The notes under the pieces: model-generated | The model's input: only the letters and a program-made list of their open reading frames with translations | Database searches by the model: none | What the model was told of the DNA's origin: nothing | Shown: positions 1 through 34,673 of the stretch, in pieces | Numbering within the stretch: position 1 is the stretch's first letter | Layout of the letters: each line of letters opens with the position of its first letter | NCBI GenBank assembly: GCA_026394375.1 | Contig: JAPKYJ010000005.1 | Location: 1 to 34,673 of the forward strand | Reading direction: 5' to 3' | Source: Methanomassiliicoccales archaeon | GTDB taxonomy: Archaea > Thermoplasmatota > Thermoplasmata > Methanomassiliicoccales > UBA472 | Length of the DNA: 34,673 nucleotides | Made by a program: the position numbers and the translations under genes

Positions 1-587
1 GCGGAAAGTCCACCCTGCTCAAGCACCTGAACGGCATCCTGCGGCCCAAGAAGGGCAACGTGGTCCTCCTCGGCCGGGACATCGCCGATCTCACCACCGC
101 CAGCCTGGCCAAGGACCTCGGCTACCTGGGCCAGAACCCCAACGTCTATCTCTTCGCGGAGACGCTGGAGAAGGAGCTGGAGTTCACGCTCAAGAACCTG
201 AAGGTCGCCGAGAAGGAGTGGCCGGAGAGAAAGGATTGGGTGCTCAAGGTCCTCGACCTGGAGCGCTTCCGGCATACCTTCCCCCGCGAGCTCAGCTGCG
301 GGGAGCGGGAGCGGGCGGCGCTGGCCTCGATCATCGTGGGCAGGCCCAAGATCCTGGTCCTGGATGAGCCGACCCGGGGGCTGGACTATCACAACAAGCT
401 GAAGCTCGCCTCCATCCTCGAAATCCTCAAGGAGCAGGGGATGACCACCATACTGGTCACGCACGACTACCGTTTCGTGGCCGAGCACGCCACCAGGGTG
501 ATGTCGCTGTGCGGCGGCCGCCTGGCCGACGTGCCGATCGAGCAGGTGATCACCCTAGCCAAAGAGGTGGGAGGCATGGCTACATGA
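1..587 (+). CDS. ECF/CbiO-type ABC transporter ATP-binding protein (5'-truncated by window edge)
   Basis: Energising ATPase of an energy-coupling-factor importer. The window opens inside the Walker A motif (GKSTLLKHLNG from base 3). The Q-loop is YLGQNPN, the signature is LSCGERERAAL (about bases 291-323), the Walker B is ILVLDEPTRGLD, and the switch histidine is in VTHDYRFV. The family normally pairs two such ATPases with a T membrane protein and an S substrate-binding membrane protein. The stop TGA overlaps the ATG of the next gene (ATGA, 584-587), so the two are translationally coupled, and the neighbour is an S component. The N-terminal part and any T component lie outside the window. The assignment to the ECF group rests on the neighbour and on the HLNG sequence after Walker A. 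The exact substrate cannot be told. Confidence 0.9.
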   Translation, partial: GKSTLLKHLNGILRPKKGNVVLLGRDIADLTTASLAKDLGYLGQNPNVYLFAETLEKELEFTLKNLKVAEKEWPERKDWVLKVLDLERFRHTFPRELSCGERERAALASIIVGRPKILVLDEPTRGLDYHNKLKLASILEILKEQGMTTILVTHDYRFVAEHATRVMSLCGGRLADVPIEQVITLAKEVGGMAT

Positions 588-1315
588 AGATCAAGTTCAG
601 TTTCATCATGATCATCGCCTCGCTGGCCATGGCCTCATTCCTGATCTACATGGCCATCTTCCAGAACGCCCTGCTCGGCCAGTACGCAGCGATCCTCTCG
701 TTCGTACTGATGCTCATGATCATCGGCGTCATCTTCGCCAAGTTCGAGGAATCGGAGATCAGCTCCAAGGAAGTGGCGCTCATCGGCATCCTGGGAGCGA
801 TCACCGCCGCCTCCCGCATCCCCTTCGCTGCCCTGCCCAACATCAAGCCGTGCACCTTCCTCATCATCGTCACCGGCCTGGTCTTCGGGGCGCTGGCAGG
901 GGCCATGGTGGGCTCCATGACCGCGGCGGTCTCCAACATCTTCTTCGGACAAGGGCCGTGGACCGTCTGGGAGATGGTGGCCTGGAGCATGGTGGGCATC
1001 GTGGCCGGCTACCTCGGGCAGCGCATGAAGAGCATCAGCGTCAAGGACATCGTCCTGCTCGGCATCATCCTGGGCATGGCGTACAACACCCTCATGGACT
1101 TCAGCAGCTGGGTCACCTTCTATCGGGCGGACCCCAACCTGTTCGTTCCCACCTTCGTGGTGGGGCTGCCGTTCGGAGCCCTGCACATCACCGGGAACGT
1201 GATCTTCGCCCTGTTGCTGGGCAAGCCGGTCCTGACCATGTTCCAGCGCTTCAAGCGTCGGACCAAGGTCTCTTATGATGCGCCGGGCCAGAACCTGAAA
1301 GAAGGGGCCCTTTGA
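584..1315 (+). CDS. ECF transporter S component, vitamin-type membrane protein
   Basis: Predicted membrane protein of 243 residues that would bind the substrate of an ECF importer. It has about six hydrophobic segments. Its middle shows the S-component pattern RIPFAALPNIKPCTF, then GLVFGALAGAMVGSMTAAVS and FFGQGPWTVWEMVAW. The ATG at 584 was chosen because it overlaps the stop of the ATPase gene. An upstream in-frame extension would lie wholly inside the ATPase coding sequence. Family knowledge: this kind of S protein imports small vitamins or precursors such as cobalamin-like compounds, thiamine or queuosine precursors. The sequence alone does not say which. No T component gene is visible downstream. 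Confidence 0.85.
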   Translation: MKIKFSFIMIIASLAMASFLIYMAIFQNALLGQYAAILSFVLMLMIIGVIFAKFEESEISSKEVALIGILGAITAASRIPFAALPNIKPCTFLIIVTGLVFGALAGAMVGSMTAAVSNIFFGQGPWTVWEMVAWSMVGIVAGYLGQRMKSISVKDIVLLGIILGMAYNTLMDFSSWVTFYRADPNLFVPTFVVGLPFGALHITGNVIFALLLGKPVLTMFQRFKRRTKVSYDAPGQNLKEGAL

Positions 1316-1339
1316 TGGCGATGGGTATGACCATGCGGC

Positions 1340-2226
1340 CCTTCTTGGCGACCGTTCGCTCCCCGGTAGATGTTCCATCCCGCCGACCCGACGCTACCCG
1401 GATCGGCAGGCTTGGACCAGTTCAGCGCGACTGAGCCATCTCCCCCTAGAGCGTGCACGGAGCGTGGGACGGAGGGAAGGTCGATTTGTATGTCCAGTGC
1501 ATAATAGTTCAGGCCGCTTCGGAACGGGTTGTAGCTGTAGCCGCTCACCCAGGTGCGCTCGGCGTGGAAATCGGTCGGCTGGTCGGTCCAGAGGTAGTAG
1601 GCGTTGTCGTAGCAGGCCCGCGAGATGTCCGAGTACAGCCCGGTCCGGAGCGTCGCGTTGAGTTCGTGGGCCGCCTGCACCACCATGTTGGTGAGGGTGG
1701 CATTGCCCCAAGCCATCATGGAGGGGAAGGTTCCGTACTGATGGCAGAAGGGGTTCGCGAAGTCGTCCGGGTCCGGGTAGTCCACGTTCCACCCCAAGGG
1801 CACGAGGCCTAACTGGTGCAGGGTCCTGGCATTTACGTAGGATGGCCAGTCCATTGGCCACACCGTGATGGAGATGCTGCCGGAGATGCCCAGGCTGGCG
1901 TTCTGGCTCAGCGATTCCAAGGTCCGCTTCAGCGATTCCATGAACGCCTGGCGGTACGTGTTCCCCAGGTTGTAATAGAGCTTCAGGGTGAACCCGGTCT
2001 CCGCGTAGCTCTTCGTCGGGTTGGACGGGTCCAGGGCCTTCTTAAGATAATCGGCCGTCTTCGTCAGGTTGAAATCGTACTTCGGGACGGAGGGGTCGTA
2101 CCCGAACATGCCCATTGGTATCGGCCCGTTCGGCTGCACCGCTGTGTCTCCGAGCACATTATGCAGATAGTAGCCATAGTCGATGGCTTGAGCGAAGGCC
2201 AGCCAGACGTTCTTGTCGGCGAAGAA
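1340..2226 (-). pseudogene. Peptide ABC transporter substrate-binding protein (OppA/DppA type), remnant broken at both ends
   Basis: Reading the minus strand, a solute-binding protein family 5 segment begins near 2226 with FFADKNVWLAFAQAIDYGYY. It continues through MGMFGYDPSVPKYDF, the lobe with LGWNVDYPDPDDFANPF, and a fibronectin type III-like start (GSVALNWSKPADPGS, GWNIYRGANG). The N-terminal half of the protein, including any signal peptide, is missing: a TAG lies four codons before the first recognisable residues, and a plus-strand gene begins there. At the other end similarity to a fibronectin domain stops around base 1340, and the reading frame then runs antisense into the ECF gene. 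A complete member would be 500-700 residues, and about 290 are left. It is a decayed or rearranged gene, not a short working one. Edge coordinates are approximate. Confidence 0.75.
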
Positions 2227-2548
2227 GCTATTCTATTTCAGCGCCGCCTACGGCGCGGCGGACCGCGTCCTGCGGCTCAAATACGATCGGGAGCTGCTCA
2301 TGATGGCCCGCGTGCTCCAGCACACCTATGATCAGTTCGCCGCCCGGGCGAACGGCCTTGCCTCGGGAGAGGGCATCATCTCCATAACGCCAGACATGCT
2401 TCGCCGACTCGCGGACCTGACGGGGTCGTTGGCTTCACGGATCGAATGCAATGAGGAAATCAATCCCGTCTTCCTGGAGATGGTCAAGCTCGCCTACCGG
2501 ACCACAGGCGCGGGGTACTACATGAGCGTCACTGGCGCCCTCGATTAG
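2213..2548 (+). CDS. Small helical protein of unknown function, possibly 5'-truncated
   Basis: 111 residues from a TTG, not recognised. It looks genuinely coding: third codon positions are GC-rich as in the neighbours, and the composition is that of a soluble helical protein (AAYGAADRVLRLKYDREL, MLRRLADLTGSLASRI, NPVFLEMVKLAYRTTGAGYY). The first three codons (TTG TCG GCG) overlap the end of the opposite-strand OppA remnant, so the true N-terminus may have been lost or replaced at that junction. No ribosome binding site precedes the TTG, and no clear TATA box is visible. It could be a complete small protein with a displaced promoter, or the 3' end of a longer gene. The stop is TAG. Confidence 0.5.
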   Translation: MSAKKLFYFSAAYGAADRVLRLKYDRELLMMARVLQHTYDQFAARANGLASGEGIISITPDMLRRLADLTGSLASRIECNEEINPVFLEMVKLAYRTTGAGYYMSVTGALD

Positions 2549-2734
2549 GGGGTCTTGGATCGGAGACGTTCAGCGTCCGCCATCCCCTCACCGGACGTCG
2601 CCTAGACTGTGATCGGAGCGGTCATAGCGGTCGGGTCGTTGCGGCCGCGATCATCTTGTTCAAGAGTCGCATGTGACCTGCTATACGGATGACCTGCGGA
2701 AGCCAATGAGCATGGAGAGGCGAAGGAACGCGCC

Positions 2735-2775
2735 CTAGAAGAAGAGTAAAGAAGAAGGAAGGGGGGCGAAGCCCC
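2735..2775 (-). terminator. Hairpin plus pyrimidine tract after the surface-protein gene
   Basis: Just past the stop of the minus-strand gene ending at 2796 there is a GGGGC-GAA-GCCCC stem-loop (2763-2775). On the minus strand it is followed by a C/T-rich tract (complement of 2735-2762). This fits an archaeal terminator. The remaining stretch 2549-2734 holds no gene I can support. Confidence 0.45.
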
Positions 2776-2795
2776 TCATAGGCTAGAGGTTTCCA

Positions 2796-3962
2796 TCAGC
2801 CGGTTACGCTCGTCAGGTTCGTGTCCGCCAGGGTGTACGTTATCGTCGAGGTGTACGTGAAGCCGCCACTGCTGTAGACCGATACCATGGACATCTTCAT
2901 CAGGACGTTGTTGTAGATCCAGTAGTTCCCGGTCCAGGAGGACGCGGAATAATCGTACTTCTGGCAGAGCTTGTTGCCCCAAGGCGTGGAGAGTGACTCC
3001 GTTCCGTTGGGCGTGAGCGTCATTCCTGGACCGGGGTTGTTCACGTCTATGCCCCCGAACCCGGTCGTGAGGTTCGCCACGCTATCATAGGAGTAGGAGT
3101 TGGTGTATCCGCTCATGGTCATCGACGTGCTGATGTTGTACGTCACGTTCGTGGAGTTGACGGACTTAACCAGCATCTTCATGAACCCCGTGCCCTCGTA
3201 CGTGCCGGTGGTGTTCTGTATGGTCGCAGATAATGTGTAGTTTGTGAACTGCCCCACCTGCAATCCCGTGCCCCCTCCCGCACTTATGGTGAAGGTCGCG
3301 CTGTCGTCATAGATCGAGGTGTTCGAGGTGCTCGTCACCTTGACCTTGTAATCGGTCGCGGCCGCTATCCCGCTGGGCATGCCCCAAGAATAGGAGCCGC
3401 TGTTCGTCACCGAGGCCACGATCAGCGTCCAAGAGGCATCAGCGTTGCGCTTGTACTCCACCTTCACGTTCGGTCCAATGTTCCCGGTCGAGGTCCACTG
3501 GACTACTAACGTAGTTCCTCGCACGTGCGAGCTCCCGGTCGCCGGGCTGGTGACGGTGATCGTTCCGACGTACGATGTGCCCCCGGCAGTTATGGCGAAG
3601 CTGCCGCTGTCGCCGAAGATCGAAATGTTGCTGCCACTCGTCACTCGGATGAAGTAATCATTGCCCAGCTCTATGTCGCTCGGGATGTTCCATGAGTACG
3701 ACCCAGTGTTCGGCGCGGACGCAGTCAAGGATTTGGGCGCAGGCCCGCCGACATGCCCGTACACGATTATGACCGTGCTGCCCGTGTCCCCGGTCTTGGT
3801 CCATTGTATGTTCAAGGCGGAACCACGGGCGTATGAGTTACCGTTCGCCGGCGTGGTCACCGCAATCGACGGCTTGGCCGGGGTGTTCGAACCTCCTATC
3901 AATAGTACGGCCGCGATACCGGCGATCGCCACCACCGCCACGACGGCCACGATGATGAGCAC
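2796..3962 (-). CDS. Membrane-anchored surface protein with two Ser/Thr-rich Ig-like repeats
   Basis: 388 residues from a GTG. Residues 1-22 are a single hydrophobic N-terminal segment (signal anchor). Two similar domains of about 90 residues follow. Each starts SxAVTTPANGxSY or TVTSPATGSSH, then has IQWTKTGDTG or VQWTSTGNIG, then SGSYSWGMPS or TGSYSWNIPS, and ends DxSxxFxI. This is the pattern of the Kre9/Knh1-like, Ser-Thr-rich GPI-anchored-type domain, an extracellular immunoglobulin-like fold. The last 150 residues form a distinct Thr/Asn/Tyr-rich domain that I do not recognise. Many N-x-S/T sites suggest glycosylation. The start is uncertain: an open frame with a basic stretch (RKHSLSRAHRAK) runs upstream of the GTG with a GGGAGG site near 4040, but it has no ATG, GTG or TTG. 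Export and display on the cell surface are inferred. Confidence 0.75.
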   Translation of the reverse strand: MLIIVAVVAVVAIAGIAAVLLIGGSNTPAKPSIAVTTPANGNSYARGSALNIQWTKTGDTGSTVIIVYGHVGGPAPKSLTASAPNTGSYSWNIPSDIELGNDYFIRVTSGSNISIFGDSGSFAITAGGTSYVGTITVTSPATGSSHVRGTTLVVQWTSTGNIGPNVKVEYKRNADASWTLIVASVTNSGSYSWGMPSGIAAATDYKVKVTSTSNTSIYDDSATFTISAGGGTGLQVGQFTNYTLSATIQNTTGTYEGTGFMKMLVKSVNSTNVTYNISTSMTMSGYTNSYSYDSVANLTTGFGGIDVNNPGPGMTLTPNGTESLSTPWGNKLCQKYDYSASSWTGNYWIYNNVLMKMSMVSVYSSGGFTYTSTITYTLADTNLTSVTG

Positions 3963-4136
3963 CTTGGACGTCCCGGCGGCAGCCTTGGCTCTGTGCGCTC
4001 TGCTGAGCGAATGTTTCCTTCTCGTTCTATCCCTCCCACTTCGAATGCGTTAGAAATGCATTCCCTGATCTCGAAATAAAGCTATCCAAAGGGGCGGGGC
4101 GCCTTGGCGTGATTCGACGTCCTTCGCCCATCCGTA

Positions 4137-4173
4137 AGATGGCGGAGACCAAGGCATTGGGATTCCGCCATCT
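4137..4173. repeat. Perfect 10-bp inverted repeat with inner 4-bp stem (structured hairpin)
   Basis: AGATGGCGGA (4137-4146) is exactly inverted at 4164-4173. Inside, CCAA (4149-4152) pairs with TTGG (4157-4160) around GGCA. The two stems are separated by GA on one side and GAT on the other. It lies about 40 bp downstream of the aminotransferase stop (minus strand) and 80 bp upstream of the likely N-terminus of the surface-protein gene. No T-run follows, so a plain terminator is not obvious. A folded RNA in the leader or tail of either transcript, or a protein-binding site, is possible. Confidence 0.5.
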
Positions 4174-4213
4174 CCGGTGGATGTTTTGAGTGGACGTGCA
4201 ATCAATTCATAAA

Positions 4214-5383
4214 TCATTGCCTCAGGGCCGCGATTCGTTCGCAGGCCTTCTTCAGCACCTCGTCCTTCTTCGCGAAGCAGAACCGCACTAGGTCCTCGCC
4301 TGCGTCATCATGATAGAATGCGCTTCCAGGCACGCTCGCCACGCCGGTCTTCTTCAGAATGAACATGGCCCGCTCCTTGCTGTTCTTCCCTTGGACCGAG
4401 GAAACGTCCGCCAGGACGTAGTAGGCGCCGGAGGGAACGTAGGGCTTGAGTCCCGCTTCGGACAGGGCATCGCAGATCTGCTTGCGCTTTGCCTGGTAGT
4501 CAGCGCAGATGCCTTCATAGTAGGAGTTAGGCAGCTTCTCGATGCCCTTTGCCACTCCCACCTGCAAGGGAGCGGGCGCGCACACGTAGATGAGATCGTT
4601 CACGTAGCCGATCATCCTCGCCCACCGTTCGTGGCAGAAGCAGTATCCGATCCTCCAGCCAGTGATGCTGAACGTCTTCGAGTATCCGGAGATGGCGATC
4701 GTCCGCTCGGCCATGTTTTCGACGGACGCGGGCGAGAGGTGCTTCTTTCCATCGTAGACGAAGTACTCGTAGATCTCGTCCGAGAAGACGAAGATGTCCT
4801 CCTCGTTCGCAAAATCCGCCAGCGCCCTAAGCTCCTGCTTCGAGAACACCTTGCCCGATGGATTGGCGGGCGTGTTGATCACGATGCCTTTGGTTCTCTT
4901 CGTGACCGCTTTCTGTAGCTTGTCCATGTCCAACTTCCATCCCGGAGGCATCAGACGGACGAACACCGGCTTCGCTCCCACCGCCAGCAGAGTGTTGACA
5001 TGGTATCCGTAGAAAGGCTCGAGCACGATGACCTCGTCACCCGGGTTCAGCAAGGCCATGCAAGCGCTGTAGAAGACTCCCGTAGCTCCCGCGGAAACGA
5101 TGATATTCTTCTCCGGGTCCGCGTCCAGATGGTTGAAGCGCTTGAGCTTGGAGGCGATCGCTTCCCTGAGCACCGGCAAGCCATCGTATCGGGTGTATTG
5201 ATTGAAGCCTTGGAGCATCGCCTCATGCGCTCCATCGATGACCTCCTTCGGCACGTCCAGGTCGCACACGCCCTGAGCGAGATTGATGCCTCGTATCTTG
5301 TTGCACTCCAAGGTCATGCTCCGGATCTCGGATTGCACGATGAGCTGCGAACGGTCTGAAACCTCTAGCCGCGTACCCTTCAC
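4214..5383 (-). CDS. Class I/II PLP-dependent aminotransferase (aspartate/aromatic type)
   Basis: 389 residues from GTG at 5383. It transfers amino groups between an amino acid and a 2-oxo acid in the cytoplasm. Visible signatures are QYTRYDGLPVLREAIA near the N-terminus, NTPANPSGK (substrate/PLP contact Asn), SDEIYEYFVYD (PLP-ring Asp and Tyr) and SGYSKTFSITGWRIGY with the Schiff-base Lys at about residue 236. The C-terminal SGAYYVLADVS and VRFCFAK (carboxylate-binding Arg) complete the fold. The GTG start was chosen over a longer in-frame ATG at 5479. A TATA-like box sits exactly 25 bp before the GTG, at the spacing seen for other leaderless genes here, and similarity to the family begins after it. 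Substrate is unclear: Asp, Ala or branched/aromatic amino acids are possible. Confidence 0.9.
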   Translation of the reverse strand: MKGTRLEVSDRSQLIVQSEIRSMTLECNKIRGINLAQGVCDLDVPKEVIDGAHEAMLQGFNQYTRYDGLPVLREAIASKLKRFNHLDADPEKNIIVSAGATGVFYSACMALLNPGDEVIVLEPFYGYHVNTLLAVGAKPVFVRLMPPGWKLDMDKLQKAVTKRTKGIVINTPANPSGKVFSKQELRALADFANEEDIFVFSDEIYEYFVYDGKKHLSPASVENMAERTIAISGYSKTFSITGWRIGYCFCHERWARMIGYVNDLIYVCAPAPLQVGVAKGIEKLPNSYYEGICADYQAKRKQICDALSEAGLKPYVPSGAYYVLADVSSVQGKNSKERAMFILKKTGVASVPGSAFYHDDAGEDLVRFCFAKKDEVLKKACERIAALRQ

Positions 5384-5408
5384 CCGAGCGGGGTATCGAG
5401 GTCGGACG

Positions 5409-5416
5409 TACTTATT
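5409..5416 (-). promoter_or_regulatory. TATA box of leaderless aminotransferase gene
   Basis: AATAAGTA on the minus strand, followed by 25 bp and then the GTG codon at 5383. With archaeal TATA-to-start spacing of about 25 bp, transcription would begin at or next to the start codon, giving a leaderless mRNA. Confidence 0.5.
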
Positions 5417-5515
5417 CGTTCCAGCCTCTGCACGTATCTTCTCATGAAGGCCAGGGGGGGAGAGCAGGCTATCACGCATAAAAAAGATGAAAAGGAAAGG
5501 GAAAAGGGTCCGAGC

Positions 5516-6613
5516 TCACTCGGTCTTCCACTTCGACAGCAGCACGCCCGCGATGAAGAAGAAGATCGCCAGGACCGCGACCACCAGCATGTTGCCGATG
5601 GCCGACGCCTCGTTGCCGTAGACCATCGAGTCCCGGAGGGCATCGCCGACGTAGGTCAGCGGAAGCACATGGGCGATGGACTGAAGCCAGCTCGGCATGG
5701 ACTCCAGTTGGAAGAAGATGCCCGAGAGGAACATCATCGGGAACGTTATGGCATTGGCGGCCGAGGACGCCGTCTCTTCATCCTTGATGTACCGCGCCAG
5801 GATCATCCCCAGGCTGGAAAAGAGGGCGCTGCTCAGGATGATCGTCAAGATGGCAATCCAGTTCAGAGTGAGGGACATGCCGAAGAGCGTTATCCCGACC
5901 AAAATGATCACCGTCACGGAGATGAACACCACCATCAGCTGCCAGATGATCTGGGACGCCAGCCACTCGTAGCGGGTGATGGGCGTGGTGGTCAGCTTCT
6001 TGAAGATGCCATTCGCGCGATAGCGGGTCATGACGCCCACCATCCAGAAGATGGAGGTGGTCATGCTCGTCAGAGCTATGACCCCAGGCAGGAAGAAATC
6101 GATGAACTTGAAGTGCTTCTGGGTGATGTCGCTGTTGCTGATGACGATCTTGTTGCCGCCGTTGGCGATCTGCAGGTTGAACTGATTGGATATGCCGCCG
6201 ACCAGGCCCATGACTATGCCCGTCGATTGCGACGTCGGGTCGGTGCGCAGCTGCACCGTCGCTGAAGCGTTCGGGGCGTGAGGCGCGAATGCGGACGTAA
6301 AGTTGGAGGGGACGATGAGCACCGCTGTCGGCGAGTTATCCTTGATGTACTGGTCGATGTCCGCGCCCTTGTCGATCATGGTCATCGTTACCAGGTTCGT
6401 ATGATTGAGCGCCTCCAGGAAGGCGTGCGAAGCTGGAGTATCGTTCAGGTCCTGCACCGCGATCGAGACGTTGGTGGTCCCGCCCCCGGAGAAGATCGCT
6501 CCGAAGAGCAGGATCAGGAGCAGAGGGAAGGCGATGGTCCAGAAGACGCTGGTCTTGTTCCGTGCGAAGCTCTTCATCTCCCCTTTGAGCGCCACCAGGA
6601 CCCTATTGGGCAT
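5516..6613 (-). CDS. ABC-2 type transporter permease
   Basis: 365 residues. The layout is a short cytoplasmic start (MKSFARNKTSVFWTIAFP), a first membrane helix at about 25-43, a large external domain at about 45-170, and then five hydrophobic helices to the C-terminus. This is the ABC-2 membrane-type exporter form. The late PLTYVGDALRDSM segment is typical of the family. It overlaps the preceding ATPase gene by 11 bp, so the two are made together and form an exporter, usually of drugs, lipids or other hydrophobic compounds. The substrate cannot be inferred. No further gene in this direction belongs to the unit: the next minus-strand gene is the separately promoted aminotransferase. Confidence 0.9.
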   Translation of the reverse strand: MPNRVLVALKGEMKSFARNKTSVFWTIAFPLLLILLFGAIFSGGGTTNVSIAVQDLNDTPASHAFLEALNHTNLVTMTMIDKGADIDQYIKDNSPTAVLIVPSNFTSAFAPHAPNASATVQLRTDPTSQSTGIVMGLVGGISNQFNLQIANGGNKIVISNSDITQKHFKFIDFFLPGVIALTSMTTSIFWMVGVMTRYRANGIFKKLTTTPITRYEWLASQIIWQLMVVFISVTVIILVGITLFGMSLTLNWIAILTIILSSALFSSLGMILARYIKDEETASSAANAITFPMMFLSGIFFQLESMPSWLQSIAHVLPLTYVGDALRDSMVYGNEASAIGNMLVVAVLAIFFFIAGVLLSKWKTE

Positions 6614-7535
6614 GCTCTTCCCCCTTCTCCACGATCTTGCGGCCGGTGAGGTTCAGGAACACATCCTCGAGCGTCGGTCGCGTCACCTGTATCTGCTCGT
6701 AATTGCCGCCGGAACGGTCTATGGTGTAGATTATCTCGGCCAGAGCGTTCTTGTTCTCCAGCCTGATGACTACGTCGTTGTCTTTGTACTCGCCCAGCGG
6801 CCATTGCTGCTTGAGCAGGTCGATGCAAACGCTATCGCACTTGGAGATGATGACCCGGGACCCGGTGCCGTACTTGTCCACTATGTCCCGCGGCGTGCCG
6901 AAGGCAATGAACTTGCCGTGATCGATGATGCCCACTCGGTCGGAGAGTATCTCTGCCTCTTCCATGTAGTGGGTGGTCAGGATGACCGTCTTGCCTTTTG
7001 CCTTGAGCGTCCGGATCACTTCCCAGACGTCCCTTCGAGCTCGAGGGTCCAATCCGGTGGTAGGCTCGTCCAAGAAGATGATGTCCGGGTCGTTGACCAT
7101 GGCCACGGCCACCCCGGTCCTCTGCTTCAGCCCGCCGGAGAGGTTCTTGAACAGCTCGTCCTCCTTGTCTTTCAGATCGACGGCCTTGATGAGGTCCTCG
7201 GCCGGCAGGCGCTTGTCGAACATATCGCCGAAGTAGTCGATGTTCTCCCTGACGGTGAGCAGATCGAAGCAGTTGAAGTCCTGCGGGAGCACGCCGATGC
7301 GCCTCTTGATGTCGCGCATCTGGTGATCGATATCCATCCCGAGGACCCTCACGTCACCAGCGGTCTTGGTGCGCAGGCATTCCAGGATCTCGACGGTGGT
7401 GGTCTTGCCGGCGCCGTTCGGACCTAGGAGCGAGAACACTTCTCCTGCGTAGACTTCGAACGAAATGCCGTCCACGGCCTTGAAGTCGCCGTACTTCTTC
7501 AGCAGCTGGGAGACCGTGATGACGGTTTCGACCAT
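6603..7535 (-). CDS. ABC transporter ATP-binding protein (DrrA/CcmA-like exporter ATPase)
   Basis: 310 residues. Walker A is GPNGAGKTT (38-46), Q-loop VLPQDFN, signature LSGGLKQR (132-139), Walker B IIFLDEPTTGLD, and switch TTHYMEEAE. The extra C-terminal part of about 80 residues (VIRLENKNALAEIIYT, VTRPTLEDVFLNLTGR) is the DUF4162-like tail of exporter ATPases. It powers the ABC-2 permease encoded next, whose start overlaps its TAG stop. The ATG is supported by AGGTG six bases upstream. A TATA-like GATAAATAG lies about 35 bp before the start. Confidence 0.92.
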   Translation of the reverse strand: MVETVITVSQLLKKYGDFKAVDGISFEVYAGEVFSLLGPNGAGKTTTVEILECLRTKTAGDVRVLGMDIDHQMRDIKRRIGVLPQDFNCFDLLTVRENIDYFGDMFDKRLPAEDLIKAVDLKDKEDELFKNLSGGLKQRTGVAVAMVNDPDIIFLDEPTTGLDPRARRDVWEVIRTLKAKGKTVILTTHYMEEAEILSDRVGIIDHGKFIAFGTPRDIVDKYGTGSRVIISKCDSVCIDLLKQQWPLGEYKDNDVVIRLENKNALAEIIYTIDRSGGNYEQIQVTRPTLEDVFLNLTGRKIVEKGEEHAQ

Positions 7536-7615
7536 GAAAGCACCTATGCCAAGGCGAAGCGAAATCCACTATTTATCGGTTTTGAGGTGCTGCCACCCCT
7601 CCCAATCTCGCATGG

Positions 7616-8548
7616 CTAGGCGAACATCGGCAGCGCCAGAAGAGCATCCGCCAGGACGAGGAAGAGCATCATGGAAGCGAAGTTCAGCATCACCTGCCGG
7701 GTGATCTTCTTCCTGGACGTCGGACCGGAAGATCGCCAGATGAGCGCGGCGCCCAGAGGCAGGACGGACAGAGGCACCAGGGGCCAGAGGAACCGATACT
7801 CCGTTCCCGGGAACATCACGGACAGGAATAGGAGCAACAGCGTTCCCGCTCCGGTGGCGACCACCGACAGCTCGCTCGCCCTCCTCAGCCCGTGGCGCAC
7901 CAGATAGCCGTTCTTCCCCGACCTTCGATCGCTCTCCTCGTCCGGCGTCTCCACGGTCAGAATGAAGAAGAGGCCGTAGCACAGCAGCGGCACGCTCAGA
8001 ACCACGAACCAGATGTCCAGCGAGCCGGAGATCGACAGGTAACCCATTCCAGGCATAATGAATCCTGATGCCAGGGCGGTGGACACCTCACCCCAACCGC
8101 GATATGCCAGACGGAGGGGAGGAGCGGAATAGAACCAGCCCAGCAGCGCTCCGAAGATCACGAACGGAACGAAGTACAGCGGCATATGGTAGGCCAGAGC
8201 GAACGCCAAGGTCATGGTCAGCGAAAGAACGATCAGGCCGATGGCGAACCTTACCGCGAACTTCGCCAAGGAAGGTTCCTGCACCAATACCCCGCTTCCT
8301 CCGGAGAGAACGGTCCTCTCCGCCGATCGGTCAGCCTCCCGGTCGAAGAAGTCGTTGCTGAATGAGACCGATAGATGAGCGGGAGCGAAGATCGCATATC
8401 CCAAGACGAAACGCATCAGATCGATAGGCGCGCCCCGCTGCCAGGCCAATAGCGAGCCGAGGATGTAGAGCAAGATCCCGGGAATAAGGAAATGCAGCCT
8501 AGCCAGTCTGAGGATAAGCCTTGCTTTGCTCGATCTTCCAGATGACAT
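7616..8548 (-). CDS. UbiA-family prenyltransferase
   Basis: 310-residue membrane protein with about eight to nine helices. It joins a polyprenyl diphosphate to an acceptor at the membrane. The first Asp-rich motif is NDFFDREAD (65-73), holding the two Asp pairs that bind Mg-diphosphate. The second is ETPDEESD (200-207), followed by GKNGYLVRHG. ERTVLSGGSGVL after motif 1 is common in archaeal UbiA proteins. The MenA/UbiA-like quinone enzymes and the archaeal lipid enzyme (digeranylgeranylglyceryl phosphate synthase) share this fold, and I cannot decide between them. The ATG lies 25 bp after a TATA-like AGTTATAC, so the mRNA is probably leaderless. It is divergent from the ThiF-like gene. Confidence 0.88.
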   Translation of the reverse strand: MSSGRSSKARLILRLARLHFLIPGILLYILGSLLAWQRGAPIDLMRFVLGYAIFAPAHLSVSFSNDFFDREADRSAERTVLSGGSGVLVQEPSLAKFAVRFAIGLIVLSLTMTLAFALAYHMPLYFVPFVIFGALLGWFYSAPPLRLAYRGWGEVSTALASGFIMPGMGYLSISGSLDIWFVVLSVPLLCYGLFFILTVETPDEESDRRSGKNGYLVRHGLRRASELSVVATGAGTLLLLFLSVMFPGTEYRFLWPLVPLSVLPLGAALIWRSSGPTSRKKITRQVMLNFASMMLFLVLADALLALPMFA

Positions 8549-8573
8549 CTCGCGCTTTCATTGGGTGCCGGTC

Positions 8574-8610
8574 GTATAACTAGGTTATCACCCTTCCAGC
8601 AGCTATTTTA
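8574..8610. promoter_or_regulatory. Divergent leaderless promoters (UbiA on minus, ThiF-like on plus)
   Basis: AGTTATAC (minus strand, 8574-8581) stands 25 bp from the UbiA ATG. CTATTTTA (plus strand, 8603-8610) stands 24 bp from the GTG of the ThiF-like gene. Neither start has a ribosome binding site. Both genes share an 86-bp control region. Confidence 0.5.
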
Positions 8611-8634
8611 GGAGCGAGAGGCGTTGCTATTCGC

Positions 8635-9381
8635 GTGGTCAAGGTCTCGCTCACGCCTCAGGACCGAGAGCGGTACAAGCGGCAGATGAGCCTGGAAGGT
8701 TTCGGGGAGAGGGCGCAGCTGAAGCTGAAGCGCTCCACCGTCGGCATCGTGGGGCTTGGAGGCCTAGGTTCTCCGGCCGCCATGTACCTGGCGGCGGCGG
8801 GCGTCGGCACGCTCATCCTGGCGGACGATCAGGCGGCGGAGCTGAGCAACCTCAACCGCCAGCTGCTGCATTGGGAGCGCGATGTCTCGGTCAACAAGCT
8901 CAAAGTGGATAGCGCAGCGGAGAAGCTGATGCAGATTAACTCTAACCTCAAGGTGAGGATTCGAACTGAGAGAATGGACGAGAACAACATCCCCTTGCTG
9001 CTGGACGATGCGGACGTCATCCTGGACTGCACGGACAACTTCGATGTTCGGTTCGCCCTGAACGCTTTCTGCGTGAACGCTTCCAAGCCATTCGTTCATG
9101 CGGCGGTGGAAGGGATGCACGGCCAGCTGACGACGATCATACCTGGCAGGACGCCATGTCTGCGCTGCCTCTTCGCCTCCGTTCCAAAGAGGAACGAAGT
9201 TCCGGTGCTCGGTCCCGTGGCCGGAGTGCTAGGATGCCTGCAAGCGACGGAGGCGATCAAGCTCCTCACTGGAAAAGGGGAGACATTGGCATCCAAGCTC
9301 CTGGTCGTGGATATGGAATACAACTCCTTCGAAGTGGTGAAGATCGAGCGCGATCAGAGATGTCCCGTCTGTTCGAACTGA
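8635..9381 (+). CDS. ThiF/MoeB/HesA-family adenylyltransferase (E1-like)
   Basis: 248 residues from a leaderless GTG. The family adenylates the C-terminal Gly of small ubiquitin-like sulfur carriers for molybdopterin, thiamine or tRNA thiolation. The nucleotide fold is GIVGLGGLGSP (37-47). Conserved contacts are NLNRQ (Arg75), NKLKVD (Lys88) and DCTDN (131-135). A structural zinc site is formed by CLRC (175-178) and CPVC (243-246). At the place where E. coli ThiF and MoeB carry a Cys in the loop before the GVLG helix, this protein reads NEVPVLGPVAGVLG with no Cys. This suggests adenylation without a covalent thioester step. No sulfur-carrier or MoaE gene is next to it, so the pathway is open. 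Confidence 0.85.
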   Translation: MVKVSLTPQDRERYKRQMSLEGFGERAQLKLKRSTVGIVGLGGLGSPAAMYLAAAGVGTLILADDQAAELSNLNRQLLHWERDVSVNKLKVDSAAEKLMQINSNLKVRIRTERMDENNIPLLLDDADVILDCTDNFDVRFALNAFCVNASKPFVHAAVEGMHGQLTTIIPGRTPCLRCLFASVPKRNEVPVLGPVAGVLGCLQATEAIKLLTGKGETLASKLLVVDMEYNSFEVVKIERDQRCPVCSN

Positions 9382-9457
9382 TCGTTCTTCAAGAAGCGTT
9401 CTCGCGTTGGACCGGACCAACGATGCCTAATTTGCTCGCTCGTTCCCTACTGACGAC

Positions 9458-9802
9458 TCAGGCTTCCAGGAGGTTCTGCAGATGCTTCATCGCTATGGCG
9501 GCATGCTCCAGCGCCATGTTCAGCATCTCCTGTCCCTTGGGCGTGATGGAGTACAACCTGCGCCTTCCCTCATCATGCACGGTGATGAGCTCCTCCTTCT
9601 CCAGCTCCTTCAAGGCAGGATAGATGGAGCCGGGGGAGGGACACCAGTCCGCCTCCGTCAGTTCCTCTATCCTCTTCATGAGGGCGTAGCCGTGCGTCGG
9701 CCCCTGGGAGACGAGCTTGAGCACCACCAACTTAAGAAAGCCGGCCTTGAAGCCGTACTTCTGGAAGCTTTTCCGCAACTCTTGGTGCTCTCCCCCTGCC
9801 AT
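9458..9802 (-). CDS. PadR-family transcriptional regulator
   Basis: 114-residue winged-helix DNA-binding protein. FLKLVVLKLVSQGPTHGYALMKRIEELTEADWCPSPGSIYPALKELEKEELI is described here by its pieces: GPTHGYALMKRI (helix 2), PSPGSIYPALKELE (recognition helix) and a wing ending RRRLYSITPKG. A C-terminal helix (MLNMALEHAAIAMKHLQ) would dimerise. PadR proteins usually repress a neighbouring transporter or enzyme gene and respond to small ligands. The ATG at 9802 is only five bases after the TGA of the upstream unknown gene, so it is the second cistron of that transcript. Its natural target may be its own operon. A longer open frame upstream merely overlaps that gene. Confidence 0.88.
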   Translation of the reverse strand: MAGGEHQELRKSFQKYGFKAGFLKLVVLKLVSQGPTHGYALMKRIEELTEADWCPSPGSIYPALKELEKEELITVHDEGRRRLYSITPKGQEMLNMALEHAAIAMKHLQNLLEA

Positions 9803-9807
9803 GCCGA

Positions 9808-10533
9808 TCAGACGAAATAGAATGATGTCCTGTATTTCAATGCTACGTTGGCCATGGCCTCCAGCCTGTCCAGCACGCCGGAGTAGCGGTGCACCATGGC
9901 CTTTCCCTCGGCCGGCAGCTTCTCCCTCAGCACCTTTACTTCGCGCAACAGCTCGTTGGCATCCTCGTTGCCGAAGACCTTCTTGGACTTGGAGCTCTCC
10001 ACCACGTTCGCGATGATGCTCAGCCCGTGCTTGGAAGCGAATCCCGGAAGCTTGGAGCTCTCCGGCCCGAAGTCGCCTATGCATCCCCGGCCCTTGTCCC
10101 AGGACAGGCCGCATTTCTTGCAGGTCTCGCCCATCTCCTCGAACGAGATCATATCCCAGCCCGTGAGACGGTCATCGGGCGAGGACTTGGAGATCATTTG
10201 CCGGGCGACGTCACTTGGAGCTTTGTCCACGAACACCCAGCCGGTGTAGTTCTTGGTGGCGGAAGGCAGAAGCTTCCCCCGGTCCGCCTCGTTCTTGATC
10301 TTGTCCACGTAGATGACCTCGGCCGCGGGGTCCAGGCGGTTGCGCTTGGCGAACGCCTCCCATTCCGCTCCGATGACTTTCTTCGCTTCCGGCCCGGAGA
10401 TGATGGAATCGAACTCCGCATACTGCTCGTAACCTTTGACGTCGTTCAGATAGACCTTCACGAAGGACGTCTTCTTGACCTTGCACAGCGAGGCGTCCGA
10501 GTCGACCTCGCAGATAGCCATGCTTATTCCCAT
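9808..10533 (-). CDS. Unknown cytoplasmic protein with a Cys cluster, cotranscribed with PadR
   Basis: 241 residues, not recognised. It has no signal peptide or membrane segment. It carries Cys138 and Cys141 (TCKKCGLSWDKGRGC) and Cys151, which could bind a metal. It then has GDFGPESSKLPGF and a helical C-terminus (NELLREVKVLREKLPAEGKAMVHRYSG, in pieces). The start is certain: AAGGAGG lies eight bases before the ATG. A TATA-like AATAAATA on the minus strand lies 10576-10583 region. The PadR gene follows after five bases. A regulator immediately behind an unknown protein suggests that the unknown protein is the regulated effector or supplies the ligand signal. That is inference only. Confidence 0.75.
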   Translation of the reverse strand: MGISMAICEVDSDASLCKVKKTSFVKVYLNDVKGYEQYAEFDSIISGPEAKKVIGAEWEAFAKRNRLDPAAEVIYVDKIKNEADRGKLLPSATKNYTGWVFVDKAPSDVARQMISKSSPDDRLTGWDMISFEEMGETCKKCGLSWDKGRGCIGDFGPESSKLPGFASKHGLSIIANVVESSKSKKVFGNEDANELLREVKVLREKLPAEGKAMVHRYSGVLDRLEAMANVALKYRTSFYFV

Positions 10534-10878
10534 TGTAAGTTGCCTCCTTGATGCTTCCCGGCTAGCAACGAGTCCTTATTTATTGATTGTGAGGGGGTGG
10601 ACGATAAGCCCGATCGCATGCGCTGGACGTCATCAACCGCTCAGGAGATCTTCGAGGGTCAGGACCTCGAAGCCGTGGATCGCGAAACCTCTTGATCGGT
10701 GAAGGGATCCCTCGTCCAACCAACAATGATTATTTTTGTAATGATTATGAACATAATGATTCTGGACTATCCCCTAAGCCTGCCCGAGCATATCGATATC
10801 CGCCCATGGCTCGGCAATAAATATGTAATCTCGAGGCCGATACCTCGGTCAGGATCGAGAAAGGATAAGTAAGGAGGA
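10534..10878. other. 345-bp intergenic control region with no gene
   Basis: Divergent region between the unknown/PadR operon (minus) and the KaiC-like gene (plus). It holds the minus-strand TATA and AAGGAGG close to 10533, an AT-rich cluster at 10725-10763, a plus-strand AATAAATATG at 10815-10824, and AAGGAGGA touching the next ATG. I see no coding region here. Confidence 0.6.
10725..10763. promoter_or_regulatory. Three phased AATGATT repeats and a palindrome, candidate operator
   Basis: AATGATTAT at 10725, AATGATTAT at 10740 and AATGATTCT at 10755 are spaced exactly 15 bp apart. They overlap the perfect palindrome ATTATG-AA-CATAAT (10744-10757). The AT-rich patch stands out from its GC-rich surroundings. 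It lies about 50 bp upstream of the TATA box of the KaiC-like gene. Confidence 0.4.
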
Positions 10879-11559
10879 ATGGAGCTGGAGCGCATTTCCA
10901 CGGGCATCGCCGGTCTGGACCAGGCCACCGGAGGTTTCCTCAAAGGGAGGAGCGTTCTGCTCACCGGACGCTCCGGGACCGGCAAGACAATAATGGCGTT
11001 GCAGTTCGCCAACCGCTGCTGCTCCGCCAACAAGCCGGTCATGTACGTGGTCGTTCGGGAAAGGAAGGAAGACCTGGTGGAGCAGGCGAAGCAGTTCGAT
11101 TGGCCTCTGGAGCGCTTCGAGTCGGAGGGCCTGCTGCGCATCCTGCCCCTGAGCGAGACGCATACCGAACCCTCGTTCCACGACTACGGCCCGGAGGGAG
11201 GCTTCAGCCCCCTGGTCGATGCGCTGGAGATCGGCATCGAAGTGGCCATCGTCGACAACATCGGCGCACTGGCAATGGAGATGAGCCTCATGCACTTTCG
11301 CCAGCAGCTCGACTACCTGCTGAACACTCTGCACTCGAGAGGCATCACCGCCCTCATCGTCTGCGACGAGGGCATGGTCCACCGCTTCGGAGAGGTGGCG
11401 GAACAGGCTTTCGACTCGATCATCCGCCTGGGGAAGAAGGAGAATCAGTTCGTGGACAAGCGCGAGCGTTTCCTGGACATCACCAAGATGCGCTTCACCG
11501 CCGCTCCCATCGACCCTCTGCCTTTCGCCATAGGCAAGGCGGGGCTGGAGCTGCTCTGA
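10879..11559 (+). CDS. KaiC-like RecA-superfamily ATPase (single domain)
   Basis: 226 residues. It begins RISTGIAGLDQATGGFLKGRSVLLTG, given here as the KaiC/RadA-type start TGIAGLD followed by Walker A GRSGTGKT (30-37). Walker B is VAIVDN (122-127). Such single-domain archaeal KaiC-like proteins bind ATP as oligomers and are thought to act in signalling or DNA/RNA processes. They are not clock proteins by default. Relative to full KaiC, only one ATPase domain is present. The ribosome binding site AAGGAGGA abuts the ATG with almost no spacer, which is tighter than usual. A TATA-like AATAAATATG lies about 55 bp upstream, so the message has a short leader. It stands alone on the plus strand and ends 30 bp from the convergent membrane-protein gene. 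Confidence 0.85.
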   Translation: MELERISTGIAGLDQATGGFLKGRSVLLTGRSGTGKTIMALQFANRCCSANKPVMYVVVRERKEDLVEQAKQFDWPLERFESEGLLRILPLSETHTEPSFHDYGPEGGFSPLVDALEIGIEVAIVDNIGALAMEMSLMHFRQQLDYLLNTLHSRGITALIVCDEGMVHRFGEVAEQAFDSIIRLGKKENQFVDKRERFLDITKMRFTAAPIDPLPFAIGKAGLELL

Positions 11560-11589
11560 GCCGGGCATCTTCCTTTCGCAGCGAAGCTC

Positions 11590-13632
11590 TCACACCACGT
11601 TCTTTTCCCGGTCCTCCAACCAGAACCTCCGGTTGCGGAGGAACTCTATGGCGTACCTAACGCCCGCCAGACCGGAGAGCACCACCGCGATTATGAAGAT
11701 ATATTGCAGATAGCTGCTGATGTCGAACATGAACGGGGTTCCAGGCACCCCTACCTGGGTGTTCATGGTCAGGAGTCCGCCCATAAAGATGATCGTCCAG
11801 AGCACGCCCACTCCGGTGGCGCCCAACCCGAACACCAGCCGGGAGAACGCCCCCCTCCCCCACGAATTGCGCCAGAACTGCACCACCACCATCGCGCCGC
11901 CGATGAGGAACAGGCTGGCGTTCAGGTCCAAGAGGGAACCGGCCGCGGCGTTCAAGATGGAGTTGTCCATGCTCTGCAGGACCGCCCGGGCGACGGTCAC
12001 TATCAATACCGGCATGATCACATAGTTCCTGAGCGCCTTCCGCGCCCCTTTCGCTCCGGCCACGAAGCGGGCGTAGCGGATCTTGAAGTCGGAGAAGAGG
12101 CCTTTGGTCGGCGGACTGAGCGGCTTCATCGGCCTGCCGACCTTGAACTTCCATTTCCGGCGGTAGTCCACCAGCTCGCAGATCGGCACGATGAACGATA
12201 TCGCGGCGTAGAAGAGGAATAGCGAGAGGATGGGTTCCAAGCCGATCTTCAGTCCCGAGTTCCGGAAGGCTGTCTCCAGTTCACCGTTCATGAAGATGGC
12301 CGTGACGTAGAGCAGGATGACCGCGGCGATGGCCATGCCGAAGACCAATCGCCCGAAGCAGCCCCGGGGATAGTAGCCGTAGACGAAGCTGATGATGACG
12401 ATCAGCAATCCAATCGGAGCGATGGCGGCAGCGATCCTGGTCATCTCGTTCGCCAAGGCGAGGTTGTTAGTGATACTGGTGGTATCGTCCAGAACGCCAG
12501 CCAGAAGGGAAAGGAGGATGATAGGTACCAGCATCCAGCCGATGTAGGCCTTGCGGGACGTCTCCGCCCCATCACCGATCTTGCCCATGCGGTAATTGAA
12601 GTCCAGGAATGGTGAGGCGACATTCAGCGGCTTGCCCTTGATATCGAAGCCGAGCCGGGCTTTCCACGGCTTGCGCTCGTCCAGCAGCTCGCCCACCGTC
12701 TCGATGGCGTAGAACAAAGGCACGATCATCAGCATGGTGACCAGGAGGGCGAAGTCCAGATGCACTCCCAGGTCGTGCAGCCCTTTGCCGATGTCCGGGA
12801 TGGTGAGCACGAAGAAGATGTAAGCCACCAGGAAGACGGTGAAGGCCAGGCCGAACGTCAACCGTCCGAACGAGCCTTTGGGATAGAAGCCCCGCAGCCA
12901 GGCGATGGGGAAGAGGATGATGCCCAGTCCGAGAATGATGGATGGGATCTGGTCCAACCGGTTCAGGAACGACTGCAAGTCCGCAGGAAGGGTGCTGTTC
13001 ATGAGCAATGGGACCGCAGGTATCATCAGCAAGAAGATGAGCGCCGGGGCGATCACCAGGGAGAGCAAGGTGCTCCTCGCCTCTTTCTGTGCCAGAGGCG
13101 GCACGCCCATTCGGGGACTGAACTCCAGCCCCAGCCCCGTGGGCAGGGGCTTCTTCTCCGGCAGCTTGGTGCCGATGGACTCCAGCCACTCCCGCCGGTG
13201 CCAGAACCACGTGCTCAGATGCCCGACGGCGATCAGGGCGATCAGATACAGCAGGGTCAGGAACACCCGGGTCAGGTCAGGCTGGTACTTCATCAGCCCG
13301 AAGACCGTGCTCAGGTTGGAGCCCAGCAGCACGATGTAGGCGTAGAGGAGCACCATGGCCACCTCCACCATGCCGAAGACCAATCGGGAGTGCGTCCCTT
13401 TCGGGAACATGCCGCGCAGGAAGCTGGCCGCGATGGCGGGGATCGAGACCAGGATCACCAGGGTCATGAGCGCGGACATCTCGTTCTTGAGAGCGCCGGA
13501 GGCCGGCCCCGAGACCTGGCCCTGCTCCACGATGATCATCACGACCGGGACGATGAGAAGCACGACCGCGGTCATCAGCGCGGCCATCAGCCCATCCCAC
13601 CAGTCCGAATGCTTGAACTTGAAATCCTCCAT
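11590..13632 (-). CDS. Polytopic membrane protein of four tandem diverged repeats, unknown function
   Basis: 680 residues, not recognised. Four units of about 170 residues each carry the same core after a hydrophobic helix: RGMFPKGTHSRLVFG (73-87), RGFYPKGSFGRLTFG (247-261), YGYYPRGCFGRLVFG (418-432) and RNSWGRGAFSRLVFG (588-602), spaced 174, 171 and 170. Each unit has about four membrane helices. It ends in an E-x(4-6)-R-x-W element at 147-150, 315-324, 486-494 and 663-671. About 16 helices are predicted in total. The invariant core is basic (K/R-G-x-x-x-R-L-x-F-G) and sits at a membrane edge, so it may bind an acidic or phosphate group. The ATG at 13632 is preceded by a TATA-like TTTTTATTG about 85 bp upstream. 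The mobile block at 13743 lies just beyond that promoter. A transporter or lipid-handling role is only a guess. Confidence 0.8.
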   Translation of the reverse strand: MEDFKFKHSDWWDGLMAALMTAVVLLIVPVVMIIVEQGQVSGPASGALKNEMSALMTLVILVSIPAIAASFLRGMFPKGTHSRLVFGMVEVAMVLLYAYIVLLGSNLSTVFGLMKYQPDLTRVFLTLLYLIALIAVGHLSTWFWHRREWLESIGTKLPEKKPLPTGLGLEFSPRMGVPPLAQKEARSTLLSLVIAPALIFLLMIPAVPLLMNSTLPADLQSFLNRLDQIPSIILGLGIILFPIAWLRGFYPKGSFGRLTFGLAFTVFLVAYIFFVLTIPDIGKGLHDLGVHLDFALLVTMLMIVPLFYAIETVGELLDERKPWKARLGFDIKGKPLNVASPFLDFNYRMGKIGDGAETSRKAYIGWMLVPIILLSLLAGVLDDTTSITNNLALANEMTRIAAAIAPIGLLIVIISFVYGYYPRGCFGRLVFGMAIAAVILLYVTAIFMNGELETAFRNSGLKIGLEPILSLFLFYAAISFIVPICELVDYRRKWKFKVGRPMKPLSPPTKGLFSDFKIRYARFVAGAKGARKALRNYVIMPVLIVTVARAVLQSMDNSILNAAAGSLLDLNASLFLIGGAMVVVQFWRNSWGRGAFSRLVFGLGATGVGVLWTIIFMGGLLTMNTQVGVPGTPFMFDISSYLQYIFIIAVVLSGLAGVRYAIEFLRNRRFWLEDREKNVV

Positions 13633-13731
13633 TCAGCCCACGCTCCTCGATTTGGCCTGACTCCCCCACGGCCCACCGGACCTTTGGCCAGTCCGAAACG
13701 ACAAATGCCCTAGGCGCAATAAAAAGCCTTG

Positions 13732-13742
13732 CCCCCCCAGCG
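13732..13742. repeat. Left copy of 11-bp target-site duplication
   Basis: CCCCCCCAGCG directly precedes the left inverted repeat of the element. An identical copy lies at 14629-14639 directly after the right inverted repeat. Confidence 0.7.
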
Positions 13743-13901
13743 GCTTTGCACTTAAACCCTCTCAGTATCAGTACTTTGGGTGCAGACACTGGACTTTAGG
13801 TGCGGGAAGTCCGCCTCCACTCTAGAATGAAATCTACGGCAATAAGGAGGCTTTTAGACGGAAACATTTTCTATCTCCTCTCCTCCTATACCCTCTAGGT
13901 G

Positions 13902-14102
13902 ATGCATACGGCCAAGAACCAGGACGTTTTCATGGAGATGAACCTTTCACCATTCATCGGGAAATGGGTGGCCATCTGCGATGATAAGGTGGTCGCCAGT
14001 AGCCCGACCTTCAAAGAAACGTTCAACGAGGCCAAGCGTCTTTGTCCAGGCAAGCATCCTCTTGTTGCGATGGTCCCCTCGAACGAAAACCTCATCCTAT
14101 GA
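13902..14102 (+). CDS. DUF5678-like small protein
   Basis: 66 residues from ATG at 13902, with a GTG directly before it as an alternative start. The core SPFIGKWVAICDDKVVASS, then TFKETFNEAKRLCPGKHPLVAMVP, matches the pattern of DUF5678 proteins (GKWVA-hx-KVVA...EA...P-hV-VP), a small alpha/beta domain of unknown role. It is the first gene inside the transposon-like block. It ends four bases before the protease-like gene and so is translationally linked to it. The leader lacks a good ribosome binding site. An AAGGAGG at 13845-13851 is too far upstream to serve it. Composition is less GC-rich than neighbouring genes, which fits acquisition by transfer. Confidence 0.7.
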   Translation: MHTAKNQDVFMEMNLSPFIGKWVAICDDKVVASSPTFKETFNEAKRLCPGKHPLVAMVPSNENLIL

Positions 14103-14106
14103 TCTC

Positions 14107-14559
14107 ATGACGATGAAGTTCAAGTATCGGGTGATCGTAGCTCCAAATGGTTCTGTCAAACTTAGACCGGTCATACCCGTTCAATTCATCGGCTCGAAGG
14201 ATGTTTTGGACACATATGCGATGTTGGATTCCGGCGCCGATGTCTCAGTGATATCAAAGGATATGGCCGAAGCGATTGGCGTTTCAATGGATGCGGAAGT
14301 CATCATATCCAATGGCGTTACGGGACCTGGAGAATTTATTCCGAGTCGCGTGAACATCCATATCGAAAAGGGTCATGAGGATTACAGATTCAATATCCCT
14401 GTCTCGATAATCCTCAAACCATACGAATTGCCGCCATTGCTCGGGCGAGCTGAGGTCTTCGATAAATTCGAGATAACCTTCAAGGAGCATGATAGGCGGA
14501 TCGAAATGACCCGCATCTCCCCTAAGGCGATACCAGCGTTCCAGAAGAGGCATTTCTAG
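14107..14559 (+). CDS. Retropepsin-like (clan AA) aspartic protease domain protein
   Basis: 150 residues. The active-site pattern of retroviral-type proteases is AMLDSGADVSVIS (38-50), with Asp41 in DSGA. The second family feature, PPLLGRAEVFDKFEITF (109-125), corresponds to the hydrophobic-hydrophobic-Gly-Arg strand near the C-terminus. One such domain has one catalytic Asp, so it must dimerise to work. No signal peptide or membrane helix is seen, so it is probably cytoplasmic. It starts four bases after the DUF5678-like stop without its own ribosome binding site. The pair makes up the entire gene cargo of the element. The target is unknown; cleavage or binding of the DUF5678 protein is a natural first guess. 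The stop is TAG. Confidence 0.75.
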   Translation: MTMKFKYRVIVAPNGSVKLRPVIPVQFIGSKDVLDTYAMLDSGADVSVISKDMAEAIGVSMDAEVIISNGVTGPGEFIPSRVNIHIEKGHEDYRFNIPVSIILKPYELPPLLGRAEVFDKFEITFKEHDRRIEMTRISPKAIPAFQKRHF

Positions 14560-14628
14560 AGAGGATTTGCACGCAGACTCCCCCCTGCACTGAGACTTTG
14601 GGTGCAAGTGAGACTTATGGTGCAAAGC

Positions 14629-14639
14629 CCCCCCCAGCG
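14629..14639. repeat. Right copy of 11-bp target-site duplication
   Basis: CCCCCCCAGCG, identical to 13732-13742, directly follows the right terminal inverted repeat of the element. Confidence 0.7.
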
Positions 14640-14727
14640 CTCTTCGCTCCTCCTTGTTATTGTAAACGATATCCTGTGCAAAACCGTTAAATCACGTCAG
14701 CCTATTGCGCATAGCGTCAGTGGAGCA

Positions 14728-15033
14728 ATGAGCGGGCAATCAGATTCTGTGGAGTGTCCGGTGTGCGGACGCACCGTGCCCGCGGACACGCTGGACTGCC
14801 CCGGTTGCGGAGTGGACCTTTCCATGTCCAGCCTGGAAGAGCTGGAGCAGGTGGCTCGCAGCCTGTCCAAGGGCGAGCCGATGCCCGAACGTCCCAAGCC
14901 GAAGCCGGAAGAGGCGAAGCCCGAACTTAAGCCAGTCGAGCAGGAGAAGAAACCGGAGCCAGTCAAAGAAGAAAAGAAGGAAGAAGGGGGCAAGCACGGC
15001 TTCGGCAGGTTCTTCGGCAAGAAGAAAAAATAG
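14728..15033 (+). CDS. Zinc-ribbon protein with charged Lys/Glu/Pro tail
   Basis: 101 residues. The N-terminal zinc ribbon has CPVCGRTVPADTLDCPGCG (10-28), two CxxC knuckles 11 residues apart. A short helix follows (SSLEELEQVARSLS), then a disordered tail of alternating Lys, Glu and Pro ending in FGRFFGKKKK. The start at 14728 was chosen because a TATA-like GTTAAATC lies about 35 bp upstream and because the zinc ribbon usually sits at the extreme N-terminus. A longer open frame reaches back into the end of the mobile block and is unlikely. It is followed after 19 bp by a PUA-domain gene, so it may bind RNA or a ribosomal partner. That role is inferred. The stop is TAG. Confidence 0.75.
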   Translation: MSGQSDSVECPVCGRTVPADTLDCPGCGVDLSMSSLEELEQVARSLSKGEPMPERPKPKPEEAKPELKPVEQEKKPEPVKEEKKEEGGKHGFGRFFGKKKK

Positions 15034-15052
15034 AGGTCCAGGAGCGCATCGC

Positions 15053-15547
15053 ATGTCGGAGCTGCGCGTTCGCAAGCGGCGGAGGCTGCGGGAGAAGGAG
15101 ATACGTGTTTTGTCGGAGGAGATATCCGCCAAGGTGGGGTTGCAGGTCTTCGGCCTCGAGGACACGGTGGACATGGCCGAGGGCCCGGATTTCGAGGTCG
15201 TGTTCGTCTCCAATCTGATCCTGGCCTTCGTCATGAACGGTAAGAGCTTCCTCACCGTGCGCGGATTGTTGAAGTATCCCGCCACCAGATCATACGTTAC
15301 CGTTGACATGGGGGCGATCAAGTTCGTCATCAACGGCGCGGACGTCATGGGCCCGGGCATCGTGGACGCGGACGAAGGCATCGTCCCTGGAGACTACGTC
15401 TGGATAAGGGACGAGAAGAACCTCAAGCCCCTGGCCGTGGGAGCGGCTCTGGCGACGGGAGTGGAAATGAAAGCCAAACGCCCAGGCAAATTGGTCAAAT
15501 CGCTCTTCTACGTGGGCGACAAGCTCTGGAAGTACGACGAAAGGTAG
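15053..15547 (+). CDS. PUA-domain RNA-binding protein (MCT-1/DUF1947-like)
   Basis: 164 residues. The N-terminal part (VRKRRRLREKEIRVLSEEI, then EDTVDMAEGPDFEVVFV) is the small pre-PUA domain. Residues from about 80 onward form the PUA domain: YVTVDMGAIKFVINGADVMGPGI is represented by VDMGAIKFV and NGADVMGPGIVDADEGIVPGD, followed by DEKNLKPLAVGAAL. PUA domains bind structured RNA, and archaeal proteins of this architecture relate to MCT-1/Tma20 and the PUA part of eIF2D. AGGAG lies about eight bases before the ATG. It probably shares a transcript with the zinc-ribbon gene upstream. Confidence 0.85.
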   Translation: MSELRVRKRRRLREKEIRVLSEEISAKVGLQVFGLEDTVDMAEGPDFEVVFVSNLILAFVMNGKSFLTVRGLLKYPATRSYVTVDMGAIKFVINGADVMGPGIVDADEGIVPGDYVWIRDEKNLKPLAVGAALATGVEMKAKRPGKLVKSLFYVGDKLWKYDER

Positions 15548-15723
15548 GAGCTACTGCTGCTCCACATCGATAATTGAACAGTCAATCTTCGTCCGAATAG
15601 GCATACGTCCACGCTGATGGTAAGAGAGTAGTCATTTAATAGGGGGAATTCTGCTCTGCCCCATCTAATAGGTGTCGGACGAGGACGCGCGAACGCTCTC
15701 GCTGTCTAGCAAGAGATGAGCCT

Positions 15724-18700
15724 GTGGACGCTGGTTCACCGGACGATGCCGAGGCATTGAAATGCATCGACTGCACCGTCGAGGAATTGCATGCCCGCTT
15801 GGGCACCGGCCCAGATGGGCTGACGGCAGCCGAGGCTAGCGCTCGAGTGCTGAGATACGGCCGTAATGTGCTCCCAGAGATGAAAAAGAAGCTCTCGCAG
15901 AGCGTGATCGCCCAGTTCAAGAATCTTTTCAACATCTTGCTGATCGTCGCCGCAGCACTCTCTTTCATCAGCGGCTTCAGCGCCAACGATTCCAGCTCTG
16001 TTGGCATGGGCATCGTGATCCTGTTCGTCGTTGTCATCAGCATCGTTTTCAGCCTCTTCCAGGAGTATCGGGCGGAACGCGCCGTACGCGCCATCAAGGA
16101 GCTGATCCCGACCAACGCCCGGGTGAAGAGGGGCGGGCAGGTCTTGCAGGTTCGAGTGGCAGACATCGTCCCGGGGGATTTGCTGGTGCTCGAAGCCGGA
16201 GACAAGGTGCCGGCGGACGCGCGCGTGACCGAATGCTTCGAACTTGCCGTGGACAACGCCGCATTGACCGGCGAATCAGAGCCGGCCCACCGTTCCGCGG
16301 GGTTGTCAGCCGCCACTTCCAGGAAGGAACTAGCGCACTGCGCGAACTTGGTCTTCGCCGGAACGACAGTGTCCTCGGGCTCTGGGAGCGCTGTCGTGTT
16401 TGCCACAGGGGACTTTACCGAGTTCGGGCGCGTGGTGAAGCTTACGCAGACCGTGCAGGAGCCGGCCAGTCCACTCCAGCTTGAGATAAACCGTACCGCG
16501 AAGGTGAACTTCGTGGTTGCCATCGCCGTCGGCTTCCTGTTCCTCCTCATAGCTTTCTTTGGTCTGCACCTGGAGTTCGCCGCCAGCATGCTGTTCATGA
16601 TCGGGGTCATAATCTCTCTAGTTCCCGAGGGCTTTCAAGTAACGCTCACTCTCGCATTGGCGTTGTCCAGCCTGGCGATGTCCAAGCGCAACGTGGTGGT
16701 GAAGCGCCTTTCCTCGGTGGAGACGCTAGGCAGCGCCACCGTGATCTGCACCGACAAGACAGGTACGATCACTGAGGGCCAGATGACTGTTCGCCGGGCG
16801 TGGGTCGGGGGCAAGGTGCTAGAGGTCACGGGCGAGGGATATGAGCCCGAAGGCGCGGTCTTGCTCAATGATGAGCGGATTGCCGCGTCCGGGAACGAGG
16901 AACTGCTGCAGCTGAGCCGAATCGCCTGCCTCGACAATACCGCCACCGTCGTTCCACCCCTCGACAGACGCAAGTCACGCTGGACGGCGATTGGAGATTC
17001 GACCGAGGCGGCGTTGCTGGTGTTTGCGGCGAAGGCCGGCATGATGTACAAGGACGAATTGACCCGCAGTCCGCGCGTTGGCCTAGTACCCTTCGAATCG
17101 AAGCGCAAGATGATGACCAGCGTACACCGGGATCATGAAGGTCAGGTTACCGCCTACGTCAAGGGTGCCGGCATGGAGGTGCTCGCGCGGAGCTCTCGCG
17201 CCTACTGGAACGGTGAGATCACTCCGCTCACCGAATCGATGAAGAAGCAGATCGTCGACCAGATCGATGCGTTCGCTCGAGACGCCTACCGAGTGCTGGC
17301 ATTGGCAGTGAGGCCGCTTCCAGGTGAGTCGGAGAAATATGAAGCCGAGGCGCTGGAGTCCGACCTCACTTTCGTGGGGCTGGTAGCCATCCTGGACCCG
17401 CCCCGGGCGGAGAGCCGCGAGGCCGTGAGGCAGGCGCGTGCCGCTGGAACCAAGGTGATCATGCTCACCGGCGACCACGAACTCACCGCGGAAGCGATCG
17501 CCAGAAACGTAGGGATAATCACTTCTGATCGGGCGGTCGCGGTCACTGGAGGCGCGCTGTCCCAGATGAGCGAGGAAGAGCTCAGCCGTTTGCTCGACCA
17601 TCAGGAGGTGGTTTTCGCTCGCATCGCGCCGGACCAGAAGCTCAGGGTGGTGCAGGCCTTGCACCAGAAGGGCGAGACGGTGGCCGTGACCGGAGATGGC
17701 GTGAACGACGCCCCCGCCCTTCTGGAGGCCGACATCGGCATTGCCATGGGGCTCTCCGGCACGGACGTCGCCAGGGAAACCGCGGACATGGTGCTTCTGG
17801 ACGACAACTTCGCTTCCATCGTGCACGGCATGGAGCAAGGCAGGGCGGTCTTCGAGAACCTGAAGAAGTTCATCGTCTACGTCTTCATACACAACTGGGC
17901 GGAACTCGTTACCTTCATAGCGTTCGTTGTGCTGGGTGTGCCCTTGCCCTTGGCCGTCGTTCAGGTGCTGGCAATAGATCTCATGTTGGACATCCCGCCC
18001 TCTCTTGCCTTGACCATGGAGCCACCGGAGCCAGGCATCATGGAACGACCGCCTCGGTCGAGGGCTACGCGTCTCTTCAGCGCAGGAGCGATCGCGCGCT
18101 CTGCCTATCTAGGCATGATAGTGGGCGTGGTGGCACTCGTCTGGTGTTTCCGGATGTGGGGGCAGGCAGGTTGGACCCTAGGGATGGGAGCGGTGCCCAC
18201 TGCGATCGGGTATGATCAGGGTACCACGATAACCATGGCGGCGATAATGGCGGGGCAGCTCGGCACCGTCTTCGCAATGCGGACAAACGTGCAATTCTCG
18301 CTCTCGATAAGCCTGCGGAAGAACAAGTGGCTGTTGGTCGCTGTGGTAATTTCCTTCCTCACATTGCTGCTACTGGTGTACGTTCCGCCGATAGGCTCAG
18401 CGTTCTCCGCCGCCCCCGTTCCCTTGACCGACCTCGTCATCCTCTATTCGATCGCCCCCGTCCTTTTCCTGTTGGAAGAGGGAAGGAAGTACGTGGTGCG
18501 CTTGTACCTGCTGCCCACCAGACCGATTCCCGCGGTGCCGGTGCCGTCGCTCGCTTCCTTGGCGATGGTCAAGGGCGGTATGCAGTCGAAGCCGCTTCCG
18601 CCCTTCCTGGAGCGGTCTCCGCCCACGGCCGTCGTTCTGTATGGGCGCGGGTTCGAAAGGAATCTGGCGCACGCCGCCATCGATGCCGCTCATGCCTCCG

Positions 18701-19494
18701 GGTCGAGGCTGGTCTTCATCCGCGCTATCGGCCTGCAGTCCGTGGAGGGGGAGCTAGCCGACCTTAGCCGTTTCATCGACGAGCACGCCTCGCACCTAGG
18801 GGTACCCTATGAGGTCCAGGATATCCGGCTCGCGAGTCGGGAACGGAGCGCGCAAACCATGGCCAGCAGCCTGGTACAAGCCATCAAGGACTCGGGGGCG
18901 GCATGGCTGTTCGTCCCCATTTCCAGGGAAGCCTTGAGCGGAAAGAAAAGCGCGCTGAAAAGGGTCAGGTGGGTGGAGGAGTTCAGGGAGAAGAAAGTGG
19001 TGCTGGTGAGCGACTGGAGCGCTTCTCAGATCCCGATCAGTCATGGCCCTCGGATCCTCATACCTGCCCTGACGAGGCTGCGGGGGGAGTCGGTGGCACT
19101 GGCGGAGGCGCTGACCGAAGGGTCGAACTTCCCCGATGTGGACATCGTGGCAGCGAAGGTGGTGGAAATCCCGCCCATCGTGCCCTTGTACTCCATCTAC
19201 CGGCCGGAGTCGCTGGTGGATGTGGAGCGGGAGATGGCGGTGTTCAAGTCGCTCCCGTCCTGGGCACTGGTTCGTCGGATGCATCCGATGGTGGTCCTCG
19301 TCCGGGAGAGTGGCAGGGACGTAGCGCACTTCGCGAAAGAGCGCAATGTGGATGTGATCATCATGGAAGGCGAGTGGGAGGAACGAAAGCGTGGCTTCCT
19401 ATTCAAGAAAGAACGAAGCGTGGCGGAGCGGGCGGAGTGCACGGTCGTGGTGGCTTTGCGTCCGGAAGAGCCGGAGAAGAAGTCGGCTGGCTGA
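15724..19494 (+). CDS. P-type cation-transporting ATPase with C-terminal Usp-like extension
   Basis: 1256 residues from GTG. Residues 1 to about 930 form a complete class II P-type ATPase. They comprise the cation-ATPase N-terminal domain, TGES (182-185) in the actuator, M4 SLVPEGFQVTL, the phosphorylated Asp344 in DKTGT, KGAGMEVLA in the nucleotide domain, and GDGVNDAP (657-664), with about ten membrane helices. M4 resembles Na/K, H and Ca pumps, so a cation such as Ca, Na or K is likely. From about 965 on comes a soluble part unlike normal pumps. A first alpha/beta domain starts AVVLYGRGFERNLAHAAIDAA. A second (about 1107-1250) starts GPRILIPALTRLRGESVALAEAL and ends in RSVAERAECTVVVAL. Both look like UspA-type domains. 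The extension may sense a nucleotide or regulate the pump. No frameshift is seen. Confidence 0.9.
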   Translation: MDAGSPDDAEALKCIDCTVEELHARLGTGPDGLTAAEASARVLRYGRNVLPEMKKKLSQSVIAQFKNLFNILLIVAAALSFISGFSANDSSSVGMGIVILFVVVISIVFSLFQEYRAERAVRAIKELIPTNARVKRGGQVLQVRVADIVPGDLLVLEAGDKVPADARVTECFELAVDNAALTGESEPAHRSAGLSAATSRKELAHCANLVFAGTTVSSGSGSAVVFATGDFTEFGRVVKLTQTVQEPASPLQLEINRTAKVNFVVAIAVGFLFLLIAFFGLHLEFAASMLFMIGVIISLVPEGFQVTLTLALALSSLAMSKRNVVVKRLSSVETLGSATVICTDKTGTITEGQMTVRRAWVGGKVLEVTGEGYEPEGAVLLNDERIAASGNEELLQLSRIACLDNTATVVPPLDRRKSRWTAIGDSTEAALLVFAAKAGMMYKDELTRSPRVGLVPFESKRKMMTSVHRDHEGQVTAYVKGAGMEVLARSSRAYWNGEITPLTESMKKQIVDQIDAFARDAYRVLALAVRPLPGESEKYEAEALESDLTFVGLVAILDPPRAESREAVRQARAAGTKVIMLTGDHELTAEAIARNVGIITSDRAVAVTGGALSQMSEEELSRLLDHQEVVFARIAPDQKLRVVQALHQKGETVAVTGDGVNDAPALLEADIGIAMGLSGTDVARETADMVLLDDNFASIVHGMEQGRAVFENLKKFIVYVFIHNWAELVTFIAFVVLGVPLPLAVVQVLAIDLMLDIPPSLALTMEPPEPGIMERPPRSRATRLFSAGAIARSAYLGMIVGVVALVWCFRMWGQAGWTLGMGAVPTAIGYDQGTTITMAAIMAGQLGTVFAMRTNVQFSLSISLRKNKWLLVAVVISFLTLLLLVYVPPIGSAFSAAPVPLTDLVILYSIAPVLFLLEEGRKYVVRLYLLPTRPIPAVPVPSLASLAMVKGGMQSKPLPPFLERSPPTAVVLYGRGFERNLAHAAIDAAHASGSRLVFIRAIGLQSVEGELADLSRFIDEHASHLGVPYEVQDIRLASRERSAQTMASSLVQAIKDSGAAWLFVPISREALSGKKSALKRVRWVEEFREKKVVLVSDWSASQIPISHGPRILIPALTRLRGESVALAEALTEGSNFPDVDIVAAKVVEIPPIVPLYSIYRPESLVDVEREMAVFKSLPSWALVRRMHPMVVLVRESGRDVAHFAKERNVDVIIMEGEWEERKRGFLFKKERSVAERAECTVVVALRPEEPEKKSAG

Positions 19495-19503
19495 GAAAGA
19501 CCC

Positions 19504-21471
19504 CTACCGTTCCTCGGCTGGAGGGAAGCGGAAGAAACCCGCGGGCACCAGGAGCTCGAAGCGCGCGCCCTTGCCCGGGGCACCGTTCTCGCGTATCTCT
19601 ATCCCCGTCACCTCCAGGATGGAGCGGCAGAGCAGCAGTCCCAGCGCCGGGCGTTTGTCGTAGCGGCTTTGGAAGAGCATCAGCTTCTCCTCGTCAGGAA
19701 TGCCTTTGCCATCGTCCTGGTAGACGATCGAGACGCCATCATCCGTGGCCAGGCTATGCATGCGCAGATCGCGCACCCCCCCTCCGTGGAGCAGGGAGTT
19801 GTCCACCAGGCTGGCAAAGACCTTCTCCAGCATGGGGTCGGCGAACACCTCCAGGTCTCCCAGGTCCAGCTTCACCTTCACCCGGGTCGGCAGGACCATC
19901 CTCTCCAGGACGGAGGACGCGACCTCGCTCACGTTCTGCCACATCGGTTCGTTGGCGCCGAGCTGCTGGTAATCTTCCATGAACTGCAGCTGCCTCTCCA
20001 GTTCCGACACCGTGCCCGCCATCCGCTCCAGGAGACGCTCCATCTTCACGTCGGCGGATGACTGGCAAAGCTCCACTCCTTTCCTGAGGACCGCGATCTG
20101 CGCCGCCATGTCATGTCTCGTCACCCGGTTGAGAGTGGTGAGCTGGGCGAAGGATTGCTGCAACGCCTCCTCCACTTTCTTCCTGTCGGTCACGTCGCGC
20201 GCGCTGATCCGGTGCCCTTGCGAACCACCATGAGAATCGAAGATCGGCTGCCAGGAGACGGCCACATACCTCAACTCGCCATCCTTGCGTCGGATGCGGA
20301 ACTCCTGGTCGCTCATGCTCTGCCCCATCTCCGCATTCTTCTGCCACTCGGCGATCAGCGGCCGGTCCTCCTCGACGACCATGGGCAGCAGCACCCCGGG
20401 CACGCGCATGCACTCTGCCACGGTGTAGCCAGTGATCTTCTCCACGGCCGGGTTGAGCCAGCGCACCTCTCCATCGGTGCCTACCCACATCTCCATGTTG
20501 CAGGTGTAGTCGGCGATGGCCCGGAACTTCTCCTTCTCCTGACGGAGCTCCTCCACGTACTCCTTGCGTTCCAGGCCGGCCGAGACCGACTGGGACAGTA
20601 TGACCATCAGTCCGATATCATCCTCCGTCCACTCGGTGGGATCGCCGGTGGAAGTGAAGCCGAAGAACCCTTTGAGCGTGCCGTTCGAGATCAAGGGAAG
20701 GCCGGCCGCATGCCTTATGCCTAGCTTCCTCCAGGACTCGATCTCGGGCTGCACCTCGGGCGGAAGCGCGTCCAGGTCGCTGATGATGATGTTCTCCCCC
20801 CGGGCGAACTTGTCCAAGGCCCAGCCGTACCGGGTGGGATCGAGGGAGCGCATGTCATCATGCTGGATGGGGAGCAGGTCCTCAGGCCAGTCGAACGATT
20901 CCACGATCCTGCAGCGGTCCGGGGAGATGAGGTTGAGGAAGCAGCGCCTAGCACCGATGAACTCCCCGACTCGGCGCAAGGCGTCCTGGATCTCGTCGCC
21001 TATCGCTTCCGACCTCGCCGCCAACATCCGCTTGGAGATGTCCGTCACCAGCTTCTCCATGGCCAGTCGGTGATGCAGTCGCCTCTCCTCCTCATGTTTC
21101 TCCATCGCCTGCCACAGTCGATGGTTCAGCTCCGGCAGCACGTATTCCTTTCGCCAGGTGGTCTGCAGACAGAAATCGGCATCCAGGTGCATGGCCCGCA
21201 CCAGGATCTCCTTCCTGTCTTCCTCAGTGAGGAGGACGAAGGGGACGTCCATTCCGGAGGTTCGCAAACCGCTCAGGAAATCCAGGCCGGAGATGGCGGG
21301 CGGCCGATGGTCGCACACGATCGCATCACAGCGCTCGCCTCGCATCCAGACCAAGGCGTCCTGGGGAGAGGTGGCGGTGTGCACCTGTACGTCAGCCGTC
21401 CTCTCAAGATAGGACTTGGCCTGCTCTAGGAACTTGCCGTCCGACCCTACGAACAATACCGTCTTGGCCAG
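19504..21471 (-). CDS. Soluble sensor: receiver (degenerate) - GAF - PAS - histidine-kinase-like ATPase
   Basis: About 655 residues. Receiver 1-120 has phosphoacceptor Asp54 (IVCDHRPP). However, the acidic pair is reduced to SD (10-11), and the conserved Lys of the last strand is Thr (LQTTWR). A GAF domain lies at about 140-300 (RRCFLNLISPDRCRI, GLPLISNGTLKGFFGF). A PAS domain lies at about 315-440 (EMWVGTDGEVRWLNPAVEKITGY, in pieces). The H-box is VTRHDMAAQ, and the ATPase has VDNSLLHGG and DDGKGIPDEEK. No membrane helix is present. The start chosen is a CTG six bases after GGAGGGG. This gives MAKTVLFVGSD, a complete first strand. The nearest ordinary codon, TTG at 21456, would cut that strand. 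It converges on the P-type ATPase with a 9-bp gap. Confidence 0.85.
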   Translation of the reverse strand: MAKTVLFVGSDGKFLEQAKSYLERTADVQVHTATSPQDALVWMRGERCDAIVCDHRPPAISGLDFLSGLRTSGMDVPFVLLTEEDRKEILVRAMHLDADFCLQTTWRKEYVLPELNHRLWQAMEKHEEERRLHHRLAMEKLVTDISKRMLAARSEAIGDEIQDALRRVGEFIGARRCFLNLISPDRCRIVESFDWPEDLLPIQHDDMRSLDPTRYGWALDKFARGENIIISDLDALPPEVQPEIESWRKLGIRHAAGLPLISNGTLKGFFGFTSTGDPTEWTEDDIGLMVILSQSVSAGLERKEYVEELRQEKEKFRAIADYTCNMEMWVGTDGEVRWLNPAVEKITGYTVAECMRVPGVLLPMVVEEDRPLIAEWQKNAEMGQSMSDQEFRIRRKDGELRYVAVSWQPIFDSHGGSQGHRISARDVTDRKKVEEALQQSFAQLTTLNRVTRHDMAAQIAVLRKGVELCQSSADVKMERLLERMAGTVSELERQLQFMEDYQQLGANEPMWQNVSEVASSVLERMVLPTRVKVKLDLGDLEVFADPMLEKVFASLVDNSLLHGGGVRDLRMHSLATDDGVSIVYQDDGKGIPDEEKLMLFQSRYDKRPALGLLLCRSILEVTGIEIRENGAPGKGARFELLVPAGFFRFPPAEER

Positions 21472-21601
21472 TGATAGCCCCTCCGATGCCTTGGATAATG
21501 GTGTGCGCTACCACCTCTCTATTTAAAAGCCCTGTTCATGAATCCTCATGTAAGAGAAAGCTCGACTAGCGCTCGGCTGACGCAGGCCACATCCTCAAAC
21601 A

Positions 21602-21609
21602 TTTATATA
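21602..21609 (+). promoter_or_regulatory. TATA box of sepF
   Basis: TTTATATA. At the 24-27 bp box-to-start spacing of other promoters in this window, transcription would begin at about 21633, downstream of the first in-frame ATG (21627). This favours a later start for SepF. Confidence 0.55.
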
Positions 21610-21647
21610 TCCAACATCTCATTACAATGCCCAGAGGGATGCATGTC

Positions 21648-22028
21648 ATGCCATTGCTGAAGAAGCCTTTTATGCATAACAAGGCGGAAGTCCAGACGGT
21701 AGAGAGCGACCAGTACATCGACCTGGGGCTGCTCAACTTCGACGAGGAGAACCCGCTGGGCGGAAAGGGAATGATCAAGATCGCGGAGATATACCGCTAC
21801 GAGGACCTGAACCAGGTGGTGCAGCCGGCCTACAGCGGCAACATCGTCCTCATCGACTACTCATCCGTGGCCAACGACCAGATCACTCTCAAGCGCATAA
21901 CCAACGAGCTGAAGGCGGTCGCCCGGGATACGAACGGGGACGTGGCGGCCATCGGCCATAACCTGATCGTCGTCGCTCCGAACGGCATCAAGATCGACCG
22001 CCATAAGATCAAGGGCGGCTTCAGCTGA
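21648..22028 (+). CDS. sepF: SepF-like cell division protein
   Basis: 126 residues. SepF anchors FtsZ to the membrane at the archaeal division site. The N-terminal MPLLKKPFMHNK could be the short amphipathic membrane-binding helix. The conserved core is IYRYEDLNQVVQPAYSGNIVLIDYS (in pieces: YEDLNQVV, GNIVLIDYS), then KRITNELKAVARDTNGDVAAIG and the final KIKGGFS. Size and ending match archaeal SepF. Three in-frame ATGs exist (21627, 21639, 21648). The last was chosen because the TATA box at 21602 puts transcription start after 21627, and AGAGGG (21633-21638) is nine bases before 21648. The longer form would add seven residues. No ftsZ is adjacent. Confidence 0.85.
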   Translation: MPLLKKPFMHNKAEVQTVESDQYIDLGLLNFDEENPLGGKGMIKIAEIYRYEDLNQVVQPAYSGNIVLIDYSSVANDQITLKRITNELKAVARDTNGDVAAIGHNLIVVAPNGIKIDRHKIKGGFS

Positions 22029-22249
22029 TAGTGACCCTAGGATACCTGAAGTAGAAGGGTTAGAAGCCGGACGCACTCAAGTGCCATAGCTGCTGAGGCT
22101 CGCTTATCGTTCCCACCGCATGAAGAGTGGCAATATTCACCTATTGCGGGAGCGTGGTCTTCGTGAACGCCTTGTCCGGGCTGGAGAGGACCAACGGCTG
22201 AAAAAATGATTCCAGGCAGTGCATATTATTATGTGCGGGGTCGCATATT

Positions 22250-23575
22250 TTGGTAGCGGTGCCAGATTTCAAGGTCATCCACGACAGCGTGCATGGGAGC
22301 GTTCGATTGGAGGGGGTCTTTCTCGATCTTCTCGCTCGCCCGGAGATGCAGCGCCTGCACGGCGTGCATCAGCTCGGCCTGGCGCATCTCGTTTATCCGG
22401 GAGCACACCACACCCGGTTGGAGCATTCCCTGGGGACGTATCATATCGCCACCCAGATCACCACCGCTCTGGGCCTGGACAAGGATGAGAGCGATCGGGT
22501 CCGGGCGGCCGCCCTCCTGCACGATATCGGTCATCCGCCGTTCTCCCATAGCTTGGAGGAGGTCATCCTGGAACGCCTGGGCGTGGACCACGCCCACCTA
22601 GGTCAGCAGATCATCCTCGGGGAGAAAAGGTGCTTGAGCAAGGCCGAGGAGAAAGTATTGGGAGATCTGGAATCGGTGCCCAAGGTGCTGGAGAGGTTCG
22701 GCCTGAGCCCGGAGGACGTGGCGGAACTGGTGTTCTCTCCCTCCATGCTCGATTCTCCGGAGCAGAGCCTTTTGGACGTCGAGAAGGGCCAGGCTCATTT
22801 CGGACAAAGGAACTACTTGCATCAGATCATCCACGGGCCGGTGGACGCGGACCAGATGGACTATCTGTTGCGGGACGCGCACTATACCGGCGTGGCACAT
22901 GGCACCATCGACATCGACCGCTTGCTGCAGACCATGTCCTTGTTCCACGGCGATCTGGTGGTGGACAGGAGGGGAGTGCCAGCGGTCGAAGGCCTGATCG
23001 TCGCCCGGGGGCTGATGTACACCTCGGTCTACTTCCACAAGACCGTGCGCATCGCCGAGATGATGCTCTGCAAGGCGGTGGAGATGGCCGACGCTCACCT
23101 GGTTCGGGACATCCACATGGAGACCGACGGCAGCCTGGCGGAGAAGCTCATAGCTCAAGGCGGCTACCCCGGACGCCTCATGACCCTGCTCAAGTACCGG
23201 GTGCTCTACAAGCGCGCTTTCTCCTTGTCCATGTCCGACCTGAAGGAACAGGACGTGGATATGCTGCTCGAGCTGACGAAGTACTCCACCCGCAAGGCCA
23301 GGGAGGAGGAGATCGCCGCCCGGGCCGGGCTGCATCCTTCGGAGGTCATTCTCGACCTGCCCGAACGCGAGCTGCTCATCTCCGAACCGCGCATCAATAA
23401 GACCGAGGTGCCGATCCTCGAGGAAGGCAGGGTCCGCCCGCTCTCCCGTTACTCGCCTTTGGCAAAGGCCCTGCAGTCGAGGGGCGTGTTCGACTGGGCG
23501 ATCATGGTCTCCACCCCCGCCAAGAACCGGGCGGAGGTGGCCAAGGACGCTCAGAAGGCGCTTTTCAAGGCCTGA
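22250..23575 (+). CDS. HD-domain phosphohydrolase (dNTPase/SAMHD1-like)
   Basis: 441 residues. Metal-dependent phosphohydrolase of the dGTPase/SAMHD1 group, which hydrolyses deoxynucleotides or other nucleotides. The opening FKVIHDSVHGSVRLEG and LHGVHQLGLAHLVYPGAHHTRLEHSLGT are typical (metal His in RLEHS, about 59). ALLHDIGHPPFSHSLE contains the HD pair (91-92). DADQMDYLLRDAHYTG (about 199-214) carries the last metal Asp. The remaining 220 residues are the helical C-terminal part of this group. Start candidates are TTG 22250 and GTG 22259. A TATA-like ATATTATT (22223-22230) is 19 and 28 bp away, so either could be leaderless. The 221 bp upstream hold no gene I can support. Confidence 0.88.
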   Translation: MVAVPDFKVIHDSVHGSVRLEGVFLDLLARPEMQRLHGVHQLGLAHLVYPGAHHTRLEHSLGTYHIATQITTALGLDKDESDRVRAAALLHDIGHPPFSHSLEEVILERLGVDHAHLGQQIILGEKRCLSKAEEKVLGDLESVPKVLERFGLSPEDVAELVFSPSMLDSPEQSLLDVEKGQAHFGQRNYLHQIIHGPVDADQMDYLLRDAHYTGVAHGTIDIDRLLQTMSLFHGDLVVDRRGVPAVEGLIVARGLMYTSVYFHKTVRIAEMMLCKAVEMADAHLVRDIHMETDGSLAEKLIAQGGYPGRLMTLLKYRVLYKRAFSLSMSDLKEQDVDMLLELTKYSTRKAREEEIAARAGLHPSEVILDLPERELLISEPRINKTEVPILEEGRVRPLSRYSPLAKALQSRGVFDWAIMVSTPAKNRAEVAKDAQKALFKA

Positions 23576-23635
23576 ATCCCCTCTTCCCCATTCTGGAACC
23601 ATGAATGCTGTCCTCTGATTCTCTCCTAACCGTCC

Positions 23636-23692
23636 CTTATATAGAATAGAGGAGTGCGCTAGTTGGCCATGCCAACGCAAGGGGCAAGGAGG
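23636..23692 (+). promoter_or_regulatory. Promoter with palindrome at the start point and strong ribosome binding site
   Basis: A TATA-like CTTATATA (23636-23643) predicts transcription from about 23669. The perfect palindrome GTTGGC-CAT-GCCAAC (23662-23676) straddles that point, as an operator or 5' hairpin would. AAGGAGG (23686-23692) lies seven bases before an in-frame CTG at 23700. Confidence 0.45.
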
Positions 23693-23699
23693 GCTTCCA

Positions 23700-25109
23700 C
23701 TGCTCAACGCCCTGATGGTCGACGACGAAGTCGATTTGCTCGATGTTTCAAAGGGACTATTGGAAGGCATGGGCGAACTTACGGTGGAGACCTGCATTTC
23801 TGCTCAAGAGGCCTTGGCGCTGCTGCAGACGCGGCAGTTCGATGTCGTCGTCTCAGACTACATGATGCCCGGCATGGACGGCATCGATTTCTTGAAAATA
23901 CATCGCGGCCGTGGCGACCTCACACCCTTCATCCTCTTCACCGGAAAAGGAAGGGAGGATGTGGCCGTGGAGGCCATCAACAATGGCGCCGACTTCTACC
24001 TGCAGAAAGGCGAGGACTATAGGGGCCAGTTCGCCGAACTGGTCAACATGATGAAGCTGGCGGTGCAACGGCGTCGGTCTGATCAGGCGCTTCGTGAGAG
24101 CGAGGAACGATATCGCCATTCAGAAGAGAAGTTCATGACCTTGTTCCAGTCAGCCCTTGATAGCATTTTCATCCACGATTTCGAAGGCAACATACTCGAG
24201 GTCAACCCTGCCACCGTCAGAGCTCTGGGCTACTCACGAGATGAGTTGCTGAAGATGAACCTGAGGGACATCGAACCTCCGCAGTCTGCCGCGATGGTGA
24301 CTTCAAGGATGGAGTCTTTGATCCAGAGCGGTGAAGCGGTCTTCGAGGTCGCTCAGATAGCGAAGGATGGCTCGATCCGCCCAATCGAGGTGGCGGCCCG
24401 GGTGGTGACCATCGGCGGAGAACAGTTGGTCGTCAGCTTCGCACGGAACATCACTGACCGGAAGAAGATGGAGGAGGAATTGCGCCAGACGAACGTCAAG
24501 CTCAACCTGCTAAGCAGCATCACTCGCCACGATCTGCTCAACCAGCTCTCGGCCGTAAGCGGCTACGTTGTATTGGCGAGGGAAAAGGTCAGGAGCCCTG
24601 AGGCCAAGAGCTTGCTGGCAAAAGCGGATCAAGCAAGCTGCAACATGGCCCATCTACTGTCATTCACCAAGGAATATGAGTGTCTAGGTAAGGCAGAGCC
24701 GGTATGGATCTTGCTGAGCCAGGTTTCATCCCAAGGTGTGAGGGACGTAGAGCATCAGGGAATGGAGCTGAAGGTCGATCTCGGGAGCTACGAGGTCTAC
24801 GCTGACCGCTTGCTCGAGAGGGCGTTCCACAATCTAGCGGTCAATTCCGTGAAGCACTCGGTGAAGGGCAAGAAGATAGAGATCTCTTGTGAAGAAAGGC
24901 CAGAAGGGCTAGTAGTAGTATTCCAGGATGATGGGGTGGGCATTTCCGCATTGAGGAAGGAGGAGATATTCGAATCCGAACGCGGACATCGAGGACTATT
25001 CTTGGTCAGGTCGATCCTTGACATCACAGGTATCAAGATCAAGGAGAACGGCGTGGAAGGCCAAGGAGCGCGTTTCGAGATCCTGGTGCCCAAAGGCCGC
25101 TACCGTTGA
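23700..25109 (+). CDS. Soluble sensor: receiver - PAS - histidine-kinase-like ATPase
   Basis: 469 residues if it starts at CTG 23700, or 464 from ATG 23715. The receiver (1-125) is canonical: VDDE (7-10), phosphoacceptor Asp53 in SDYMMPGMDG, Thr in LFTGKG, and Lys in LQKGED. PAS is at about 143-260 (SIFIHDFEGNILEVNPATVRAL in pieces, FARNITDRKKMEEEL). The H-box is SITRHDLLNQLSAV, and the ATPase has LAVNSVKHS and DDGVGISALRK. No membrane segments. The CTG was preferred because AAGGAGG stands seven bases before it and because it supplies the first receiver strand (LNALMVDDE) that the ATG form lacks. No ATG, GTG or TTG occurs in frame between. A paralogue lies at 19504-21471. Confidence 0.88.
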   Translation: MLNALMVDDEVDLLDVSKGLLEGMGELTVETCISAQEALALLQTRQFDVVVSDYMMPGMDGIDFLKIHRGRGDLTPFILFTGKGREDVAVEAINNGADFYLQKGEDYRGQFAELVNMMKLAVQRRRSDQALRESEERYRHSEEKFMTLFQSALDSIFIHDFEGNILEVNPATVRALGYSRDELLKMNLRDIEPPQSAAMVTSRMESLIQSGEAVFEVAQIAKDGSIRPIEVAARVVTIGGEQLVVSFARNITDRKKMEEELRQTNVKLNLLSSITRHDLLNQLSAVSGYVVLAREKVRSPEAKSLLAKADQASCNMAHLLSFTKEYECLGKAEPVWILLSQVSSQGVRDVEHQGMELKVDLGSYEVYADRLLERAFHNLAVNSVKHSVKGKKIEISCEERPEGLVVVFQDDGVGISALRKEEIFESERGHRGLFLVRSILDITGIKIKENGVEGQGARFEILVPKGRYR

Positions 25110-25141
25110 TCAAGCGAATGAGATCTTCTCCTCTTCCGACA

Positions 25142-26596
25142 TCATCCTTTCATGACCCCGATGGGCTTGAGCTTGGCGACAGGCTTGGACAGACCCGCTC
25201 CCTTCACCACCGCGATCACTTCATCGATGTTCTTGTAGGCGCCGGGTGCCTCCTCCAAGATGCCGTCCTTGGTGGAAGCTTTCAAATGCACCCCGTGGCT
25301 CTCCAGCTCCTGTCTGACCTGGTTCACGGTGTACTTGCGGGTGGCGGAGGCGCGGGACATGATCCTTCCCGCTCCGTGACAGGTCGAACCGAAAGCCTCC
25401 TTCATCACCTGGTCCGTGCCGATGAGCACGTATGAGCCCGCCCCCATGTCTCCAGGGATGATCACCGGCTGCCCCACATGCCGGTACTTCGCCGGCACGT
25501 CCGGATGGTCCCGGGGGAAAGAGCGCGTCGCCCCTTTCCGATGCACCATGACCTTGCGCCTCTTCCCCTCCACATCGTACTCCTCCACCTTGGCGATGTT
25601 GTGCGCTACGTCGTACACCTGGTGCATGCCCAGGTCCTCCGCGGAACGCTTGAAATGCTCTTCGAAGCTCTGGCGCACCCAATGCAGGATCATCTGCCGG
25701 TTGGCCCAGGCGAAATTGGCGCCGCAGCCCATGGCGGCGAAGTAATCCTGTCCCTCCTTAGAAGAGATGGCGGCGCAGGCCAGCTGCCGGTCCGGGAGCT
25801 CTATGTTGTGATCTCGGACGTAGCGTTCCATCACCTGCAGGTAGTCGGTGGCGATCTGGTGCCCGCAGCCGCGCGAGCCGCAGTGTATCGTGACCGTGAT
25901 CTGTCCTTTCCGGTCGATGCCGAAGGCCTTGGCCGCCTCAGCATCGAAGATCTCCTCCACCTCGTCCACCTCCAGGAAGTGGTTGCCCGAGCCGAGGGAG
26001 CCGACCTGCGGAATGCCTCGTTCCTTGGCCTTGCGGCTCACCTTGGAAGGGTCGGCGGTCTTCATCCTTCCTCCCTCCTCGGTAGATTCGAGGTCCTCCT
26101 TCCAGCCGTAGCCCTTCTCCACCGCCCACTCCGCCCCCTGAAGAAGGATGGAGTCGATCTGGGACGCGGCCACGTCCGTCACTCCCTCCGAACCGACGCC
26201 GGAAGGCACGTTGCGGAATAGGATGTCGATGAGGCCCTTGATGCCTGGTCTGACGTCCTCGGCGGTGAGGTCGGTGCGTATCAGGCGGACACCGCAATTG
26301 ATGTCGAAGCCTATGCCCCCGGGAGAGATGACGCCGGACTCAAGGTCCATGGCCGCCACCCCGCCGATGGGAAAGCCATATCCCCAGTGGATATCGGGCA
26401 TGGCCAGCGAACGGCCGACTATGCCTGGCAGGCAGGCCACGTTGGCCGCCTGCTCCGGAGCATTGTCATCTCGGATGTGCTGGATCATCCTCTCATCGGC
26501 ATAGATGACCGCGCTGGTCCGCATGCACTTCTTGTATGAGGACGGGATCTCCCACCGGTAATCGTCAATCTTGTTCAATGGACCGTTCCAACTCAT
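25142..26596 (-). CDS. rtcB: RtcB RNA ligase
   Basis: 484 residues. GTP-dependent ligase that joins tRNA exon halves after intron removal (2',3'-cyclic phosphate to 5'-OH). Metal and active-site residues are all visible: Asp98 and Cys101 in FDINCGVRL, His206 in GSGNHFLEV, His238 in IHCGSRGCGHQ, His332 in YDVAHNIA, and guanylylated His407 in STCHGAGR. MPDIHWGYGFPIGGVAA and SPGGIGFD are the family hallmarks. Length is normal and no intein is present. Its helper archease is not in the window. The ATG at 26596 lies about 30 bp after a TATA-like TTTATTAA with no ribosome binding site, so the mRNA is leaderless or nearly so. Confidence 0.97.
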   Translation of the reverse strand: MSWNGPLNKIDDYRWEIPSSYKKCMRTSAVIYADERMIQHIRDDNAPEQAANVACLPGIVGRSLAMPDIHWGYGFPIGGVAAMDLESGVISPGGIGFDINCGVRLIRTDLTAEDVRPGIKGLIDILFRNVPSGVGSEGVTDVAASQIDSILLQGAEWAVEKGYGWKEDLESTEEGGRMKTADPSKVSRKAKERGIPQVGSLGSGNHFLEVDEVEEIFDAEAAKAFGIDRKGQITVTIHCGSRGCGHQIATDYLQVMERYVRDHNIELPDRQLACAAISSKEGQDYFAAMGCGANFAWANRQMILHWVRQSFEEHFKRSAEDLGMHQVYDVAHNIAKVEEYDVEGKRRKVMVHRKGATRSFPRDHPDVPAKYRHVGQPVIIPGDMGAGSYVLIGTDQVMKEAFGSTCHGAGRIMSRASATRKYTVNQVRQELESHGVHLKASTKDGILEEAPGAYKNIDEVIAVVKGAGLSKPVAKLKPIGVMKG

Positions 26597-26710
26597 GATC
26601 TTGACCGGAACGCCATGCCGCCCTCGATTAATAAACTTTCAGACCAGCGCGAACAATTCTCAGCCGCCCGCCTAGAGCCAATAAAGCATATTAAGCCCAG
26701 AGGGCCTTGA

Positions 26711-27925
26711 TTGTCTACAGAGATGACCGACTGGAACATTCTGGCCACGGTCCTGTCGCCGATATGTGGCATCGTGGTCCTGCTCATGGGGATCTACGCC
26801 TACTTCCGCAATCCTCACACCGTGGCCACGCAGATGTTCCTATTCGTGACCGGAATCGCCGCCATGATCGGGATTCTCGATTTCCTTTTCAGGAATGCAC
26901 CCGACGAGGGAAGCGCCCTGATTCTCGGCAAGGCCCTGATATTCGCGGTTGTGATGCTCTTCGCGGCCGTGCTCTATCTCTCCACCTTCCTGCCCTATGA
27001 GAAGTACAGCGAATGGTTCTCTCGCAGCAAGCGCGAGTTCGTCGTGATAGCCTTCCTGGCTGGTTACGCTTCCGTGGCCACGATCACGAAGGTGGCGAAG
27101 TACGACTACGGCTGGGGGGCGACCCTGGACGGCGGGTTGGCACAAGCGGCACTAGTCGCCCTGGCGTACATCGCCATTACGATCTACATGCTCACCACCA
27201 TCTGTCTGTCGACGGGCGAGAAGCGGGTGAGGCGGCAGTGCACTTGGATGACCTTGGCGGTGGTTTCGCCGGTGCTCTATACAGTCGCATTGGTCGGGAG
27301 TAACCTGGCTGGGCTGGGTCTGCCCTTGATCCTATCGCCTGGTTTCATCGCCTTCGCGGTCATCTTCCTCTACGCGGTCCTGCGCTACCAGCCCTTCGGC
27401 CCGTCCAACCGTTCCGAGCGAGCGGCCGAGAATGCCAGAATGGGAGAGTCCATTGAATCATCTGCTCTGTTGATCGAGGCGAGGCAGCCGTCCGCCGCCT
27501 ACATGTTCTTCAACGAGAAGAGGAAAGAGGGCGGCCCCACTATGTTGATCACCCGAACGCATCCTCCAGTGGTGAAGGAGCGATACAAGGTGGAAGGCAT
27601 CCCCATCCTTTGGCTGGCCACGCAGGCTGGACCAGACCGTCTGGACCCGGCGAACCTGAGCATCCTGCAGCACAACATCACCGAGTTCCTGCGCGGGAAT
27701 CATGGGGGAACGGTGATGCTTGACGGTATCGAATACCTCCTCACCGAGAACCCGCCGGAGAAGGTCGTGCGCATGATGCAGAGCTTGCGCGACGAAGTGA
27801 TCATGAACGGGGCGTTGCTCATCATCCCCGTGGACCCGAACGCGCTGGACGAGAAGAGGAGGTCCATGCTGGAGCGCGAGTTCGAGGTCCTAGTGCCAAA
27901 GGAAGGGGCCGGGACCGAGATTTGA
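26711..27925 (+). CDS. Seven-helix membrane sensor-like protein with C-terminal DUF835 domain
   Basis: 404 residues. The N-terminal 230 residues hold seven hydrophobic helices, resembling the 7TM input module found before archaeal and bacterial histidine kinases. A cytoplasmic DUF835 domain follows from about 275: TMLITRTHPP, IPILWLATQ, ILQHNITEFL, GTVMLDGIEYLLTENPPEKVVRMM in pieces, and GALLIIPVDPNALD. DUF835 is common in archaeal and Thermoplasmatota signalling proteins and has no known reaction. No kinase domain is attached, so output must pass through DUF835 or a partner. The start is TTG 26711 (25 bp after AATAAAG, leaderless) or ATG 26723. The last six codons overlap the tRNA-His gene on the other strand. 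Confidence 0.82.
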   Translation: MSTEMTDWNILATVLSPICGIVVLLMGIYAYFRNPHTVATQMFLFVTGIAAMIGILDFLFRNAPDEGSALILGKALIFAVVMLFAAVLYLSTFLPYEKYSEWFSRSKREFVVIAFLAGYASVATITKVAKYDYGWGATLDGGLAQAALVALAYIAITIYMLTTICLSTGEKRVRRQCTWMTLAVVSPVLYTVALVGSNLAGLGLPLILSPGFIAFAVIFLYAVLRYQPFGPSNRSERAAENARMGESIESSALLIEARQPSAAYMFFNEKRKEGGPTMLITRTHPPVVKERYKVEGIPILWLATQAGPDRLDPANLSILQHNITEFLRGNHGGTVMLDGIEYLLTENPPEKVVRMMQSLRDEVIMNGALLIIPVDPNALDEKRRSMLEREFEVLVPKEGAGTEI

Positions 27926-27981
27926 ACTCGGGTCTAGGGATCCACAGTCCCACAGGATAACCAGGCTACCCCATCCCGGCC
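27907..27981 (-). tRNA. tRNA-His (GTG)
   Basis: Minus strand, 75 nt including the extra G at position -1 that marks tRNA-His, which pairs with C73. The acceptor stem GCCGGGA pairs with TCCCGGC. The T stem is CCGAG/CTCGG around TTCAAAT, and the anticodon loop CTGTGGA holds GTG. CCA is not encoded and must be added. No intron. TTATTATA (28009-28016, minus) lies about 27 bp upstream as a TATA box. The 3' end overlaps the end of the DUF835 gene by 19 bp. Confidence 0.95.
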
Positions 27982-28035
27982 ATTGAGGTGTCGTGGGAAG
28001 ACATGGCATATAATAAATGTTTCTTGAGGCCGGCA

Positions 28036-28182
28036 CTAGCTTGCCGGCGAAGTGGCGAACTTGTGCCCTTCCCTTCTGTAGATATCCCACACCAGCTTCC
28101 AGCCTTCCAGGGCGACCTCCATCAAACCGCTCATGTCAACGTTGATGATGGTCCTCTTTCGCTCATGCTCTGAACTCTTCAT
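28036..28182 (-). CDS. Possible 48-residue protein of unknown function
   Basis: From ATG 28182: MKSSEHERKRTIINVDMSG, then LMEVALEGWKLVWDIYRREG and a short tail ending at TAG. The middle looks like a real amphipathic helix and codon use resembles neighbours, but there is no ribosome binding site. The open frame extends upstream to 28269, into the ornithine carbamoyltransferase promoter. A TATATG-like box lies about 55 bp before the ATG. I do not recognise it. It could be a small conserved protein or chance. Confidence 0.35.
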   Translation of the reverse strand: MKSSEHERKRTIINVDMSGLMEVALEGWKLVWDIYRREGHKFATSPAS

Positions 28183-28238
28183 CCCGCGAGGATCTGTACG
28201 CTTTCGTTCTCGGAGTCCGCGAGGATGTCCGACCTCAT

Positions 28239-28246
28239 ACATATAG
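28239..28246 (+). promoter_or_regulatory. TATA box of leaderless argF
   Basis: ACATATAG with 26 bp between it and the ATG at 28273 and no ribosome binding site. This predicts transcription starting at the start codon. Confidence 0.45.
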
Positions 28247-28272
28247 GCTAAAAAGGCGCTATCGTTCAAGCG

Positions 28273-29190
28273 ATGCCTATGAAGATCGATCTCATCTCCA
28301 TCCTGGACGTCAAGGACGACCTGAACGACCTCTTGGAATCCTCCATGCGCCTCAAGGGCGGCGCCCTCAGGAACCGGGAGCCGCTAAGGGGCAAGAGCCT
28401 GGCCATGATATTCGAGAAGTCGAGCACTCGCACTCGGGTCTCGTTCGAAGTGGGCATGGCGCAGCTCGGCGGACATGCCCTCTACCTGAGCCCGAAGGAC
28501 CTGCAGATGGGCCGGGGGGAAACGGCCGCCGACACCGCCAAGGTGCTCAGCCGCTACGTGGACGCCATCATGTACCGGGCCTTCAGCCACGAGGTGATGC
28601 AGGAGTTGGCCGTCAACGCCACCGTCCCGGTGATAAACGCTTTGGACGACATAGAGCATCCCTGCCAGGCCTTGGCGGACCTCATGACCATCAAGGAGCA
28701 CAAGGGAAAGTTCGAGGGCAAGAAGCTGGTCTACGTGGGCGATGGCAACAACGTCTGCAACTCGCTCATGGTCGGGGCGGCCATTGTGGGAATGGACTTC
28801 GCCGCCGCCTGCCCGAAGGGCTATGAGCCGAGCGACGCGCTGATGAAGAAGGCGACCGGGCTGGCCAAGAAGAACGGCAGCTCCTTTGAGATCATGGCGA
28901 ACCCGGCAGAAGCGGCGAAGGGGGCGGACGTGCTCTACACCGATGTCTGGGTGTCCATGGGGCAGGAAGAGGAGACGAAGGAAAGGGGACGCATCTTCAA
29001 ACCCTACCAGATCAACGCCGGACTGCTGAAGAAAGCGAAGAAGGATTGCATCGTCATGCACTGCCTGCCCGCCCATCGCGGCCTGGAGATAGCGGCCGAG
29101 GTCATGGACGGTCCTCGGTCCGTGGTCTTCGATCAGGCAGAGAACCGCCTGCACACCGAGAAAGCGGTGCTGCTCATGGTGATGAAGTAG
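28273..29190 (+). CDS. argF: Ornithine carbamoyltransferase
   Basis: 305 residues. It makes citrulline from ornithine and carbamoyl phosphate in arginine synthesis. The carbamoyl-phosphate motif STRTR (51-55), HPCQALADL (129 on) and the ornithine-side motifs DVWVSMGQE (224-232) and MHCLPAHRG (262-270) are all intact. GDGNNVCNSLM replaces nothing essential and marks an ornithine rather than aspartate enzyme. Length is typical. No other arginine gene is close, so it is a separately promoted gene. Its 3' end overlaps the convergent DHH gene by 17 bp. The stop is TAG. Confidence 0.96.
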   Translation: MPMKIDLISILDVKDDLNDLLESSMRLKGGALRNREPLRGKSLAMIFEKSSTRTRVSFEVGMAQLGGHALYLSPKDLQMGRGETAADTAKVLSRYVDAIMYRAFSHEVMQELAVNATVPVINALDDIEHPCQALADLMTIKEHKGKFEGKKLVYVGDGNNVCNSLMVGAAIVGMDFAAACPKGYEPSDALMKKATGLAKKNGSSFEIMANPAEAAKGADVLYTDVWVSMGQEEETKERGRIFKPYQINAGLLKKAKKDCIVMHCLPAHRGLEIAAEVMDGPRSVVFDQAENRLHTEKAVLLMVMK

Positions 29191-30640
29191 GTCCGCCCAT
29201 CTGGACGCGGATGATATCCTCGATGGCGTCCAGGAACTCCATTTCCTTTCCCATACCGATGGTCGCGCCAGCGGCGATGTTGTGTCCGCCGCCCGTGCCT
29301 CCAACCTTCTCCGAGGCTTGCTTGACGGCCGCGGCCAGGTCCAATCCTTTGTTGACCTGGTCCCTGGTCCCCCGCGCCGATACCTTGACCTTCTGCTCCT
29401 CCGCATAGGCGAACGCTATCATCGGAACGTCCGTCTGCACCTCACCCGAGCTCAGCACCATTCCCGCTACGATGCCGACTATGCTATCCAGGATCTCATC
29501 ATGGCCGTGGAACCATTGCACATACCGCCGGCGCTGAACCCCCAGGTCCTTGACCAGCGCGATCGCCTCCGCCAGGTTGCCCCGGTGGTTCTGTTGCAGC
29601 CTGATGCCTTCCGCCAGGGCCTCGCCCCTATCCCCACAGCAGATGCTCAGCCCGACGTCCGCCTTGCCATAGCGGCCGCAGGAGTTGAGCAGGGTGGAGA
29701 ATTCCTTGGCATCGTGCAGCTCGCTGCCTTGCCTCTCCTTGTTCAAGATGTAGACCTCACCGATGAGACGGTGCACCGCCCTGGCGCCGTAGCCTCTGTC
29801 TAATAGAAGGTCGCACAGGGCGGAGGCGACCCTTCTCCTTTCCGCAGCGCTCAGCATCACCCAGGATCGCCATCGTTCTTCCTCTTTGAGGTCGATGCCC
29901 AGGTCGATCAAGAAAGCGATACAAGCGCCTTCGTTGTTCGTGAGACCCGGCAACATCGGGTCGGTGGAGAACTGCAGCATGCGGGCCACCGGCCTGGTCT
30001 CCCGGCCGAATATGCGCAGGTCCTTCTCCGTCCGCAAGGAGCCGTTCTCCTCCCCGTCCGCCAGCAGGGAGCGGTTCAGCCCTCGCAACCTGCAGGTGGC
30101 CGAGTCCTGAAGATCGCCCACCGCCCCCACGATCGCCAGCGGCACTAGGTCTTGGTTCCGCAAGTGCATGTTCTTAGCTATCATGTAAGTGGTGCCCGCG
30201 CCACTGAGTTCCACCGCTCCGTCTATGCCGTAGAGGTGAGGGTTGAGGTGCAGCTCCTCTCCCTCGAAGGAGAAGAGGACGTTCTGTCCCTTTCTCCGTT
30301 CCACTTTGGCGACCTCGGGTATGTGATGGTCGGAGACGCAGACGATCTCGTGCTCGAACCGGGAGAAGAAAGACGAACCGAGGTCCACCAGCCAGACAGC
30401 CTCGGAAGGTTCGGCGTTGACCCGCTTCAGCTCATCCTCGTCCAGCTTCTTGACGAAACGCACCCGGTGCTCGATACCGGCGTTGGCGAGCGCGCTGGAA
30501 GCGATGGAGGCGGCCGATACCCCGTCGGCATCGATGTGGGCTATGACCGTGCAGCTCCTGGCCGTCAGGAGGCCGTCGGCGGCGCGCTTGGCGGCCGACT
30601 GGAAGCCAGCTAGGTCAGGGTGCTCATGGTCCGGGCTCAT
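29174..30640 (-). CDS. DHH-family (archaeal RecJ-like) phosphoesterase/nuclease
   Basis: 488 residues. Motif I is HIDADGVSA (35-43), VDLGSS (85-90) follows, motif III is SDHHIPE (103-109), and the fourth acidic motif is VGAVGDLQD (171-179). The C-terminal DHHA1-like domain ends in GGTGGGHNIAAGATIG, the nucleic-acid-binding glycine motif. Archaeal relatives (GAN/RecJ-like) associate with replication proteins or act as 5'-3' exonucleases or oligonucleotide phosphodiesterases. Start ATG 30640 overlaps the stop of the RNase H-like exonuclease gene (ATGA). Further upstream in-frame sequence lies wholly inside that gene and is not real. The pair suggests a joint role in DNA or RNA end processing. 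Confidence 0.88.
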   Translation of the reverse strand: MSPDHEHPDLAGFQSAAKRAADGLLTARSCTVIAHIDADGVSAASIASSALANAGIEHRVRFVKKLDEDELKRVNAEPSEAVWLVDLGSSFFSRFEHEIVCVSDHHIPEVAKVERRKGQNVLFSFEGEELHLNPHLYGIDGAVELSGAGTTYMIAKNMHLRNQDLVPLAIVGAVGDLQDSATCRLRGLNRSLLADGEENGSLRTEKDLRIFGRETRPVARMLQFSTDPMLPGLTNNEGACIAFLIDLGIDLKEEERWRSWVMLSAAERRRVASALCDLLLDRGYGARAVHRLIGEVYILNKERQGSELHDAKEFSTLLNSCGRYGKADVGLSICCGDRGEALAEGIRLQQNHRGNLAEAIALVKDLGVQRRRYVQWFHGHDEILDSIVGIVAGMVLSSGEVQTDVPMIAFAYAEEQKVKVSARGTRDQVNKGLDLAAAVKQASEKVGGTGGGHNIAAGATIGMGKEMEFLDAIEDIIRVQMGGPTSSP

Positions 30641-31404
30641 ACCATCGCCCCCGCGTCCAGAGTGCGCTCCCTCAGCTGCCGGTAGACCATGCCGGCGATC
30701 GGCACCAGGTTCTTCGTATCCTCCAGGTTGTAGCGCTTGAGCAGCTTGAGCGCGTTCTCGTTGCCTTTGCGCTTCCACAGGTGCCAGAGGTACACCGCCT
30801 CTTCTCCGGTCATATACTCCAGCTCACGAGCACGGAAGATGCCGATCTGCCTCTCCACGCTCTTCAGCCCGCCAGTGAGCCCGATCCTCGCGCAGCCGTG
30901 GCGCAGGTCGAAGTGCGGCACCCTCGGCATCGAGAAAGGGAACTCCCTTTCGATCATCGGCAGGTCGAACGACGCCCCGTTGAAAGTGACCAACATCTTG
31001 CATCCTCGAAGGGAGGCTGACAGGCTCTCCTCGCTCAGATCGATGTCCCTCACCAAGGTGACCGAGCCGGAAGGTCGATGCACGCCCACCATCGTGACCA
31101 CCGCTCTCGGGCCCAGGCCATCGGTCTCGATGTCCAGGTACGCCACGTCCTCTCCCGCCTCCTCCAGGAACCTCCAGTGCTCTCGCGAAGGGAGCAGTCG
31201 GGTGAAGTAGGCTACCTCACCCCGTTCCAGGAAGACGGATGCCTGGTGCAGCCCTACATCCAGGCGTTCCTTCCTTCTGGAGGAGATGCCGGATACGCTC
31301 TTCGAACGGAGAAAGCAGTCCCAATCCAGGAGGCCCTCGCGCCACAGCTTTCGTTCGGTGGCCTCGCCTATGGTGGGCAAGATGAGGAACGTACGCCGGA
31401 TCAC
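30637..31404 (-). CDS. RNase H-like 3'-5' exonuclease (YprB-type)
   Basis: 255 residues from GTG 31404. The DEDD-type exonuclease pattern is AYLDIETDGLG (Asp91, Glu93), then TFNGASFDLPMIE, and the late YNLEDTKNLV Asp. The N-terminal 80 residues are the short domain that precedes the nuclease in this group (MIRRTFLILPTIGEATERKLW, in pieces; DWDCFLRSKSVSGI). The GTG was chosen because an upstream extension, up to 31608, would run through the promoter and start of the divergent phosphoesterase gene and has low-complexity, non-protein-like sequence. No ribosome binding site is visible, so it may be leaderless. It is coupled to the downstream DHH gene by an ATGA overlap. Confidence 0.82.
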   Translation of the reverse strand: MIRRTFLILPTIGEATERKLWREGLLDWDCFLRSKSVSGISSRRKERLDVGLHQASVFLERGEVAYFTRLLPSREHWRFLEEAGEDVAYLDIETDGLGPRAVVTMVGVHRPSGSVTLVRDIDLSEESLSASLRGCKMLVTFNGASFDLPMIEREFPFSMPRVPHFDLRHGCARIGLTGGLKSVERQIGIFRARELEYMTGEEAVYLWHLWKRKGNENALKLLKRYNLEDTKNLVPIAGMVYRQLRERTLDAGAMV

Positions 31405-31525
31405 GCCAGGTGAGTGAGGGAACAGGGAGAAAGTGTTTTCGGAGGGTGAGATGAAAGTGAACGATGCTCTTGGCAAAGGTGAAATATGAGCTCCGCGGAA
31501 TCGCTCTTCGTAGCCTGAGCTGAAG

Positions 31526-32257
31526 ATGAACGAACTAGAGATCGTCCCCGGACTGCTGATCAGCAATGATCTCTGCCTCATCATACCCAGCGAACGCACC
31601 GCCGTCATATCGGACCTGCATCTCGGCTACGAGTCGGTCCTGGAGGACACCGGACTGCATCTGCCCCGCATCCAGAATGAAAGGATAGAAGAAAACCTGG
31701 AGCGTATCGTCGAACGGCACAAGCCCCAGCGCTTCGTCATCCTGGGCGACCTGAAGCACGAGTTCTCTCGCAACCTCGCGCAGGAATGGAGCGAGGTGCG
31801 GCGACTGCTCGGGGTTCTCATGGAGCAAGGCGAGGTGATTGTGGTCAAGGGCAACCATGACAACTACCTGGCCACCATCGCCTCCAAGCTGGGCGTGGAC
31901 CTGGTGGAGGAGTATTCGTTAGCTGGATGGACCTTCGCCCACGGCCATGAGGACCGCCCTGAGCGTCCTCTGGTCATCGGGCACGAGCATCCTTCGATCA
32001 GGCTGTACGACGAGGTGGGCGGGTGCGTGAAGATGCGTTGCTTCGTGCATCTGCCCCGGCAGAAGGTGCTCGTCCTCCCGGCCTTCAGTCCCCTCGCTCC
32101 AGGAACGGATTTCACGGGCATCACCAGCGAGAGCACGTTCTCGCCCGTGCTACAGCGCAGCGATATGTCGGAGGCGCGAGCGATCGCCTGCAGCGACATC
32201 GGGCTGCTCAACCTAGGCTCCCTGCTGAAGCTACCTCGTTTCCAGCGTTACGCCTGA
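31526..32257 (+). CDS. Calcineurin-like metallophosphoesterase (archaeal type)
   Basis: 243 residues. The two-metal site is spelled by ISDLHLGYE (Asp30, His32), LGDLKHEF (74-81), VKGNHDNY (108-114), FAHGHE and IGHEHPSIRL (151-160). This is the small archaeal YkuE/MJ0037-like phosphoesterase group, whose substrate is unknown and which is often found near nucleic-acid genes. It is divergent from the exonuclease/DHH pair. A TATA-like AAATATGA (31482-31489) gives a short leader before the ATG. Confidence 0.88.
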   Translation: MNELEIVPGLLISNDLCLIIPSERTAVISDLHLGYESVLEDTGLHLPRIQNERIEENLERIVERHKPQRFVILGDLKHEFSRNLAQEWSEVRRLLGVLMEQGEVIVVKGNHDNYLATIASKLGVDLVEEYSLAGWTFAHGHEDRPERPLVIGHEHPSIRLYDEVGGCVKMRCFVHLPRQKVLVLPAFSPLAPGTDFTGITSESTFSPVLQRSDMSEARAIACSDIGLLNLGSLLKLPRFQRYA

Positions 32258-32324
32258 CAGGGAAAGAAATCCTGACGAGACTTTAAATTCGGGCACCTCC
32301 CTAGTATGGTCAAGGCGATCATAC

Positions 32325-32420
32325 TTGCCTGAGTGCATAGTGTGCGGATGTGTTTTGAAGAAGAACCAGGGCAAGTGCCCGGTGTGCGGTGCCTCCCAGT
32401 TCGAGGAGGACGATTATTGA
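32325..32420 (+). CDS. 31-residue zinc-ribbon (rubredoxin-like) microprotein
   Basis: From TTG 32325 the frame reads MPECIVCGCVLKKNQGK, then CPVCGASQFEEDDY and TGA. Two CxxC knuckles separated by 11 residues make a complete miniature zinc ribbon. Its stop overlaps the TTG start of the radical SAM gene (TTGA, 32417-32420), a normal coupling. A TATA-like TTTAAATT (32282-32289) lies about 35 bp upstream. The length is below usual gene-finding limits. The overlap and the Cys spacing make chance unlikely. It may deliver electrons or act as an accessory to the radical SAM enzyme. Confidence 0.65.
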   Translation: MPECIVCGCVLKKNQGKCPVCGASQFEEDDY

Positions 32421-33505
32421 ACATCCTCCCTCAGGGGACGGAGGAGGCGAAAGCCTCTTACTGGCATCCGGAGGGCGAACTACTTTCCTGCGATCTCTGC
32501 CCTAGGCGTTGCCAGATCCCGCTCTCCGACGAAGGATATTGCGGGACGCGCGCCAACCACGGCGGGAAGATGGTCGCCCTGAACTACGGGAAGGTGTGCG
32601 TCTCCGCTTTCGATCCCATCGAGAAGAAACCCATCTTCCACTTCAAGCCAGGCGCCAAGCTGCTCTCCTTGGGCACCTTCGGCTGCAACCTGGACTGCGG
32701 CAATTGCCAGAACTCCGCCCTGGCCCGGTTGAGGGTGGACCAAGCGCCCTATGTGCTGACGTCTCCGGAGCAGGCGGTGCAAGATGCCCTGGAGAAAGGG
32801 GCCAAGGGGATAGCGTTCACGTTCAACGAGCCGACGGTGTGGATGGAGTTCATCATGGACACCGCTGCCAGAGCGCGCGACAAGGGGCTGTTCACCCTCC
32901 TCAACACCAACGGCTACATCGAACCTTGGGCGGCGGACGATCTGTTCGATATGGTGGAGGTGGCGAACATCGACGTCAAGGGCATGAGCGACGCCTTCTA
33001 CAAACAGAACTGCGGCGGCCACCTTGGACCGGTGCTGGAGAGCTGCATCGCCGCCCGCATGGCCGGGGTTCATCTGGAATTGACCTATCTTCTCATTCCG
33101 AGGAAGAACGACTCGGCGCAGGATGTGCGTAGGTTCGCATCCTTCGTCGTGCGCGAGCTGGGCGAGGACGTCCCCATTCACCTTTTCCGATTCCAGCCGG
33201 CGTACAAGATGATGCAGGTGCCCCCGGAGAGCATGGACCGGCTTCTGCAAGCCTATGAGGTAGCAAAAGAGGAGGGGGTCCAGTACGTCTATTTCGCTGG
33301 AGTGATCGGAGATCCTCATCAGAACACCATGTGCCCGAAATGCGGGGCGATGTTGGTGAAGCGGTCTAGCAAGGAGCCTGTCGAAAGCACTTACGTGCTC
33401 AAGGAGAAGGTCAGCCGTTTCTGTCCCACCTACTCAGATGTGCAGGTGCTGTTGAAGAAAGGAGGTTGTCCCGATTGCGGCGCGGCGGTGCCCATCGTGC
33501 TTTGA
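32417..33505 (+). CDS. AmmeMemoRadiSam-type radical SAM enzyme
   Basis: 362 residues from TTG 32417. The 4Fe-4S/SAM motif is GCNLDCGNCQN (Cys90, 94, 97). It is preceded by the family N-terminal Cys set (SCDLCPRRCQIP and YCGTRAN) and followed by FTFNEPTVW, LNTNGYI and NIDVKGMSDAFY. The C-terminus adds two CxxC pairs (CPKCGAM and CPDCGAA), which look like a zinc ribbon. The family is named for genomic company with MEMO and AMMECR1 proteins, and its reaction is unsettled. Neither partner is in this window. The TTG was chosen because it overlaps the stop of the zinc-ribbon microgene. The in-frame sequence before it is that gene read in another frame. Confidence 0.88.
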   Translation: MNILPQGTEEAKASYWHPEGELLSCDLCPRRCQIPLSDEGYCGTRANHGGKMVALNYGKVCVSAFDPIEKKPIFHFKPGAKLLSLGTFGCNLDCGNCQNSALARLRVDQAPYVLTSPEQAVQDALEKGAKGIAFTFNEPTVWMEFIMDTAARARDKGLFTLLNTNGYIEPWAADDLFDMVEVANIDVKGMSDAFYKQNCGGHLGPVLESCIAARMAGVHLELTYLLIPRKNDSAQDVRRFASFVVRELGEDVPIHLFRFQPAYKMMQVPPESMDRLLQAYEVAKEEGVQYVYFAGVIGDPHQNTMCPKCGAMLVKRSSKEPVESTYVLKEKVSRFCPTYSDVQVLLKKGGCPDCGAAVPIVL

Positions 33506-33625
33506 GCCTTGAGAGCGTTAAGGCATCATAACGTAATGTCGTCCGGAGCTATTCAGTAATCAATCGTTATGGTCATTGAACTGTACTTGCGGTGTATCTG
33601 GATGTTATATCCATCCATACAAGGC

Positions 33626-33669
33626 TTTAATATAAACTACAGTAATCCGTTGACAATTCCCAAGGAGGG
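33626..33669 (+). promoter_or_regulatory. Strong promoter and ribosome binding site of the corrinoid protein gene
   Basis: TTTAATATAAA (33626-33636) is the best TATA box in the window. It predicts transcription from about 33660. AAGGAGGG (33662-33669) then sits at the very 5' end of the message, eight bases before the TTG start at 33678. Upstream, TGGAT-GTTAT-ATCCA (33599-33613 region) is a small inverted repeat that could be an operator. Confidence 0.55.
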
Positions 33670-33677
33670 AGTGGAGT

Positions 33678-34313
33678 TTGGTAGACTATCTTGCGCAGCT
33701 TGCAGAGGTTGTTGTGAAGGGAAAGATAAAAGAGGCCAAGCCGCTCGCGGAGCAGGCATTGGCGAACGGAGTGACCGCAGAGGAGATCATCTTCAATGGC
33801 CTGAGCAAGGGCATGGAAGTGGTCGGACAGAAGTACGAGAAGAAGGAGTACTATCTGCCCCAGGTTCTGCTCTCCGCGCAGACGATGTACGCCGCGCTGG
33901 ACGTTGCGCTGCCGAAGCTGAAGCCCGGCGGCTCCGCTCATGCGAAGGTCGTCACCTGCGTGGTTGAGGGAGATGTCCACGACATCGGCAAGAACATCGT
34001 GAAGGCGATGCTCACCGGCGCTGGCATGACCATGTTCGACCTGGGCCGCGATGTGCCGATCAAGAACATCGTGGAGAAGGCCAAGACCGAGGGCGCCAAC
34101 ATCATCGCGACCTCCACCCTCATGACCCCCACATTGGCGGGCATGAAGGAGATCGAGAAGATGCTGAAAGAGGCCAACATGAAGCCCGGTATCAAGACCA
34201 TGATCGGCGGCGGTGCCACCTCCAAGGAGTTCGCGGCCCAGATCGGTGCGGACGGCTGGGGATATGACGCCATCGAGGCGGTCCAGATCGCCCAAAAGCT
34301 CGCTAAGGGGTAA
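33678..34313 (+). CDS. Methyltransferase corrinoid protein (MtbC/MttC/MtmC-like)
   Basis: 211 residues. It carries methyl groups on a cobalamin between a substrate methyltransferase and a downstream acceptor. The N-terminal helical cap (about 1-85) is followed by the B12-binding fold: EGDVHDIGKNIV with DxHxxG (Asp99, His101 as lower cobalt ligand, Gly104), STLMT (146-150) and GGGA (177-180). Length and layout fit MtbC/MttC-type proteins of methylotrophic archaea. The start is TTG 33678, placed by a strong AAGGAGGG. No methyltransferase B gene (MttB, MtbB or MtmB) lies next to it within the window, which is unusual for the family. The substrate is therefore open. This is the only TAA stop in the window. 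Confidence 0.93.
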   Translation: MVDYLAQLAEVVVKGKIKEAKPLAEQALANGVTAEEIIFNGLSKGMEVVGQKYEKKEYYLPQVLLSAQTMYAALDVALPKLKPGGSAHAKVVTCVVEGDVHDIGKNIVKAMLTGAGMTMFDLGRDVPIKNIVEKAKTEGANIIATSTLMTPTLAGMKEIEKMLKEANMKPGIKTMIGGGATSKEFAAQIGADGWGYDAIEAVQIAQKLAKG

Positions 34314-34363
34314 AGCTTCCGAAGCAGGCAATATCTCAAACCCCTTCCATTTTCAATATTTCT

Positions 34364-34464
34364 GGCTTTGACGCTAAACCCCAGTAATCCTTCCTATGAG
34401 TAATAAGAATGAAACGACTGGCTAACCATCATATCCGATGGAATGAGTATTTAGCGTCAGAGCC
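34364..34464. repeat. 15-bp inverted repeat (one mismatch) spanning 101 bp
   Basis: GGCTTTGACGCTAAA (34364-34378) is inverted as TTTAGCGTCAGAGCC (34450-34464), 14 of 15 positions. Within the 71-bp loop CCATC-ATATCC-GATGG forms a small hairpin. It lies between the corrinoid gene stop and the convergent TBP gene, so it may be a bidirectional terminator, a structured RNA or a short mobile repeat. No flanking duplication is seen. Confidence 0.55.
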
Positions 34465-34525
34465 ACTGATGATGTTCTTCTTTCGATTCGGAGATGTATT
34501 CGCCTTGTGCTGTCTTCGTTTCGGA

Positions 34526-34673
34526 TCAACGTAACTGACCGGCCGCGCGCAATTCTATGGTGATCTTGTCAACCGCGTCCTCGACATCCTGCGGCTTTCG
34601 CGCACCAGTGCAGACCAGCTTGCCTGAACCAAAGAGCAATAGCACGACCTTCGGTACGTCCAGGCGATACACG
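34526..34673 (-). CDS. tbp: TATA-binding protein, C-terminal fragment (truncated by window edge)
   Basis: The last 48 residues are visible, reading VYRLDVPKVVLLLFGSGKL, then VCTGARKPQDVEDAVDKI and TIELRAAGQLR before TGA. The pattern YRL-x2-PK-V-LLLFGSGK-VCTGA is the second TBP repeat. The protein nucleates archaeal transcription with TFB on TATA boxes. The gene continues beyond the window edge. It converges on the corrinoid gene across a 212-bp gap containing the inverted repeat. Confidence 0.93.
   Translation of the reverse strand, partial: VYRLDVPKVVLLLFGSGKLVCTGARKPQDVEDAVDKITIELRAAGQLR

Follow-up and report, generated by a model that had tools for sequence, protein, structure and literature searches.

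A DUF5678–retropepsin-like protease operon on a non-autonomous cassette of probable IS5 type in a Methanomassiliicoccales archaeon

Within the stretch of DNA analysed here, referred to as the window (34,673 nucleotides of a Methanomassiliicoccales archaeon; assembly GCA_026394375.1, contig JAPKYJ010000005.1), two small plus-strand genes are enclosed by a pair of inverted repeats. The enclosed block lies between two divergently transcribed genes, interrupting neither of the flanking reading frames, and is organized as follows.

13742–14629, plus strand: the whole non-autonomous element, 888 bp
13733–13741, no strand: left copy of the 9-bp target-site duplication, CCCCCCAGC; the 9-bp reading comes from a census of related elements
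13742–13751, plus strand: left terminal inverted repeat, GGCTTTGCAC, 10 bp; the same ends occur in other elements
13773–13784, no strand: subterminal copy of the end motif, ACTTTGGGTGCA, read from the sequence; a probable transposase-binding repeat
13793–13803, no strand: second subterminal motif copy, ACTTTAGGTGC, read from the sequence
13899–14102, plus strand: DUF5678 protein (Pfam PF18929), 67 residues from GTG, or 66 from the ATG at 13902
14107–14559, plus strand: retropepsin-like (clan AA) aspartic protease, 150 residues; DSGAD at codons 41–45 (14227–14241), LLGR at codons 111–114
14595–14606, no strand: right subterminal motif copy, ACTTTGGGTGCA, read from the sequence
14620–14629, minus strand: right terminal inverted repeat, GTGCAAAGCC, 10 bp; from the sequence, a shuffle test and the element census
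14630–14638, no strand: right copy of the 9-bp target-site duplication, CCCCCCAGC; from the sequence and the element census

The ends and the duplication are beyond chance: the combination of a perfect 9-bp inverted repeat and, outside it, a perfect 9-bp direct repeat occurs once in the window and in none of 200 dinucleotide shuffles. A sequence-only reading of the window had placed 9-bp inverted ends at exactly these positions and judged their geometry improbable by chance; both points hold, and the ends are better read as 10 bp (GGCTTTGCAC/GTGCAAAGCC). The direct repeat that it described as an 11-bp duplication is where it was placed, but its true length is 9 bp, as kin elements share nine positions and match irregularly at the outer two. 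The additional C and G behind the longer figure are flanking bases that match the element's own terminal bases by chance, one on each side. Like the subterminal motif copies listed above, ACTTTAGGTGCA-like copies are found near the ends of related elements. With a GC content of 49.0% against 59.4% for the window, the block is not undercut by any sliding 888-bp window, and its two genes are only 4 bases apart, much as the same reading had described a coupled pair of lower GC. Also as described there, no transposase is present within 13742–14629.

The first gene encodes a member of the DUF5678 family (PF18929, E = 1.3e-12, 47.8 bits, curated cut-off 23.2). Its predicted structure is a small beta-beta-alpha-beta domain followed by a flexible, conserved C-terminal tail (pLDDT 83); the tail motif, T-M-I-L/F, is conserved in the alignment and falls in a region of low model confidence. 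The fold has no significant match among solved structures, and a sequence search of structures returned nothing. A literature search on the function of DUF5678 yielded no report, its one mention among 5.39 million papers concerning plant disease. A weak phage match was observed (E = 0.08).

The second gene product scores just above the cut-off of Pfam Asp_protease_2; the profile of its family matches the FIV protease (E = 5e-7), and its single-chain model is confident (pLDDT 88). The active-site motif DSGAD, intact in the window protease, is invariant across 17 relatives, and the hydrophobic-hydrophobic-Gly motif of clan AA is present as LLGR. Given a glutamate at the near-invariant position G116 and a long branch in the protease tree, activity of the window copy is not assured. 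The tree lacks resolution and gives no indication of whether the window copy originated outside the family. A phage or plasmid origin was rejected: no annotated phage or plasmid yielded a match to the protease, and a PHROGs search found none.

Recurring in 13 of 147 Methanomassiliicoccales genomes is the same end pattern, with a reversed control pattern in none; further copies of the ends are thus found both in the genome of the window and elsewhere in the order. They border an IS5-type SWIM/DDE transposase, miniature elements and other cargo-bearing elements. Flanking repeats were scored over nine positions only where both ends could be paired, and most such kin have 7–9/9 duplicated positions.

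Window element: 888 bp; duplication 9/9; DUF5678 and protease
Own genome, C4: 86 bp; duplication 9/9; empty
Own genome, C3: 189 bp; no duplication
G069 (L044:1754–3210): 1457 bp; duplication 8/9; SDH-type ClpP-like serine protease and a 69-residue gene product
G003 (L053:1735–3076): 1342 bp; imperfect duplication, 7/9; TnpB-type RNA-guided nuclease gene
G093 (L051:2933–4954): 2022 bp; outer flanks 9/9; an IS110-type transposase between two 126-bp miniature elements that are nearly identical
G078 and G087 (L046:2296–2343 and L049:2457–2504): 48-bp end-to-end hairpins of two transposon ends only; no target duplication

The outer 9/9 duplication in G093 suggests that the unit was mobilized in its entirety, as a composite. 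In G069 a second, unrelated protease is carried as cargo by the same transposon family.

The closest approach to a full element is in G017, where contig 6 (L055:4046–5394) has a left end close to its terminus, with TCATGGAGG in front of it, and contig 1 (L054:1–5127) has a right end close to its start, with TCATGGAGG, the identical 9 bp, behind it. If the two belong together across the contig break, they delimit one putative autonomous element of more than 7 kb. Encoded here are a pair of DNA methyltransferases, of which one has an Mrr-type domain, and a 422-residue transposase, directly behind which the right end is found (DDE_Tnp_1, 3e-24; weak SWIM zinc finger, 5e-4). This transposase reaches 136 bits against NCBIfam IS5_2, 4 bits under the cut-off of 140, and its best annotated plasmid relatives are named IS5 family. 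A full element with the same ends and a transposase was what the sequence-only reading had proposed to look for; G017 has a transposase beside such an end, in a candidate element split between two contigs. In the host genome assembly (99.84% complete) no cognate transposase was found, so the window element is probably stranded there. The host's own IS5-type transposases were rejected as helpers, the best being 24–27% identical and having no matching ends nearby.

To the right of the element is a PUA gene. All searched genomes of the family have a relative of it, with the zinc-ribbon gene in front in several of them. The DUF5678–protease pair adjoins the PUA gene in none of 21 family relatives. 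The empty site that the sequence-only reading had proposed to look for is accordingly seen at gene level in these 21 genomes; none was found in them at base level, the left neighbour of the element differing among genera. The pair at this locus probably arrived by insertion, with transposition as the presumed event. The same ends in the host genome and in relatives, once beside a transposase, and the absence of the pair here from the family bear out the earlier description of a non-autonomous mobile cassette. We class the window element as a mobile insertion cassette belonging to the IS5/IS903 type; as a carrier it is of an ordinary, already known kind.

The cargo has a far wider distribution. 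A scan of a genome collection (one genome per species), queried with a five-member protease alignment as a nine-member one was too diverse, found 18 archaeal loci with protease relatives, in Methanomassiliicoccales, Woesearchaeota, Nanoarchaeota, Pacearchaeota, Archaeoglobaceae, Brockarchaeota and others. DUF5678 directly precedes the protease at all 16 loci whose contig extends upstream, and in the order Methanomassiliicoccales it lies upstream of every intact protease. In one copy in G058 (L189:1279–1905) the two are fused in frame, with the active site retained. Genomes have one or two copies of the pair, other DUF5678 genes standing without a protease, and among close relatives strong purifying selection acts on the two genes alike (dN/dS of about 0.1 or less at unsaturated dS). 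DUF5678 and the protease thus form a conserved, widespread archaeal operon. The pair occurs at many other archaeal loci, and none of those in the searched order is bracketed by two such ends; the proposal that these ends spread the module generally is not upheld.

Two individual loci are of separate note. In G009 (L134:2412–5459) the pair closely follows genes for E1 (ThiF), E2 (UQ_con) and JAB, which together make up a ubiquitin-like set. The sole locus found in a scan of viral contigs is at a contig end in IMG/VR (L120:4729–5360), with a divergent DUF5678-like gene (E = 0.06) ahead of the protease.

Among the examined loci the protease is broken or lost beside an intact DUF5678 gene in G016 (with G043 identical over that contig stretch), G098/G099, G011, G066, G107 and L130; the opposite pattern was not observed, and in G104 both genes are broken. 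The frameshift shared by G098 and G099 (L116, L117) leaves both protease halves highly conserved (dN/dS of about 0.03), and represents either a break of very recent date or, possibly, programmed frameshifting. The G066 protease is truncated by the contig end yet already divergent, and that of the Nanoarchaeota locus L130 has one stop. DUF5678 of G066 and G107 remains strongly constrained (dS of about 1.5, dN/dS 0.03). Protease-first decay is suggestive only: the asymmetry is weak evidence because the protease gene, at about 2.2 times the length, is the one that chance alone would strike first, six of six hits falling in it with a probability of about 0.11 if distributed by length (about 450 against 200 bp).

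What the two proteins do for one another can be read in more than one way. DUF5678 might be the main functional protein or the substrate, the protease serving as a maturation enzyme that clips DUF5678 or a cellular target in a housekeeping or stress role, with no part in addiction or defence. Conservation of DUF5678 where the protease has gone, as in G066 and G107, would fit such a role, as would one or two copies per genome and the existence of protease-less DUF5678 genes; sporadic presence and a location on a mobile element are, however, unusual for housekeeping genes, and the protease losses are undated. We regard this account as plausible, though somewhat short of an even chance.

An addiction or defence role of the pair is possible. 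Here the protease would be a toxin and DUF5678 a labile, blocking antitoxin, in a toxin–antitoxin-like addiction or abortive-defence module that makes the cassette hard to lose. A small upstream partner, tight coupling and obligate pairing are consistent with this; so are the loci, several in number, where the protease is lost and DUF5678 kept with none showing the reverse, and the siting of some loci among HicA/HicB, PemK, ParE and YafQ genes. All 17 proteases match the PADLOC phage-defence candidate PDC-M52B, and many also PDC-M08B. Set against these points are the longer mutational target offered by the protease, the failure of DUF5678 to match any antitoxin model or PADLOC partner model, the candidate status of the PDC systems, and the lack of a control for the toxin–antitoxin neighbourhoods. 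Membership of PDC-M52 or PDC-M08 requires both component models, of which the B models alone were matched. On balance we consider the toxin–antitoxin account a live rival, though an unlikely one.

That the ends are a chance repeat around an ordinary resident operon, as the occurrence of the pair outside such ends elsewhere might suggest, is highly improbable: the shuffles gave none in 200, kin elements share the ends with 7–9/9 duplications, the exact block is low in GC and the pair is missing here in relatives, results that together weigh strongly against it.

The reading we prefer, and hold with good confidence, is an 888-bp IS5-type (IS903-like) cassette with a 9-bp duplication, carrying a DUF5678–protease operon in which DUF5678 has a partner role. 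Such a cassette would have inserted between two host genes, duplicating 9 bp of target, after mobilization in trans by a SWIM/DDE transposase recognizing the GGCTTTGCAC ends. The protease would act as a cytoplasmic homodimer. DUF5678, judging by gene order and the one fusion, may be its dedicated partner, and is likely to be its regulator or substrate; the conserved C-terminal tail perhaps contacts the protease. Operon order, obligate pairing and the fusion, together with the disappearance of the protease ahead of DUF5678, are consistent with a unit of protease plus controller. More speculatively, and with a rather low probability in our estimation, the pair could represent a widespread two-gene system of archaea, not described before, whose small member controls the HIV-protease-like enzyme for addiction or antiviral purposes, here on an IS5-type cassette.

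The main interest of the locus is therefore the unstudied DUF5678–retropepsin operon: the carrier itself is ordinary, and its cargo shows a retropepsin-like protease moving in the company of an obligate small partner. At under 700 bp the pair is compact; it is found widely across archaea, DPANN lineages included, and has fused naturally once. It could give DUF5678 a function and reveal archaeal use of retroviral-type proteases.

MICs and transporter ISs have been named previously (PMC3129680). As in MICs and MITEs, the window element and its kin consist of IS ends around passenger genes, or around nothing, with no transposase; unlike them, the window element has a DUF5678–retropepsin operon as cargo, in an archaeon, and we found no description of such cargo. 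A further comparison is with IS903, a member of the IS5 family. IS903B has the inverted repeat GGCTTTGTTGAATAAATC and a 9-bp target duplication (PMC10569121). Elements of IS5/IS903 type resemble the window element in ends that start GGCTTTG and in the 9-bp duplication; their DDE transposase has a candidate counterpart of IS5 type in the putative autonomous relative in G017. They differ in that the ends here continue CACCTAAA and are supplemented by further subterminal copies, no transposase is present in the window copy, and the G017 transposase has a SWIM zinc finger at its N terminus and falls just short of the IS5_2 cut-off. The window-type protease resembles the B proteins of the PADLOC candidates PDC-M52 and PDC-M08, whereas DUF5678 fits none of the partner models of these systems, themselves candidates. 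Among clan AA enzymes such as the HIV and FIV proteases and Ddi1, the window protease shares a single domain, the D-S-G active site and the profile match to FIV protease; in contrast to them, it is archaeal, belongs to no polyprotein and is regularly preceded by DUF5678.
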